64,000 nt of DNA, from NCBI RefSeq assembly GCF_000315445.1, contig NZ_JH992960.1:62001-126000 (forward strand). Direction: 5' to 3'. The position numbers were made by a program, and so were the translations under genes. This document shows positions 1 through 64,000 of the stretch, in pieces; position 1 is the first letter of the stretch; every line of letters starts with the position of its first letter. The DNA is from Alloiococcus otitis ATCC 51267 (GTDB taxonomy: Bacteria; Bacillota; Bacilli; Lactobacillales; Carnobacteriaceae_A). A model generated the notes under the pieces. The model was given only the letters and a program-made list of their open reading frames with translations. It made no database searches and had not been told where the DNA came from.

Positions 1-541
1 AGTTAATCCGGCAGATGGAGTAGACATCAATACCTTCAGACTCAAGGTTTTGCCGGCCATCTTGGAAGGACTTTTCGACACAGATCCCAACTCCAGCTAC
101 ACTAGCTCCAGCTTGCCGAACCAAGTCAACCAGCCCTAAGGAGGCTTGTCCCCGGGCTAGGAAATCGTCGATGATTAAAACCTTGTCCTCAGCTTGCAAG
201 TATTCCTTAGATACAATGACTCGGCTGGTTTTGTCCTTGGTAAAACTGTGGACCTGTGTTTCGTAATGGGCTTGGTTTTTTAAGGTTGACGGTTCGGTTT
301 TTTTGGCAAAGAGCATGGGGACGTCAAATTCAATGGCTGTCATAATAGCGGGAGCAATCCCGGATGCTTCTATGGTAAAAACCTTGGTGACCCCTTCATT
401 CTTAAAGTGGTCGTAAAATTCTCTGACAATTTCTTTCATGACTTTGGGGTCAATTTGGTGGTTTAAAAAGGAATCGATCTTTAATACAGTTTCATCTAAG
501 ACAATCCCTTCTTGGATAATCCGGTCTTTTAACAAGCCCAT
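1..541 (-). CDS. xpt: Xanthine phosphoribosyltransferase, 3' end outside window
   Basis: Purine salvage enzyme of the cytosol that joins xanthine to PRPP to make XMP. The first 180 codons are present and the C-terminus lies beyond base 1. The start reads MGLLKDRIIQEGIVLDETVL, followed by SFLNHQIDP and GIAPAIMTAIEFDVP, which resemble Bacillus Xpt. The PRPP-binding stretch VLIIDDFLARGQASLGL is visible near residues 129-145. The ATG at 541 is preceded by GAGGAG at a good distance; the ATG at 546 is out of frame. Its leader is only about 20 nt, too short for the purine riboswitch found before Bacillus xpt. A PurR-type box upstream suggests protein-based control instead. Confidence 0.93.
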   Translation of the reverse strand, partial: MGLLKDRIIQEGIVLDETVLKIDSFLNHQIDPKVMKEIVREFYDHFKNEGVTKVFTIEASGIAPAIMTAIEFDVPMLFAKKTEPSTLKNQAHYETQVHSFTKDKTSRVIVSKEYLQAEDKVLIIDDFLARGQASLGLVDLVRQAGASVAGVGICVEKSFQDGRQNLESEGIDVYSICRIN

Positions 542-568
542 CCCATCACTCCTCTAGTTTTTAAGACC

Positions 569-597
569 ATTATACGAATAAAAGAAGGAGAATTCAA
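569..597 (-). promoter_or_regulatory. Sigma-A promoter of xpt
   Basis: On the minus strand TTGAAT (592-597) and TATAAT (569-574) are separated by exactly 17 nt. Transcription would start near 562, about 20 nt before the xpt ATG. Confidence 0.75.
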
Positions 598-600
598 TAC

Positions 601-613
601 AATGTTCGGCTAA
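601..613 (-). promoter_or_regulatory. PurBox-like site upstream of xpt
   Basis: On the minus strand TTAGCCGAACATT matches the PurR consensus AWWWCCGAACWWT at 11 of 13 positions, including the full CCGAAC core. It sits just upstream of the -35 box. PurR activates from such sites in Lactococcus and represses in Bacillus; which applies here cannot be told from one box. Confidence 0.5.
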
Positions 614-645
614 AGACCAATCTTTATTCAGCCTTTCACGATTTT

Positions 646-2598
646 TTAGTCATCCAAATCGAGCAAGTCTTCCTGGATTTCTTCCCATTCTTCCATTAAG
701 CGAACCTGTTCTTGGTCTAGGTCTTGGTGGGTCTGGCTTAATTCAGCTAATTTGTCAGGGGCTTGGTAGAGATCAGGCTTTTCCAAGTCTTGGGCCAGGT
801 CTGCTAGATCCTGGTCGATTTCTTCCAGTCTGGCTTCAATTTTTTCCGCCCGGCGATTTAATCGGCGGCTTTCTTTTTGTCTTTCTTTCAAGTCTTTGCG
901 GTCCAGGCTGTCTTGACTTTGCTCTTGCCCTTGTTCAGGGGCTTGTTTATCTTGTTCAGCCTTAGTCTGGGCTGCTTCAATGGCTTGGAGTTCTTCTTTC
1001 TTCTGGACATAATAGTCGTAGTCGCCTAGGTATCGGTCAATACCACCTGGGTGGATTTCGATGACCTGGCTGGCCAAGCGGTTGATAAAGTAGCGATCGT
1101 GGGAGACAAAGATCAAGGTTCCCTGATAGTCGATTAAGGCATTTTCTAATACTTCCTTGGAATCGATGTCTAAGTGGTTGGTAGGTTCGTCTAAGAGGAG
1201 GAAGTTGTTTTTTTCTAATGATAATTTGGCCAGGGCGACCCGGGCTTTTTCCCCACCACTGAGGGAATGAATGGTTTTGTCGACCGCTTCGCCTGTAAAG
1301 AGGAAGCTGGCCAGTAGGGTTCGGATAACCACTTCGTCAAGGTCTGGCTGTGCGTCCCAGACCTCATCTAAAATGGACTTATTGCCAGTTAGATTGGCCT
1401 GTTCCTGGTCGTAGTAGCCTAGGTCTACCTTGGTCCCATACCGAATGTCACCCGCCAAGGCTGGATTAACACCGGCTAAGTTCTTGATAAGGGTAGACTT
1501 GCCAATGCCGTTAGGTCCGACCAAGGCGATGGCATCTCCCTTGCGGATGTCTAAGTTAATATCCTCGGCTAAGACTTGATCGCCATACCCAATGGCCAGA
1601 TCCTTAGTCTGGAGGACAATGTCACCGGAAGTTCGGTCAGTTTCAAAGGAGAAGTAGGCAGACTGGTCATCCTTTTTGGGTTTTTGGACTGTTTCCATCT
1701 TTTCTAACTGCTTACGTCTAGCCTGGGCCCGCTTGGTGGTGGAGGCTCGGACAATATTTTTTTGGATAAAGTCTTCCATTTCCGATATTTTTTTCTGCTG
1801 CTTGTCATATTCCTTGGCCTGCTGCTTGATCTGAGCCGATTTTAAGTCTAAATAATTGGAATAGTTACCAGGGAAATGGGTGACCTGGCCCAAAGCCACT
1901 TCGTAGGTCTCATTGATCACCCGGTCTAAAAAGTACCGGTCGTGGGAGACGATTAAAAGAGCCCCCCGGTAGTTCTTGAGATAGCCTTCCAACCAGGCTA
2001 AGGTTTCTATATCCAGGTGGTTGGTGGGCTCGTCTAAAATAAGCAAGTCCTTGTTTTCCAAAAGGAGCTTAGCCAGGGCTAACCGGGTCTTTTGACCTCC
2101 AGAAAGGTGATTAATCGGGGTGTCGTAGTCTGTTTCGTAAAATTGGAAGCCATGTAAGACTGTCCGGATTTCACTTTCATAACCGTAGCCATTTTGCTTT
2201 AAAAATCTGGTTTGCATCTTATCATACTGGGCCATCAGGTCTTGGTAGTCTGAGCTAGTCTCTTGAACTTGGCTGATTTTTTCTTCTAATTGGTGGAGGT
2301 CTGTTTCCAGGTCAATCAACCAAGAGAAGACAGACTCCATTTCTTCTAGGATAGTCCGGTCAGAGTCTAGGCCAGTATGCTGGTCTAAATAGCCAATGGA
2401 CAAGTCCTTTTGCCAAGAAACTTGGCCAGCGTCAGGATCTTCATGGCCAGCCAGGATGTGGAGGAGGGTAGACTTGCCCGCCCCATTCCTGCCGACTAGG
2501 CCAATCCGAGCCCCATCTTGGACCTGTAAGTTGACCTGGTCAAAGAGGGTTTCACCTGCAAAATCCCTAGCCACTTTTTGTGCTTGGAGTAGTATCAT
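646..2598 (-). CDS. ABC-F family ATPase, YdiF-like
   Basis: Soluble ATPase with two nucleotide-binding domains and no membrane segments, of the ABC-F family that acts on the ribosome. About 650 residues. The first domain has GRNGAGKST near residue 37, LSGGQKTRLALA and LDEPTNHLD. The second has GPNGIGKST and LSGGEKARVALA. Between them is a charged linker with many Lys and Arg. The C-terminus ends in a Glu/Gln-rich coiled coil, as in Bacillus YdiF rather than the shorter antibiotic-resistance types. The ATG at 2598 was chosen because AAAGGAAG lies 7 nt before it; ATGs further upstream lack spacing for this site. It is divergent from rex, as a ydiF homologue often neighbours rex in Bacillales. 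Confidence 0.9.
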   Translation of the reverse strand: MILLQAQKVARDFAGETLFDQVNLQVQDGARIGLVGRNGAGKSTLLHILAGHEDPDAGQVSWQKDLSIGYLDQHTGLDSDRTILEEMESVFSWLIDLETDLHQLEEKISQVQETSSDYQDLMAQYDKMQTRFLKQNGYGYESEIRTVLHGFQFYETDYDTPINHLSGGQKTRLALAKLLLENKDLLILDEPTNHLDIETLAWLEGYLKNYRGALLIVSHDRYFLDRVINETYEVALGQVTHFPGNYSNYLDLKSAQIKQQAKEYDKQQKKISEMEDFIQKNIVRASTTKRAQARRKQLEKMETVQKPKKDDQSAYFSFETDRTSGDIVLQTKDLAIGYGDQVLAEDINLDIRKGDAIALVGPNGIGKSTLIKNLAGVNPALAGDIRYGTKVDLGYYDQEQANLTGNKSILDEVWDAQPDLDEVVIRTLLASFLFTGEAVDKTIHSLSGGEKARVALAKLSLEKNNFLLLDEPTNHLDIDSKEVLENALIDYQGTLIFVSHDRYFINRLASQVIEIHPGGIDRYLGDYDYYVQKKEELQAIEAAQTKAEQDKQAPEQGQEQSQDSLDRKDLKERQKESRRLNRRAEKIEARLEEIDQDLADLAQDLEKPDLYQAPDKLAELSQTHQDLDQEQVRLMEEWEEIQEDLLDLDD

Positions 2599-2795
2599 AT
2601 ACATTCTTCCTTTAAAAATAGTCACCTTAGTTTAACATAAATCTTTGCCTCTTCTGAATGACATACTGGTGCTTGTGACTTATATCTTTTTATTATAAGA
2701 AAAAATATGTTCACTAAAAACTTTCATTAATAGGTTGAACTTGTTATACTATTCATTGATTGTGAATTGATTAATTTTGCAAAGGGGACCATATT

Positions 2796-3461
2796 ATGGT
2801 AAAACAAAGACAGATTCCAAAGGCGACAGCAAGGCGGTTGCCACTTTACTACCGTTACTTTACCTATCTTTATGAAACAGGCATTAAGCGGATTTCTTCA
2901 GCCCAATTGAGCGAGTCTATGAAGGTTGATAGTGCAACTATTCGAAGAGACTTCTCTTACTTTGGGGCCTTGGGTAAGCGGGGTTACGGCTACGATGTTG
3001 AAAACTTGATGAACTTCTTTAAAGAACAATTGAGTCAAGAGGAGTTAACCAATATTGCCTTGGTTGGAGTGGGGAACCTGGGCCAGGCCTTGCTTAACTA
3101 TAACTTCCGGAAAGACAATAGCATGCGGATATCAGCCGGCTTTGATGTCAATCCTGGCTTGATCGATACCATCTTAGAAGGCGTCCCAATCTATGATGTC
3201 AAGGATCTGGTGGCCCAAGTCTCTGACCAAAAAATCAATGTGGCCATCCTAGCTGTCCCCAGCGATCATGCCCAAGACATGACTGATAAGTTAGTGGAAG
3301 CTGGAGTGAAAGGCATCCTCAACTTTACCCCTCTAAGGGTAACAGTCCCACCTGGAGTCCGAGTCCATAATGTTGACTTGGCCAACGAACTACAGGCCTT
3401 GATCTACTTTATCAGCCATTATACCGACACTGACCAAGAAGCCAGCATGGATGAAGAATAA
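2796..3461 (+). CDS. rex: Redox-sensing transcriptional repressor Rex
   Basis: Represses fermentation and anaerobic genes until NADH displaces it from DNA. 221 residues, the normal family length. The N-terminal winged helix covers about residues 1-80 ([23 protein letters not shown] and [22 protein letters not shown], described here in two parts). A Rossmann NAD(H) domain follows with [12 protein letters not shown] near residue 90, and the C-terminal swap helix ends in [25 protein letters not shown] precedes the ATG. A half-site TTGTGAA (2760-2766) resembles one arm of a Rex operator but the second arm is not convincing, so autoregulation is only possible. Confidence 0.97.
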
Positions 3462-3465
3462 AAAA

Positions 3466-3506
3466 CCGACTAATTACTTCTCTTGTGGGGTAATTAGTCG
3501 GTCTTT
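3466..3506. terminator. Bidirectional terminator between rex and the ydiK-like gene
   Basis: A 12-bp perfect stem, CCGACTAATTAC (3466-3477) with GTAATTAGTCGG (3490-3501), is followed by TCTTTTT and preceded by an A run. It serves rex on the plus strand and the convergent minus-strand pair. Confidence 0.9.
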
Positions 3507-3704
3507 TTACTTACCGCCCTTGCGTATATTCCAATAGACCATAAAGTGTCTGGTGGCTTGGACAAAGTCGTAGCTGGCTATCAAAGCAGTTAGGAGGGTA
3601 AGAAGGGAGAAGCCAGATTCTTTAAGGGACTGGACCAAAAGAAAGAAGAAAAGGAGGAAGAAAAGAAAGTTAAGACCGGCATTCATCAATAGGGTTTGCT
3701 TCAT
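3507..3704 (-). CDS. Small two-helix membrane protein, YdiK-like
   Basis: 65 residues with two hydrophobic segments (about 8-26 and 31-48) and a Lys/Arg-rich tail. I do not know a biochemical role. Bacillus subtilis ydiK encodes a membrane protein of about the same size at the same place, next to ydiL and groESL, and the tail pattern (YDF...FMVYW then basic residues) fits. The RBS AAGGAGGG overlaps the end of the upstream CPBP gene 12 nt away, so both are read from one transcript. The assignment rests on position and size more than on sequence. Confidence 0.7.
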   Translation of the reverse strand: MKQTLLMNAGLNFLFFLLFFFLLVQSLKESGFSLLTLLTALIASYDFVQATRHFMVYWNIRKGGK

Positions 3705-3716
3705 TTTTAGCCCTCC

Positions 3717-4412
3717 TTAGACCAGCAAGTTCAAGATGGTAGCTAAAATGTTCAGCCCCATATGGGCGATGATGGGACCCCAAATGTTTTGGGTTTTGTA
3801 GTAGACATAGCTAAAGATAAGGCCCATGACAGAATAAGTTAAAATCATCCCGTCAAAGTGGATAAAGGCGAAGACCAAGGAAGAGATGACGGCAGCCCCA
3901 ATCCAGCCAATCTTGTCTACTAAGAGGCCGTTAATCGCCTTTCTAAAGACCAATTCCTCCAAGATGGGGGCGGAGATGATGGGAAGGAGGACGAAGAGGG
4001 GGTTGGCCAGGATGGTTGCCATAATGGATGTGGTATTGGCCGAGACGGTGGGTTGGCCAAAGAGGGTGATCTCTAGCATGGTTAGGGCCACTTGAGACAG
4101 GTAGGCTAAAGCTGTTCCGGTTAGGCCCCAAGTGAGGATTTCCTTGCCTTTTGTTTGCCCTCTTTCAAAGGGATAAACCAGGTTGAAATGATAATTAATC
4201 CAAAGGGCAAAGAAGGCCCCTGCCAGGTTGATGACCACATTGGCATTGATAAAGTAGCTGGGTGGTTGGCTTTGGAAAAGGAAGACGGCTACAATCGATA
4301 AGACTTGGACGGCAATAAAGGTCAGCATAATGCTGACAGCCGGGCCAATCTGGGAAGGCTTTTGTTTTTTAGGACGCAAAGTTAGACCTACTTTCTTTAT
4401 AAGAGCTATCAT
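3717..4412 (-). CDS. CPBP family intramembrane metalloprotease, YdiL-like
   Basis: Multi-pass membrane protein of the CAAX protease / bacteriocin-processing (CPBP, Abi) family. 231 residues with about six hydrophobic segments. The catalytic signature is complete: EELVFR at 152-157 and a second motif FAFIHFDG with His near 185. The last helix carries HMGLNILATI. In Bacillus ydiL occupies the same place between ydiK and groES. Family members trim prenylated proteins or peptides or give self-immunity to bacteriocins; the substrate here is unknown. Confidence 0.85.
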   Translation of the reverse strand: MIALIKKVGLTLRPKKQKPSQIGPAVSIMLTFIAVQVLSIVAVFLFQSQPPSYFINANVVINLAGAFFALWINYHFNLVYPFERGQTKGKEILTWGLTGTALAYLSQVALTMLEITLFGQPTVSANTTSIMATILANPLFVLLPIISAPILEELVFRKAINGLLVDKIGWIGAAVISSLVFAFIHFDGMILTYSVMGLIFSYVYYKTQNIWGPIIAHMGLNILATILNLLV

Positions 4413-4495
4413 TTCTATTCTTCATTATAACTTATCATAAAAGCTAGACCATGTCATAAGTTGGAGAAAATTCATAAAATCTTCAAGTCAATCAC

Positions 4496-4561
4496 TTGAA
4501 AGCTAGGCGGAAATTTTTTATACTATAAATGAACTTAGCACTCGGGTCACTTGACTGCTAA
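4496..4561 (+). promoter_or_regulatory. groESL promoter and CIRCE operator
   Basis: TTGAAA (4496-4501), a 17-nt spacer and TATACT (4519-4524) form a strong housekeeping promoter. The HrcA operator CIRCE follows at 4535-4561: TTAGCACTC, nine bases, then GACTGCTAA. The second arm differs from the consensus GAGTGCTAA at one base. Placement at the transcript start fits repression by HrcA and release on heat shock. Confidence 0.92.
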
Positions 4562-4597
4562 GTCATCAAATTAGGAAGATTTTTGGAGGCGAATTGA

Positions 4598-4882
4598 ATG
4601 CTTAAACCTTTAAGTAACCGTGTCGTTTTAGAAGTTGCTGAAAAAGAGGAAACAACTGCGAGCGGTTTTGTATTGCCAGAATCAGCCAAAGACTCACCCC
4701 AGACTGGACGCGTTGTTGCGGTAGGCAAGGGCGTCTTATTACCCGATGGCAGCCGGTCTGAAGTTGAAGTAGCTGAAGGCGACCAAGTTATCTTTGAAAA
4801 ACACGCTGGATCCGAAGTGAAATACGATGGCAATGAATACCTAGTGGTAAAAGATACAGATATTATCGCTGTTGTTGAGTAA
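4598..4882 (+). CDS. groES: Co-chaperonin GroES
   Basis: Seven-subunit lid of the GroEL folding chamber in the cytosol. 94 residues, normal length. It starts MLKPLSNRVVLEVAEKEE and shows the mobile loop TTASGFVLPESAKD and the conserved GDQVIFEKHAGSEVKYDG. RBS GGAGG is 8 nt before the ATG. First gene of the groESL operon under a promoter with a CIRCE element. Confidence 0.98.
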   Translation: MLKPLSNRVVLEVAEKEETTASGFVLPESAKDSPQTGRVVAVGKGVLLPDGSRSEVEVAEGDQVIFEKHAGSEVKYDGNEYLVVKDTDIIAVVE

Positions 4883-4921
4883 GTGAGACTAGCAGGTAAA
4901 TCTTTTTTTGAGGTGATATAA

Positions 4922-6556
<1,635 letters not shown>

Positions 6557-6586
6557 GACGAGCGTAAAAATGACACAAGCAAAAAG

Positions 6587-6634
6587 AGCCAAGCTGAACT
6601 CAGTTCTAACTAAACTGAGTTGCTTGGCTTTTTT
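6587..6634 (+). terminator. groESL terminator
   Basis: An inverted repeat AGCCAAGC...ACTCAGT paired with ACTGAGT...GCTTGGCT is followed by a T6 run. It lies directly after groEL and may also serve the convergent CAP gene. Confidence 0.88.
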
Positions 6635-6651
6635 GCTTGCTTTGCTGAAGA

Positions 6652-7308
6652 TTAAGGCATGGGGTGGCCAAAAAATTGGGTCAGATAAAGGATACCCTCA
6701 TCATAGGCTACGCCTACTCCCATCTGGGTGTAGCTGGGATTGATGATGTTTTCGTAGTGGCCTTGGCTATCCAACCAGCCTTGGAAGATGTACCGGGCCA
6801 TATGGGCATCGTCGACATGGTAGGTCGCCATGGCCAGATTTTCTCCGATGACTTGGTATTGGTAATTAGGTGGGGCCTCACTGTCTTGGAGGACGGTAAA
6901 GAAGTCTTGACCGTCCGGGCGGGTATGGGAGAAGGAGGTAACTGTCTCTTGGGCTCTTATGTCACCTGCCAGTTCTAAGTCGCTATTCTGGCTGAGAGGG
7001 GGGAGGCCTTGGTCAGCCCGGGTTTGGTTGGTGAGGTCTAAAATTTGCTCTCGCAGCAATTGGTCGTCTATGTCCAGACTGGTTAAATCTTGCCCGCCTG
7101 CCTGGTGGCTTACTTCTTGACGGCTGGCTTGGTCCAACTCCGGCTCCTGGTCATTTTGATCCCAGAAGTCGGAGGTAATGGGCAGGTAGTCCATCACCCA
7201 ATCTAAGCCGTCGCCAATAGGGGTCCCGCTAGCGACTTGGGAAACAGCTAGCCAATAGCCTAATATGATGAAAAAAATACTTTTCAATAAAGAGCTGATC
7301 AAACGCAT
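6652..7308 (-). CDS. CAP (SCP/PR1) domain secreted or membrane-anchored protein, YkwD-like
   Basis: 218 residues. A hydrophobic segment at about 8-27 acts as signal or anchor, followed by an acidic, Asp/Gln-rich spacer and a CAP domain from about 88 to 215. Motifs are LTNQTRADQGLPPL, FSHTRPDG, IGENLA and GWLDSQGHYENIINPSYTQMG (quoted in part), which hold the conserved His and Glu of the family. RBS AAAGGAGG is well spaced. CAP proteins of Firmicutes are extracellular; their activity is poorly defined. Monocistronic, convergent with groEL. Confidence 0.85.
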   Translation of the reverse strand: MRLISSLLKSIFFIILGYWLAVSQVASGTPIGDGLDWVMDYLPITSDFWDQNDQEPELDQASRQEVSHQAGGQDLTSLDIDDQLLREQILDLTNQTRADQGLPPLSQNSDLELAGDIRAQETVTSFSHTRPDGQDFFTVLQDSEAPPNYQYQVIGENLAMATYHVDDAHMARYIFQGWLDSQGHYENIINPSYTQMGVGVAYDEGILYLTQFFGHPMP

Positions 7309-7479
7309 AGCCCTTCCTCCTTTATGCCCTTATATTGTAGCAGATTAGATAGGAATTTGTTACTGTCTTTAACTCTTTACCCCTTAAATTTTTAACTTAG
7401 CAGCAGTAATCTTTACATAAACTATACTTTTACTTGCTATACTAAAATCCTAAGTCTATTGATGAAGGGAGTTGGCAAA

Positions 7480-8121
7480 ATGGGAAGCTTAATCCAGCTT
7501 GACCAGGTTTGCTTAGAACTCAAGGACAAGATTATTTTACAAGATATTTCTTTTGCCATCAGCCAAGGAGACTTTGTCACCCTCTACGGGCCATCAGGGA
7601 GTGGCAAATCTAGCCTGTTAAAATTAGTCGCCAGCCTCATCAAACCCACGAGTGGGACCATTTATTTTAAAGGCCAGGATATATTTGCCCAAGACATCTT
7701 AGATTACCGGAAAAAGGTGTCTTATTTTTTTCAGAATCCCGTCTTGTTTGGCCAAACCGTAAGAGATAATCTCAGCTTTCCCTATCAAATCCGCCATTTA
7801 AATTTTGACCAGGACCGGGCTCTTGACTTGCTTGGCCGGGTCAAGCTCGACCAGTCTATTTTAGACAAGTCAATTCAAGATATTTCTGGTGGGGAAAAAC
7901 AGAGGGTGGCTCTGGTCCGCAACCTCTTATTTCCACCACTGGTCTTGCTCTTGGATGAAATCACCTCTTCTTTGGACCGTGAGACCAGCCAGATTATCCA
8001 AGACTTGCTTGAAGACTTATTGACTCAAGGAGCAACCATCTTATCGGTAAGCCACAAGGAAGAAGATATTAACCGGTCTAGTCGCAAAATTCAGATCGCT
8101 GATGGAAGGATGGTCGATTAA
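7480..8121 (+). CDS. ABC transporter ATP-binding protein, FetA/YbbL-like
   Basis: ATPase of a two-gene exporter. About 213 residues with GPSGSGKSS (Walker A, 37-44), a Q-loop in YFFQNPVLFGQTV, ISGGEKQRVALVR and LLLDEITSSLD. The ATG at 7480 follows AAGGGAG at 8 nt; an upstream TTG lacks a better site. The next gene encodes a UPF0014 permease, as in Escherichia coli fetAB, an exporter linked to iron homeostasis. Substrate specificity here is inferred from that pairing. Confidence 0.85.
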   Translation: MGSLIQLDQVCLELKDKIILQDISFAISQGDFVTLYGPSGSGKSSLLKLVASLIKPTSGTIYFKGQDIFAQDILDYRKKVSYFFQNPVLFGQTVRDNLSFPYQIRHLNFDQDRALDLLGRVKLDQSILDKSIQDISGGEKQRVALVRNLLFPPLVLLLDEITSSLDRETSQIIQDLLEDLLTQGATILSVSHKEEDINRSSRKIQIADGRMVD

Positions 8122-8124
8122 AGC

Positions 8125-8889
8125 TTGGAAGGAAGTGTAGAAATTAATAACTTGTCGCTTTTACTGTCGACAAGTTTACTGGTCGTTGCTATTGTAATCT
8201 CTTACAAGGAAAGTTTGGGCCTGTCCAAGGATATTGTCATCGCTGGGGTCCGGGCAGTAATCCAGCTTTTTATCATTGGTTTTGTCCTGGAATATATTTT
8301 TGCTATCGACCAGCTTGTCTTAACCCTTTTGATGATCGCCTTTATTATCTTTAATGCCTCTTACAACAGCCATCAAAGAAGCAAAGGCATGTCAGGTTCG
8401 CTTAAAATATCCCTGACAGCTATCGGGTTCTCCAGCCTAGTTAGCCTCTTGCTCCTTGTCGTGACCGGGGCCATTGACCTAGTCCCCACCCAGGTCGTCC
8501 CGATCACCGGGATGATTGCCAATGGGGCTATGGTGGCGGTGGGGCTCACTTTCCAATCCTTGGACCAGCAGTTTAAAGACCACCAGCAGGAAGTTCAGGA
8601 AATGTTGACCCTAGGAGCCAGTCCTCTCCAAGCATCCAAGTCGATGATTGCCCAGGCCATTAAGACCGGGATCAGCCCAACCATTGACTCGACTAAAACA
8701 GTGGGTCTGGTTAGCCTGCCGGGGATGATGTCTGGCCTCATCTTTGCTGGGGTTAGCCCCATCCTAGCCATCCGCTACCAAATTGTCATCATGTTTATGC
8801 TGGTTTCGGCCTCCAGCATTGCCGGCATCATAGCCAGCTACATGGCCTTCCGCAATTACTTTAATGACTTCCACCAGGTTACTAGCTAA
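8125..8889 (+). CDS. UPF0014 family permease, FetB/YbbM-like
   Basis: Membrane partner of the preceding ATPase. About 254 residues and seven hydrophobic segments. The family core is visible as TLGASPLQASKSMIAQAIKTG and the SLPGMMSGLIFAG loop, each within one conserved block. It probably begins at TTG 8125, three bases after the upstream stop, because the aligned N-terminus (NNLSLLLSTSLLVVAIVISYKE) needs that start; translation is likely coupled. The exact start is less certain than the rest. Confidence 0.85.
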   Translation: MEGSVEINNLSLLLSTSLLVVAIVISYKESLGLSKDIVIAGVRAVIQLFIIGFVLEYIFAIDQLVLTLLMIAFIIFNASYNSHQRSKGMSGSLKISLTAIGFSSLVSLLLLVVTGAIDLVPTQVVPITGMIANGAMVAVGLTFQSLDQQFKDHQQEVQEMLTLGASPLQASKSMIAQAIKTGISPTIDSTKTVGLVSLPGMMSGLIFAGVSPILAIRYQIVIMFMLVSASSIAGIIASYMAFRNYFNDFHQVTS

Positions 8890-8925
8890 AAGTAGTCCGA
8901 TAAAGCCATAGGAAAAAGTCGTCAG

Positions 8926-8953
8926 TGTTACAAATGTGACAAAGAGATGTTAA
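8926..8953 (+). promoter_or_regulatory. Three WalR-like half-sites before the LysM/3D gene
   Basis: TGTTAC, TGACAA and TGTTAA start at 8926, 8937 and 8948, one every 11 bp. The first and third fit the WalR half-site TGTWAH exactly; the middle one is degenerate. yocH, the Bacillus counterpart of the downstream gene, is a classic WalR target. Confidence 0.45.
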
Positions 8954-8982
8954 GTTTAATGGAATAATACAAAGCAACTAAG

Positions 8983-9015
8983 GGGAGGTAACAAATGGGC
9001 CCTCCCTCTTTTTTT
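8983..9015 (+). terminator. Terminator after the FetAB-like pair
   Basis: GGGAGG (8983-8988) pairs with CCTCCC (9001-9006), followed by TCT7. The same stretch holds an 11-codon ORF (8995-9030) whose GGGGAGG would be an RBS; the terminator reading is preferred. Confidence 0.65.
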
Positions 9016-9090
9016 ATGCCGAAAACGTGATAGTATGATGAATGTGCTAAAGGAAATAGAAAAAATACTATTTATAAGGAGACATTCACC

Positions 9091-10026
9091 ATGAAATTAC
9101 GGAATAAATTGATCGCAACTGGTGCAGCTGCCTTGCTTTCAAGTGTCTTTGCCAACCAAGCAGACGTAGAGGCCGCTACTTGGACCCCAAGAACCGTGGA
9201 AGAAATCCACGCTGACATCCAAGAAGAAAAGGCCAACCAAGAAGAATCTGAACCAGTTGAATACACCATTAAAGATGGAGACACTCTTTGGGGAATTTCT
9301 GAAGCGACTGGCATTTCAGTTGACGCCCTAACCCAAGTCAACGACATTGCCAACCGCCACTTGATTATTACTGGTAACACCATTTACTTGAGTGACGACA
9401 ACTCAGTCCTTTCTGTTAAAGACGAAAATGACCAATTGAAAAGTTATGAGGTAAGCGAAGAAGTTAAAGAAACCGAAACTCCGCAAGAAGTCACTGAAAG
9501 AGAAGAAGACAGGCAAGAACAAGCTGAAGCACCTGTTCAAGAAGACCAAAATCAAGAACAAGCTGAAGCTCAAGCCCAAGAAGCTGAACAAGCTCCAGAA
9601 CAAGCCCAAGAAGCAGCTCAAGATCAGGAAGCTAACGACCAAGCAGGCCAAGTTGTCGCTCAACCAGCTTCTAACCAAGGTCAAGACCAAGCTTCTGCAA
9701 ACACTGGTAGCTTCATCGGAACCTTCAACGCAACTGCTTACGCTATAGGTGACGGTTTAACCCCAAGCACCGTTACAGCTAACGGAACTGACGTATCCAA
9801 CACCATCTACTCTAACGGCCGTCGCATTATTGCAGTTGACCCTAATGTCATCCCACTTAACTCAACTGTCATTGTTGAAATGCCTAACGGTAGTCGGTTC
9901 ACTGCAGTAGCAGCTGACACTGGTGGTGCCATCAACGGCAATACCATCGACTTATTGGTATCTAGCCCAGCTGAAGCTCAAAGCTTTGGCCGTCAAAGTG
10001 GCATTAAAATTTACCGAGCTAACTAA
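9091..10026 (+). CDS. Secreted LysM plus 3D-domain cell wall protein, YocH-like
   Basis: 311 residues. A signal peptide covers about 1-29 and a LysM peptidoglycan-binding domain about 56-103 (YTIKDGDTLWGISEATGIS). A long Gln/Glu/Ala-rich linker spans about 120-205. A C-terminal 3D domain follows with RRIIAVDPNVIPLNSTVIVE and AADTGGAINGNTIDLLV, which contains the Asp residues for which the domain is named. Such proteins are muralytic or stationary-phase survival enzymes related to Bacillus YocH. RBS AAGGAG. Upstream WalR-like half-sites suggest control by the essential wall-stress system. Confidence 0.9.
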   Translation: MKLRNKLIATGAAALLSSVFANQADVEAATWTPRTVEEIHADIQEEKANQEESEPVEYTIKDGDTLWGISEATGISVDALTQVNDIANRHLIITGNTIYLSDDNSVLSVKDENDQLKSYEVSEEVKETETPQEVTEREEDRQEQAEAPVQEDQNQEQAEAQAQEAEQAPEQAQEAAQDQEANDQAGQVVAQPASNQGQDQASANTGSFIGTFNATAYAIGDGLTPSTVTANGTDVSNTIYSNGRRIIAVDPNVIPLNSTVIVEMPNGSRFTAVAADTGGAINGNTIDLLVSSPAEAQSFGRQSGIKIYRAN

Positions 10027-10043
10027 TATGTAAAAGATGGGAC

Positions 10044-10079
10044 ACAAAAACTCCAGGCTGAAAGGCTTGGAGTTTTTGT
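10044..10079 (+). terminator. Terminator of the LysM/3D gene
   Basis: ACAAAAACTCCA (10044-10055) pairs with TGGAGTTTTTGT (10068-10079), with a GGC/GGCT inner part and a T-rich end. Confidence 0.85.
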
Positions 10080-10155
10080 TATCTTCTCTTCTTGACCTTG
10101 TTGGTTTAATAGCCCCATTGTTCTATAGTAGGAGGGACCATCATCCACCTCATTA

Positions 10156-10305
10156 TTCTCGAACAACTTACGTTATTCGAGAATTATTTGAGCTTTTTCT
10201 CAAACAACTTATGTTATTCGAGAATTATTTGAGTTTTTCTCAAACAACTTGCGTTATTCGAGAATATTTCAAAATTTTTCTCAAGTAACAATTGTTATAC
10301 GAGAA
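10156..10305. repeat. Array of four 28-bp palindromes at 40-41 bp spacing
   Basis: Near-palindromes start at 10156, 10197, 10237 and 10278. Each opens TTCTC and closes with CGAGAA (TTCGAGAA in the first three), with AAC...GTT inside. The 12-13 bp between them (ATTATTTGAG then T-rich) are also conserved, so they are tandem repeats, not CRISPR. The array lies in a gene-poor stretch of about 480 bp (10080-10563). An open frame runs through it but has no protein-like sequence. Confidence 0.85.
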
Positions 10306-10384
10306 TTTTCAAATCCTGATTGAGTCAGTACACTTTATAAGTGTCTACCCTAGGGGAAACCATGCCGGCCTTTCTGTTTAAGAA

Positions 10385-10412
10385 TGACCCTGGTGAAACC
10401 CCACCAAGGTCA
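10385..10412. repeat. Isolated hairpin, also found near 29027
   Basis: TGACCCTGGTG and CACCAAGGTCA flank a short loop. A near-identical hairpin occurs at 29027-29055 in another intergenic region. No strong T run follows this copy. Confidence 0.7.
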
Positions 10413-10492
10413 AACTATGTATCAGTCGTTTTTCATGGCCATTAATTATATAATAATATAATAAGCTAAAATATAATTAATAATAACTAGCA

Positions 10493-10516
10493 ATGTAAAC
10501 GCATAATTGATATAAT
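10493..10516 (+). promoter_or_regulatory. Possible cre site and -10 box of the small lipoprotein gene
   Basis: ATGTAAACGCATAAT (10493-10507) fits the CcpA consensus WTGNAANCGNWNNCW with one mismatch. TATAAT follows at 10511-10516; no good -35 is visible. A second core AAGCGCTT lies at about 10531-10538. Confidence 0.4.
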
Positions 10517-10563
10517 TTAGTCAAGAAGCCAAGCGCTTCACAAAATAATAAGGAGTGGCAGTT

Positions 10564-10776
10564 ATGAAAAAATTAACTCGCTTAATGTTAACTTCTATCT
10601 TAGCTGGATCTTTCTTAGTAGCTTGTAACAACAATGAAGAGCCAGCTGAGGAAGAACCTGCAACAGAAGAACCCGCAACTGAAGAAGAAACAACTGAAGA
10701 GGATGCGACTGTAGAAGACCCTACCGGTGAAGAAGCGGTAGAGGAAGAAGAAGCAGGAGACGAAAACGCAGGTTAA
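10564..10776 (+). CDS. Very small acidic lipoprotein
   Basis: 70 residues. A lipoprotein signal runs MKKLTRLMLTSILAGSFLVA to the acylated Cys (about residue 21) in the lipobox LVAC. The remaining 50 residues are almost only Glu, Asp, Ala, Thr and Pro, with a repeated EEPAT unit, and no folded domain is evident. The ATG at 10564 has AGGAG 8 nt before it; an in-frame ATG nine bases upstream is too close to the RBS. Function unknown. A similar acidic linker follows the lipobox of PstS in this window, so the tail may be a wall-spanning spacer style of this species. Confidence 0.8.
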   Translation: MKKLTRLMLTSILAGSFLVACNNNEEPAEEEPATEEPATEEETTEEDATVEDPTGEEAVEEEEAGDENAG

Positions 10777-10796
10777 ACCTGCCAATTTATCCATAA

Positions 10797-10836
10797 ACAA
10801 AAAAGGCTGGGGGCTAAAAGCCCCTAGCTCTTTTTA
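10797..10836. terminator. Bidirectional terminator between lipoprotein gene and alr
   Basis: GGCTGGGGGC (10805-10814) pairs with GCCCCTAGCT (10820-10829) around AAAA. An A run lies before it and T5 after, so it works for both convergent genes. Confidence 0.88.
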
Positions 10837-11955
10837 TTAGCCTTGGTAGATTCGAGGGATGCGGGGGCTGATCCGGGTGAGGATTTCATAGTGGGAGCTA
10901 ACAGCCTGGTCGCCGATTTCAAAGAGGGAATAGGTATCTTGGCTTTCAGGGCTGAACCAGGTGACTTCATCCCCAACTTCAATATCTGGGACCTGGCTGA
11001 GGTCTACCATTAATTGGTCCATGCAAACCCGGCCCACAATCGGCAATTTTTGACCTTGGTAGAGGAAGTAGCCCTTATTGGATAAACTGCGGAAGACCCC
11101 GTCAGCATAGCCAATAACCAGGGTACCAATTTTCCCATCCTGGTCCATCTGATAGGTCCGGTTGTAGCCGATATAACGCTCTTTTTCTAAGGGTTTGACA
11201 TGGGCTAGTTTGGTCTTGACGGTCATCAAGGGTTTCAGGTCAACCAAACCAGCCATATCTGAGGCTGGCGGATAACCGTAAAGGCAGATTCCCACCCGGA
11301 CCATGTCTAAGTGGTATTCCGGAAAGCGGAGGGTAGCAGCAGAGTTACAGGCATGCTTGATAGCAAAGTGGTGACCCTGGTCTTCTAAAGTTTGGAAAAC
11401 AGTTTGGAAGTGGTCAAATTGCTGGCGGGTAAAGTCCTCTTCGTCCATATTATCTGCATCCGCAAAGTGGGTGTAGATCCCCTCAACCAGGCAGTTTCGG
11501 TCTTCTAGTTCTTCTAAAACTGCTTGCCCTTGGTCGGCGTTTTGGACGCCGATCCGGGACATGCCGGAATCCACCTTCAAGTGGACGTAGGCTTTGGTGT
11601 TTAATGCTTGGGCTAGACGGTTGATGACTCGGGCATGGTCTGGTCTAAAACAGGTGATTCGGATTTTGTTTTGAATGACTAGCTCGAGTTCCTCTTCATT
11701 GGTGACCGGGGTCAAAACCAAGATCGGTAGGTCAATGCCGGCTTGTCTTAACTCGATGGCTTCTTGAGCCAAGGCAACAGCCAAGAAGTCCACTCCGGTC
11801 GCTTGGAGTCTTTTAGCCACTTCTACAGCCCCGTGACCATAGGCATTGGCCTTGACCACGCCACATAATTTACTATTTTTTGAAATATGTTTGGTTAAGG
11901 CTTTGACATTGTCTTCTAAATGCTTTAAATTAATTATTGCTTGTGTATCTCTCAT
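10837..11955 (-). CDS. alr: Alanine racemase
   Basis: PLP enzyme that makes D-alanine for peptidoglycan and teichoic acids. 372 residues, normal length. The PLP lysine is in VVKANAYGHG (Lys near 35). MVRVGICLYGYPP and YIGYNRTYQ carry the second-half active-site residues, and GRVCMDQLMVDLS is conserved. RBS AGGAGG precedes the ATG. Single gene, divergent from the AI-2E family gene. Confidence 0.97.
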   Translation of the reverse strand: MRDTQAIINLKHLEDNVKALTKHISKNSKLCGVVKANAYGHGAVEVAKRLQATGVDFLAVALAQEAIELRQAGIDLPILVLTPVTNEEELELVIQNKIRITCFRPDHARVINRLAQALNTKAYVHLKVDSGMSRIGVQNADQGQAVLEELEDRNCLVEGIYTHFADADNMDEEDFTRQQFDHFQTVFQTLEDQGHHFAIKHACNSAATLRFPEYHLDMVRVGICLYGYPPASDMAGLVDLKPLMTVKTKLAHVKPLEKERYIGYNRTYQMDQDGKIGTLVIGYADGVFRSLSNKGYFLYQGQKLPIVGRVCMDQLMVDLSQVPDIEVGDEVTWFSPESQDTYSLFEIGDQAVSSHYEILTRISPRIPRIYQG

Positions 11956-12084
11956 AATGATTCCTCCTAAACTTATTATAGAGTAGACAGGCTGAAATCT
12001 ACAGGCAAGACTTTGGTCGGCTAACTAGCTGGTTATAACTAGGCATGTTTATAGTCGGTCAAAGTAGTGGAAAAGGAGTATGAT

Positions 12085-13185
12085 ATGCAGTATTTAAAAA
12101 AATCAAAACTATTTGCCATACTGGTGGCGGTCATCCTAGTTGGCTTGGCTATCATGGTTTTCTCTACGGTTGACTTTATATTCTACCCGATCGGTGCCTT
12201 GTTTGAAAGTCTCTTTCCTATCTTTCTAATTACAGGCTTTATCTTTTATATCTTTTTGCCCGTCTATGAATTCCTAGATAAGAAGATACATAATGATGGG
12301 ATCACTATTCCCCTAGTCCTTCTTCTCATTATTCTCATTCTCTATTTTCTTATTTCGGCCTTTTTACCTGAAATTATCAAGCAGATTTCCAATCTCATTT
12401 CGATTACACCGGGGATTGTCAGTGACTTGGTGGCTTTTATTGAAAGTTTAGTCGATGAATACAATATTTCTAGCCAAGAAGTCTACAATTACCTTAGCAA
12501 CTTAGACCTTTCTGTAACGAATATCTTAACTAATATTTTAAACCAGTTAACCTCTGGCTTTGGGAACTTTCTGTCGGTGACCATCAATTCCTTGGTCATT
12601 ATCGCCACTGTTCCCTTGGTCTTGATCTACCTCTTTAAAGAAAACGAAAAGGTCCCTAAGAATATCTTGCAATTTGTCTCACCCAAGTACAAGACACTTG
12701 CCTTAGATTTATTAACCGCTTTCCACGAAAACGCCAAAAAATACATTGGGGGCCGGGTCTTGGTCTGCGTGTTTGTAGGAATCTCTTCTTATATTATTTA
12801 CCTCCTACTTGGATTGCCCAATGCCATGCTCTTTGGTCTCTTCAGTGCTGTTGCTGACTTAATCCCTTACTTCGGTCCCTTTATCGGGGCAGCCCCAGCC
12901 TTCTTTGTAGCCCTATCCATGTCTCCATTGCGAGCTTTGGCCTTGGTGGTATTAATTACCATCCTCCAGCAAATCGAGTCCTATGTCTTCACTCCATTTG
13001 TTATGGGCAACAGCTTGGACCTGCACCCAGTGACAGTCGTGGTCTTGGTTATCTTTGCCAAAGACGCTTTTGGTGTCTTGGGGATGGTCTTGATCTTACC
13101 AGCTTATGCTATTATCAAGGGCTGTGCCATTGTTTTGATGAACTACTTGAGGGACAAGAAGGGAATTCAAATCAAGTATGATTAA
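12085..13185 (+). CDS. AI-2E family (PerM-type) membrane transporter
   Basis: 366 residues with about eight membrane segments: four near the N-terminus, an extracytoplasmic loop at about 125-160, and the conserved C-terminal core DLIPYFGPFIGAAPAFFVAL. The family includes autoinducer-2 exporter TqsA and Na+/H+ antiporters, so the substrate cannot be named. The ATG at 12085 follows AAAGGAG at 6 nt; a GTG 18 nt upstream overlaps that site and is less likely. Confidence 0.85.
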   Translation: MQYLKKSKLFAILVAVILVGLAIMVFSTVDFIFYPIGALFESLFPIFLITGFIFYIFLPVYEFLDKKIHNDGITIPLVLLLIILILYFLISAFLPEIIKQISNLISITPGIVSDLVAFIESLVDEYNISSQEVYNYLSNLDLSVTNILTNILNQLTSGFGNFLSVTINSLVIIATVPLVLIYLFKENEKVPKNILQFVSPKYKTLALDLLTAFHENAKKYIGGRVLVCVFVGISSYIIYLLLGLPNAMLFGLFSAVADLIPYFGPFIGAAPAFFVALSMSPLRALALVVLITILQQIESYVFTPFVMGNSLDLHPVTVVVLVIFAKDAFGVLGMVLILPAYAIIKGCAIVLMNYLRDKKGIQIKYD

Positions 13186-13269
13186 TTGTTGCCAGTAATC
13201 ATTAATGGTATAATAGCGAAAAAAATACGGAAAATTTTTATTGGTCGCAATCGGAGGCTTTAACAGTAA

Positions 13270-14574
13270 ATGGATTCAAATTATTTGTCCAGTATCCTTA
13301 TATTCTTGTTTTTTGTGGTGCTTTCAGCTTATTTCTCCTCGTCTGAAACTGCTTTTACCTCAGTTAGGGAAACCAAGCTGAAAATCCAGGCCAAAAATGG
13401 AGACAAGCAGGCAGCCCGCACCTTGAAATTGCAAGAGAATTTCGATGATGTTTTATCCACCATCTTAATTGGCAATAACTTTGCCAATATCGCTGCTTCA
13501 GCTATCGCAACGGTTTTTTTCGTTGACCTTTACCCCAGATATGGGGCCACCATTTCTACTATTGTAACCACCATCCTTCTCTTGATCTTGGCTGAAATAA
13601 CCCCAAAATTACTGGCCAAGATGGTTCCCGAACCCATCGCCAAGATGACTTCACCCGTCTTAAACTTCTTACTGGTCCTCTTTAAACCCTTGATTTGGTT
13701 GCTCGGTCAGTGGCAAAAGTTGGTAAAAATAATCGTCCCAATCTCTCCTTCAGAGTCCCTTAGTGAAGAAGAACTCCTGTCCATGGTAGATGAAGCCCGG
13801 GTGGACGGGTCGATTGAGTCAGAAGAGCATAAATTGGTCAAGGCAGCTATTGAATTTGATGATGTCGAAGTCTCTTCCATCCTAACACCCCGGGTTGACG
13901 TGGTAGGGGTGGATATAGAAGACAGTGATGATACCATTGAAGAGACCTTTGACCAAAACCCCTTTTCTCGACTTATTGTTTATGATGAATCCGTGGACAG
14001 CGTGGTGGGAGTCCTTCACCAAAAGGACTTTAACCGCTACTTAAGAGCCAAGCAGAGGGGGGCCTTGAAAGTCCAGTCGGTGGTCAACTTAGTGACCGAA
14101 GTCCTCTATGTCCCACCTATGATCAAGCTTTTTGACCTCCTCCGCCTTATGCAACGCAACAAGAACCATATGGCTGTTGTCGTCGATGAGCATGGGGGGA
14201 TGACCGGTATTGCCACCATGGAAGATGCCCTAGAGGAGTTGGTTGGCGAAATTTGGGATGAAACGGATGAAGTTGAAAATGAGATAGAGGTTCTTGAGGA
14301 AGGGTCTAAAATCCGGGTCAAGGGGACCTACCCGATCGAAAAACTCCTAGCTAGCCTCAACTTGCCTGTTTTAGATGACTGGTTATCCAATACCGTCTCA
14401 GGTTTTATGATAGAGCAATTGGAGCGGGTGCCCGAGTCCAATGACTCTTTCATTTATGAGGGTTACGAATTTTTAGTCTTGGATGCGCAAAAGCGGCGGG
14501 TCAATGAAGTTTTGGTTGAAAAAATTGATCCTGCTGCTGATTCAGATGAACCGGATGATTCAGATGCAGATTGA
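13270..14574 (+). CDS. CNNM/CorC-type membrane protein with CBS pair (hemolysin family)
   Basis: 434 residues. An N-terminal DUF21/CNNM transmembrane domain spans about 1-170, with SAYFSSSETAFTS and the NFANIAAS loop. A CBS pair follows at about 190-320 (LTPRVDVVGVD, MAVVVDEHGGMTGIATMEDA), and a CorC_HlyC domain forms the C-terminus. Relatives in Firmicutes (e.g. MpfA) act in Mg2+ export or resistance; older names call them hemolysins. Role inferred from family. Confidence 0.88.
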   Translation: MDSNYLSSILIFLFFVVLSAYFSSSETAFTSVRETKLKIQAKNGDKQAARTLKLQENFDDVLSTILIGNNFANIAASAIATVFFVDLYPRYGATISTIVTTILLLILAEITPKLLAKMVPEPIAKMTSPVLNFLLVLFKPLIWLLGQWQKLVKIIVPISPSESLSEEELLSMVDEARVDGSIESEEHKLVKAAIEFDDVEVSSILTPRVDVVGVDIEDSDDTIEETFDQNPFSRLIVYDESVDSVVGVLHQKDFNRYLRAKQRGALKVQSVVNLVTEVLYVPPMIKLFDLLRLMQRNKNHMAVVVDEHGGMTGIATMEDALEELVGEIWDETDEVENEIEVLEEGSKIRVKGTYPIEKLLASLNLPVLDDWLSNTVSGFMIEQLERVPESNDSFIYEGYEFLVLDAQKRRVNEVLVEKIDPAADSDEPDDSDAD

Positions 14575-14617
14575 TGAAAATGAAGTCTTTTAGGGTTGAA
14601 AGGCCGAGGTGAGAAGA

Positions 14618-14657
14618 AAGGCTAGCTAGACCTAAGTCTGGCTAGCCTTTTTCTTTT
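14618..14657 (+). terminator. Terminator after the CNNM/CBS gene
   Basis: AAGGCTAGCTAGAC and GTCTGGCTAGCCTT form a long stem around CTAA, followed by a T-rich run. Confidence 0.9.
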
Positions 14658-14692
14658 TTAGCCGTGTTTGATTGGTCACCAAACGCTTACTA

Positions 14693-14722
14693 TTGCAAAG
14701 TTAGGTCATAAAGATGTAAAAT
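14693..14722 (+). promoter_or_regulatory. Likely promoter of the thioesterase gene
   Basis: TTGCAA (14693-14698), 18 nt, TAAAAT (14717-14722). Both boxes are near consensus. Confidence 0.5.
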
Positions 14723-14776
14723 AAAAAACACGTGACTTTTGTGAAAAAAAGATAGACCAAGCAGGAGGCAGAAAGA

Positions 14777-15544
14777 ATGACCGGAAATAAATTTACCAGA
14801 GAATTTACCCTACCCCCTTATTTAAGTGACCGTTACCGTAATATTCCTTTAACCACCCTGAGCTCCATTTTAGTATCTGTCTTAGGCCAGCAAAGTGAAG
14901 AACTCGGTCAAGAGGCAGAACTTGAAGCTTATTTCAAAGAGAAAAACCTGTCTTGGATAATTCTCAAATTTGACATGGACATTGATCGCCAGCCAGATGC
15001 TGGTGAAAAGCTAAGGGTGGAGACCTATGCCACAGGTTACAACAAACTTTTTTGCTACCGGCAAATTGATGCTTATGATGAACAAGGGGACCTGGTTGTC
15101 CAGTCTACGGTCACCTATGCCTGGTTCGATATGACCAAACGCAAACTGGCCCGGTTAGACCCAGACATCATGACCCTATACGGGGCAGACTACGAAAAAA
15201 GAATTCGCCGGATGAAGACGCCTGAATTTGACCCTGACCAGGCTTCAGAGGGAGACCATTTTGAAGTTACTTATTTTGATATTGATATCAATAACCACGT
15301 GAACTTTACTATTTACCTTAAATGGGCCATCCAGTCCTTGGGGGTTGATTTTATGAACCGCCACCGGGTTCAATCTTTGTCCATCAAGTATGACAAGGAA
15401 GTTTTAGAAGGGGAAGAGGTCACCGTTAAAACCAGCTTGAGTCCAGAAGAAGACGGACAAGTTCAAACCATCTCCAAAGTAGAAAGTAGCCGGGACAATG
15501 CCACTGTTGTCCTGGACTGGGTCCAGCGGCAAAATCAAGACTAG
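14777..15544 (+). CDS. Acyl-ACP thioesterase
   Basis: Hydrolyses acyl-ACP to free fatty acid. 255 residues forming the double hotdog fold of the FatA/FatB family, a normal length for bacterial members. Near residue 172 the catalytic region reads DIDINNHVNFTIYLKWA, with the Asp, Asn and His of the N-x-H-x-N type site. The early part carries LTTLSSILVSVLGQQ and KNLSWIILKFDMDIDRQP. RBS AGGAGG. Monocistronic between two terminators. Confidence 0.9.
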   Translation: MTGNKFTREFTLPPYLSDRYRNIPLTTLSSILVSVLGQQSEELGQEAELEAYFKEKNLSWIILKFDMDIDRQPDAGEKLRVETYATGYNKLFCYRQIDAYDEQGDLVVQSTVTYAWFDMTKRKLARLDPDIMTLYGADYEKRIRRMKTPEFDPDQASEGDHFEVTYFDIDINNHVNFTIYLKWAIQSLGVDFMNRHRVQSLSIKYDKEVLEGEEVTVKTSLSPEEDGQVQTISKVESSRDNATVVLDWVQRQNQD

Positions 15545-15627
15545 TAGACTAGGCTGCAAAAATAAAGAGCTAAACAAATAGACTTGTTCGGTCTATCCTG
15601 CTAAGACTTAATGTTACAATGGTAAAA

Positions 15628-15668
15628 AAGCCATCCTGCCAAAAACTGGTGGGATTGACTTTTTTTAT
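15628..15668. terminator. Probable bidirectional terminator, thioesterase and AbgT genes
   Basis: An imperfect stem CATCCTGCCA / TGGTGGGATTG around an A-rich loop lies between A6 upstream and T7 downstream. Confidence 0.6.
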
Positions 15669-15685
15669 TCCAGTCTTGTTAAGAC

Positions 15686-17236
15686 TTAAAAGGCAATAGG
15701 TGCATTTGGACCAAGTGGGAGACCCAAGAGGTACCAGATGATCAAGAGGATGGTCCAGGTGATTAAGAAGGTAATCGAGTAGATCAACATGGTTGAAATT
15801 AGGGTTCCAATCCCCGAGTCCTTGTCATAGCGTTGGGTGAAGACAATCACCATAGCAAAGTAGTTCATCAGTGGTGAAATAATATTGGTGGTAGAGTCGG
15901 CAATCCGGTAGGCCATCAAGGTCATCTCAGGGGTTAAGTTTAGGTTATAGAACATTGGTGTGAAGATGGGGGATAGGATAGCCCATTTGGCTGAAGCTGA
16001 ACCGATGAAGAGGTTGATAAAGGCAGCCACCAAGACAAAACCTAAGATGAGGGGGATACCAGTTAGAGAAATGGATTCAAGAAAGTTAGCTCCGGCAACA
16101 GCAATAATGGTCCCTAAGTTGGTGTAGTTAAAGTAATTAATCAGTTGGGCCGCAAAGAAAGCTAAGACAATGTAAGCCCCCATGGAGCTCATGGCTTCAG
16201 ACATGCCTGTTACCCAGTCTTTGGTATCTTTAATCTTGTTAATGGTTACACCGTAAACGGTACCTGGTATGGCAAAGAGGAAGAAGATAGCCAAGAGCAA
16301 ACCAGCTGACATGAAGTTGTTCAAGTTGACTGCTTCAGCAGTTTCGTCAAAGGATTGGAGGATTCCACTGAAAGGGAGGTTGAAGTCAAACATGAGGTAA
16401 ACCATGACGATTGCGTAAATGATCAGAGCAATCAAGGCATTGCGCAGGCCTCGGTGTTCAAGGTCGGTCAAGGGCTCTTGGTCTGGGACAAACTCCCCAT
16501 TGTATTCACCTAATTTGGGTTCCACAAACTTGTCTGTCACGATGGCCCCCACGATGGTCAAAACGAAAGAGGAAGCAATGATGAAGTACCAGTTAGCAGT
16601 TACTTGAATATCGTATGTAATATTCGCTGCATCCAAGGCTTCTTCAGTAATCCCAACCAAGAGGGCATCAGTTGGACCGGGCAATAAGTTGGCAGAGAAA
16701 CCAGCTGAAACTCCAGCGAAGGCAGCAGCTAAACCGGCAATGGGGTGGCGGCCAGCTCCGGCAAAAATAACAGCACCTAGAGGGATGATAACAACGTAAC
16801 CGACATCTGAGGCAATGTTAGAGATGACCCCGGCAAAGACCACAGCAGCTGACAAGAGGAAGGGAGGGACATCGGAGAGCAAGTTCTTCAAGGTTGAGGA
16901 AATCAGACCGGTCCATTCTGCAATCCCGACCCCTAACATAGCCACCAGTACTGTTCCCAGTGGAGCGAAGGAAGTGAAGTTTTCCACGGCGCTGTTAAAG
17001 ATATAGTTAATCCCATCCACACTTAGGAGGGATTCAGCAGCCACGGTCACTTCTTCACCAGTTGGGTCGGTATAGTCTAGGGCGAGTCCAGATAAGTCAG
17101 CAATACCTGAAGCAAGGATGACGATAGCCGCCAAGATGATAAAAATAAAAACAGGGTGGGGGAGCTTGTTCCCGACCCGCTCAATCCAGGCGAAGAAACC
17201 AGAATTTTGCTGCTGGTTAGCAGTATTTTGATCCAT
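15686..17236 (-). CDS. AbgT family transporter
   Basis: 516 residues, about 12 membrane segments. The N-terminus WIERVGNKLPHPVFIFIILA and the GSASAKWAILSPIFTPMFY block are typical of AbgT, whose members import p-aminobenzoyl-glutamate or export sulfonamides. The ATG at 17236 has GGAAAGGA at 10 nt; a TTG nine bases upstream is possible. It follows the MBL-fold hydrolase gene by 51 nt in the same direction, so they probably form one transcript. Substrate not evident. Confidence 0.9.
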   Translation of the reverse strand: MDQNTANQQQNSGFFAWIERVGNKLPHPVFIFIILAAIVILASGIADLSGLALDYTDPTGEEVTVAAESLLSVDGINYIFNSAVENFTSFAPLGTVLVAMLGVGIAEWTGLISSTLKNLLSDVPPFLLSAAVVFAGVISNIASDVGYVVIIPLGAVIFAGAGRHPIAGLAAAFAGVSAGFSANLLPGPTDALLVGITEEALDAANITYDIQVTANWYFIIASSFVLTIVGAIVTDKFVEPKLGEYNGEFVPDQEPLTDLEHRGLRNALIALIIYAIVMVYLMFDFNLPFSGILQSFDETAEAVNLNNFMSAGLLLAIFFLFAIPGTVYGVTINKIKDTKDWVTGMSEAMSSMGAYIVLAFFAAQLINYFNYTNLGTIIAVAGANFLESISLTGIPLILGFVLVAAFINLFIGSASAKWAILSPIFTPMFYNLNLTPEMTLMAYRIADSTTNIISPLMNYFAMVIVFTQRYDKDSGIGTLISTMLIYSITFLITWTILLIIWYLLGLPLGPNAPIAF

Positions 17237-17287
17237 TTTGATCAAATCCTTTCCAAGAATGATAGTCTATTTTTTTACAGTTGGGAA

Positions 17288-17905
17288 TTAGAAAAATGGG
17301 TTGTAGCTTTTCTCATGGCCAATACTTGTAGCCTGACCATGGCCTGGGTAAACAGTAAAGTCATCGTCTAGGCTAAGGAGTTTGGTCTGGATACTGTCCA
17401 GCAAGGTTGGGCCATCAGCATTAAAGGAATCAGTCCGGCCGATACTTTCCCTGAAGAGGGCGTCGCCAGCGATAACTTGTTTGTCAGATTGGAAAATAAA
17501 GGAAACAGACCCAGGAGAGTGGCCGGGAGTGTGGACTACTTTAAAGTCAAAGGGTCCTATCTCTAACTCAACTTCCTCTGTAAACAAGTGGTCGGCAGGC
17601 TGGCAGGTAAAGGGCTGCCCCGTCATGCTAGAAAAGTTTAGGTCAGGGTCAAGTAGGTAGTCCTTTTCGATTTCATGGATGCTGGCCGGGATATGGTAAT
17701 AGTCCCTAACCTGGTCCAAGGCTCCAATATGGTCAAAGTGGGCGTGGGTCAGGAGGATGTGAAGAGGCTTTAAGTTCAGGTCTTCAATTTTATGAATGAT
17801 CCGCTCCCCGTCCGAACCCGGGTCAACCACCAGGGCCTGGCCATCTTTTTCCAGAATGTAACAGTTTTCCTGGACAGGCCCGGTGATGAGTTTGTGAATT
17901 TTCAT
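17288..17905 (-). CDS. MBL-fold hydrolase, YqgX / glyoxalase II-like
   Basis: 205 residues with the full metallo-beta-lactamase metal signature: LTHAHFDHIG (HxHxDH), the HTPGHSPGS histidine, the GDALF aspartate and the final YPGHGQAT histidine. The size and start (MKIHKLITGPVQENCYIL) match the YqgX/YcbL group of glyoxalase II-like hydrolases. The ATG at 17905 has AAGGGAGTG upstream; an in-frame GTG overlaps that site. It is upstream of the AbgT gene in a probable operon. Confidence 0.88.
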   Translation of the reverse strand: MKIHKLITGPVQENCYILEKDGQALVVDPGSDGERIIHKIEDLNLKPLHILLTHAHFDHIGALDQVRDYYHIPASIHEIEKDYLLDPDLNFSSMTGQPFTCQPADHLFTEEVELEIGPFDFKVVHTPGHSPGSVSFIFQSDKQVIAGDALFRESIGRTDSFNADGPTLLDSIQTKLLSLDDDFTVYPGHGQATSIGHEKSYNPFF

Positions 17906-18247
17906 GAAGGTCACTCCCTTATTAAAAAGTGATTACTAAGTAATAATAAGTATATAGAAAAGATAAGAGTCAGTCAATATTTGCACTTTATTCATTTTTA
18001 AATGCGCAGTAATAACACCCCTTCACTTGCCTTACGAGCTTTCGTGACTTAAATCGATTGTCAGACTAGTTTTATGAGCTATGTCCATAATTTAAATCTA
18101 GCTGAAAGTAAGGAAGGACCAATAAGGATATTATTGTAAATATAATAGTTGAACTTAAAAAGAATTGTATTTCTTGAATGTTAGGTGATAAATTGCATGA
18201 ATGATTATAAATATTTTATATAAAAAGGTCTATTGCTTACAGGGTTA

Positions 18248-18276
18248 TTGGCTATTAATTAATAATATAGTATAAT
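18248..18276 (+). promoter_or_regulatory. Promoter of the first symporter gene
   Basis: TTGGCT (18248-18253), 17 nt, TATAAT (18271-18276), 56 nt before the GTG start. The rest of the AT-rich gap 17906-18332 shows no gene that I can support. Confidence 0.6.
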
Positions 18277-18332
18277 AACGATTTGTATAGAAGCATTGTA
18301 TTATATTATTAAAAAATAGAGGAGGTTTCCTT

Positions 18333-19553
18333 GTGAGTAAGGAAAACAAAGAGAAGAAACTTGGACTCTTGCCGCAATTAATCGCTGCGATTGCCTTGGG
18401 GGCTTTGGTAGGTCAGATGTCTTTTATTCCGGACTTTATCTTACAAATACCGGTGACTTTTTCAGACCTGTTTGGGAACATTCTGAATTTTTTTATCCCC
18501 TTGATGATCGTTGGCTTTATTGTGAAAGGGATTGCCGACTTGTCAGAAGGGGTAGGTCGCCTACTTGGGGCGACTGCAGGTATTTCCTACTTGTCTACCT
18601 TAATTGCAGGATTGGTTGCCTACCTCATAGCCAGTTGGGTTTTTCCCTTATTTATCCAACCAGGCCAGGCAACAGTTGAAGTCACAGGTCAAGGCTTAGA
18701 TCCCATTTTTATGGTGGAGATTCCGCCTATGTTTGAGGTGACCTCGGCCATTGTCTTTTCCTTTATGTTTGGCATTACCATTTCATGGTTAAGAAGCAAA
18801 AAAAATTCCTATGGCATGTATAACTTTTTTGATGAATTTAACCAGTCGGTCAGTCTTATCCTTGATAAATTTATTGTTCCATTTCTCCCCTTATTTATCT
18901 TTGGCAATTTTGTTAACTTGTCCTACACAGGAACTTTTGGGGCAATCTTTTCAGTCTTTTGGCGGGTCTTTCTCATCATTATCACCCTTCATTGGGTCTT
19001 CATTATTCTTTGGTTTATTATTGCGGGAACCTATGCTGGTAAGAAGCCCATGGATTTAATCAAGAACCAATTAACCGGTTATATTGCAGCTGTTGGTCTC
19101 CAATCTTCTGCTGCCGCTATTCCTATCAACTTGGAAATTGCTCAAAAGAATGGGGTTTCCAAGGAAATTCGTGATTTTGTCATTCCCTTTTGTTCAACAG
19201 CCCACTTGATGGGGAGTATGATTTCCATCACTTCCAGTGTAATGGCCGTTCTGATGCTAAATGATATGGCCAATGACTTTACTATCATGGCTCCTTTCAT
19301 CATCACCTTAGGTATTGTTATGGTAGCAGCCCCTGGAGCCCCAGGGGGAGCCATTATATCGGCCTTGCCCTTCCTGACCATGGTAGGGATTGACCCTTCT
19401 GGTAGTCTGGCTTCCCTTCTGGTTTCCCTTCATATGGCCCAGGACAGCTTTGGTACAGCGACAAATATTTCAGGGGACAATGCAATCGCGGTTTTAATTG
19501 ATAAATGGTTTAACAAAAATACCAACAGTAACCAAGCTAGCCAAGGTAAGTAA
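18333..19553 (+). CDS. SDF-family dicarboxylate/amino acid:cation symporter, copy 1
   Basis: 406 residues, DAACS (PF00375) fold, with eight helices and two re-entrant hairpins. SSAAAIPINLEIAQKNGV corresponds to the first hairpin, APGAPGGAI to the second, and DSFGTATNISGDNAIAVLID carries the substrate and Na+ ligands. Starts at GTG with GAGGAGG 8 nt before. Family substrates are glutamate, aspartate, serine or C4-dicarboxylates. A paralogue follows in tandem, and glyA comes after that; this proximity hints at an amino acid such as serine, but that is inference. Confidence 0.88.
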   Translation: MSKENKEKKLGLLPQLIAAIALGALVGQMSFIPDFILQIPVTFSDLFGNILNFFIPLMIVGFIVKGIADLSEGVGRLLGATAGISYLSTLIAGLVAYLIASWVFPLFIQPGQATVEVTGQGLDPIFMVEIPPMFEVTSAIVFSFMFGITISWLRSKKNSYGMYNFFDEFNQSVSLILDKFIVPFLPLFIFGNFVNLSYTGTFGAIFSVFWRVFLIIITLHWVFIILWFIIAGTYAGKKPMDLIKNQLTGYIAAVGLQSSAAAIPINLEIAQKNGVSKEIRDFVIPFCSTAHLMGSMISITSSVMAVLMLNDMANDFTIMAPFIITLGIVMVAAPGAPGGAIISALPFLTMVGIDPSGSLASLLVSLHMAQDSFGTATNISGDNAIAVLIDKWFNKNTNSNQASQGK

Positions 19554-19717
19554 AAATTTTATCTGGCAGCTTTCACACTAGACGAAGCTTTTGCTATATT
19601 GGTGCAGATCAGGCAGTTCTAATCCATCCTCAGCCAAGTCAGGAATTGGTCAATCGCCTTCTAAAACAAGGCTAGAAAGAGATCTTAAGATCAAAGACTT
19701 ATGTATAGATAAATATT

Positions 19718-19754
19718 AAAAGGGCTAAGGGTACTGTCCCTTAGCTCTTTTCTT
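19718..19754 (+). terminator. Terminator of symporter copy 1
   Basis: GCTAAGGG (19724-19731) and CCCTTAGC (19738-19745), flanked by AAAAGG and TCTTTTCTT. It separates the two symporter genes into different transcripts. Confidence 0.85.
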
Positions 19755-19900
19755 ACTGACTGTGCATGTGACCCAAATAAAACTAGACAAGAGAAGTTCC
19801 TGATAATATAATAGAATAAATCTAAAGGATAACTCATTTATTGGTCATTAAAATGGCCTTGCATTCCCGGTTGGATCATGCTATTTTATAAGCAGAATAT

Positions 19901-19915
19901 AAGAAAGCGTTTTCT
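19901..19915 (+). promoter_or_regulatory. Possible cre site upstream of symporter copy 2
   Basis: AAGAAAGCGTTTTCT fits WTGNAANCGNWNNCW with one mismatch and is nearly palindromic. It lies 115 bp before copy 2; copy 1 has no equivalent, so the copies may differ in carbon control. The remainder of 19554-20029 holds only a 37-codon frame remnant without recognisable identity. Confidence 0.5.
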
Positions 19916-20029
19916 TTAATAGTGATTTCACAAGAAAAAAGGAGGGTTCAAGTATGATTTATCTTGTCTTGCCGACTTAAACAGTTGTATACTTAGTCCA
20001 ATCTTTTTGAAAACTGAGGAGGTTTCCTA

Positions 20030-21253
20030 ATGAGTCAGGAAAAAAAGAAGAAAAAATTTGGGCTCCTGCCCCAGTTGATTGTAGCTATTATCCTTGGTGC
20101 CCTGGTCGGTCAAATGACATTTATCCCAGAGATTATCTTGCAAATCCCGGTAACCTTTTCCGATTTGTTCGGGAATATTTTAAGCTTTTTTATCCCCTTA
20201 ATGATTGTTGGTTTTATTGTTAAAGGGATAGCCGACCTGTCCGAAGGGGCTGGCCGGCTTTTAGGGGCTACTGCTGGTATTGCTTACCTGTCCACTTTAA
20301 TAGCCGGGACGGTCGCCTATTTAGTTGCGAATTTTGTTTTCCCTTTATTTATTGAAGTAGGCACCTTTGTAGGTGAAGCAGAAGGGGAGGGCTTGGCTCC
20401 GATTTTTACGGTCGAAATTCCAGCCATGTTTGAAGTGACTTCTGCTATCGTCTTTGCCTTTATGTTCGGGATCACTATTTCCTGGTTGCGAACTAACAAA
20501 GAGTCCTATGCCATGTACAATTTTTTCGATGAATTTAACCAATCCGTTATCTTTGTCCTGGAAAGATTTATCGTCCCCCTCTTGCCTTTCTTTATCTTCG
20601 GGAACTTTATCAACCTATCTTACGCTGGAACTTTTGGCACTATCTTGTCTGTTTTTTGGCGGGTCTTCTTGGTCATACTTATCCTGCACTGGGTCTTTAT
20701 CATCCTCTGGTTTGTCTTGGCCGGGTCCTATGCTGGCAAGAACCCATGGACTTTAATCAAAAACCAATTATCCGGCTATATTGCGGCTGTTGGACTCCAA
20801 TCATCAGCGGCTACTATCCCTATTAACTTAGAAATCGCAAGAAAAAACGGTGTCTCACAAAAAATTCGTGACTTTGTTGTCCCCTTCTGTGCGACCGCCC
20901 ACCTGATGGGGAGTATGATTACCATTACCTCCTGTGTCATGGCTGTTCTCATGATGAACGACATGCCTTCTAATTATGGCATCATCGGGCCTTTTATCAT
21001 CACCTTAGGGATTGCCATGGTTGCGGCACCAGGAGCTCCAGGCGGGGCCATCATGGCAGCCTTACCTTTCTTGGGGATGGTGGGGATCGACCCGTCTGGT
21101 GCCCTGGCTTCTTTACTGGTCTCCCTCTATATTGCCCAGGATAGCTTTGGAACAGCCACCAATATTTCAGGCGACAACGCCATTGCCGTTCTGATTGACA
21201 AGTGGTTTAACAAAAATATAGGCGGAGGCGACATAAACCAAGCCAGTGATTAA
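20030..21253 (+). CDS. SDF-family dicarboxylate/amino acid:cation symporter, copy 2
   Basis: 407 residues, closely similar to copy 1 over the full length, e.g. LQIPVTFSDLFGNIL and SFFIPLMIVGFIVKGIADLS in both with few changes. The bases just before the gene, GAGGAGGTTTCC, are identical in both, so the duplication took in the translation start region. Starts with ATG rather than GTG. Differences gather in the loop after helix 3 (EVGTFVGEAEGEG here, QPGQATVEVTGQG in copy 1), which may change regulation or affinity. No terminator is evident before glyA 132 bp on. Confidence 0.88.
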   Translation: MSQEKKKKKFGLLPQLIVAIILGALVGQMTFIPEIILQIPVTFSDLFGNILSFFIPLMIVGFIVKGIADLSEGAGRLLGATAGIAYLSTLIAGTVAYLVANFVFPLFIEVGTFVGEAEGEGLAPIFTVEIPAMFEVTSAIVFAFMFGITISWLRTNKESYAMYNFFDEFNQSVIFVLERFIVPLLPFFIFGNFINLSYAGTFGTILSVFWRVFLVILILHWVFIILWFVLAGSYAGKNPWTLIKNQLSGYIAAVGLQSSAATIPINLEIARKNGVSQKIRDFVVPFCATAHLMGSMITITSCVMAVLMMNDMPSNYGIIGPFIITLGIAMVAAPGAPGGAIMAALPFLGMVGIDPSGALASLLVSLYIAQDSFGTATNISGDNAIAVLIDKWFNKNIGGGDINQASD

Positions 21254-21385
21254 AGCCTAAAGAACATTGGCCAAACTTGTGTAAAAGCTTGGATTTTGAT
21301 CCAAAACTTGAAACGAATAGAAAAAACTCAGCCAGACGATAAGATTTAACCCTAGTGGTGTGGTAAGATAGAGGAGGAAACAGGA

Positions 21386-22621
21386 ATGACCAAGCAATAT
21401 TTTGACAAAGAAATTTTTGCAACAATTGAGAAGGAGAGGCAAAGACAAGAAGACAATATTGAATTGATTGCTTCTGAAAACTTTGTCTCTGAAGAAGTTT
21501 TACAGGCTCAAGGGTCTATTTTGACCAACAAGTACGCAGAAGGCTACCCTGGCAAACGCTATTATGGGGGCTGTGAATTTGTCGATGTCATCGAGCAGTT
21601 GGCCATAGACCGGGTCAAAGACTTGTTCGAAGCTGATTATGCCAATGTCCAACCCCACTCCGGGTCCCAGGCCAATAACGCCGTCTTCCAAGCCCTGCTC
21701 CAGCCTGGGGACACTTACTTGGGTATGGACTTGAGCCACGGGGGGCACTTAACCCACGGGTCTCCGGTTAACTTTTCTGGCATTTTGTATCATGCTGTCC
21801 ACTACGGAGTTAACAAGGAAACAGAACTAATTGACTACGACCAAGTCCGCCAACTCGCCATAGACCACCAGCCAAAGATGATCATTGCTGGCTACTCGGC
21901 CTATCCAAGGGAGTTGGACTTTAAGAAGTTTAGAGACATTGCTGACGAGGTTGGTGCCTATCTGATGGTGGATATGGCCCACTTTGCTGGTTTAGTCGCA
22001 GCAGGCGTCTATCCTGACCCTGTTCCTTATGCGGATGTCATCACCTCTACTACCCACAAGACCTTGCGGGGACCTCGGGGAGGCTTAATCCTAGCCAAGG
22101 CAAAATATGCTAAAAAATTAAACTCGGCTATTTTTCCCGGTAGCCAGGGCGGTCCCTTGGAACACGTGATTGCTGGGAAGGCAGTGGCCTTTTTAGAAGC
22201 TGCCCAGCCTGCCTTTAAAGACTATGCTAAGCAGATTAAAAAGAATGCCAAAGCTATGGCAGAGGTTTTTGCCCAATCAGACAAGGCCCGACTGATCTCG
22301 AATGGAACGGACAACCACTTGCTCCTCCTTGATGTAACAGGTTTTGGCCTTACCGGTAAAGAGGCCGAGAAGCTTTTAGACCAGGCCAAAATTACCGTTA
22401 ATAAAAACACCATTCCTTTTGAAACCCGGTCACCACAAGTGACGTCTGGTATCCGCTTAGGGACACCGGCTGTGACCACTCGGGGCTTCAAAGAAGAAGA
22501 TTGCCAGCAAGTTGCCCGTTTGATTATCCAAGCATTGGAATCAAATGACCAAGAAGAGGTCCTCGACCAAGTTCGTCAAGGTGTAGCCAACTTAACCAAG
22601 GCTATCCCACTATACAAATAA
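21386..22621 (+). CDS. glyA: Serine hydroxymethyltransferase
   Basis: PLP enzyme that interconverts serine and glycine and charges tetrahydrofolate with a one-carbon unit. 411 residues. The PLP lysine is in [24 protein letters not shown] and [13 protein letters not shown] are family hallmarks. RBS GAGGAGG precedes the ATG. The 132-nt leader after symporter 2 shows a small hairpin (TTGGAT/ATCCAA) but no recognisable riboswitch. tsaE follows after 14 nt. Confidence 0.98.
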
Positions 22622-22635
22622 GAAAGAATGAGTTG

Positions 22636-23103
22636 ATGAAAGAAATACAAGTAAAAGACCAAGAAGGATCCTATAAACTAGCCCAGACCCTAGCCCAATA
22701 TGTCAAGCCGGGGATGGTCTTCTTACTAGAAGGGGACTTGGGGGCCGGCAAGACAACTTTTACCAAGGGCTTGGCCCAGGCCCTCCACATTGACCGGATG
22801 ATTAAAAGTCCCACCTACACGATTATCCGAGAATACCAAGGTGGCGATCTCCCTCTCTACCATATGGACCTCTACCGGCTGGACTTGGACATGGCCCTAG
22901 ACCTAGGTTTGGAAGAATATTTTGACGGCCCTGGTCTTTGTGTGGTGGAGTGGCCTTCCCAGGCAATGGAGGCCATGCCCAGAAAACACCTTAAAATTAC
23001 TATTAAGGATTACTTTGACCAAGCCGGCCACCGGACTTTTTACTTGCAAGCTGAGGGAGAAGCCTACCAAGCCCTCCTAGACCAGGTTCATTTAGACGAA
23101 TAG
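22636..23103 (+). CDS. tsaE: tRNA threonylcarbamoyladenosine biosynthesis ATPase TsaE
   Basis: Small ATPase that works with TsaB and TsaD to place t6A at position 37 of ANN-decoding tRNAs. About 155 residues with Walker A LEGDLGAGKTTFTKGL, the family motif SPTYTIIREY, and HMDLYRL...LGLEEYF. The ATG at 22636 follows directly on a TTG; only a weak GAAAG site lies upstream, so translation is probably coupled to glyA. Confidence 0.95.
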   Translation: MKEIQVKDQEGSYKLAQTLAQYVKPGMVFLLEGDLGAGKTTFTKGLAQALHIDRMIKSPTYTIIREYQGGDLPLYHMDLYRLDLDMALDLGLEEYFDGPGLCVVEWPSQAMEAMPRKHLKITIKDYFDQAGHRTFYLQAEGEAYQALLDQVHLDE

Positions 23104-23106
23104 ACC

Positions 23107-23145
23107 AGCAGAAAAGAGCTAAGGGAAGACCTTAGCTCTTTTGCT
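23107..23145. terminator. Bidirectional terminator between tsaE and the P-type ATPase
   Basis: AGCAGAAAAGAGCTAAGG pairs with CCTTAGCTCTTTTGCT around GAAGA. A-rich and T-rich arms work on both strands. Confidence 0.88.
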
Positions 23146-23175
23146 GTTTCTGCTCAATGGGGTGATAGTTTTGAC

Positions 23176-25806
23176 TTAGTGGTTAAAGATTAATTTTTTC
23201 ACTTCCATGATGATGGTGGTAGCTAGGGCTAGGCCGGAAGCGATCCCCCAGTGGACTAGGCCAAAGGAGTCGGGAATGCTGAAGAGGTCCCGGGCAATAG
23301 GAAGGAGGGTCAAACCGTACAAGGCCATGCAGACGAGGAAGGCAAGGAGGATGTATTTGTTGGAAGTGAAGCCCAATTCAGCAATGGTCAGGTTTTTAGA
23401 CCGGGCTGGGAAAACCTGGAGACTTCTGGATAAGATGAGGGTTGTGAAGGCCATGGCCACGCTGATTTCAACGCTGTAGGATAAACCAATATACTGGGAC
23501 AGGATAACGGCCAGGGCTATGGTAATCCCCCTAAAGAGGATATTTTCCAGGGTTCCACCAGCAAAGAGACCTTCATTGGGGTCTCTTGGGTCCTCCTGCA
23601 TCAGTTGGGCTTCAATCGGCTCCGCACCGAGGGCAATAGCAGGGAGGGCGTCGTTGACCAGGTTAATAAAGAGAAGCTGGATGGTGGTAAATGGGGCCAC
23701 CCAATTTAAGATCAAGGCCACGATAATAGCCAAGACAGCCCCAAGGTTTCCGGAGAAGAGGTAGGAAATCGATTTTTTAATATTACTGTAGACATTCCGG
23801 CCAACTTCAACCGCATTGATAATGGAGACGAAGTTGTCATCGGTCAAGATCATGGCAGCAGCATCTTTTGCGACATCCGTTCCTGACCCCATGGCCACAC
23901 CGATGTCAGCTTGTTTAAGGGCAGGGGCATCGTTAACCCCGTCCCCAGTCATAGCCGTAACCTTGTCTTTGGCTTGCCAAGCATCGACAATCCGGATTTT
24001 GTTTTCAGGAGTGACCCGGGCATAGACTGAAATGGATTCCAACTTCTCTTCCAATTCTCGGTCGGACATGTCATCTAACTCACTACCAGTGACAGCCAAA
24101 TCACCTTCACGGAAGATTTCCAAGTCCTGGGCAATGGCCTGGGCGGTTGTCTTGTGGTCTCCGGTGATCATAATTGGCCGGATGCCGGCATTTTTGGCAG
24201 TTTGGATAGCATCGTAAACCTCTTGTCGGGGTGGGTCGATCATAGCCATCAAACCCACCAGGATAAGGTCATTTTCATCATCTAGGTCTAAGTTATCGGA
24301 AGGGTGGTCTTTATAGGCAAAGGCCAAGACTCGTTTGGCTTCTTCAGCAAAGTCTTCATTAGCCTGGATAAAGGCTTCTTTATCTTCTTGGCTAAGGTCT
24401 TGGACCTGGCCGTCTTTAAGAATGCGGTTGGCCCGGTCGAAAACGACATCAGGTCCCCCCTTGGTTAGCATCATTTGGTCTCCGTCAATTTCATGGAGGG
24501 AGGACATCAACTTCCGGTCAGAGTCAAAGGGGAGCTCGGCGATTCGAGGATAGCGGTCGCGGAGGTCTTGATAGTCTAAGTCTAAATCTTGGGCCAAGAG
24601 AATAAAGGCTGCTTCAGTTGGATCACCTGCTAGAGTCCCTTCCTGGTTGACATAGGAATCATTTGCCAAGATGGCGATTTTATAGAGGAGGTCTTCTGCC
24701 GGGGACCATTTGTCTGGATCCTCATCTTGGAAGATTTGGTCTTGGTCAGGTAGGAAGCCATCCACTACCGTCATCTTGTTTTGGGTCAAGGTCCCGGTCT
24801 TGTCTGAGCAGATAATAGAGGTTGATCCCAGTGTTTCCACTGCTGGTAGGCGGCGGATGATGGCATGTCTTTTAGCCATTTTGTTGGTCCCTGTGGAGAG
24901 AACAATAGTAATGATGGACTGGAGAGCTTCAGGAATCGCAGCAACAGCTACTGCCACAGCGAACATAAAGGCATTGACTAAGGAAAGGGTAAGGTTGGAA
25001 GTCCCCATGGTCAAAATTCGGTAACTTGAAAGGGCAAATATAAAGAGAGAAAGGATTAAGATGCCCCAGCCCAACTTCACAGAAAATTTCCCAACCTGGA
25101 CCTGGAGAGGGGTTTCCTTGGTCTTGGCTGACTGGATCAAAGAGGCAATTTTACCCATTTCCGACTGGTTACCGGTTTCGGTTACTAAAAATTTTCCTCG
25201 ACCATTGGTGACCAGGGTGCCACTGTAGACCATGTTAATTCGGTCAGCTAGGGGTGTTTTCTCTTCTACTTGGCCGACTTCCTTACTGGCAGGGACTGAT
25301 TCTCCGGTTAAGGCTCCTTCGTCCACCTGCAGACTTTTAGCTTCTAGCAAGAGGCCGTCTGCTGGGACCTGATCGCCAACTTCCAAATGAACCAGATCAC
25401 CGGGGACAACTTGGTCTGCTTCAACTTCAACTTGCTGGTCATTGCGGTAAACTACTGCTGTGGGAGAAGACAGGTTGCGGAGGGACTCTAGGGATTCAGC
25501 TGCTTTTTTCTCCTGAACCACTGTAATAATGGCACTGAGGATAACAATGGCTAGGACAACTAGGGATTCAAAAATCTCACCCAAGAAAATTTGGACCAGG
25601 GCCACGAGCAAGAGGATGATCACCATGGGGTCTTTGAAATTTTCTAGGAACATTTTAAGGGTGGACTTTTGCTCCTGGTCTTGGATTTGGTTGGGGCCGT
25701 ATCGGTCGAGCCGGTCCTGGACTTGGTTGTCAGATAAGCCCTCTAAGCTAGCATCCAAATGGCTTAAAGCCTCATCTTGCTTCATAGCGTAATATGGTTT
25801 GGTCAT
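23176..25806 (-). CDS. P-type cation ATPase (Ca2+/Mn2+ class), riboswitch-controlled
   Basis: Membrane pump of about 876 residues. It has an N-terminal cation ATPase domain (residues ~1-70), TGES in EGALTGESVPASK, the phosphorylated Asp in SDKTGTLTQNK, KGGPD nucleotide binding, TGDGVNDAPALKQADIG, and ten membrane helices. The M4 motif AVAAIPEAL is of the SERCA/PMCA calcium type. A yybP-ykoY Mn2+ riboswitch in its leader argues that it exports Mn2+ (or Mn2+ and Ca2+), as proposed for lactococcal YoaB and pneumococcal MgtA. The ATG at 25806 follows AAAGGAGAAAGG; upstream in-frame codons fall inside the riboswitch terminator. Confidence 0.93.
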   Translation of the reverse strand: MTKPYYAMKQDEALSHLDASLEGLSDNQVQDRLDRYGPNQIQDQEQKSTLKMFLENFKDPMVIILLLVALVQIFLGEIFESLVVLAIVILSAIITVVQEKKAAESLESLRNLSSPTAVVYRNDQQVEVEADQVVPGDLVHLEVGDQVPADGLLLEAKSLQVDEGALTGESVPASKEVGQVEEKTPLADRINMVYSGTLVTNGRGKFLVTETGNQSEMGKIASLIQSAKTKETPLQVQVGKFSVKLGWGILILSLFIFALSSYRILTMGTSNLTLSLVNAFMFAVAVAVAAIPEALQSIITIVLSTGTNKMAKRHAIIRRLPAVETLGSTSIICSDKTGTLTQNKMTVVDGFLPDQDQIFQDEDPDKWSPAEDLLYKIAILANDSYVNQEGTLAGDPTEAAFILLAQDLDLDYQDLRDRYPRIAELPFDSDRKLMSSLHEIDGDQMMLTKGGPDVVFDRANRILKDGQVQDLSQEDKEAFIQANEDFAEEAKRVLAFAYKDHPSDNLDLDDENDLILVGLMAMIDPPRQEVYDAIQTAKNAGIRPIMITGDHKTTAQAIAQDLEIFREGDLAVTGSELDDMSDRELEEKLESISVYARVTPENKIRIVDAWQAKDKVTAMTGDGVNDAPALKQADIGVAMGSGTDVAKDAAAMILTDDNFVSIINAVEVGRNVYSNIKKSISYLFSGNLGAVLAIIVALILNWVAPFTTIQLLFINLVNDALPAIALGAEPIEAQLMQEDPRDPNEGLFAGGTLENILFRGITIALAVILSQYIGLSYSVEISVAMAFTTLILSRSLQVFPARSKNLTIAELGFTSNKYILLAFLVCMALYGLTLLPIARDLFSIPDSFGLVHWGIASGLALATTIIMEVKKLIFNH

Positions 25807-25845
25807 AGTTGATCCTTTCTCCTTTAAAAGAGCACAGACAGGATT

Positions 25846-25972
25846 AAAAAAAGACGCATGCAAAAGCTAGGACTTTTACATACGTCTCACTATTTAATCC
25901 AGTACCAGAAACAAAAAAGCCATCGTTTCGGTTGGTGGCACTGGAACAGAAATCTGTCAGTTACTCCCGTAT
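25846..25972 (-). ncRNA. yybP-ykoY (manganese) riboswitch with intrinsic terminator
   Basis: On the minus strand the leader reads ATACG (25968-25972), GGGAGTAAC, two hairpin regions, then GTGAGACGTATG. ATACG pairs with CGTAT (25880-25884) as helix P1 next to the hallmark GGGAGTA and TGAGA segments. The 3' half of P1 is also the 5' arm of a 14-bp terminator stem, GACGTATGTAAAAG (25873-25886) with CTTTTGCATGCGTC (25853-25866), ending in T7 (25846-25852). Metal binding would stabilise P1 and block the terminator, making an ON switch for the ATPase. Confidence 0.88.
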
Positions 25973-25992
25973 TGATTTATAATACTAAAGTA

Positions 25993-26021
25993 ATTATAGC
26001 GACTGGATGGACTGAAAACAA
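25993..26021 (-). promoter_or_regulatory. Promoter of the riboswitch-ATPase transcript
   Basis: TTGTTT (26016-26021), 17 nt and TATAAT (25993-25998) on the minus strand, about 20 nt before the aptamer. Confidence 0.7.
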
Positions 26022-26192
26022 GTCTTTTAAATTATTTTTTTATTAAAAAGATAAAAGTAAAATCTCCCTAAGGCAAGAAAATCTTTTTCGATATCTTCTT
26101 TTATTCGTGATAGAATGATCGTATCATATTTTAGACTTTATTAGTAGTTGAAAGCAAAAGATTTATGTATCATAAAGTAAAGGATTAGTAAA

Positions 26193-27110
26193 ATGTTATT
26201 TGATCGTATCGTAGAAGCCTTTCCCGAAAGCAACATCAAAAAAGATGAACCCTTGTCCTATTACTCTTACACTCGAACAGGTGGCCCGGCTGACATTTTG
26301 ATTTTCCCAGAATCCATCGATGAAATTGTGACGATTATCAAGTGGATCAACCAAAGTCCGGAATACCAAGCTGGCGATCTCCCCCTCACTATCTTAGGCA
26401 ATGCTAGCAACCTGATCGTAAAAGATGGTGGGATAAGAGGGATTACCATCATTACCACCGGCATTAAAACCATTTGTCACGAAGAGAACCGGATCACTGC
26501 GGGCGCTGGAGCAGCTATTATCGATGTTAGCCAGGCTGCCTTGGACCATAGCTTAACTGGCTTGGAATTCGCTTGTGGCATACCGGGTAGTACAGGCGGG
26601 GCTGTTTACATGAACGCTGGGGCTTACGGTGGGGAAGTCCAGCATTGTGTTGAAAGTGTCCAAGTCTTGACCCGGCATGGCCAGTTGAAGACCTATAGTA
26701 ATGCGGAAATGAACTTCTCCTACCGCCACAGTTATTTGATGGAAGAAGACGATATAGTAGTCTCCGTGACCTTTAAATTGGAGTCGGGCGACTACATCAC
26801 TATCAAGGAAAAGATGGATGAATTAACCTACCTTAGAGAATCCAAACAACCGCTGGAATACCCCTCTTGTGGGTCAGTCTTTAAAAGACCTGAAGGCCAC
26901 TTTACGGGGAAATTAATCCAGGATGCTGGCCTTCAAGGATTGGTCCATGGTGGAGCCCAGGTATCCGAAAAACATGCCGGTTTTATCATTAATATAGGCA
27001 ATGCTACCGCCAGCGACTACCAAGAGTTGATCCAACATATCCAAGAAGAAGTCTACCGGATTTACAAGGTTAAGCTGGAACGTGAAGTTCGCATTATAGG
27101 GGAGGATTAG
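26193..27110 (+). CDS. murB: UDP-N-acetylenolpyruvoylglucosamine reductase
   Basis: FAD-dependent reductase that completes UDP-N-acetylmuramic acid for peptidoglycan. 305 residues. FAD-binding GPADILIFP and [15 protein letters not shown], the [20 protein letters not shown] block, and the proton-donor serine in [12 protein letters not shown] are visible. The short form lacks the extra C-terminal loop of the E. coli type. RBS AAAGG precedes the ATG; rpiA follows after 19 nt. Confidence 0.97.
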
Positions 27111-27129
27111 TTAGAAAGGGGCAGGCGTC

Positions 27130-27804
27130 ATGACAGACTTAAAGAAAGCAGTTGGCTATCAGGCGGCCGAATACGTTGAAGATGGTATGGTGGTTGGTCT
27201 TGGCACAGGCTCGACAGTAGCCTACCTACTCGAGGGTTTGGGCAAGCGGCTGAAGGCAGAAAACTTGTCCATAACAGCTGTCACAACTTCCAACCGGACC
27301 AAGGACAAGGCGAGGAGCTTGGGCATTCCCACCCTTCCCCTGGACCAGGTTGAGCGAATTGATTTGACCATTGACGGAGCTGATGAGGTGGACCCCCAAT
27401 TTAACGGGATCAAGGGGGGAGGCGGGGCCCACCTTTACGAAAAAATTGTGGCCCAGCATTCCAAACAAAATATCTGGATTGTCGATGAATCCAAGTTGGT
27501 GGACCAGCTAGGGGCCTTCCCATTACCTGTTGAGGTGGTCAAATTTGGTAGCCAGCACCTATTTGACCAATTGGTGGCAGACCAGCTCAAGCCTAGCTGG
27601 CGTTTAGATGACCAGGGCCAAAAGTACTTAACCGATGACAACAACTACATCATCGACCTCAAGCTTGACTACATTGACCAGGTCCAAGAATTGGCAGCCC
27701 AACTCAAATCCTATACTGGTCTGGTGGAGCACGGTCTTTTTATCGGCTTGACCGACCGAGTCCTAGTGGGCCGACCAAGTGGGGTAGAAGTTTTAACCAA
27801 GTAG
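27130..27804 (+). CDS. rpiA: Ribose-5-phosphate isomerase A
   Basis: Interconverts ribulose-5-P and ribose-5-P in the pentose phosphate pathway. 224 residues with GLGTGSTVAYLLE, TIDGADEVDPQFNGIKGGGG and the catalytic block VDESKLV. RBS AAAGGGG; likely in one transcript with murB. Confidence 0.97.
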   Translation: MTDLKKAVGYQAAEYVEDGMVVGLGTGSTVAYLLEGLGKRLKAENLSITAVTTSNRTKDKARSLGIPTLPLDQVERIDLTIDGADEVDPQFNGIKGGGGAHLYEKIVAQHSKQNIWIVDESKLVDQLGAFPLPVEVVKFGSQHLFDQLVADQLKPSWRLDDQGQKYLTDDNNYIIDLKLDYIDQVQELAAQLKSYTGLVEHGLFIGLTDRVLVGRPSGVEVLTK

Positions 27805-27860
27805 CCAACCTCCCATCAAGCAAGAAAGCCCGTCTTCTAAAGCCGGGCTCCTATCCTCAA

Positions 27861-27894
27861 GAGCATACTGGGGTTATCAGTATGCTCTTTGATT
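27861..27894 (+). terminator. Terminator of murB-rpiA
   Basis: GAGCATACTG (27861-27870) pairs with CAGTATGCTC (27878-27887), followed by TTTGATTTT. Confidence 0.85.
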
Positions 27895-27949
27895 TTAACC
27901 TGGCCACTGCCGGGTTAAACCACTCATTAACGTAGAAGGTGTGATGTAA

Positions 27950-28630
27950 ATGTTTAAAAAAGTTCTCAAGCCGGCCTTTCCGGTCATGGTTTCCTACCTT
28001 GTTCTTTCCCTGGTTTGCGGGATTGTCTCCTTTCAGGTTGGCTTTACCCCCCTGCAGATTTTACTTACTTCCGCGGTCTTGTATTCCGGTTCAGGTCAGT
28101 TTCTTTTAGCCGGTCTCTACGGGGCTGGAGCTAGCCTGGTGTCTATTATCATTACCCTGGCCTTCTTAGGCCTCCGCTTTGTCCTGATGTCCATGTCTTC
28201 CTCCCGCCATGTCCGCCAAAAGACTACTTGGTTCGACTTTTTCTTTAGCATGACCATCTCAGATGAAAGCTTTGGTGTGAACACAGTCATGTTTAGTCAA
28301 CCTGACTGGACAGCAGACCATGCCTTGGCTTTGAACTTATTGAACTACGGCATTTGGGTTCTAAGATCCGGACTAGGAGCCCTCTTGGTCAGCGTGGTTG
28401 ACTTGGACACCTCTATTATTAGTTATGGTCTAACGGCCATGTTTATCTGCATGACAGTTGAGCAGTTTGTAGACCGTTACTACTTATATGCTGGCTTGAT
28501 TTCTGTAGTTTTTACCATTATTGCCCTCGTTATCTTGCAAAACTCCCTGGGCATAGTGGTGGGGGCCTTGCTAGCATCCTTAATCGGCTTTCAATTAAAA
28601 TGGACCAAGGAGGGACAAGGCCATGAATAA
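27950..28630 (+). CDS. azlC: AzlC family branched-chain amino acid exporter, large subunit
   Basis: 226 residues, about six membrane segments. FQVGFTPLQILLTSAVLYSGSGQFLLAGL (described in part) and the ALTDESF-like motif FSMTISDESFGVN identify the AzlC family, whose members with AzlD export branched-chain amino acids or analogues. The stop overlaps the azlD start by 8 nt. Confidence 0.9.
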   Translation: MFKKVLKPAFPVMVSYLVLSLVCGIVSFQVGFTPLQILLTSAVLYSGSGQFLLAGLYGAGASLVSIIITLAFLGLRFVLMSMSSSRHVRQKTTWFDFFFSMTISDESFGVNTVMFSQPDWTADHALALNLLNYGIWVLRSGLGALLVSVVDLDTSIISYGLTAMFICMTVEQFVDRYYLYAGLISVVFTIIALVILQNSLGIVVGALLASLIGFQLKWTKEGQGHE

Positions 28631-28946
28631 TGATTTTCCTATTCTTTTAGCGGCTTTCGCAGCCATCACCCTGTCAACCAAGTTCCTGCCCATGGTCTGG
28701 TTGAAAAATAAAAATCTCTCTCCTAAATTCAAGGCTTGGATGAACTTTATCCCGGTAACTATTTTTGCCGCCCTAGTCGCCTCCGATGTTTTCTTTGTAG
28801 AAGACCAAGTCTCCTTCCACCTCTTGGAAAACCCCCTCCTTATCCCCTCCCTTATTGTCCTCTTGGTATCAGTGAAGACTAAAAACCTGATTTATGCCAT
28901 CTTGACTGGGGTGGGCTCTCTCTTTCTCTTCCAAGTTCTTCTTTAA
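28623..28946 (+). CDS. azlD: AzlD family small subunit
   Basis: 107 residues with four hydrophobic segments, the small partner of AzlC. The N-terminal region LAAFAAITLSTKFLPMVWL and the FIPVTIFAALVASDVFF block fit the family. Start overlaps azlC, so translation is coupled. Confidence 0.88.
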   Translation: MNNDFPILLAAFAAITLSTKFLPMVWLKNKNLSPKFKAWMNFIPVTIFAALVASDVFFVEDQVSFHLLENPLLIPSLIVLLVSVKTKNLIYAILTGVGSLFLFQVLL

Positions 28947-29026
28947 GAAAAGAGGGACTAGCTCTAATAGTTCAGTAAAAATCTTGGTGGGCAATCTTGC
29001 TAACGCTAAATATTATAGAACTAAAA

Positions 29027-29055
29027 TGACCTTGGTGAATTTCTCACCAAGGTCA
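29027..29055. terminator. Hairpin after azlCD, copy of the one at 10385
   Basis: TGACCTTGGTG and CACCAAGGTCA flank AATTTCT, followed by GATTTTG. It may end azlD (81 bp upstream) or the minus-strand small ORF. The sequence is shared with 10385-10412. Confidence 0.6.
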
Positions 29056-29117
29056 GATTTTGTAGAATCATTACCTTTTGATTCCATTTTTTCATCACCA
29101 TATAAAATTGTACTCTA

Positions 29118-29310
29118 CTAGCTAATTATTAATTCTAATAAGCCATAAAAGACAACTCCTAAAATTGCTGTCCATAGCCAGCCAATCGAAATCTGTGTAA
29201 AATAATTAATTGCAAGGCTAAGTAAGAAAAATGGGACCTTAAACAATATTAACCGCAGCCACCACTGTGGTATATGTTGGCGAATACTATTTTTTTACCA
29301 TCTTTTTCAA
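29118..29310 (-). pseudogene. Small membrane protein ORF broken or recoded at an A7 run
   Basis: TTG at 29310 follows AAAGGAGGG and opens the frame MKKMVKK, which stops at once after seven A residues (29290-29296). With six A residues the frame runs 63 codons to the stop at 29118: it begins MKKMVKNSIRQHIPQWW, has two hydrophobic stretches (about 18-34 and 40-63) and ends GLLELIIS. With one A more it gives MKKMVKKIVFANIYHSGGCG. It may be a slippage-dependent gene, a recent frameshift or a sequencing error. It follows the ABC exporter by 137 nt on the same strand. Confidence 0.55.
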
Positions 29311-29347
29311 ATTCCTTCCCTCCTTTCGGTATTAGATTAATTGAATA

Positions 29348-29362
29348 ATTAAGCGTTTGCAA
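29348..29362 (-). promoter_or_regulatory. Possible cre site over a -35 element of the small ORF
   Basis: On the minus strand TTGCAAACGCTTAAT fits WTGNAANCGNWNNCW with one mismatch, and its TTGCAA could serve as -35; the -10 is poor. Confidence 0.35.
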
Positions 29363-29446
29363 GTTATATACTTTATTAATCAAAGTAATAATGAATTTTT
29401 ACCATTAAAAAGTTTCGTAATTGACCCTTGAGTTATTGAAATAATA

Positions 29447-31021
29447 TTAGTCATGTTTCCCCTTACTTCTATGAACAAGCCCAGTGAAGTCGATGATGTC
29501 ATCGAATAGGTAGTTATATTTACTTGGATGGTCATGGGAAATCACGATGTAATGTTTATCTGTTACTTGACTCACTATTTCCCAGAACTTATAGACATTT
29601 TCCCGGTCTAGATTACTAGTCGGTTCGTCAAAGAAGACAAGATTGCGAGTGCTAAGAATACCTCGGAGGAGCAGGACTCTTCGTTTTTCACCACTGGACA
29701 GGTCATCGATGGAGGTGGATTTTATAAGATCAGGTCCTAGAAGACTTTTGATGGTAACCATTTCCTGGTCACTTAAGTCTCGTCCAAATGCGATATTAAA
29801 GAAGACACTGCCCTTAAACAAGTTATTGGAGGGACCGATATAGGCAATATTATCAATTGCCCCAGCCTTATCTGAAACTTCCTGGTCAATATAAATATCC
29901 CCTTGGTATTCCTTCCTATTTTTTAGGAGGATATCCATATAGAGACTTTTCCCAGTTCCACTCGGTCCTTGGATTAAATAATTTTTATCTTTATGGAAGG
30001 TTAAATTATCATAACTTAAACAAGTCTTACCAAAGTTAACCGAGATGCCGTCAGATTCAAGCTTGTCTTGGATGGTGTAGCTTTTGTCATTTTTCGAACC
30101 AACTTGATTTAAGTCTGCTTCTATTTCCTTGCGAATTTCCTTGGTACTGTTAATATTATTTAAATTTTGTGAAAAGACCAGGATAGGCATACTTAGTTGC
30201 TCTACCAAGCCAATCAGAGTTAAAACAGTACCTGCTTGGATTTGACCGTTCAGAACTAGGATAGTCGAAAAGATCAAGATCAGTAAGTGGGAAAAGTAGG
30301 ATAAAGAAGAATTCAGTATATTGGCATTGATTTTTGTATTCTGGTTTCTTTTATAAGTTAAAACCTCTCCGATAATGGATTGGCTTAAGCGGTTAAAGAT
30401 GGTCTCCTGTAAATGGAAACTCTTAACTGACCGCATATTGCTAAAGTAATTTTCATAGAGGTCCAGGTTGCGCCCTTTATAAAGTTGGTATTTTCCCTCT
30501 GTTACCGAAAGTTTATTCTTGTAAAAGCGGGTGACCAACAAGGGAAGAAATAAGAAGACCAAGAGGCCAAGTCCGATATAAAGGTTAATGTACATCAAAG
30601 CAAAGGTAACAAAGACCATTCTAAGTAGCAGGTAGATATTATTAAAAATAGCCCGATAATAATTGACTTCCAGTCGGTCAATCTTATTGGATAGGGTGTT
30701 GATCGTAGCTTCTTTTTCAGCAATTAAATGGTCAAAACTATTTTTTTGGAGAAATTGCCTAGACAAACTACTCTTAATATCAATTAAAACATTGGAATAA
30801 ATGTAGTTATGCATCTTCCATTCCAAGTAGTAAAAGACAAGCTCAAAAATAATAAGGGTCGTCAAAAACAGACCAGTTCCAACTAAACCATTGACATTTC
30901 GCTCTATAGCAAATTGGAAGAGGTCGCCCTTGACAAATTGAATATAAGTTGCGATTGAGGTTGAAAAGATTAAGATTAAAACCAATACAAAGACCAAGCT
31001 ATTTTTTACTTTAAAGACCAA
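29447..31021 (-). CDS. ABC exporter, fused membrane and ATPase domains
   Basis: 524 residues. Six membrane segments (about 1-290, type I exporter fold) are followed by one ATPase domain with Walker A GPSGTGKSL, a Q-loop in YIGPSNNLF, the signature LSSGEKRRVLLLR and FFDEPTSNLD. There is no N-terminal C39 peptidase, so it would not cut double-glycine leaders. It starts at TTG 31021 with CAGGAGG 7 nt upstream. The gene is AT-rich compared with its flanks. It is preceded by a possible 9-codon peptide ORF and is divergent from the Rgg-like gene, which suggests peptide export, by inference. Confidence 0.85.
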   Translation of the reverse strand: MVFKVKNSLVFVLVLILIFSTSIATYIQFVKGDLFQFAIERNVNGLVGTGLFLTTLIIFELVFYYLEWKMHNYIYSNVLIDIKSSLSRQFLQKNSFDHLIAEKEATINTLSNKIDRLEVNYYRAIFNNIYLLLRMVFVTFALMYINLYIGLGLLVFLFLPLLVTRFYKNKLSVTEGKYQLYKGRNLDLYENYFSNMRSVKSFHLQETIFNRLSQSIIGEVLTYKRNQNTKINANILNSSLSYFSHLLILIFSTILVLNGQIQAGTVLTLIGLVEQLSMPILVFSQNLNNINSTKEIRKEIEADLNQVGSKNDKSYTIQDKLESDGISVNFGKTCLSYDNLTFHKDKNYLIQGPSGTGKSLYMDILLKNRKEYQGDIYIDQEVSDKAGAIDNIAYIGPSNNLFKGSVFFNIAFGRDLSDQEMVTIKSLLGPDLIKSTSIDDLSSGEKRRVLLLRGILSTRNLVFFDEPTSNLDRENVYKFWEIVSQVTDKHYIVISHDHPSKYNYLFDDIIDFTGLVHRSKGKHD

Positions 31022-31041
31022 TAAAGTTCCTCCTGACTGGG

Positions 31042-31071
31042 CTAGACTACCATTATTATAGTGGAAAACAC
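31042..31071 (-). CDS. Possible 9-codon leaderless hydrophobic signal peptide
   Basis: The minus strand reads GTG TTT TCC ACT ATA ATA ATG GTA GTC TAG, that is MFSTIIMVV. A strong RBS AGGAGG (31083-31088) lies 11 nt upstream and the exporter RBS starts about 7 nt after the stop. TATAAT at 31108-31113 could be its -10; no good -35 is seen, as expected of an activated promoter. The arrangement (hydrophobic 8-9-mer divergent from an Rgg-type regulator) recalls the RopB peptide SIP of Streptococcus pyogenes. It could instead be a translational leader for the exporter. Confidence 0.4.
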   Translation of the reverse strand: MFSTIIMVV

Positions 31072-31158
31072 CTTTTTATTTTCCTCCTTGTTATGTTTTC
31101 TCAAATAATTATATTATTTTGTAAATTAATGGTATAGTATTTATGAGTAAAGTAAAAA

Positions 31159-31180
31159 AATGTCTAAAATTTTAGACATT
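31159..31180. promoter_or_regulatory. Perfect 22-bp palindrome, probable regulator operator
   Basis: AATGTCTAAAA and TTTTAGACATT form a perfect inverted repeat with no spacer, 16 bp before the regulator ATG. It lies downstream of the regulator's possible -10 (TATAGT, 31133-31138), so binding would repress that gene. It is centred about 68 bp upstream of the predicted start of the peptide/exporter transcript, where an activator could act. Confidence 0.7.
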
Positions 31181-31196
31181 ATTTACGGAGGAATAT

Positions 31197-32048
31197 ATGA
31201 TATATTATAATATTGAATTAATAAGAATAAAAAAAGGCTTGAAGATTAATGAATTAATCGATGGTATTATGTCAAGGGCAACTTATCACAACTTTAAAAC
31301 AGGAAAACATGAGATTAGTTACTTAGACTTTTTTAAGCTAGTTAAAAGATTAAATTTAATGCCTGATGAATTAGGAGAAGTGGTTGTTGATGAGACTACG
31401 AACATGTTCAAAAAATACATGAATCAGTTGAAAGACTTGTCTGACCAAGGGGAGGTCAATAGCTTATTGGCTTTAAAAAGGGAAATGAACCAAAATAGAA
31501 ATGGGCTTCCCAATAAAGACCTGCTTGTAGAATTAGTGGATAGCCATATCCACCAGTTACAAGGGCAGACTTTTGATTTAAATCCCGGTTCTTTGGTTTC
31601 TCAATACTTGTTTGGAGCTGAGGGGTGGACTCAGTATGAGAAAATCATTTTTAATCTTAGTTTGCCTTTCCTCCGAAGTGAATTGATTGATATCTACTTA
31701 GATAGGATTTTATCAACTAAAATGGATGATCAAGATCATAGGCACTACGGTGATGGCCATTTTAGACTGGTTATCCGAGCCTTGATCATTTTTATTGAAG
31801 GCAAGGACTATGGAATGATCAAGAAATGGTCGAAGAAGGTTGAAGAAATGCCATTAGATCCTTCATTTGTATTTGAGATAAGCTTAAAAAAGCTATTCCA
31901 TTTATTGGTGGACTATATTCTAGACCATCATTTGTCTAGCCTTGATAAAAGTAAGCGAATGGTTAAACTATTAGAAGAATTGGATTGTCAGCCCTACGCC
32001 GACAACTTGACTAATATAATTACTTTTGTTGAAGACCATTATGCCTAG
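31197..32048 (+). CDS. Rgg/MutR-like transcriptional regulator
   Basis: 283 residues, the usual Rgg length. An N-terminal helix-turn-helix (about 1-60) contains ELIRIKKGLKINELIDGIMS, then RATYHNFKTGKHEISY and the LVKRLNLMPDEL block typical of Rgg and related pheromone receptors. The rest is predicted to be helical repeats (TPR-like) that bind peptides in this superfamily. The ATG at 31197 has CGGAGG 5 nt upstream. Low GC and divergent from an ABC exporter. Overall similarity to named members is low by eye, so the family call is moderate. Confidence 0.7.
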   Translation: MIYYNIELIRIKKGLKINELIDGIMSRATYHNFKTGKHEISYLDFFKLVKRLNLMPDELGEVVVDETTNMFKKYMNQLKDLSDQGEVNSLLALKREMNQNRNGLPNKDLLVELVDSHIHQLQGQTFDLNPGSLVSQYLFGAEGWTQYEKIIFNLSLPFLRSELIDIYLDRILSTKMDDQDHRHYGDGHFRLVIRALIIFIEGKDYGMIKKWSKKVEEMPLDPSFVFEISLKKLFHLLVDYILDHHLSSLDKSKRMVKLLEELDCQPYADNLTNIITFVEDHYA

Positions 32049-32227
32049 TTGGGTCCTCATCCTCTCTTTAAAGACGATCTGTAAAACTGATTTCTATTCC
32101 TCTATTTAAAATCAGCAGCAAACAACTCGTAAAAAGCTAAAGTTAAAGTCATATGCTGTTTTAAATTCTTCTGGATGTCAGTATCCATTAGGTTTGTAAG
32201 TGATGACTCAAAGACAAGGGTGGTTAG

Positions 32228-33700
<1,473 letters not shown>

Positions 33701-33723
33701 GTCAATTACGCTAGTTAAGGCAA

Positions 33724-33766
33724 AACAGCCATGACCCGGTTTCGAACTCGGTCATGGCTGTTTTTT
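33724..33766. terminator. Bidirectional terminator, ABC-F gene and mevalonate operon
   Basis: AACAGCCATGACC pairs with GGTCATGGCTG (33750-33760), with A4 before and T6 after. Confidence 0.9.
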
Positions 33767-33807
33767 ATTATTGTATTTTCTACGGGCCCCTGCTTGGACA
33801 CCGGTTT

Positions 33808-34881
33808 TCACCGTGTTTGGGACTTGGCCCGTCGCTTGGCATAAAGGGTTAGATCAATCTGCCGGGCCTGGCACCAGGCAGCGGTTTGGCCGGTAATCAC
33901 CAGGTCTGTCTTCACCTGGAGGTCGGCAGACTTTTTGGCTCCCAGGATGGTATACCATTTCTTCAATTCTTCCTTCCACTGGTCAATAGTTTCTATGGCT
34001 TTATTGACGTCTTTGATGGCCAGGTGGAGGATTTGGTTAGAAATCCCTACCAGGTCTGCCCCCAAGGCTAGGGACTTGACAATATCAAGCGGGGTCCGGA
34101 TGCCACCGGAGGCAATGATCTGACTTTTTTGCCGGGCCTCCATGGCTTCTAATAGCGAAATGGCAGTGGTCTGGCCGATGCCTTCAAAGTCATCTAACTT
34201 GTTTTCCTTCCGCCGGTAGTTTTCAATTTGGGCAAAATTGGTTCCTCCAGAGCCTGACACGTCAATGTAAGTCACACCAGCTTCTTCCAAAGTCTGGACG
34301 GTTTCCTTGGACATGCCAAAGCCAACTTCCTTGACAATAACAGGCAGGTCTAGTCCGGAACAGATGGCTTGGATATTGTCCAACCATTGACTAAAAGTCC
34401 GGTCACCTTCTGGCATGACAATTTCTTGGGGGGCATTGAGGTGGACTTGCAAGGCATCAGCCTGGAGGAGGTCCACCGCTCGTTTGGCATTTTCCAAGCC
34501 ATGGTTGGCCCCTAGGTTGGCTAGGATAATATTATGAGGATTGATCTGACGGACCACCTGGTAGGAAGGGGCCAAACTGGGGTCTTTTAAGGCGGCTGAA
34601 ACTGACCCGGTGGCCATGGCCAGCTGGCTTTCCCGGGCAATGATGGCTAATTTCTCATTGATGGTCTGACTCCACTGAGACCCCCCAGTCATGGCATTGA
34701 TAAAAAAGGGGGCCTTGAAGTTGAGACCGGCAAATGAGACAGCCAAATCCACTTGGTCAAGATCAGTCTGGGGCAGGGAGTGGTGAACAAGCTGGACATC
34801 CTTTAAGGGGCTCTCTTTTTTACTATAAAACTTTTGAGCTAGGGAAACATGTTCGTTTTTTCGGTTGTTTGACTTAGTCAT
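33808..34881 (-). CDS. fni: Type 2 isopentenyl-diphosphate delta-isomerase
   Basis: FMN-dependent enzyme that converts IPP to DMAPP, the last step needed before prenyl chain synthesis. About 357 residues. RKNEHVSLAQKF (substrate-binding Arg-Lys-x-x-His), MTGGS, ATGSVSAALKDP, VKEVGFGMS, DVSGSGGTNF and ASGGIRTPLDI are in order. The ATG at 34881 overlaps the end of the phosphomevalonate kinase gene; an ATG 12 nt upstream is an alternative. Last gene of the four-gene operon. Confidence 0.96.
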   Translation of the reverse strand: MTKSNNRKNEHVSLAQKFYSKKESPLKDVQLVHHSLPQTDLDQVDLAVSFAGLNFKAPFFINAMTGGSQWSQTINEKLAIIARESQLAMATGSVSAALKDPSLAPSYQVVRQINPHNIILANLGANHGLENAKRAVDLLQADALQVHLNAPQEIVMPEGDRTFSQWLDNIQAICSGLDLPVIVKEVGFGMSKETVQTLEEAGVTYIDVSGSGGTNFAQIENYRRKENKLDDFEGIGQTTAISLLEAMEARQKSQIIASGGIRTPLDIVKSLALGADLVGISNQILHLAIKDVNKAIETIDQWKEELKKWYTILGAKKSADLQVKTDLVITGQTAAWCQARQIDLTLYAKRRAKSQTR

Positions 34882-35962
34882 AGCAAGCACCATTTTCTAC
34901 AATGTCTAGTCTTAAGGGCAAGATACCTGCATCCATCCATTCCCGGTAGATGGCTTCTATTGGGCTCTCCCTTGTGATTAGGCCAATGCCACAATCTCCA
35001 CCGCCGGCACCGGAAGACTTGGCTTGGCCTCCGTATTTCGCGACAATATCGCACAAGTAGGTCAAGGCTTTGGTTTCGATGACTTTCCCCCGGCTTTGGC
35101 CCATTGCCTTGAGGAGGGTTCGGTTCTTTTGGATCCAAGCTAAGCTTGCCTGGGAGTCAGCCTGGCTTAAAGACTCCACCAAGCCGTCGACACACTCTTG
35201 GGATTGGTCTAAGAAGGACTGGAAGTCCAAGGGGGTCCTGGTTATTTTTTGGGGGTAGACAGCCTGAACCAATTTTTCTGTGGAGGCAGGCTGGCCGGTC
35301 CATCCGATTAAAAGCCTGAGGTCATGGGGCAGGCTGAGCCGGTCTAGACCTAGGCTAGGCCAATCCATGGCCAGGAGGTCCTTGATGGAATGGTTGGAGA
35401 TTTGTTCTTGTAACCATTCTCTATCCAGGGACTGGTAGCGGATCACACCAGTATAAGTGCAGGCTGCCAAATCGCCAAAAGACCCCTTGCTCTTTAGCTG
35501 GATATGGGCGATGGCAGCTAGTTTGAAAATGTCTATGTCTTTTAAGTGGAGGTCGTAAAGAAGGCTCAGGCCTCGGATAACAGCGATGGTAACGGCCCCA
35601 CTAGACCCCAGGCCAATTTTTTTGCCCTGGTAGTCCAACTGGCTCTTGATCTGAATCCCGTAACTTTTTAAAGGCAGGGACAAGGATTCTATGTAGGCTT
35701 CCACTGTTTGGATCACCGTTTCGACTAGGTGGAAGGGGTGGGACCAGTCCTTAAAGCTAAAGATACCATCTAACCGCTCCCAAGCATAGGCCTGGTTGCC
35801 ATATGTTTGAGACCTGACTGAAGCTTGGTCGGGAGATGTTTCCCAAATGTCTAAAGTCAAATACCGGCTGACTGTCAGCAAGATCCCGGCATAGCCGGGG
35901 GTTACTACTGCGTATTCACCTGCCAAATAAAGTTTCCCCGGAATCCTTAAGCTATAAACCAT
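34874..35962 (-). CDS. mvaK2: Phosphomevalonate kinase
   Basis: GHMP kinase that phosphorylates mevalonate-5-phosphate. 362 residues. The N-terminus IPGKLYLAGEYAVVTPGYA, the ATP loop KKIGLGSSGAVTIAV and the C-terminal AKSSGAGGGDCGIGL are diagnostic. It sits 15 nt after mvaD in the mevalonate operon. Confidence 0.95.
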   Translation of the reverse strand: MVYSLRIPGKLYLAGEYAVVTPGYAGILLTVSRYLTLDIWETSPDQASVRSQTYGNQAYAWERLDGIFSFKDWSHPFHLVETVIQTVEAYIESLSLPLKSYGIQIKSQLDYQGKKIGLGSSGAVTIAVIRGLSLLYDLHLKDIDIFKLAAIAHIQLKSKGSFGDLAACTYTGVIRYQSLDREWLQEQISNHSIKDLLAMDWPSLGLDRLSLPHDLRLLIGWTGQPASTEKLVQAVYPQKITRTPLDFQSFLDQSQECVDGLVESLSQADSQASLAWIQKNRTLLKAMGQSRGKVIETKALTYLCDIVAKYGGQAKSSGAGGGDCGIGLITRESPIEAIYREWMDAGILPLRLDIVENGACYD

Positions 35963-35977
35963 GAAAACACCAGCTTT

Positions 35978-36988
35978 CTAGTTCAAAGGTCCATCAATAA
36001 AGGCCAGGCCTGGACCCGGTTTAGCTAAGACAAGATGCTTGTCGGGCCAGTCTTGGCTGAGGTCTGCTTTGAAGGCTTTAAGGTCAGCTTCCCTGCCAAT
36101 AACCTTGACATTGGGGCCGGCGTCCATGGTGAAGTAGAGGGACTGGCCAGCCTTGCGCCGGTCCCATACTTCCTGCATCAGGGCTAAACTTTCTTTAGTC
36201 CAATAGGTGAAGGGGGGCTTGGCTGCCAGGTTGGTGGCATGCATTTTCAGGGCATTTCTTTCTGCAATGGACCCAACCTGGTCGAGGTCTTGGGCTTGGA
36301 TAGCGGACTTGATGTCTGCTAGGTCTTGGTCCAGGCTGTCTAACCAGGCCTGGTAAAAGTCCGACGTCTCCTGGGTCAATTGCATGCCTTGGCTGGAGGA
36401 AATTGCCTTTGGTCGGTCGCTTACAATGACAAAGAGCATGGCAATATCCCACTGGGCCAAGTCGATGGGCTTGGCAAAGGAAGAGCTATCATCATGACCC
36501 TTTTCCCACTCGACAAAACCACCAAAAATACTTCGTGAGGCAGACCCAGATCCCCTGCGGGCCAATCGGGAGAGGTCAGTTGGGGATAGGCCAAGGTCTA
36601 AAGCATCAGCTGAAGCACCCGCCAAGGCGGCCAGACCAGAAGCAGAGGAAGCCAAGCCAGCTGCAGTGGCAACTTGGTTGTGGCTGGTAATTTTGGCCGG
36701 CCAGTCAAGCTGGGCTTGGTCCCGAACCAAGTCCAGGATGACCTGGGCCTTGGTTAAGGCGGACCCTTTTTCCTGTTTCCCGTCTAGCCATAATTGGTCC
36801 TGGTCCAAGTCTGGGTCAAAAACTACCTGGGTATCGGTATAAAAAGCGTCCAAGGTTAAAGATAGGGAGTTGTTATTGGGGATAATCAAGTCCCTATCAG
36901 CCTTACCCCAGTACTTGATCAAGGCAATGTTGGTATGGGCCCGGCAAATCCGGCCTAACTTTTTCTTTTCAAAGGCCTGCTTAGTCAT
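35978..36988 (-). CDS. mvaD: Diphosphomevalonate decarboxylase
   Basis: GHMP-fold enzyme that makes isopentenyl diphosphate with ATP use and loss of CO2. 336 residues. AHTNIALIKYWGKAD and the ATP loop ATAAGLASSASGLAALAGA, SRLARRGSGSASRSIFGGFVEW and the catalytic TMDAGPNVKV are present. Start overlaps the mvk stop by 8 nt. Confidence 0.97.
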   Translation of the reverse strand: MTKQAFEKKKLGRICRAHTNIALIKYWGKADRDLIIPNNNSLSLTLDAFYTDTQVVFDPDLDQDQLWLDGKQEKGSALTKAQVILDLVRDQAQLDWPAKITSHNQVATAAGLASSASGLAALAGASADALDLGLSPTDLSRLARRGSGSASRSIFGGFVEWEKGHDDSSSFAKPIDLAQWDIAMLFVIVSDRPKAISSSQGMQLTQETSDFYQAWLDSLDQDLADIKSAIQAQDLDQVGSIAERNALKMHATNLAAKPPFTYWTKESLALMQEVWDRRKAGQSLYFTMDAGPNVKVIGREADLKAFKADLSQDWPDKHLVLAKPGPGLAFIDGPLN

Positions 36989-37934
36989 GGTTGGCTTCTC
37001 CTAAGGGGTGGATCCAGGTTTCAATGGCTCCCGCTTTTTCCAATTTTTGGGCAATATTGGAGGCATCCTGGTTGCTTTGGGCTAGGGCAATCATGCAACC
37101 ACCCCGGCCCCCACCGGTTAACTTAGCTCCGCAAGCTCCAGCATCTTGGGCTGCTTGGACAAGTTGGTCTAACTTGGGATTGCTGACAGTTAAATCCTTT
37201 AAGAGTTGGTGGGACTGGTTCAAAATCTCCCCTAAGCCAGGGAGGTTATTGGTCATGATTGCTTTTTTAGCCTGGTGGGTAAGCTGGCCGAGGTGGTGGA
37301 CAATGTCCATGGTTTGAACCTTGGCAGTTTCAACCAGCTTCGCCACATCCCCAACGGCTTCTTTCGTGTGGCCCTTAATCCCAGTATCGGCTGCAATTAA
37401 ATAGCCGTCAACATTTAAAGGGATGGCCTTGGGAAGCTGGTTGCGTTTAAAATAAACGGGGGCAATGGAGTTGACGACTGTAGCATCCAGACCCGATGGC
37501 TTGCCATGGGTAATTTTTTCGGCAATCTCGACATAGGCTGAGAGGGCTTCACTGCTTAAGTCGACTTGGAAGTAGTGAAAGAGGGCCTTGACTAAGGCGG
37601 TGGCCACAGCAGCACTGGACCCCATTCCTCTTTCAGCAGGGATCATGCTGTCGACCTTGATATACAAGTGGTCGCTGGACTGGTCTAAGTCGGCACAAAC
37701 CGCTGTCAAACAGGCTTGAAGCCCTGCCAAGTCCCCGGGCGCTTGGTCTAAAGATCCGCAGTAGCAAGCACTTTCTAGATAGCTTTTGCCTTGGTAAGGA
37801 CTAACTTCAACGGTGATGGTGGCTGTGGTAAAAGGGAGGGCGATGGCCGGCATGTTATAGACAACAGCATGCTCACCGATTAAAATAATTTTACCATGGG
37901 CAGTGCCTTTGGCTACATTTTTAACAAGCGTCAT
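36981..37934 (-). CDS. mvk: Mevalonate kinase
   Basis: First gene of the operon; phosphorylates mevalonate. 317 residues. GKIILIGEHAVVYNMPAIALP, the ATP loop PAERGMGSSAAVATALV, and LTGGGRGGCMIAL at the C-terminus are GHMP motifs. It is divergent from coaA across 156 bp that must hold both promoters. Confidence 0.96.
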   Translation of the reverse strand: MTLVKNVAKGTAHGKIILIGEHAVVYNMPAIALPFTTATITVEVSPYQGKSYLESACYCGSLDQAPGDLAGLQACLTAVCADLDQSSDHLYIKVDSMIPAERGMGSSAAVATALVKALFHYFQVDLSSEALSAYVEIAEKITHGKPSGLDATVVNSIAPVYFKRNQLPKAIPLNVDGYLIAADTGIKGHTKEAVGDVAKLVETAKVQTMDIVHHLGQLTHQAKKAIMTNNLPGLGEILNQSHQLLKDLTVSNPKLDQLVQAAQDAGACGAKLTGGGRGGCMIALAQSNQDASNIAQKLEKAGAIETWIHPLGEANHD

Positions 37935-38090
37935 CCTTTTGTCTCCTTTGTCTATTTTTGTTTAGATACTTGTGTTATGATGAAATGGCAATTGCATCCT
38001 TTATTCTAATACATAACATGATATAGAATATAAAGATTTATTTAAAGAATCAAATTTGTTTTAAAATTATCAGCTTTTGGAGGTCAGAAC

Positions 38091-39020
38091 ATGAACAATT
38101 CCCGTATTTTTTTAGTCTATGACCGTAAAGACTGGCAGTCTCTTAGAGAAAATGCCAGCCTTTCTTTAACGGAAAAAAACCTAAATAACTTGCGTGCAGT
38201 GAATGACGTCATATCGATGGAAGATGTCCGAGAAGTTTACGTCCCCATTATCCAATTACTGGATGTCTACATAAAAAGTTACTACCGCCACCAGGCTTCC
38301 TTGATCAATTACTTGAACCTGGACCAGCCTAAAAAGTACCAACCCTATGTGATTGGGATTGCAGGGAGCGTGGCTGTGGGCAAGTCTACGGTTGCCAGGC
38401 TTCTTAAGTCCCTCTTGAGCGACTACTATCCGGAAAAAAAGGTAGACCTCCTCACAACAGATGGCTTCCTTTATCCGAATAAGATTTTAAAAGAGCGAGA
38501 TATCATGGACCGCAAGGGTTTTCCCGAAAGCTATGATATGAAACGTTTGATTAACTTTATGACCGATGTCAAAAATAATGTTCCCAACATCCAGGTGCCC
38601 AAGTATTCCCACCAAGTTTACGACATAGTAGAAGGGGAAAGGTTGACCATTAACCAGCCAGACATCTTGATTGTCGAAGGGATCAATGTGCTCCAACTTC
38701 CTTCTAATGAGAAGATTTTTGTTAGCGATTTTTTCGACTTCTCCTTTTATGTGGATGCCTCAGAAAATCTGATTGAAAAATGGTACATGCAACGCTTTGG
38801 CACCTTTATGGATACCGCCTTCCAAGACCCCAACAACTATTACTACAAGTTTAATGACTGGGACCGCAAGGAAGCTTTTGCCTATGCCAACCAAGTTTGG
38901 GAAACGGTTAACCTAGAAAACCTCAGGGAATATATTCTACCCACCCGACTCCGGGCTAACCTCATCCTCCATAAAACCCATAACCACTACATCGACAAGA
39001 TTTTACTCAAAAAACACTGA
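38091..39020 (+). CDS. coaA: Type I pantothenate kinase
   Basis: Controls coenzyme A synthesis by phosphorylating pantothenate. 309 residues with Walker A IGIAGSVAVGKSTVARLL near 91, DLLTTDGFLYPN, RKGFPESYD and the FIDFSIYVDA-like DFSFYVDASENLIEKWY block. RBS TTGGAGG. Confidence 0.97.
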   Translation: MNNSRIFLVYDRKDWQSLRENASLSLTEKNLNNLRAVNDVISMEDVREVYVPIIQLLDVYIKSYYRHQASLINYLNLDQPKKYQPYVIGIAGSVAVGKSTVARLLKSLLSDYYPEKKVDLLTTDGFLYPNKILKERDIMDRKGFPESYDMKRLINFMTDVKNNVPNIQVPKYSHQVYDIVEGERLTINQPDILIVEGINVLQLPSNEKIFVSDFFDFSFYVDASENLIEKWYMQRFGTFMDTAFQDPNNYYYKFNDWDRKEAFAYANQVWETVNLENLREYILPTRLRANLILHKTHNHYIDKILLKKH

Positions 39021-39030
39021 TGTCAATACA

Positions 39031-39063
39031 AGCCAAGGACCCAGATTGGTCTTTGGCTTTTTA
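39031..39063 (+). terminator. coaA terminator
   Basis: AGCCAAGGACC (39031-39041) pairs with GGTCTTTGGCT (39048-39058), then TTTT. Confidence 0.85.
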
Positions 39064-39141
39064 CTAGCCAAAAACTAAAAAGGGCTATCATTTGTCATTA
39101 TTTTAGCCATAGGGGATAATAAGGAAAAGGAGGTTTGACGG

Positions 39142-40548
39142 ATGAAAACTTATGACAAACTTTACTACGATGGCCAGTGGCAAGAAGCTAAGTCGGATGA
39201 CTACAGGGAAGTCATCAACTCAGCTAATGAAGAAGTTATCGCTAAGGTCAAAAGTGCCAGCAAGGAAGATATCGATTTGGCGGTTCAATCAGCCAATGAA
39301 GCCTTTGACAGCTGGAGTCAGTTAGACCCCAAAGACCGGGCTAGCTACCTTGAGCAAATCGCCCAAGGGATAGAGGATCGATTAGATGAAATAGCAGAAA
39401 CAGTAGTTTTAGAATTAGGGTCTTCCAGGGACTTTAGCCAAAGTGCTCAGGCCCAAAATGCCGTTAATGAAATGCGGGCCACCCTTAAAGATTTTGCAGA
39501 CTTTTCCTTTGTTGACCAAGTGGACCAGGGGCAAGTGGTCAAGGAGGGAACTGGGGTCGTTGCTTGTATCACCCCTTGGAACTTCCCTCTCAACCAGATT
39601 CAACGTAAGATGACCCCAGCCCTTTTAGCCGGCAATACCGTTGTGGTCAAACCAGCTTCTGAAACCCCTTTAACTGCCTACATCTTAGCTGACATTATCC
39701 ACCAGGTTGGCTTGCCCAAGGGTGTCTTTAACATGGTCTTTGGGTCAGGATCTAGTGTCGGGGACTACCTGGCAGACCACCCAGATATCGCCTTAATTTC
39801 CTTTACCGGGTCTACTGAAGTGGGCCGTTTGATGTACCAAAAAGCAGGCAAAGGGATTAAGCGCCTGGTTTTGGAACTTGGAGGCAAGTCAGCCATGGTC
39901 TTCTTAGAAGGGGGCGACTTGGAAGCTGCAGTTAAACAAGCGGCCGATACGGTCTTGGACAACCAGGGCCAGACCTGTTCTGCCTTGTCCCGCTTAATCG
40001 TCCCAGGTGACCGGCTGGAAGACACCAAGGCTATCCTCAAAGATTACTACCAAGACATCCAGGTCGGTGACCCTAGCCAAGATGGGGTCAAGGTCGGACC
40101 GATGGTGTCAAAAGACCAATACCAAAGGGTCTTAGACTATATTGCAAAAGGTAAGGAAGAAGGCGCCCAAGTCTTACTGGGTGGCCAGGCGGTGGAAGGT
40201 CCTGGTTACTTTATCCAACCGACCGTCTTTACCGAAGCCACAAATGACATGACTATCGCTCGAGAAGAAATTTTCGGACCAGTCTTGACCGTTTTAACCT
40301 ATGATAGTGTCGAAGAAGCCATTGCTATTGCCAATGACTCCCCTTATGGTTTGAGTGGGGCGGTGACTGGGCCTAAAGATGAAGCTTTTGAAGTGGCCAA
40401 ACGCTTGCGGACAGGGAATGTGAATGTCAACCAAGCCAGCCGCAATCCAAGACTGCCTTTTGGGGGCTACAAGGAGTCTGGTTTTGGCCGAGAAAACGGG
40501 ATTTACGCCCTCGATGACTACCTGGAACTCAAGGCAATTTTTGAATAA
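39142..40548 (+). CDS. NAD(P)-dependent aldehyde dehydrogenase
   Basis: 468 residues, ALDH superfamily. ITPWNFPLNQIQRKMTPALLAGNTVVVKPA (described in part) binds cofactor. The catalytic Glu is in VLELGGKSA and the catalytic Cys in NQGQTCSALSRL. Near the end is EIFGPVLTVLTYD. It resembles the group annotated for short aliphatic or semialdehyde substrates, but the substrate cannot be read from sequence. Monocistronic between terminators. Confidence 0.9.
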   Translation: MKTYDKLYYDGQWQEAKSDDYREVINSANEEVIAKVKSASKEDIDLAVQSANEAFDSWSQLDPKDRASYLEQIAQGIEDRLDEIAETVVLELGSSRDFSQSAQAQNAVNEMRATLKDFADFSFVDQVDQGQVVKEGTGVVACITPWNFPLNQIQRKMTPALLAGNTVVVKPASETPLTAYILADIIHQVGLPKGVFNMVFGSGSSVGDYLADHPDIALISFTGSTEVGRLMYQKAGKGIKRLVLELGGKSAMVFLEGGDLEAAVKQAADTVLDNQGQTCSALSRLIVPGDRLEDTKAILKDYYQDIQVGDPSQDGVKVGPMVSKDQYQRVLDYIAKGKEEGAQVLLGGQAVEGPGYFIQPTVFTEATNDMTIAREEIFGPVLTVLTYDSVEEAIAIANDSPYGLSGAVTGPKDEAFEVAKRLRTGNVNVNQASRNPRLPFGGYKESGFGRENGIYALDDYLELKAIFE

Positions 40549-40587
40549 GTCCAGCTCACTAATTTAGAAGCAAACTAAATGAGTAAG

Positions 40588-40634
40588 AGGCCTGTCAGCT
40601 TTATTCTTTGGGAATAACTGACAGGCCTTATTAT
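40588..40634 (+). terminator. Terminator after the aldehyde dehydrogenase gene
   Basis: AGGCCTGTCAG (40588-40598) pairs with CTGACAGGCCT (40618-40628) around a 19-nt loop, followed by TATTATTATT. Confidence 0.75.
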
Positions 40635-40696
40635 TATTTGCTGTCAACCTGCCTTATGCCAGGCTTGTTACTATCCATTCCTACTAGTTAAATGCG

Positions 40697-40725
40697 TTAA
40701 CATTAATTTAATAGAATGATATAAT
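40697..40725 (+). promoter_or_regulatory. Promoter of pncB-nadE-nagA
   Basis: TTAACA (40697-40702), 17 nt, TATAAT (40720-40725), 41 nt before the GTG start. Confidence 0.7.
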
Positions 40726-40766
40726 AAGGCTAAATGAGAATGGACTAAACTAGGAGGACTATAATA

Positions 40767-42266
40767 GTGACCCAGTATGCGAATGATTCTTTAGCCTTGC
40801 ACACCGACCTGTATGAAATTAATATGATCTTAACCCACTGGCAGAAGGGGAATGCTGACCGCCGTGCTGTTTTTGAAATGTACTTCCGAGACAACCCCTT
40901 TGGCATGGGCTATGCCATTTTTACTGGCTTGGAGCGGTTGATTGATTATATCGAAAATTTGCACTTTTCAAAAAGCGATATCGACTACCTGCGGGATAGC
41001 CAAAACTACCCTGAAGAATTCCTGGATTATCTGGCCAATTGGCACTTTAGGGGCAGCATCCGGTCCTACAAGGAAGGGGAGGTGGCCTTTGCCAATGAAC
41101 CCTTGATTCAGGTTGAGGGCCCCATTGTGGACTGCCAATTGATTGAAACTGCTCTTTTGAATATTGTTAATTTCCAGACCCTGATTGCCACCAAAGCTGC
41201 CCAAATTAAAACCGTTGCCCAGGAAGATTCTGTCTTGGAATTCGGATCACGCCGGGCCCAAGAGATTGACGCCAGTGTCTGGGGTGCCCGGGCGACCTAT
41301 ATAGGCGGTTGTGACGCAACTAGTAATGTTTTAGCTGGCAAGCGTTTTGGCATTCCAATAGCTGGGACCCATGCCCATGCCTTGATCCAGGCCTACCGGG
41401 ATGAGGTGGAAGCCTTCCGTGCCTATGCGGAGACCCACCGAGATTGCATTTTCCTGGTGGATACTTACAATACCTTAGATTCTGGTGTCCCCAATGCCAT
41501 CCAGGTGGCCAGAGAATTTGGCGACAAGATTAACTTCAAGGGGGTTCGCTTGGACTCAGGCGACTTGTCCTACTTGTCTAAACGGGTCCGCCAGCAGTTA
41601 GATGAAGCGGGTTTCCCCGAAGCTAAAATTTATGCTTCCAGTGACTTGGATTCGTCAACCATCCTAAATTTAAAAATGCAGGGTGCTAAAATTGATGTCT
41701 GGGGGGTAGGAACCAAATTAATCACTGCCTATGACCAGCCAGCCTTAGGAGGGGTTTACAAGTTGGTTTCCGTCCAGGGCAATGACGGCCAGATGCACAA
41801 CACACTCAAACTAACAGGGGATGCCGACAAGATCTCCACCCCAGGTAAAAAGCAAGTTTACCGAATCCACAGCCAGCAAGGACGCAAACCTGAAGGGGAC
41901 TATATCACTTTTGATGATGAGAAAATTGATGAAAAAGGCGACCTCTTCATGTTCCACCCTAAACACCCCTACATCAATAAAACGGTCAAGGACTTTAAGG
42001 CTAGACCCCTTCTCCACGACATCTACATTAACGGGGAATTAGTCTACGACAAACCAGATCTCGAGAGTATCCGGGCCTATTCTGACCAATCTTTAGATGA
42101 ATTTTACGAAGAATACAAGCGGGTTTTAAACCCTGAAAATTACCCGGTTGACTTATCAGAAGCACTTTTTAATGCTAAAATGGAAACGATCAAAGAATTT
42201 AGACACCAAGCCCAATCCAAGGAGACGAGAAAGGTTTTTGACGCCAAAGAAAAAGGTGAAGCTTAA
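40767..42266 (+). CDS. pncB: Nicotinate phosphoribosyltransferase
   Basis: Salvages nicotinate with PRPP to nicotinate mononucleotide. 499 residues, the long Gram-positive form. [16 protein letters not shown] at the N-terminus, [26 protein letters not shown] with the phosphorylated His, and [12 protein letters not shown] are conserved. Starts at GTG with AGGAGG 9 nt before. Its TAA overlaps the nadE ATG, so the NAD salvage steps are translated together. Confidence 0.95.
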
Positions 42267-43105
42267 TGGGAGATGACTTAAGAGAAGAAATTCTTGACCA
42301 AATGAAGGTCCAAGCCCAAATTGACCCCAATAAGGAAATTCGCCGAACCATTGACTTTATCAAGGACTATCTTCAGGCCCACCCTTTTTTTGAATCCCTA
42401 ATCTTGGGCATCTCCGGTGGCCAGGATTCAACCCTCCTCGGCAAGCTAGCCCAGATGGCCTGCCTTGAACTGAGGGAAGAGAAGGAATCTGACAAGCCAA
42501 TCTTTATTGGTATCCGCCTGCCTTATGGGGACCAATTTGATGAAGCAGAAGCCCAGCAAGCCCTCGATTGGATCCAGCCTGACCAGGCTTTGACCATCAA
42601 TATCAAAGAGTCTGTTGATAGTCTGGTTGAGACTTTTGCAGGCCAAGGCATTGACGTTTCTGACTTTAACAAGGGCAATATCAAGGCTCGGGTTCGGATG
42701 GTGGCCCAATATGGCCTAGCGGGTCACTTCCAAGGGGCTGTGTTAGGGTCTGACCATTCAGCCGAAAATGTTACTGGTTTTTTCACCAAGCATGGGGATG
42801 GGGCCAGTGACCTCAACCCCCTATTCCGCCTAAATAAACGCCAGGGGAAGGCCCTGCTTGAGGAATTAGGGGCTCCCAAGAACTTGTACCAAAAGACCCC
42901 CACAGCTGACTTGGAAGAAGACCAGCCTGGCTTGTCGGATGAAGACAAGTTAGGGGTTTCTTATGAGGCTATTGATGATTACTTAGAGGGCAAGCCTGTC
43001 AGCCAGGGGGACCAGGCAACCATCGAAAAATGGTATCAGCAAACAGCCCACAAGCGCCACTTGCCGGTGACTATCTTTGATGATTTTTGGAAGGAAAAAA
43101 ATTAG
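42266..43105 (+). CDS. nadE: NAD+ synthetase, ammonia-dependent
   Basis: Amidates nicotinate adenine dinucleotide to NAD+. 279 residues without a glutaminase domain. The ATP pyrophosphatase loop [32 protein letters not shown] and [19 protein letters not shown] are visible. Start overlaps pncB by one base. Confidence 0.97.
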
Positions 43106-43119
43106 AAAGAAGTGGAAAA

Positions 43120-44259
43120 ATGGCAAGCGTTTTTACAAATGCAAAGATTTACTGTGGTAACCAGGTGATCGACCCAGGTTTTATTCGTTTTGACCGAGAT
43201 ATCAAGCAGGTTGGTCCCATGACAGACTACCAAGAAGAAGGCCAAGACCAGGTTAAGGATCTTTCAGGTCAGATCATTATTCCTGGTTTTATCGATATCC
43301 ACAGCCACGGGGGTTATGGGATCGACAACATGGATGCTGACCCTGACAAGATTGATGAGATGGTGGACCTCTTCTTAAACGAAGGGATTACTTCTTACTT
43401 TGCCACCACCATGTCCCAAACTGCCTCTAATATTACCGCTGCCATGGAAGCTATTGCTGAGGCCATGAAAAAAAACGACCGAATACTTGGTGTCCACTTG
43501 GAAGGACCCTTTATTAACGAAAAACACAAGGGAGCCCAATCAGCTGACCACATTGTCCCAGCTAATTTGGACCTCCTTAAAAAATGGCAGGACATCACCG
43601 GTGGTAAAATTAAGTTGATTACTTATGCTCCTGAACAGGCAAATGTTAAGGCCTTTGAAGACTACTGCCTGGACCAAGGTATTGTTCTTTCTGCTGGTCA
43701 CACGGATGCGACTTACGACGTCTTAGACCAGTCTCCGATTACCCACATCACCCACCTTTTTAACGGTCAAAAAGGAATCCACCACCGGGAACCCGGTACT
43801 GCAGGATTTGGCCTGTTAAAAGGGGATGACATTAAGGTTGAATTGATCGTAGACGGCCACCATATTGATCCTAAAATGGTAGACTTTGCCTACCGGATGA
43901 AGGGGGCAAAAGGCATTGTCTTGGTAACGGACTCCATGCGGGCGAAAGGCTTGCCGGATGGTGAGAGTGAGTTGGGTGGTCAAAAAGTAATTGTTAAAGA
44001 CAGCACCGCCCGGCTAGAAAGTGGTTCCTTGGCAGGCAGTGCCTTGACCTATATTGACGCTTTTAGAAATATGATTAACTTTAGTCATTGTTCTATAGAA
44101 GAAGCTGTTTTAATGTCTTCAACTAATCAGGCTGAGGAGTTCAAGTTAGATGGCAAGGGCTACCTGGCTGAAGGTTATGACAGTGACTTTTTGGTCTTAG
44201 ACAAGGACTTGAATTTGAATCAAACCATCGCAGCTGGCAAGGTGCACGATTGCCAATAA
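43120..44259 (+). CDS. nagA: N-acetylglucosamine-6-phosphate deacetylase
   Basis: Removes acetate from GlcNAc-6-P in amino sugar use and wall recycling. 379 residues. Metal and catalytic motifs are FIDIHSHGGYGIDNMD, VHLEGPFIN, SAGHTDATYD, HLFNG and LVTDSMRAKG (catalytic Asp). The ATG at 43120 lies 14 nt after nadE with GAAAGAAGTGG before it. An adjoining regulator gene of the NagR type is frameshifted. Confidence 0.95.
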   Translation: MASVFTNAKIYCGNQVIDPGFIRFDRDIKQVGPMTDYQEEGQDQVKDLSGQIIIPGFIDIHSHGGYGIDNMDADPDKIDEMVDLFLNEGITSYFATTMSQTASNITAAMEAIAEAMKKNDRILGVHLEGPFINEKHKGAQSADHIVPANLDLLKKWQDITGGKIKLITYAPEQANVKAFEDYCLDQGIVLSAGHTDATYDVLDQSPITHITHLFNGQKGIHHREPGTAGFGLLKGDDIKVELIVDGHHIDPKMVDFAYRMKGAKGIVLVTDSMRAKGLPDGESELGGQKVIVKDSTARLESGSLAGSALTYIDAFRNMINFSHCSIEEAVLMSSTNQAEEFKLDGKGYLAEGYDSDFLVLDKDLNLNQTIAAGKVHDCQ

Positions 44260-44281
44260 ACTGGCAGATAGGGGGCTAACA

Positions 44282-44997
44282 TTGACAGACCAAGAACTAT
44301 CTGTTTACATTAAGATTCACAATCAAATGCGAGAGCAAATTAAACAAGGTCTTTGGAAGGAAGGGCAGAAGATCCCTTCCGAACGCAACTTGGCCGACCG
44401 CTACAATGTTAGCCGAATGACCGCCAGAGCAGCCATCAACAGCTTGGTGGCTGATGGTATACTAGAACGGCGAGTAGGGTCTGGGACCTATGTTTCCGTT
44501 AGTAAGATCAAAGAAAAGCTTAACGGCCTGGCCAGTTTTACTGAAACGGTTGAAAAACTGGGCAAGCAACCCTCTAGCAAGCTGGTTGCCTACTATACCA
44601 AAAATGCCAATTCCAGTGAAGTGGACAAATGCAACTCCAAGCCGGTGAAAAAGTCCTGGTCTTGGAGCGGGTTCGCTATGCCGACCAGGTCCCCATTTGC
44701 TATGAACAGGCATCCATCCCTAACAGGATTGCCGACCAGTTGAGTAAGGAAAACATTACCAGCCACCTCTACCAGAGCTTGGAGGAAGAAGGCATTCTCC
44801 AAGTAGCCTATGCTGACCAAACCATATCGGCTAGTTGGGCCAATGAAGCTGTGGCGGATATGTTGGAAATCAACCGGGGCGATGCCATCTTGAGCTTGCG
44901 CCAAGTTACTTATAGTCAGGAAGGCCAAGCCTTTGAATACGTCCGATCCAAGTATGTCGGCGACCGGTATGAAATGGTCATCCGGTCAAGCAAATAA
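44282..44997 (+). pseudogene. GntR/HutC-family regulator (NagR/YvoA type) with a one-base frameshift
   Basis: The N-terminal half (44282 on, TTG start, GGGGG upstream) is a GntR winged helix: YIKIHNQMREQIKQGLWKEG then IPSERNLADRYNVSRMTARA. The UTRA effector domain continues in another frame from 44629 (LVLERVRYADQVPICYEQAS) to 44997. Adding one A to the AAA at 44627-44629 rejoins them into about 238 residues, the normal NagR length. As sequenced, the product would be about 153 residues with a nonsense tail and no effector domain. It is either a fresh mutation, leaving nagA without its sugar-phosphate sensor, or a base-calling error. Confidence 0.88.
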
Positions 44998-45053
44998 AAA
45001 AAGTTTTGGTAGGTTTGGCCCACCAAGACTCAATATTTTAGAACCTAAAAAAT

Positions 45054-45097
45054 CAAAAGAGCAAGGGCAGGCGAGTTCAGCTTGTCCTTGCTTTTTT
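45054..45097 (+). terminator. Terminator after the nagR-type gene
   Basis: AGCAAGG and CCTTGCT form the stem base with inner GC pairs, flanked by AAAAG and T6. A weaker hairpin with TTGGTAGG/CCCACCAA lies at 45003-45028. Confidence 0.8.
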
Positions 45098-45247
45098 CTT
45101 TGTCAAATAGCATTGGTGAGGTGCAAGATTGGGGGACCCTTGTTTTTGCTTGTCCGCTATTTGATAATTGTGGGGCATGCATTGGTGTTTCTTAGACAGT
45201 AATCCCGGGGGGAAGTTGGATTTTTGGGAAGTATAAACTTGACTTCC

Positions 45248-45487
45248 AAAACTTCCCTATTTTGAATTATTGTCCAGTTTCAATTCCGAAACTTCCCTAT
45301 TTTGAATTATTGTCCAGTTTCAAGTCTAAAAGTACCGAATGACTACCCCATTATCGCCTTTCACGTCTGAAAGTACCGAACGGCTAGCTCATTGTCGCCT
45401 TTCAAGATCGAAAGTACCGAACGGCTAGCCCATTGTCGCCTTTCACGTCTGAAAGTACTGAATGACTAACCCCTTGCAAGCTTTCAC
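45248..45487. repeat. Two tandem repeat families with 40-41 bp period and palindromic joints
   Basis: First come two copies of a 40-bp unit (ACTTCCCTATTTTGAATTAT then TGTCCAGTTTCAA) starting at 45251 and 45291, bounded by GAAACT/AGTTTC. Then come four copies of a 41-bp unit starting at 45324, 45365, 45406 and 45447, each with GAAAGTACCGAA or a close variant at one end and CTTTCA at the other. Junctions such as CTTTCACGTCTGAAAG form small hairpins. The wider gap 45098-45523 has no gene; a 9-bp inverted repeat TCAAATAGC/GCTATTTGA lies at 45103 and 45156. Confidence 0.85.
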
Positions 45488-45523
45488 TAGCAAGCAAGAC
45501 CTCCATGCCCAACCCGTCCATTA

Positions 45524-45550
45524 GAAAAAGGCAACTGGAAGAAGTTGCCT
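45524..45550 (-). terminator. Terminator of the LCP gene (minus strand)
   Basis: On the minus strand AGGCAACT, TCTTCC, AGTTGCCT is followed by TTTTT. It lies 74 bp after the LCP stop. Confidence 0.75.
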
Positions 45551-45623
45551 CAATAAAATTGACTCTATTAAGCTAGTAAGGTCAAAAATGTAGAGTCTTT
45601 TCGGTATTCAGTCAAGCGGGTGT

Positions 45624-46634
45624 TTAGGAATCAAGTTCCTCATCTGTTTGCAAGTTTGCCCTACCATCATGGAGACCTTTAACCTCCAAGTGGTCTTGGA
45701 AGGTATCTGACAGGTCTTCCAAACTGTCTGGGTCGGGCTCTAGTCCATAAACATTGAAGCCGTAATGAGGGAAGAAGATTGTTGTGTCAGAGCCATCCAT
45801 CAGGAAAGTCTCAATATCTTGTGCTGCCTCTCGGTAGTTCATGGCCAAGGTCAGCATCTGCTCACCATCTAAGTTGGTAGACAGGTGGGGGGAGATGGCA
45901 TTTAAAATGGGGTTAAACTTGGCCAGGACATTCATGGTCGTGAATTCCCGGGCCAGGGCCTTGATGACTTTTTGCTGGCGTTCCTGCCGACCATAATCAC
46001 CTTTGGGATCCTGCTTCCGCATCCGGGCAAAGCCCAGTGCTTCTTCCCCGTTCAGCTCTTGCCAGCCCTCTTGGATTTCGATAGGTTGGCCCCCACCCAA
46101 ACTATTACTTTCAGTAAAGGCAAGGTCAGACTTAATCCGGATTCCCCCGACAGCATCAACCAAGTCAGCCAAACCTTGGAAGTCCAAAATGGCGTAGTGG
46201 GAGATGGGGATGTCTAGGAGTTTTTCAACTTCCTTGATCATGAGGTCAATCCCGCCATAAGTGTACATGGCATTAATTTTCTCAGTAAGACCAAAATCCG
46301 TTTCGACCAGGGTGTCCCTTGGGATGGAGACGAGTTTAATATCTTCTGAGTCCGGATTGATGCTAGCCACCATAATGGTATCGGTCCGTGAAGTCAGACC
46401 ATTATCCATATCCATGCCCAGCAGTAAGATAGAAAAAGGTTTCTTCTCTTGGATCTGGTTGTAGTCTAACTGGTCTTGTGGTCTTTCTTCTTGGGCTACA
46501 GAAACTTCTTGGACAAATTGGTTGGTTCGGTAGGCATAATAACCAAAGATACCACCAACAATGAGCATGATACCAGCAATAAAAAACAAGACTATCCTTA
46601 GCCACTTATTCTTTTTATGTTGGTTACCACGCAT
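45624..46634 (-). CDS. LytR-CpsA-Psr (LCP) family cell wall ligase
   Basis: Attaches teichoic acids or other glycopolymers to peptidoglycan. 336 residues: a basic N-terminus, one membrane helix (about 12-34) and an extracellular LCP domain. Motifs include FSILLLGMDMDNGLTSRTDTIMV (quoted as one block in part), SIPRDTLVE, KINAMYTYGG and GFARMRKQDPKGDYGRQERQ with the catalytic Arg and Asp residues. It follows yigZ after 15 nt, an order also seen in Bacillus. Confidence 0.92.
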   Translation of the reverse strand: MRGNQHKKNKWLRIVLFFIAGIMLIVGGIFGYYAYRTNQFVQEVSVAQEERPQDQLDYNQIQEKKPFSILLLGMDMDNGLTSRTDTIMVASINPDSEDIKLVSIPRDTLVETDFGLTEKINAMYTYGGIDLMIKEVEKLLDIPISHYAILDFQGLADLVDAVGGIRIKSDLAFTESNSLGGGQPIEIQEGWQELNGEEALGFARMRKQDPKGDYGRQERQQKVIKALAREFTTMNVLAKFNPILNAISPHLSTNLDGEQMLTLAMNYREAAQDIETFLMDGSDTTIFFPHYGFNVYGLEPDPDSLEDLSDTFQDHLEVKGLHDGRANLQTDEELDS

Positions 46635-46649
46635 AAACTTCCTCTTTCT

Positions 46650-47288
46650 TTAATTGATTTCTTGGTCAATATCGATGTAAGCTTTGGCACCCAGGTGGAA
46701 ACTAGCCTGGTCATTGGTCCATTCAGTCACTTCTGACTTAAATTGGTCCACTTGTTCAGGTTCGACAAAGCATTTAAAAGTTACCTGGTCTGTGTATTCG
46801 GTATCGTTTAAGAGGTAGTCGGATTCTCTCAAAGCATTTTCTAAACTGCCAGAAACCGGGTAGGGAACGGTCACATCGAGGGCTTGTAAGGATTGGCGTT
46901 TAACTACACCAATAGCTTTCACTGCATCATTGACTGCCCCACTATAAGCCCGGATCAAGCCACCAGCTCCTAGTTTCTTCCCGCCAAAATACCGGGTAAC
47001 CACAGCGGTCACATTCTTCAGTTCCCGCTTTTTGAGAATTTCCAGCATCGGCACACCGGCTGTCCCACTGGGCTCACCGTCGTCATGGGCCTTTTGAATG
47101 TCATCCTTCATTCCAATGGTGTAGGCTGAACAATTATGGGTGGCCTTGTAGTGGTCTTTTTTAACGGACTCGATAAAACCATTGGCTTGGTCTTCGGTCT
47201 CCGTCCGGGACATCTGGCAAATAAAGCGGGATTTGTTAATTTCAATTTCATAACTGCCCGCTTCCTTAATTGTGTAGTATGATTCCAT
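46650..47288 (-). CDS. yigZ: YigZ/IMPACT family protein
   Basis: 212 residues. UPF0029 N-terminal domain with NKSRFICQMSRTETEDQA, HNCSAYTIGMKDDIQKAHDDGEPSGTAG (given in part) and VTRYFGGKKLGAGGLIRAYS, then the small DUF1949 domain. Biochemical role unclear, linked to translation control in eukaryotic IMPACT. It is divergent from comFA, as in many Firmicutes. RBS AGGTG before the ATG. Confidence 0.93.
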   Translation of the reverse strand: MESYYTIKEAGSYEIEINKSRFICQMSRTETEDQANGFIESVKKDHYKATHNCSAYTIGMKDDIQKAHDDGEPSGTAGVPMLEILKKRELKNVTAVVTRYFGGKKLGAGGLIRAYSGAVNDAVKAIGVVKRQSLQALDVTVPYPVSGSLENALRESDYLLNDTEYTDQVTFKCFVEPEQVDQFKSEVTEWTNDQASFHLGAKAYIDIDQEIN

Positions 47289-47417
47289 AAAGACACCTAC
47301 CTATTTCCAGTACATTGTAACATAATAGTCGGTTAAGTCGGAAAAATCTTTATAAAATTATTAAGAAGAAAAAATGATTTTCCATCTTTTTTGCGTATAT
47401 ATAGGTGAGGTGGTGAA

Positions 47418-48767
47418 ATGAAAGAGGAATTACTATACGGCCGGCAGCTTTTAGCACGGGAATTACCCTTAGAGTTCGACCCGGCGTCCAACAAAAAGCT
47501 TCAAAGCTATCCGGCTTTTGAGGAAAAGTCAGGCAAGTGGATTTGCCGTCGGTGCGGAGCCCATGTTGTCCCTATTAAACCTACTTTTTGCCAATGTGGC
47601 CAAGAATGTGGTTACTGTACTCAGTGTATTCAAATGGGCAAGGTCAAAAGATGCCTGTCCTTTTACCATATTGAAGAGGAGAATCGTTTTCCTAAGATAA
47701 AAGATCCCCTGGCCTGGCAAGGACAGCTGTCGAGCCAACAAGACTTGGCTGCCCAAGATATTGTCCAAGCTATCCTCAACCGGCGAACCCTCCTGGTATG
47801 GGCTGTGGCCGGGGCAGGTAAAACTGAAATGCTCTTTAAGGGCTTGGCCCTGGCTATTGAGAAAGGTTACCGGATTGGCTTGGCTTCCCCCCGGGTGGAT
47901 GTTTGTCTAGAACTTTATCCCAGGCTCCAGGCAGCCTTCCCTAAACTTGCTATTTCCCTCCTCTATGGTCAAATGGAAGAAGACTATGTCTATCGCCAGA
48001 TGACCATCGCTACCACCCACCAGCTCTTACGGTTCAAGCAAGCCTTTGACCTTCTCATCATTGATGAAATTGATGCCTTCCCCTTTGACACTGACCTCGT
48101 CTTGCAAAGAGGGGCAGACCAGGCCCGGAAGGAGAACTCGGCATTAATCTACCTAACGGCCACTCCTAACCGGCAGATGCAGAAGCAAATCAAACAAAAG
48201 AAAATCCAAGCCACTATCCTGCCGGCCCGCTACCATGGTCACCCCCTGCCAGTTCCAAAGCTGAAGCGATCTAAAAATTGGCAAGTCAACTTACTCAAGA
48301 AGGCAGGGAAGACCCCGGTTGACCGGGCCATCGCCAGTCGCCTCCAAGCAGGGCGCCGCTTTTTAATTTTCCTACCCAATATTGCCTGGTCCAAGCAATG
48401 GGAGGGGGTCCTTGAAGCCAAGTTTCCCCAGGCTAAGTTTGCTACTGTCCATGCCCAGGATCCCGACCGTAAAAGCAAGGTCATAGCCATGAGACGGCAA
48501 GAGCTGGATTTTTTAGTGACTACCACCATCCTAGAAAGAGGGGTAACCTTTCCCAATATTGACGTCTTGGTAGTAGGGGCTTGTGACCGGGTTTTTACCG
48601 AATCCTCCTTGGTTCAAATTTCGGGACGGGTAGGCCGGTCACCTGACTATCCGACCGGGGACATCCTATTTTTTTATCATGAGACCAGCCTGGCCATGAA
48701 GCGGGCAGTCAAGCAAATTAAATTGATGAATAAACTAGCAAGAAAGCGGGGGTTATTACATGAATGA
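47418..48767 (+). CDS. comFA: Competence helicase ComFA
   Basis: DNA translocase that helps pull single-stranded DNA into the cell. 449 residues. A four-cysteine zinc region (CRRCG...CQCGQECGYC, about 42-75) precedes the helicase core: Walker A WAVAGAGKTEM, IDEID in place of DEAD, LTATP, and VTTTILERGVTF with QISGRVGRS. RBS GAGGTGG. T-rich DNA followed by GCGTATATATAGG just upstream could be its promoter; no certain competence box is seen. Overlaps comFC by 8 nt. Confidence 0.95.
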   Translation: MKEELLYGRQLLARELPLEFDPASNKKLQSYPAFEEKSGKWICRRCGAHVVPIKPTFCQCGQECGYCTQCIQMGKVKRCLSFYHIEEENRFPKIKDPLAWQGQLSSQQDLAAQDIVQAILNRRTLLVWAVAGAGKTEMLFKGLALAIEKGYRIGLASPRVDVCLELYPRLQAAFPKLAISLLYGQMEEDYVYRQMTIATTHQLLRFKQAFDLLIIDEIDAFPFDTDLVLQRGADQARKENSALIYLTATPNRQMQKQIKQKKIQATILPARYHGHPLPVPKLKRSKNWQVNLLKKAGKTPVDRAIASRLQAGRRFLIFLPNIAWSKQWEGVLEAKFPQAKFATVHAQDPDRKSKVIAMRRQELDFLVTTTILERGVTFPNIDVLVVGACDRVFTESSLVQISGRVGRSPDYPTGDILFFYHETSLAMKRAVKQIKLMNKLARKRGLLHE

Positions 48768-49452
48768 CCAATGTATCCACTGCCAGGAAGAGTTTCATGC
48801 ACCCATTTCTTTTAAAGACCTACTCTTGTGGAAGCCCATTGACCAAGGACTGGTTTGCCCCAAGTGTTTTAGCCGTTTCCAAAAAGTTGATCCAGCTAGT
48901 ATGTGTCCAACTTGCTCTAAGTACCTTGAAAGTGGGGCTGTCTGTGCCGACTGCCAAGCTTGGCAAGACCTGTACCCTGACATCTCAGGTCGGCACTTAG
49001 CCTTGTTTTACTACGATGACTTTGCCAAGGACTGGATGTTTGAATTCAAGATGAAAGGGGATATCCGCTTTGGCCTGGTTTTTGGCCAGGTCTTGAGAGA
49101 ATGCATCAAGAGACACTTCCCCAACCACCTACTGGTTCCCATTCCTTCTTCGACTCCCCACTTTAAGGACCGGGGTTTTAACCAAATCGATGTTATCCTT
49201 AGTGTCCTGTCCTTTGAATATGAAGATTTACTGGCCAACACGAGCCATGGCCTTGGCCAGGCTAAAAAAACCAGGGCTGACCGCTTGCGAACCGACCAGC
49301 CCTTTTCCTACCGGGGGGCAGGGGACTTGACCCAAGTGGATATCCTTCTGGTCGATGACGTTTATACTACTGGCCGCACCCTTTACCATGCTAAAAGGCT
49401 TTTAACTGACCAGGGAGCTAGACGGGTGGACAGTTTGTCCCTCTTCCGTTAA
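48760..49452 (+). CDS. comFC: Competence protein ComFC, PRTase-like
   Basis: 230 residues. Four CxxC pairs in the N-terminal third (CIHCQ, CPKC, CPTC, CADC) form a zinc domain. A phosphoribosyltransferase-like fold follows with VPIPSS, RGFNQ and ILLVDDVYTTGRTL. It works with ComFA in DNA uptake. The gap after it (49453-49666) contains no gene that I can support. Confidence 0.95.
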   Translation: MNDQCIHCQEEFHAPISFKDLLLWKPIDQGLVCPKCFSRFQKVDPASMCPTCSKYLESGAVCADCQAWQDLYPDISGRHLALFYYDDFAKDWMFEFKMKGDIRFGLVFGQVLRECIKRHFPNHLLVPIPSSTPHFKDRGFNQIDVILSVLSFEYEDLLANTSHGLGQAKKTRADRLRTDQPFSYRGAGDLTQVDILLVDDVYTTGRTLYHAKRLLTDQGARRVDSLSLFR

Positions 49453-49666
49453 TTGCCATGACTCAACTATCTTCTTAAGTCGGCGGACATCTTCAACTAA
49501 GGACCTTTATGGCAGAAGGGACAAAAGCAAAGTGTTCTCCGACCTTGTCGCTAGGCCTAGACCTTACCGAAAAAATGTCAGCCGGGAGGCATCAGTTCTT
49601 GCTTTATCAAGTAATTCTACCTATCCTTGCCAATTTCTAAAGTAAGAATTTTACAAGTTGGACTTC

Positions 49667-49695
49667 TTGATAAATGAAGCGCTATCACCTATAAT
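49667..49695 (+). promoter_or_regulatory. hpf promoter
   Basis: TTGATA (49667-49672), 17 nt, TATAAT (49690-49695). The leader contains a perfect hairpin CTAGAC/GTCTAG at 49748-49762 just before the RBS. Confidence 0.75.
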
Positions 49696-49786
49696 GAAGG
49701 TAAATAAAGAGTTAATTTTATTAATTCTTTATTACGAATAGCTTTTGCTAGACTCGGTCTAGTAGAAGATGGAAGGGTGCATTACT

Positions 49787-50365
49787 ATGTTAAGGTTCAA
49801 TATACGCGGTGAGAACATTGAGGTAACAGATGCTTTGCGCGACTACACTGAGAAAAAAATTTCAAAAATTGAGCGTTATTTTAACAAGGAATTGACCAAT
49901 GTCGATGCCCACGTTAACTTGAAAATTTACTCCGACCGAAGTGCTAAAGTGGAAGTTACTGTCCCACTCTCCAACATTGTCTTGCGGGCTGAGGAAACCT
50001 CCCAAGATATGTACGGCAGTATTGACTTAGTGGCAGATAAACTTGAGCGACAAATTCGAAAGTATAAAACTAAAGTTAATCGCAAGATCCGTCGGGAAAA
50101 CCTATCCCGGCCGGAAGCCATTGACCCTGATTTGTGGGATAGTGATGTGCCGGCTTTGGATGATAATAGCAAAGATGATGGGGATGTTTCATCTTCTATC
50201 GTCCGCATCAAGCAAGTTGACTTGAAGCCCATGAGTCCGGAAGAAGCTGTTTTACAGATGGACTTGCTAGGACATGACTTTTTTATTTTTGAAGATGCCG
50301 AAACAGAAGGAGTCAGCTTGGTCTACAAACGCCACGATGACCAATACGGCCTACTCGAGACCTAG
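49787..50365 (+). CDS. hpf: Ribosome hibernation promoting factor, long form
   Basis: Dimerises and silences 70S ribosomes into 100S particles in slow growth. 192 residues: an N-terminal S30AE domain (MLRFNIRGENIEVTDALRDY, basic RKYKTKVNRKIRR) and a C-terminal dimerisation domain with MSPEEAVLQMDLLGHDFFIF. The ATG at 49787 has GGAAGGGTG 7 nt before; an in-frame ATG 18 nt upstream overlaps that site. Confidence 0.95.
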   Translation: MLRFNIRGENIEVTDALRDYTEKKISKIERYFNKELTNVDAHVNLKIYSDRSAKVEVTVPLSNIVLRAEETSQDMYGSIDLVADKLERQIRKYKTKVNRKIRRENLSRPEAIDPDLWDSDVPALDDNSKDDGDVSSSIVRIKQVDLKPMSPEEAVLQMDLLGHDFFIFEDAETEGVSLVYKRHDDQYGLLET

Positions 50366-50405
50366 GCTAAGATAATCTAGCCAACCATTTGAATTGACCT
50401 TTAAA

Positions 50406-50450
50406 ACAAAGCGTTCTTAACAGTAAAATTATTGTTAAGGGCGCTTTTAA
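50406..50450 (+). terminator. hpf terminator
   Basis: AAAGCG...CTTAACA pairs with TGTTAAG...CGCTTTT. The T run is short. Confidence 0.75.
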
Positions 50451-50569
50451 TGCAGTCTTTTATTTCTAAATCAATCATGGTATGATAGGGAAGTATCTTC
50501 CGGATCATGTAAATTGAAAATAATGAATACAAGGGATATGGATCTATAATCTAGAGGTGAAAGAATCAG

Positions 50570-53038
50570 ATGGCGAACTTCTTAAAACGTCTTTTTGATA
50601 ATGATAAAAAAGTCTTGCGTCGTTACGGTAAAATTGCTGATAAAATTGAAGCTTTATCAGATGATATGGCTGAGTTAACAGACGAAGAATTACAGGCCCG
50701 GACTCAAGAATTTAAGTCCCGATATGCCAATGGCGAAAGCTTGGATGAAATGCTAGTAGAGACCTTTGCTACCATGCGGGAAGCAGCTAAGCGGGTCTTG
50801 GGCCTTTACCCCTTCCGTGTCCAGTTGCAAGGGGGAATGGCCCTGCATGAAGGGAACATTGCTGAGATGAAGACTGGTGAAGGGAAGACCTTAACAGCCA
50901 CTATGCCGGTCTATTTAAATGCCATCTCTGGCAAGGGTGTCCATGTTGTCACTGTTAACGACTACCTAGCCACCCGGGATGCTGAAGAGATGGGTGAGCT
51001 TTACCGTTGGATGGGGCTGACGGTTGGTTTGAACCTCAACTCTAAGAACGCCGACGAAAAACGGGATGCCTACAATTGCGATATTACTTACTCAACCAAT
51101 AATGAGTTAGGCTTTGACTACTTAAGAGACAATATGGTGGTCTACAAGGAACAAATGGTCCAAAGACCCCTTAACTTCGCTATCTTGGATGAGGTCGACT
51201 CGATTTTAATTGACGAGGCCCGGACCCCCCTTATTATTTCGGGTCAAGCAGAAGGATCCACTTCTTACTACACTCGAACTGACTTCTTTGTCAAGGGTTT
51301 GAAAGAAGATGAGGATTACACCATTGATGTTCAGTCCAAAACCATTAACCTAACTGAAGAAGGTATTGAAAAAGCAGAGGATACCTTCAATGTTAAAAAC
51401 TTGTATGATGTGGAAAACCAAACCTTGATCCACCACCTAGACCAGGCTTTACGAGCTAACTACATTATGATCTTGGACAAGGACTATGTGGTTAAAGATG
51501 ATGAAGTCAAGATTGTCGACCAGTTTACGGGACGGATAATGGAAGGTCGCCGTTATTCTGACGGCCTCCACCAGGCAATTGAAGCTAAAGAAGATGTAGA
51601 AATTCAAAAAGAATCCAAAACCATGGCTACCATCACCTTTCAGAACTTTTTCCGTCGTTATGCCAAACTCTCTGGTATGACCGGGACAGCTAAGACAGAG
51701 GAAGAAGAGTTCCGAGAAATATACAATATGGATGTTATTGCTGTTCCAACCAACAGACCGGTAGCCCGGGATGACAAGGATGATCTCCTATACCCTACCT
51801 TGGACAGCAAGTTCAAGGCAGCAGCCCAGGACATCAAGGAACGTCATGAAATTGGCCAACCTGTTTTAGTTGGGACCGTAGCGGTGGAAACATCTGAAGT
51901 TATCTCCCGCTACCTGCAAGAACTAGACGTCCCCCATGAAATTTTGAATGCCAAAAACCACTTTAAAGAAGCAGATATTATTGTTAATGCTGGTCAACCT
52001 GGTGCAGTGACCATCGCCACCAACATGGCTGGACGGGGGACTGATATCAAGTTAGGCCCTGGTGTCAAAGAACTGGGTGGGCTAGCCGTTATCGGGACGG
52101 AACGCCACGAATCACGTCGGATTGACAACCAGTTGCGTGGTCGGTCAGGCCGGCAAGGGGACCCGGGTGTTTCTCAATTTTACTTGTCCTTAGAAGATGA
52201 CCTCATGCGACGGTTTGGGTCTGAGCGGATCCAGTCTGTTTTAGAGCAACTGAAAATTTCTGGTGACGATGCAGTGATCCAAAGTCGGATGATCTCCCGC
52301 CAGGTAGAATCAGCCCAAAAAAGGGTGGAAGGGAACAACTACGATACCCGTCGAAATGTCTTGAAATATGATGATGTTATGCGGGAACAGCGGGAAGTTA
52401 TTTACGCCCAACGCCAAGAAGTCATTATGGAAGAGGATTCTCTTTCTTACGTTGTCAATCCAATTATCCGTCGTACCATCGATGGGGCTGTGAATATTAA
52501 TACCCAAAGCGATGACTCCTCAAAATGGGACTTAGACCAGTTAGTTGATTTTGCCCACCAAGTTTTATTGCCGGCTGATTCCATTTCCAAGGAAGACTTG
52601 TATGGACGGGACCGGGAAGGCATCAGAGACTATCTCAACCAGTTGACTACTGAAGCTTACCAGGAAAAAATCAGTCAATTTAATGGAGAAGAGCAAGTCT
52701 TGGAATTCGAGAAAGTTGTCACCCTACGTGTGGTTGACCGCAAATGGACCAACCATATTGATGAGATGGACCAACTCCGACAGGGGATTGGCCTCCGGTC
52801 TTACGGCCAGTTCAATCCCTTGACTGAATACCAGCAAGAAGGTGCCCGCCTCTTTGAAGAGATGATCGGTGAAATTGAATACGAAATCACCCGCCTATTG
52901 ATGAAGTCTGAAATCAGACAAAACTTACAGCGGGAACAAGCTAGTGCGGACGGCAAGGGTAAGAAAGCTAAAAGACCGGCTAAGAAAGATGACTATGAAT
53001 ACTCCCATGACGACGAAACCAATACCGTCACGGGATAA
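50570..53038 (+). CDS. secA: Preprotein translocase ATPase SecA
   Basis: Motor that drives secretory proteins through SecYEG. 822 residues. [46 protein letters not shown] and [10 protein letters not shown] are intact, as is the helical scaffold with the [13 protein letters not shown] block. The protein ends in a Lys-rich then Asp/Glu-rich tail and has no CxCxSGK zinc motif, which most SecA proteins carry at the C-terminus. RBS GAGGTG. prfB follows. Confidence 0.97.
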
Positions 53039-53053
53039 GTTCAGGAAAACGGT

Positions 53054-53090
53054 AAAAGCAGGGGCAAGGCCACCTGCTTTTCTTTTTTTT
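53054..53090 (+). terminator. Terminator between secA and prfB, abutting the prfB RBS
   Basis: AAAAGCAGG (53054-53062) pairs with CCTGCTTTT (53073-53081), followed by CT8. The prfB RBS GGAGG begins at the next base, so prfB is read only by read-through or by a promoter I cannot see. Confidence 0.8.
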
Positions 53091-53100
53091 GGAGGTAAAA

Positions 53101-54205
53101 ATGGAACGATTTGAAATAGAACAAGATTTACAAACAATGCGACAAACACTAGCCAAGTATAGGGGGTCTCTTTGACCTGGAAAAAATTCAGGCAGACCTA
53201 GCAGAGGCCCAGGAAATCATGACCCAGCCTGACTTTTGGGATGATCCTGACAAGGCCAAAGAAGTTATTGACCAGAGTAACCAATTGAAGGAGAAGGTTA
53301 ATTTATTCCAGTCCGTCCAAGGCTTGGTCGAGGAAAACGAAACCATCCTAGCCATGCTAGAAGAAGGGGAGGACCAAGACCTCTTGGCTGAATTGGAAGC
53401 CAACCTGCAAAAGGCTCATGACCGGTTAGATGAGTTAGAAATTAGCCTCCTCCTTAATGAGGAATATGATGGCAACAACGCCATCTTAGAACTCCACCCT
53501 GGGGCAGGGGGGACTGAGTCGCAAGATTGGGGCCAGATGCTCTACCGGATGTACACCCGGTGGATTGACAGCAAAGGCTTCCAGTATCAAGTCCTAGACT
53601 ACCAAGCAGGGGACGAAGCAGGTATTAAGAGTGTCTCCCTCTTAGTCAAGGGGACCAATGCCTATGGTTTACTGAAAGCAGAAAAGGGTGTCCATCGCTT
53701 AGTCCGGATCTCTCCATTTGACTCATCGGGACGGCGTCACACCTCTTTCGTCTCTTGCGAAGTGACCCCAGAATTGGACCAGGATATCGAGGTTGAAGTC
53801 AAGCCGGAAGATATTCGAATTGATACCTACCGGGCCAGTGGGGCAGGGGGACAGCACGTTAACAAAACAGATTCAGCTGTCCGGATAACCCACCAACCTA
53901 CAGGGTTTGTGGTCCAGAGCCAAGCTGGCCGGTCGCAACTCCAAAACCGCGAGCAAGCCATGACCATGCTAAAATCTAAGCTTTACCAAAAACAAGTAGA
54001 GGAAAAAGAAGCTGAAATGGCTCAGGCCAGAGGCGATCAGAAGGAAATTGGCTGGGGGTCGCAAATCCGGTCTTATGTTTTCCACCCATACTCCATGGTT
54101 AAAGACCACCGGACCAAGTTGGAGTCTGGCAACCCGGATGCAGTGATGGACGGTGACCTGGATCCCTTTATTGAAGCCTATTTGCGGTCACAAATTGATT
54201 TATGA
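53101..54205 (+). CDS. prfB: Peptide chain release factor 2, with programmed +1 frameshift
   Basis: Ends translation at UGA and UAA. The ATG at 53101 opens a 24-codon frame that stops at TGA 53173-53175. The classical recoding signal is complete: AGGGGG (53161-53166) as internal Shine-Dalgarno, three bases, then CTT TGA C. Reading resumes at 53174 ([11 protein letters not shown]) and yields 367 residues. The peptidyl hydrolysis GGQ is in [16 protein letters not shown] and the UGA-recognition tripeptide SPF is in [12 protein letters not shown]2 thus limits its own frameshift. Confidence 0.97.
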
Positions 54206-54299
54206 TTGAAATAATATTGTAATCGCCTTAACATATTGATATATTACACTGAAAGAGCTAGCCAAGTTTAGTCCAGTGAAAAGTGAATAGGTGAATAGC

Positions 54300-54986
54300 A
54301 TGATAAGAATGGAAAACGTTTATAAAAAATACGATAACGGGATTACAGCTTTAAATAAGTTGTCGGTCCAAATCGACCAAGGGGAATTTGTCTACTTGGT
54401 TGGTCCCTCCGGGGCAGGTAAGTCTACCTTTATCAAGTTGATTTATCGTGAGGAGGCTCCGACTAGGGGGAAGGTCCAGGTTAATGATTACGATACCGGC
54501 AAAATGAAGAAAAAATATATCCCCAACCTCAGACGGGAAGTCGGCGTTGTTTTTCAGGACTTCAAACTCCTCCCCCGCTTGACCGTCTATGAAAATGTTG
54601 CCTATGCCATGAAGGTGGTTGAGCAAAAACCTAGGGTCATCCAGCAGCGGGTCAACCAAGTTTTGGACCTGGTGGGCTTGAAGCACAAAGAAAAAATGTT
54701 CCCAGACCAAATCTCTGGTGGGGAGCAGCAGCGGGTGGCCATCGCCCGGGCCATTGCCAACACCCCTAAGATTTTGATCGCCGACGAACCCACCGGTAAC
54801 TTGGACCCAGATACTTCCTGGGAGGTCTTGCAAGTCTTGGAGGAGGTAAACCGCTTAGGCACTACGGTTATTATGGCGACCCACCACCAAGAAATTGTTA
54901 ACCAGGCCAAACACCGGGTGATTGCCATTGAAAGTGGCCGGATTGCCAGAGATGAAATGGAGGGTGAGTATGGTTACCAAGTTTAG
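54300..54986 (+). CDS. ftsE: Cell division ABC ATPase FtsE
   Basis: 228 residues, normal length. Walker A GPSGAGKSTFIKLIY, FQDFKLLPRLTVYENVAYAM, ISGGEQQRVAIARAI, ADEPTGNLDPDTS. With FtsX it activates wall hydrolases at the septum. The ATG at 54300 has AGGTG 7 nt upstream. Overlaps ftsX by 17 nt. Confidence 0.96.
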   Translation: MIRMENVYKKYDNGITALNKLSVQIDQGEFVYLVGPSGAGKSTFIKLIYREEAPTRGKVQVNDYDTGKMKKKYIPNLRREVGVVFQDFKLLPRLTVYENVAYAMKVVEQKPRVIQQRVNQVLDLVGLKHKEKMFPDQISGGEQQRVAIARAIANTPKILIADEPTGNLDPDTSWEVLQVLEEVNRLGTTVIMATHHQEIVNQAKHRVIAIESGRIARDEMEGEYGYQV

Positions 54987-55863
54987 AACTTTTTTTGGTC
55001 ACATTGGAGAAGCCTTCCGTAGTCTGCGCCGGAATGGCTGGATGACGGTCGCCGCGATTGCGGCAGTGGCCATCACCCTCTTTTTGGTGGGATCCTTGCT
55101 TGCCTCTGTCTTAAACTTGAACAAGTTGGCCAGTGATATTGAAGATGATGTGAATATCCGAGTGTCAATTGACCTGGCGGCTGACCAAGACGACCAGGAG
55201 GCTTTGTGGGATAAGATCATGGCTTTGGATAATGTGGCAGACATGACCTACTCTAGTCGCCATGAAGAGTTGGACAACATTATTGGAGTTTACGGTGAGG
55301 ACTTTGACCTCTTAGAAGGGGATGACAACCCGCTTTATGATGTTTTTATAGTCCACGCAACTAGTCCTGAAGCCACCCAGGCCTTGGCTGGTGAAATCGA
55401 AGACTTTAACTTTGTCCAAGATGTTAATTATGGAGGCGCTGAAGCTGACCGACTCTTCAGCTTGACCCGGACCATGCGGAATGTAGGTTTTGTGGTTATC
55501 GGCGTTTTAATCTTTACAGCCGTCTTTTTAATATCCAACACCATTCGGATTGCCATTTTCTCCCGCAGTACGGAAATTGAAATCATGCGCCTAGTCGGGG
55601 CTAAAAACTCCTTCATTCGCTGGCCCTTCCTGTTTGAAGGTGCCATTATCGGTTTAGTGGGGTCCCTAATTTCATCAGCTGTCATTGCCTATATTTACAT
55701 TAACGGCTTTGACCGCTTGATGACCCTCTTGTCGCAAACCAGCTTTGCCCTCTTAGCACCCGACCCCTTCTTGTATGGCCTACTTGGGGTCTTGGTTGCT
55801 ATCGGTGTGGTGATTGGCAGTCTTGGTTCATTACTATCCATCCGCCGTTTCTTAAAAATTTAA
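54970..55863 (+). CDS. ftsX: Cell division membrane protein FtsX
   Basis: 297 residues with four membrane helices and a large external loop (about 50-175) that contacts wall hydrolases. RNGWMTVAAIAAVAITLFLVG and TIRIAIFSRSTEIEIMRLVG are family hallmarks. The ATG at 54970 with GGAGG before it was preferred over an in-frame ATG 48 nt upstream inside ftsE. Confidence 0.95.
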   Translation: MVTKFRTFFGHIGEAFRSLRRNGWMTVAAIAAVAITLFLVGSLLASVLNLNKLASDIEDDVNIRVSIDLAADQDDQEALWDKIMALDNVADMTYSSRHEELDNIIGVYGEDFDLLEGDDNPLYDVFIVHATSPEATQALAGEIEDFNFVQDVNYGGAEADRLFSLTRTMRNVGFVVIGVLIFTAVFLISNTIRIAIFSRSTEIEIMRLVGAKNSFIRWPFLFEGAIIGLVGSLISSAVIAYIYINGFDRLMTLLSQTSFALLAPDPFLYGLLGVLVAIGVVIGSLGSLLSIRRFLKI

Positions 55864-55874
55864 AAGTTAAGCTT

Positions 55875-55913
55875 AAAAGCTAGGAAATTCAAAAAGAGTT
55901 TCCTGGCTTTTTT
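55875..55913 (+). terminator. ftsEX terminator
   Basis: AAAAGCTAGGAAA pairs with TTTCCTGGCTTTTTT around TTCAAAAAGAG. The gap to phoP (to 56190) holds only promoter-like AT-rich DNA. Confidence 0.88.
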
Positions 55914-56190
55914 ATAGTGATGCTTTTCCACTGGCCAGGGTTATTTTTGGACACCTAAGACTATGAATGTTCCAACTTTGGATTCTTCATTGCCAGACAG
56001 GATCATTTTTTGTTTAAAGAATAATACAAGAATGTATAGCTTATGTTAAGAGTGATAGCTTTTCGTAAAAAGTGTGTTACTATATGGTTGATTAAACTAA
56101 TCATTAACCAAGTTATGCTTAGGCTGAGTTGGGATTGGCCTGACCCAGACTGGTTAATGTAAAAGTTAGAGGACAAGGAAGGGATATATG

Positions 56191-56904
56191 ATGAAGAAAG
56201 TTTTAATAATTGAAGATGAAAGCTCAATTGCTAAACTCTTAAGTTACAATATTGAGCAGGAAGGCTTTGCAACGGAAACCGCCCTAGATGGTCGGGAAGG
56301 CTACCAACTAGCCTTAGCCAATGATTTCGACATGATTATCTTGGACTTGATGCTCCCATCCATGGATGGGATTGATGTTTGCCGGCAGTTGCGTGGGGAG
56401 AAGGTTGACACACCCATTATCATGCTGACAGCCAAAGATTCGGAAGTGGATAAAATAATAGGCTTGGAGATCGGGGCTGATGACTATATGACCAAGCCCT
56501 TTAGTCCCAGAGAAGTCATTGCCCGGATGAAGGCTGTCTTTAGACGGTATGACAAGGCAGTTGAATCTGACAATACCACTAGCCAGGTCTCTGCTAATAA
56601 ACTGATTACAGTCGGGGATATTGAGATTAACCCGGTCGAATTTAAGGTTCGGGTTAAAGGCCAAGAAATCCTCCTAACCCCTAAAGAATTTGACCTCCTA
56701 CTTTACCTAGCCAAACGTCAAAGCCGGATTTTAAGCCGGGAGCAACTCCTTAATGCTATTTGGAATTACGATTTTACAGGGGAAACTCGGATTGTCGATG
56801 TTCACATTAGCCACCTCCGTGAAAAAATAGAGGAAGATACCAAAAATCCCCAATACATTAAAACGGCTAGAGGCTTTGGCTACAAATTCGAGGCCCCTAG
56901 ATGA
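56191..56904 (+). CDS. phoP: Phosphate response regulator PhoP
   Basis: OmpR-type regulator, about 237 residues. Receiver domain with the phosphorylated Asp in DMIILDLMLPSMDG and the switch Lys in DDYMTKPFSP; winged-helix C-terminus with LTPKEFDLLLYLAKRQSRIL and VDVHISHLREKIE. Of two adjacent ATGs, 56191 has better spacing (7 nt) from AAGGAAGGG. Four-base overlap with phoR. The pst genes directly downstream, behind Pho boxes, support PhoP over WalR. Confidence 0.9.
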   Translation: MKKVLIIEDESSIAKLLSYNIEQEGFATETALDGREGYQLALANDFDMIILDLMLPSMDGIDVCRQLRGEKVDTPIIMLTAKDSEVDKIIGLEIGADDYMTKPFSPREVIARMKAVFRRYDKAVESDNTTSQVSANKLITVGDIEINPVEFKVRVKGQEILLTPKEFDLLLYLAKRQSRILSREQLLNAIWNYDFTGETRIVDVHISHLREKIEEDTKNPQYIKTARGFGYKFEAPR

Positions 56905-58709
56905 AACAGTTAAGAAAAAGAATGGTGGGCTACTTTGTCCTGGTTAACACCATCTTGTCCATTGCTCTCTTGGTTTCCTTTGCCTTTTTGGCTCACCGGC
57001 AGTTTACCAACCAACAAGAAGAGATGATCCAGGGTCAAATGCAGGTCCTAGTTGATAGCATTGACCGGAACCCAACTGCCAAAGAGTCGGAGAGGGACTT
57101 ACAAGACCAGATTGAAGCAGTGTCGGACTACTTTCAGGAGCGTATATCCCTGATGGATGCAGATGGCCAGGTCCTCTTTGATACAGAGGTCGATGAAAAC
57201 CAGGCCGAAAACCATGCTAATCGGGAAGAATTTATGGAGGCTGTCCAGTCCGGCCAAATTGAAACGGCAAGCCGGCAAAGCATGTCCACCGACCAGTCCA
57301 TGTACTATGCCGCTCAAGCAATCACGGACCAAGAGGGTAACTTGCTGGGAGTTGTTCGGATATCCAATACCGTCGATAACTTAAACCAAATTGTGGTTTT
57401 CCTATCTAGTTTACTAGCCATTTCCTTATTGATCCTTATTTTGATTACTATCTTTATGACCTATTATTGGACCAACAAGATTGGCAAGCCCATTGATGAA
57501 ATCAAGTCTGTCACCCATGAATTAGCCAATAAGAATTACGAGGCCCGCTACACCTTGTCTTCTTATTCCGATATCAACGAATTAGGGGACTCCATCAATG
57601 ACCTAGCCGAAAACCTTAAAGCCCAGTTCAATGCCATCAAGCACAATGACCAGCAACTGACCAAACTGTTAGAAAACTTAGTGGTCGGGGTCATCTTGAT
57701 TAATGAAAATCGGGAAATTACGGTTTGCAACCCCATGGCCAATGAAATTTTAGGGGTCAATATTTATGGCAATATTGGCCGGGTCTACAGTGATATTATC
57801 CATAGTTCGGATATTATCCAATTGGTGGAGAAGGCTATCCGGAAAAATAGGGCCCAAAATAAAGAAATTATCCTTTACTTACAAAACGAAAAAACACTAG
57901 ACGTAAATGTTGTCCCGATTAGGGAAGAAGAAGAAAAGAATGATTATGTCCTTCTCTTTTACGATATTACTGAAATCAAACGACTAGAACAGGTTCGGAC
58001 TGACTTTGTAGCTAATGCCTCTCATGAACTCCGGACCCCTATTACGGCTTTAAAAGGATTCAGTGAGACCCTACTGGACGGGGCTATGGAGGATAGAGAT
58101 CTTTTAGTCGAATTTCTAGAGATTATGCTCAAAGAATCTACTCGTTTGGATTCCATGGTCCAAGATATTTTGCAATTATCCCGGCTAGAGCAAAGACCAA
58201 GCCAGCAAGGGGTGAGTCCAGTTGCCGTCGACCAGGTTATTGCCGATGTCATGCAGGTTTTACAGCAAAAAGCTGAAAGTAAGCAGATTAGCTTGAACCT
58301 ACATGTCAAAGACAAGGTTCAAGTTTTAGTCAACCAAGACGAGCTGAAGCAGGTGGCGATGAACTTGATTGGCAATGCTATTACCTATACCCCAGAACAA
58401 GGTCATGTGGAAACAGAAATTTATCAAGAAAACAATGAGGCTGTTATTAAAATAGCGGATGATGGGATTGGTATTCCAGAGAAAGACCAGGCTAGGATAT
58501 TTGAGCGCTTCTACCGGGTGGACAAGGCAAGAAGCCGAAATGCTGGTGGGACAGGTCTAGGTCTATCCATTGTTAAATGGCTAGTCGAGGGTATGGAAGG
58601 CCGGATCCAAGTGGAAAGTCAACTAGGCCAAGGGTCAGCCTTCTACCTTTACCTCCCCTTTTACCAAGATGAGAAAGACCCGGACATGTCAGGCATCAAA
58701 CTAAGCTAG
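56901..58709 (+). CDS. phoR: Phosphate sensor histidine kinase PhoR
   Basis: 602 residues: a membrane helix (about 8-30), an extracellular sensor loop, a second helix (about 163-188), HAMP, PAS (LLENLVVGVILINENREITV), HisKA with the phospho-His in NASHELRTPITALKGFSETL, and HATPase with NAITYTPEQG, DDGIGIPEKDQ and GGTGLGLSIVKW. It phosphorylates PhoP. Confidence 0.92.
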   Translation: MKQLRKRMVGYFVLVNTILSIALLVSFAFLAHRQFTNQQEEMIQGQMQVLVDSIDRNPTAKESERDLQDQIEAVSDYFQERISLMDADGQVLFDTEVDENQAENHANREEFMEAVQSGQIETASRQSMSTDQSMYYAAQAITDQEGNLLGVVRISNTVDNLNQIVVFLSSLLAISLLILILITIFMTYYWTNKIGKPIDEIKSVTHELANKNYEARYTLSSYSDINELGDSINDLAENLKAQFNAIKHNDQQLTKLLENLVVGVILINENREITVCNPMANEILGVNIYGNIGRVYSDIIHSSDIIQLVEKAIRKNRAQNKEIILYLQNEKTLDVNVVPIREEEEKNDYVLLFYDITEIKRLEQVRTDFVANASHELRTPITALKGFSETLLDGAMEDRDLLVEFLEIMLKESTRLDSMVQDILQLSRLEQRPSQQGVSPVAVDQVIADVMQVLQQKAESKQISLNLHVKDKVQVLVNQDELKQVAMNLIGNAITYTPEQGHVETEIYQENNEAVIKIADDGIGIPEKDQARIFERFYRVDKARSRNAGGTGLGLSIVKWLVEGMEGRIQVESQLGQGSAFYLYLPFYQDEKDPDMSGIKLS

Positions 58710-58718
58710 TCATTAAAA

Positions 58719-58756
58719 TTTACATTATCTTTACATTCCTTTACACAGTCTATACA
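58719..58756 (+). promoter_or_regulatory. Four-repeat Pho box upstream of pstS
   Basis: TTTACA at 58719, 58730 and 58740 and TATACA at 58751 give direct repeats every 10-11 bp, matching the PhoP consensus TTHACA-N5-TTHACA. TATTAT at about 58789 could be the -10. This links the pst operon to the PhoPR pair just upstream. Confidence 0.85.
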
Positions 58757-58850
58757 CTAACTTGATTTACTATCAACAATTCTTCAGTATTATAGGGAGT
58801 AAGGACAGAATGGTCCATCAAAATTCAATTTTGAAGGAGAGTTATGACGT

Positions 58851-59864
58851 ATGACTTTGAAAAAAGCAACAAAATGGATGTCAGTACTCAGTGTTTCGCT
58901 AATTTTAGCGGCATGTGACCAAGAAGCGCAAGACGAAGCGCAAGACGACCAAACTGAAGAAGCTGCTCCTGCTGACGACGCTGGCGAAGAATCTAGTGAC
59001 GACCAAGCAGGTGAAGAAGAAGGCGGCGACGAAGAAGCTGATGGTGAAGAAGAAGCTGGCGACCAAGCAGCCGGTGACTTTGACTACTCAAGCACACTTA
59101 ACGCTTCAACTCGTGAAGATGGGTCCGGTACTCGTTCAGCCTTTGTTGAAATCGTTGGACTAGAAGATGAAGATGGTAATGACCAAATTGACCAATCCAT
59201 CACAGTCCAAGATGGTACGAACGCTGTCATCACCGGTGTACAAGAAGACCTTTACGCTCTTGGCTACGTTTCCGTTGGTGCTATTCAAGGTAACGACGAC
59301 GTGAAGGCCTTACAAGTTGAAGGAGTTGAACCAACTCCAGAAAACATCAAAGCTGGTGACTACGAAATTGCTCGTGACTTCAACCTTGTATACGGAGAAG
59401 ATCTTTCCGAACAAGCACAAGACTTCCTAGACTTTGTATTATCTGCTGAAGGACAAGCAGTTGTTGAGGAAAACGGTGAAGTTCCTGTGGACGATGGAGC
59501 AGAAGAATTTACTGGTGGCGACGTTTCAGGTGAAGTTCAAATTAACGGATCAACCTCTGTTACACCTCTAATTGAAAAATTAACTGAAGAATACAATGCT
59601 GTGAACCCTGATGTTACTTTTGACATTGCTTCTACTGGTTCAAGCGCTGGTGTTACAGCTGCTATTGACGGTACTGCTGATATTGGTATGTCTTCTCGTG
59701 ACATTACTGAAGAAGAAGAAGCTGACCTTGGTGGCGTAGAATCCATTGCCATTGACGGTATTGCTGTCATTGTAAACCCAGAAAACCCAGTTGATGACAT
59801 TACAATTGACCAGTTGCAGTCAATTTACCTTAACGAAACCACAACTTGGGAAGAATTTGAATAA
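58851..59864 (+). CDS. pstS: Phosphate-binding lipoprotein PstS, halves in permuted order
   Basis: 337 residues. Lipobox LAAC near residue 22, then about 50 residues that are mostly Asp, Glu, Ala and Gly. The domain order is unusual: the part that is normally C-terminal comes first (STREDGSGTRSAFVEIVGL, VEGVEPTPENIKAGDYEIAR, about 83-210). The part that is normally N-terminal comes second (INGSTSVTPLIEKLTEEYN, DIASTGSSAGVTAAIDGTAD, about 225-335), ending at TTWEEFE, the very place where standard PstS runs on into the first part. All phosphate-binding stretches are present. RBS AGGAG is 11 nt before the ATG. Confidence 0.93.
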   Translation: MTLKKATKWMSVLSVSLILAACDQEAQDEAQDDQTEEAAPADDAGEESSDDQAGEEEGGDEEADGEEEAGDQAAGDFDYSSTLNASTREDGSGTRSAFVEIVGLEDEDGNDQIDQSITVQDGTNAVITGVQEDLYALGYVSVGAIQGNDDVKALQVEGVEPTPENIKAGDYEIARDFNLVYGEDLSEQAQDFLDFVLSAEGQAVVEENGEVPVDDGAEEFTGGDVSGEVQINGSTSVTPLIEKLTEEYNAVNPDVTFDIASTGSSAGVTAAIDGTADIGMSSRDITEEEEADLGGVESIAIDGIAVIVNPENPVDDITIDQLQSIYLNETTTWEEFE

Positions 59865-59897
59865 GAAGTAGTAGCCTAAAAGCATAGACTACAAGAT

Positions 59898-59931
59898 AAA
59901 AGGGCTTGGATGGAAACTTCAAGCCCCTTTT
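59898..59931 (+). terminator. Attenuating terminator between pstS and pstC
   Basis: AAAAGGGCTTG (59898-59908) pairs with CAAGCCCCTTTT (59920-59931). Partial termination here would make more binding protein than permease. Confidence 0.8.
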
Positions 59932-59979
59932 ATTGGTTAATTAATATAACGAAAGTAACAAAAAGAAAGGGATGAACAA

Positions 59980-60840
59980 ATGAATAAGCCAGGTGAAAAG
60001 GTCATGCAAGGCGTTTTCCTTGTGTCTGCATTGATGTCCATCATTGCTTTATTGACTATTATTTACTTTATTTTTGCCAACGGGCTTCCGATTATGTTCC
60101 GTTATGGTTTTTTTGACTTTATTTTTGGGACCGAATGGCGTCCGTCGAATAATCCACCCATGTATGGTCTCTTACCGATGATAACAGGTTCCATTTTTGC
60201 TACTCTTGGAGCGGCTATCTTGGGTGTCCCAGTTGGTGTTTTAACCGCCATCTTTATGGCAGAGTTTTGCCCAGACTGGCTTTACAAGGTCTTGAAACCG
60301 GCTGTTACCCTGATGGCCTCCATTCCATCCATTGTCATGGGTTTCTTTGCCTTGAGACTATTGGTCCCAGCTGTCCGGGAAAACTTCGGCGGAAATGGTT
60401 ACAGCATGTTGTCAGCCATTTTAATTCTTTCCATTATGATTTTACCTACCATCATTGAACTGTCCGAATCTGCCTTGAAGACTGTTCCACGTACTTACTA
60501 TTCAGCCTCCATTGCCATGGGGGCTTCTCATGAACGGTCGGTTATGAACGTCCTCGTACCTGCAGCCAAATCAGGTGTCTTGTCCTCTGTCGTCTTGGGT
60601 ATTGGCCGGGCAATCGGTGAAACCATGGCCGTTGTTCTTGTAGCTGGAAACCAACCGATTATGCCAGGTGGCTTACTGCAAGGGATGAGAACCTTGACCA
60701 TTAATATTGTCTTGGAGATGGGCTACGCTACAGGAGAGCACCGGGAAGCCTTGATTGCGACAGCAGTTGTCTTGTTTGTCTTTATCTTCATTATCAATGG
60801 TAGCTTCCTCGTCATTAAGAATAAGGGGGATAATCAATAA
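59980..60840 (+). CDS. pstC: Phosphate ABC transporter permease PstC
   Basis: 286 residues, six membrane helices. GTEWRPSNNPPMYGLLPMI, ASIPSIVMGFFALRLLVP and the EAA loop MGASHERSVMNVLVPAAKSG with GRAIGETMAVVLVAGN. Last codon overlaps the pstA start. Confidence 0.95.
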   Translation: MNKPGEKVMQGVFLVSALMSIIALLTIIYFIFANGLPIMFRYGFFDFIFGTEWRPSNNPPMYGLLPMITGSIFATLGAAILGVPVGVLTAIFMAEFCPDWLYKVLKPAVTLMASIPSIVMGFFALRLLVPAVRENFGGNGYSMLSAILILSIMILPTIIELSESALKTVPRTYYSASIAMGASHERSVMNVLVPAAKSGVLSSVVLGIGRAIGETMAVVLVAGNQPIMPGGLLQGMRTLTINIVLEMGYATGEHREALIATAVVLFVFIFIINGSFLVIKNKGDNQ

Positions 60841-61658
60841 TGCAATCCAAACATGTGATTCGTGGAATTGTCTACTTAGCTGCACTTATTACCTTTGGTG
60901 TTCTGCTTTACATCATCGGTTTTATCTTAATTAATGGTATACCTGCTCTAAATTTGGACATGTTTAGACTGAACTATACCACTGAGAACGTGTCTATGAT
61001 GCCTGCCATTATTACAACCTTGTATACTGTTATCGGTACACTGGGTATCGCAACCCCAATTGGTGTCTTTACAGGATTTTACTTAGTTGAATATGCCGAC
61101 CGGTCCAACCCTATTGTCAAATTGATTAGTATGGCAACTGACATGCTGGCGGCCGTCCCATCCATTGTCTACGGTCTTTTTGGTTTCTTGTTCTTCGTCA
61201 CCTTCCTCGGCCTCTCTTTCTCTATTTCTTCTGGTATCTTAACGGTTACCATTATGATCTTGCCTTTGATTATCCGAGCAACTGAAGAAGCCCTCATGGG
61301 TGTTCCAAGAGGACTTCGTGAAGCAAGTTATGGTTTGGGGGCTGGTAAGTTAAGAACCATCTTTACTGTTGTTCTACCAGTGGCCATGCCAGGGATCCTA
61401 TCTGGTGTCATCTTGGCCATGGGTCGGGTGGTCGGTGAATCAGCTGCCTTGATTTACACCCTAGGGTCTTCAACCAACATTCCAACCAGTTTGACCAGTT
61501 CAGGCCGGACCATGGCTGTCCACATGTATGTCCTATCCAGTGAAGGCCAGTATGTTAATGAAGCTTATGCAACCGCCGTTGTCCTCTTTATCCTCGTCTT
61601 AATCTTAAACGGTCTATCAACCTTAGTCAGTAATAAATTAGCTACGGGAGGCAAATAA
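60840..61658 (+). CDS. pstA: Phosphate ABC transporter permease PstA
   Basis: 272 residues, six membrane helices. [37 protein letters not shown] and the EAA loop [20 protein letters not shown] with [15 protein letters not shown]. Overlaps pstB by one base. Confidence 0.95.
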
Positions 61659-62422
61659 TGTCTGAAAAAAATATTAAAATGCAAGTTGAAAACATGGATT
61701 TGTACTACGGTGATTTCCAAGCCTTGCACTCAGTGGATTTAGATGTTTACGAAAACGAAGTAACTGCTTTTATTGGCCCGTCTGGTTGTGGGAAATCAAC
61801 CCTCATTAAGTCCTTGAACCGGATGAACGACCTAGTTCCAGACTGCCGCATCGAAGGGGATATCCGCTTAGACGGCAAGGATATCTATGCTAAGGGGATT
61901 GACCTGACTGAACTCCGGAAGCAAGTTGGGATGGTCTTCCAACACCCTAACCCCTTCCCTAAAAGTATCTATGACAACATTGCTTATGGTCCAAGAACCC
62001 ACGGCATTAAAGACAAGTCTAAATTAGATGAAATTGTCGAAACTTCTTTGAAGCAAGCGGCCATTTGGGACGAGGTCAAAGACCACTTAGACCGAAACGC
62101 TCTTTCCATTTCTGGTGGTCAGCAACAACGGATCTGTATTGCCCGTGCGATTGCCAATGAACCCGATGTCCTCTTGATGGACGAACCAACCAGTGCTTTG
62201 GACCCTATCTCTACTTCTAAAATTGAAGACCTAGTCGAAGAATTGAAAAGACAATACACTATTGTCATGGTTACTCACAATATGCAACAAGCCTCTCGTG
62301 TTTCTGACCGGACTGCCTTTTTCTACCAAGGCCGGATTATTGAGCAAGACGAAACTAAGACACTCTTTACCAATCCAAGTGAAGAAAGAACAGAAAATTA
62401 CATTTCCGGTCGATTTGGTTAA
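61658..62422 (+). CDS. pstB: Phosphate ABC transporter ATPase PstB
   Basis: 254 residues. Walker [21 protein letters not shown], the PstB-specific [36 protein letters not shown] and [14 protein letters not shown]. Confidence 0.97.
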
Positions 62423-62507
62423 AGACTTGACTTTCGCCTAGCATCCGCTATACTTGAATATCAGCTTATTTCCTGTATAATCAAAAAAACTAGAAAGAGG
62501 GTAAAAG

Positions 62508-63191
62508 ATGAGAGTTGCATTTGACAAAGAACTGAATGAGTTGAATCGATCTTTTTCACAATTGGGTAACCTAGTTAATGAAGCCATCTATAAATCAATT
62601 AAGGCCTTCATCAACCATGACAAGAAATTAGCCAAAGAAGTGATTGAAAACGATGACCGTGTCAACCAACTGGAAGTTGAACTAGAAGGGAAATGTATTG
62701 AGATTATCGCCCTCCAACAACCGGTGACCGCTGACTTGCGGACCATCATTACTATTTTGAAAGCATCAGCTGACTTGGAACGGATGGGCGACCACGCCGT
62801 TAATATTGCCAAAGCCACTATTCGGATTAAAGGATCCAAACGGTCTGAAGAAATTGAAGGTATGATTGCTGAAGCTGGCGAAAAAATTAAAGTTATGGGT
62901 CAAGATGTTCTTCAAGCCTTTGTAGAGATGGACACCAAGGCAGCCCTTCACTTTGATGAACGCGACGATGAAATCGATGAGATAACAGATAACCTGAAGC
63001 GAAAAAGTGTCAAACGGGTCGTGGATGATCCTGAACTAGCATTCGGAGCGACCGACTACACCCTAGTTGGTTCATCCATTGAGCGGATTGGTGACTACAT
63101 CACCAATATTGCTGAGTGGATTGTTTACCACGAAACCGGTAAAATCAAGGAATTAAATATCAGCCATGACTATGAAAATTTTGAAGAGTAA
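62508..63191 (+). CDS. phoU: Phosphate uptake regulator PhoU
   Basis: 227 residues, all helical, two repeated three-helix bundles with metal-binding acidic sites (ADLERMGDHAVNIAKA and GSSIERIGDYITNIAEW). It links Pst transport state to PhoR. RBS AGAGGG. Last gene of the pst block. Confidence 0.95.
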   Translation: MRVAFDKELNELNRSFSQLGNLVNEAIYKSIKAFINHDKKLAKEVIENDDRVNQLEVELEGKCIEIIALQQPVTADLRTIITILKASADLERMGDHAVNIAKATIRIKGSKRSEEIEGMIAEAGEKIKVMGQDVLQAFVEMDTKAALHFDERDDEIDEITDNLKRKSVKRVVDDPELAFGATDYTLVGSSIERIGDYITNIAEWIVYHETGKIKELNISHDYENFEE

Positions 63192-63319
63192 GACTTGGTC
63201 ATGAAGCAAGATCAAGATGGAGCAGGATAGGCGACTATCCTGCTTTTGTCATATTTAAAATTTTTGCCCTTTACGCCAAAACCTGCTAGGATAGATAAAA
63301 TTAGAAAGAAGTGATGCCC

Positions 63320-63955
63320 ATGGGAATGCACGCCTATTTTAAAAGCCTATCAGACCTGGAAAAAATCTACCGTTGCCCGGGGAAGTTTAAATTTGAAGAA
63401 CACTCGGTTGCCGAGCACTCCTTTAAGGTGACCAAGATTGCCCAGTTCTTGGGTACAGTTGAAGAACAAGAGGGCAGGGATATTAATTGGCAAGTCCTCT
63501 ATGAAAAAGCTCTCAACCATGACTATGCTGAAATCTTTATCGGAGATATCAAAACCCCGGTCAAGTATGCTGATCCCAATCTTAGACAAAGATTGGCTGA
63601 AGTCGAGGAGAAGATGACCCTGCATTTTATCGCCGAAGAAATTCCTGAACGCTTTCAGGAGGTTTACAAAAAACGGTTGAGAGAAGCTAAGGACGACAGC
63701 TTGGAAGGACAAATTTTATCGGTAGCAGATAAAATTGACCTCCTCTATGAGTCCTTTGGTGAGATCCAAAAAGGGAATCCAGAAGACCTTTTTACCGATA
63801 TTTACCAGGAATCCTTGGCCACCATCTTGGAGTTCAAAGACTTGGTCAGCGTCCAGTACTTTATCGAAGAAATCTTGCCTGACCTACTTCAGGGTGAATT
63901 CACCAACCAGGCTAAGCTGCAAGAAATTTCAGATGCCATGCTCCGGGACTCATGA
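63320..63955 (+). CDS. HD-domain 5'-nucleotidase, YfbR-like
   Basis: About 211 residues. HD phosphohydrolase fold with H in FEEHSVAEHSFKV, the paired HD in KALNHDYAEIFIGDIKTPV and D in SVADKIDLLYESFGE. E. coli YfbR cleaves deoxynucleoside 5'-monophosphates; the same is likely here. Three possible starts lie within nine bases (63311 GTG, 63314, 63320); the last has the best distance from AGAAGTG. Confidence 0.82.
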   Translation: MGMHAYFKSLSDLEKIYRCPGKFKFEEHSVAEHSFKVTKIAQFLGTVEEQEGRDINWQVLYEKALNHDYAEIFIGDIKTPVKYADPNLRQRLAEVEEKMTLHFIAEEIPERFQEVYKKRLREAKDDSLEGQILSVADKIDLLYESFGEIQKGNPEDLFTDIYQESLATILEFKDLVSVQYFIEEILPDLLQGEFTNQAKLQEISDAMLRDS

Positions 63956-63981
63956 TGGACCGGCCAGCTTGACTTGAACTT

Positions 63982-63993
63982 GAACGTATGTTC
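63982..63993 (+). promoter_or_regulatory. LexA/DinR SOS box with -10 for a gene beyond the edge
   Basis: GAACGTATGTTC fits the Gram-positive SOS core GAACRNRYGTTC exactly. TATAAT follows at 63995-64000, so LexA would cover the promoter of the next, unseen gene. Confidence 0.75.
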
Positions 63994-64000
63994 TTATAAT

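Follow-up and report, generated by a model that had tools for sequence, protein, structure and literature searches.

The 64,000-nucleotide stretch of Alloiococcus otitis ATCC 51267 analyzed here (the window) contains a phosphate-import locus with the gene order phoP-phoR(pnpS)-pstS-pstC-pstA-pstB-phoU (Table 1). The pstS open reading frame begins with the ATG at 58851, ends with the stop codon at 59862-59864, and encodes a product of 337 amino acids; a profile scan of the A. otitis genome found no second PstS. The direct repeats upstream of pstS agree with the Gram-positive PhoP box consensus. Downstream of pstS, a stem-loop precedes pstC; it may act as a partial terminator and could raise pstS transcripts above those of the permease genes.

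Table 1. Features of the pst locus and of the pstS product, in window coordinates.
Feature	Position	Strand	Basis
Response regulator, PhoP/PnpR type	56188..56904	+	profile
Sensor kinase, PnpS equivalog	56901..58709	+	NF046044, 485.6 bits vs. cut-off 400
Pho-box-like direct repeats: TTTACA 58719, TTTACA 58730, TTTACA 58740, TATACA 58751; 10-11 bp spacing	58719..58756	+	
Likely ribosome binding site, AAGGAG	58834..58839	+	sequence
Lipoprotein signal peptide, residues 1-21, lipobox LAAC	58851..58913	+	sequence, relatives' alignment
C22, lipid-anchor cysteine	58914..58916	+	aligned in 14/15 relatives
Acidic tether, residues 23-76; 26 D/E of 54, zero K/R	58917..59078	+	
Canonical C-terminal half of PstS, placed first; TREDGSGTR to GEVPV	59079..59489	+	profiles, structures, alignment
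Linker between old C- and N-termini, residues 214-225, DDGAEEFTGGDV	59490..59525	+	alignment
Canonical N-terminal half of PstS, placed last; SGEVQINGSTSV to TTWEEFE	59526..59861	+	profiles, structures, alignment
Terminator- or attenuator-like stem-loop and T-run in the pstS-pstC gap	59902..59926	+	z -4.1
pstC	59980..60840	+	TIGR02138
pstA	60840..61658	+	TIGR00974
pstB	61658..62422	+	TIGR00972
phoU	62508..63191	+	TIGR02135

The earlier note on this DNA had placed an SGTR-containing half of PstS ahead of a GSTSVTP-containing half, with the protein ending at TTWEEFE, and these landmarks lie exactly there in the reading frame. Behind a tether that is unusually long compared with those of relatives (54 residues), the C-half starts with FDYSSTLNASTREDGSGTR and runs to GEVPV, and the N-half starts with SGEVQINGSTSVTP and ends at TTWEEFE. 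The conserved phosphate-site motifs (GSTSV, GSS/GSG, SR, and RExGSGT) are all present. By motif, the site residues are R88, S92, G93, and T94 in the C-half and T235, S236, S264/S265, and S282 in the N-half; in an alignment with 15 relatives, the invariant columns include R88, S92, G93, T94, T235, S236, S264, and R283. By eye, from their motifs, these invariant residues correspond to the E. coli PstS ligands Thr10, Phe11, Ser38, Arg135, Ser139, Gly140, and Thr141. E. coli PstS (TIGR00975/PRK10918) is likewise the phosphate-binding component of a PstSCAB importer but differs in its canonical order, in being free in the periplasm, and in its ligand Asp56, which by eye is Ser in the TIGR02136 group. 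Because the window PstS shares this Ser with standard-order members such as 4Q8R, the substitution is not due to permutation.

Profile searches agree on the swapped order. TIGR02136 and PF12849 each match the window PstS in two stretches, with the order reversed. The genome scan places the upstream stretch (59094-59486) on TIGR02136 positions 163-294 and the downstream stretch (59511-59864) on positions 33-157; the protein profile search matches residues 221-335 to positions 33-154. The TIGR02136 score of 179 bits falls below the curated cut-off of 206.6 bits, and five sampled permuted relatives score 182-211 bits, with one of the five above it. This cut-off presumes that the halves are collinear. 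The window PstS, which departs from the canonical N-to-C order of TIGR02136, is a permuted variant and not a collinear member.

Structural comparisons gave the same result. The sequences of the standard PstS structures 4Q8R, 4GD5, and 1TWY align to the window PstS in two swapped pieces; that of 4H1X (S. pneumoniae SP_2084) aligns in a single piece over residues 79-336 (E = 1.4e-59). An AlphaFold2 model of the window PstS, built from a 44-sequence alignment (mean pLDDT 96.5, pTM 0.89), matched 4H1X over 254 residues in one pass in a search of PDB structures (Z = 36.1, rmsd 1.1 Å). The next best hit was 1TWY (Z = 12.0, 137 residues), in which model residues 2..140 fall on chain residues 136..276; in 9L8J, model residues 150..264 fall on chain residues 2..117. 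Standard PstS structures align sequentially with the model over about half its length only, and the matching halves are offset. These offsets, with 4H1X matched whole and 1TWY and 9L8J by one half each, are the signature of a circular permutation. Structure prediction, which the earlier note had proposed as a check, returned a closed two-lobe type II fold, assigned through the model's match to 4H1X. Neither of the outcomes that the note had named as refuting its reading, an alignment in the usual order or a model lacking the closed fold, was observed. Sequence, structure model, and 4H1X together support a circular permutation and not a truncation, as had been argued from the sequence, and the halves are swapped in sequence and structure alignments alike.

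The similar streptococcal PstS mentioned in the earlier note is real: it is SP_2084, which shares with the window PstS the permuted order from end to end, about 40% identity, and a PnpRS-pstSCAB-phoU context. S. pneumoniae possesses a second pst operon, whereas in A. otitis no PstS was found besides the permuted one. SP_2084-8 constitute the Pst1 importer, which is activated by PnpRS (PMC6722419), with PnpR~P acting at a Pho box (PMC4913102). Without pst1-phoU1, the initial uptake rate decreases about twofold when compared at low phosphate; in an unencapsulated strain lacking both pst systems, uptake is halved (PMC4913102). The names clash, in that SP_2084 is called PstS 2 in UniProt but belongs to the Pst1 system in the genetics literature. 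Through SP_2084, the permuted type is therefore linked to an importer whose role in phosphate uptake is supported by experiments.

How widespread is this order? Across 84,980 species genomes, a scan yielded at least 559 confirmed stretches. Among these matches, the best 80 named relatives were all permuted wherever the gene was readable; they belong mostly to Bacillota (Carnobacteriaceae, Aerococcaceae, Peptoniphilaceae, Tissierellia, Lachnospiraceae, and Oscillospiraceae), plus Coriobacteriia (such as Parvibacter, Adlercreutzia, and Paraeggerthella). Within Lactobacillales, 61 of 246 genomes carry a permuted match at E ≤ 1e-25, a threshold that standard PstS failed to reach with the window query (standard best 8.7e-20). 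The earlier suggestion that the order may be shared across Lactobacillales was right in that it is not unique to A. otitis, but too narrow, given Bacillota and Coriobacteriia, and too even, given the patchy occurrence. Among 149 genomes drawn phylum-wide, PstS was mostly standard: 94 of them had a match exceeding the TIGR02136 cut-off, whereas the swapped pair appeared in about seven when counted by eye. A phylum draw around Parvibacter gave matches in 4 of 149, the centre genome included. Of 26 named genomes inspected, most had the permuted gene as their sole PstS above E 1e-8, and the fetched loci hold 154 open reading frames (ORFs) with the swapped order, duplicates included.

The arrangement S-C-A-B-phoU is kept in nearly all complete relative loci, with phoPR before or after, and repeat pairs similar to those of the window precede 59 of 106 permuted pstS genes, where simple mononucleotide shuffling would give 0.3. 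Individual loci vary around this arrangement. In L118 (genome G219) and L119 (G208), the permuted pstS stands at the far end (pstC-A-B-phoU-pstS), and the search match is split in two by a wider gap between the halves, within open frames of 365 and 346 amino acids. Anaerococcus ihuae has a tandem pair of permuted pstS genes (L092:6001-7954), and a Hespellia MAG has a shortened second permuted copy upstream of its operon (L110:2320-2952). Permuted pstS genes without pstCAB nearby occur in L131 and, in two copies, in L120. One permuted PstS (L016:1402-2307, genome G013) has a TM-helix-like N-terminus without the lipobox cysteine. In L053, L115, L116, and L117, a permuted pst operon is directly followed by a standard-order one, providing natural pairs for comparison. 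Finally, contig C3 of genome G265 (16969-17769), the Intestinimonas genome of L085, contains a 741-residue open frame with a standard-order PstS-like domain, a possible fusion.

For phylogenetic trees, each protein was cut into halves and restored to canonical order. The permuted sequences formed one group, with 105 set against 51 standard sequences and then with 85 against 62 (FastTree 0.944), and the permuted clade received a UFBoot value of 97 in a subsample with 25 permuted sequences; the trees were rooted by a distant standard sequence, so supports at the relevant edges are approximate and deep nodes are weak. The N-half alone, with a larger standard set, did not keep the permuted sequences together. 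The PstC and PstA proteins adjoining permuted PstS also formed single groups (supports 0.991 and 0.977, respectively). The nearest standard relatives are clostridial PstS proteins of the L189 type, common in the phylum (TIGR02136; 4Q8R and 4GD5), which have homologous halves and the same ligand motifs. Unlike the window PstS, they run from N-half to C-half, retain the W..GG loop, and carry the tether elsewhere in the fold. We take the permuted order as derived because all other PstS seen had the standard order. Judged from these sequences, the permutation most simply arose once, in an intact clostridial-type pst operon.

The position of the cut is nearly fixed: in 139 of 143 cases, the C-terminal tail reaches 0-3 residues beyond the N-half. 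The chain of permuted proteins starts near I.V.SREDGSGTR and stops at about W.E., so that only the GGKDAP-like loop of the L189-type sister is missing. With duplicates counted, the W..GG motif occurs in 57 of 79 standard ORFs but in none of the 154 permuted ones. Some 12 residues bridge the old C-terminus (...IPVK) and the old first strand, LSGSITIAGSTSV. The permuted gene probably originated in a tandem duplication that was then trimmed on either side, the route raised in the earlier note, and the breakpoints fit this route. The fused N-C-N-C intermediate that it implies was absent from the ORFs of the fetched loci. Three long ORFs considered as such intermediates (L074, L093, and L102) merely had upstream start codons, and two apparent N-C-N patterns came from weak extra matches (6.7 and 8.1 bits) that disappeared at a threshold of 15 bits.

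The lack of a fused duplicate in these loci leaves some room for another route, either recombination within the operon or intragenic rearrangement, and the relocation of pstS to the opposite operon end in L118 and L119 indicates that operon shuffling does occur. Against this, the join keeps the standard order (old C-terminus, short spacer, and the xSGx[IV] first strand), a pattern expected after duplication and trimming, but this signal is weak because the same residues are also needed for the fold. We regard such a route as a plausible though less favored way of reaching the same protein.

Could the two halves instead derive from separate PstS genes that became joined end to end? Several relatives have two pst operons or tandem pstS genes that could supply the partners, but half-by-half trees place both halves with the same clostridial standard group, and we consider a chimera unlikely. 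A degenerate or non-transporting paralogue, for example a sensor or decoy, would be in keeping with the permuted copies that are orphaned from pstCAB (L120 and L131) or shortened (L110). The window gene, however, encodes the only PstS found in its genome and lies inside a full, Pho-boxed pst operon; its site residues are invariant, and its ortholog belongs to the pneumococcal Pst1 importer, making a paralogue of this kind quite improbable. A sequencing or assembly artefact is practically negligible, since the same order and breakpoint recur in the best 80 named loci (of at least 559 matches) and in the solved structure 4H1X.

We conclude, with a probability of roughly 0.92, that the window gene encodes a circularly permuted phosphate-binding lipoprotein serving a PhoPR-linked PstSCAB importer, with the permutation having arisen most simply once and probably by duplication and trimming. 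In this sequence of events, the first N-half and the second C-half would have been lost after pstS was duplicated in tandem, and the pst operon would have been inherited as a unit since the permutation. The chain runs from the strand before REDGSGTR through the old C-half, the 12-residue linker, and the old N-half, stopping before the W..GG loop. The predicted fold is the usual two-lobe type II binding protein, in which the usual residues would bind phosphate before it is passed to PstC/PstA.

In E. coli PstS, lobe I is built from both chain ends and lobe II from the middle. Given this topology, the cut falls within lobe II, so lobe I should become continuous and lobe II split, still with two hinge crossings. 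On the same topology, the lipid tether would enter lobe II instead of lobe I. Counted up to the first half, the tether has a median length of 20 residues in permuted lipoproteins vs. 14 in standard ones; this somewhat longer tether is suggestive only.

Permutation of a lipid-anchored ABC binding protein has a precedent in another family, TpMglB-2 (Tp0684) of Treponema pallidum, termed ‘Type Ic’, whose topology has relatives in many Gram-positive bacteria (PMC4990184). In contrast to permuted PstS, TpMglB-2 has a Type I sugar-binding fold, another breakpoint, and an extra hinge crossing (PMC4990184); it represents an independent event. We found no description of a permuted PstS in the open-access literature, and the text of the Pst1 genetics study does not mention permutation (PMC4913102). 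The permuted topology is visible in 4H1X, released in 2012.

Within its widespread clade, the window gene itself is unremarkable; what is notable is the clade, in which a textbook binding protein has undergone a clean, natural circular permutation that is most simply traced to one ancestor and has standard-order sisters available for comparison. The permutation accounts for the low scores that a collinear family model gives to a large group of PstS proteins. It also gives pneumococcal Pst1 a structural peculiarity absent from the published genetics examined (PMC6722419 and PMC4913102). Tentatively, we propose that a clade of PstSCAB importers in Bacillota and Coriobacteriia, pneumococcal Pst1 included, uses an undescribed permuted PstS in which the tether has moved from lobe I to lobe II, and that this might alter docking on, or delivery to, the co-diverged PstC/PstA. 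Permuted PstS can test how important tether position and lobe continuity are for an ABC importer.
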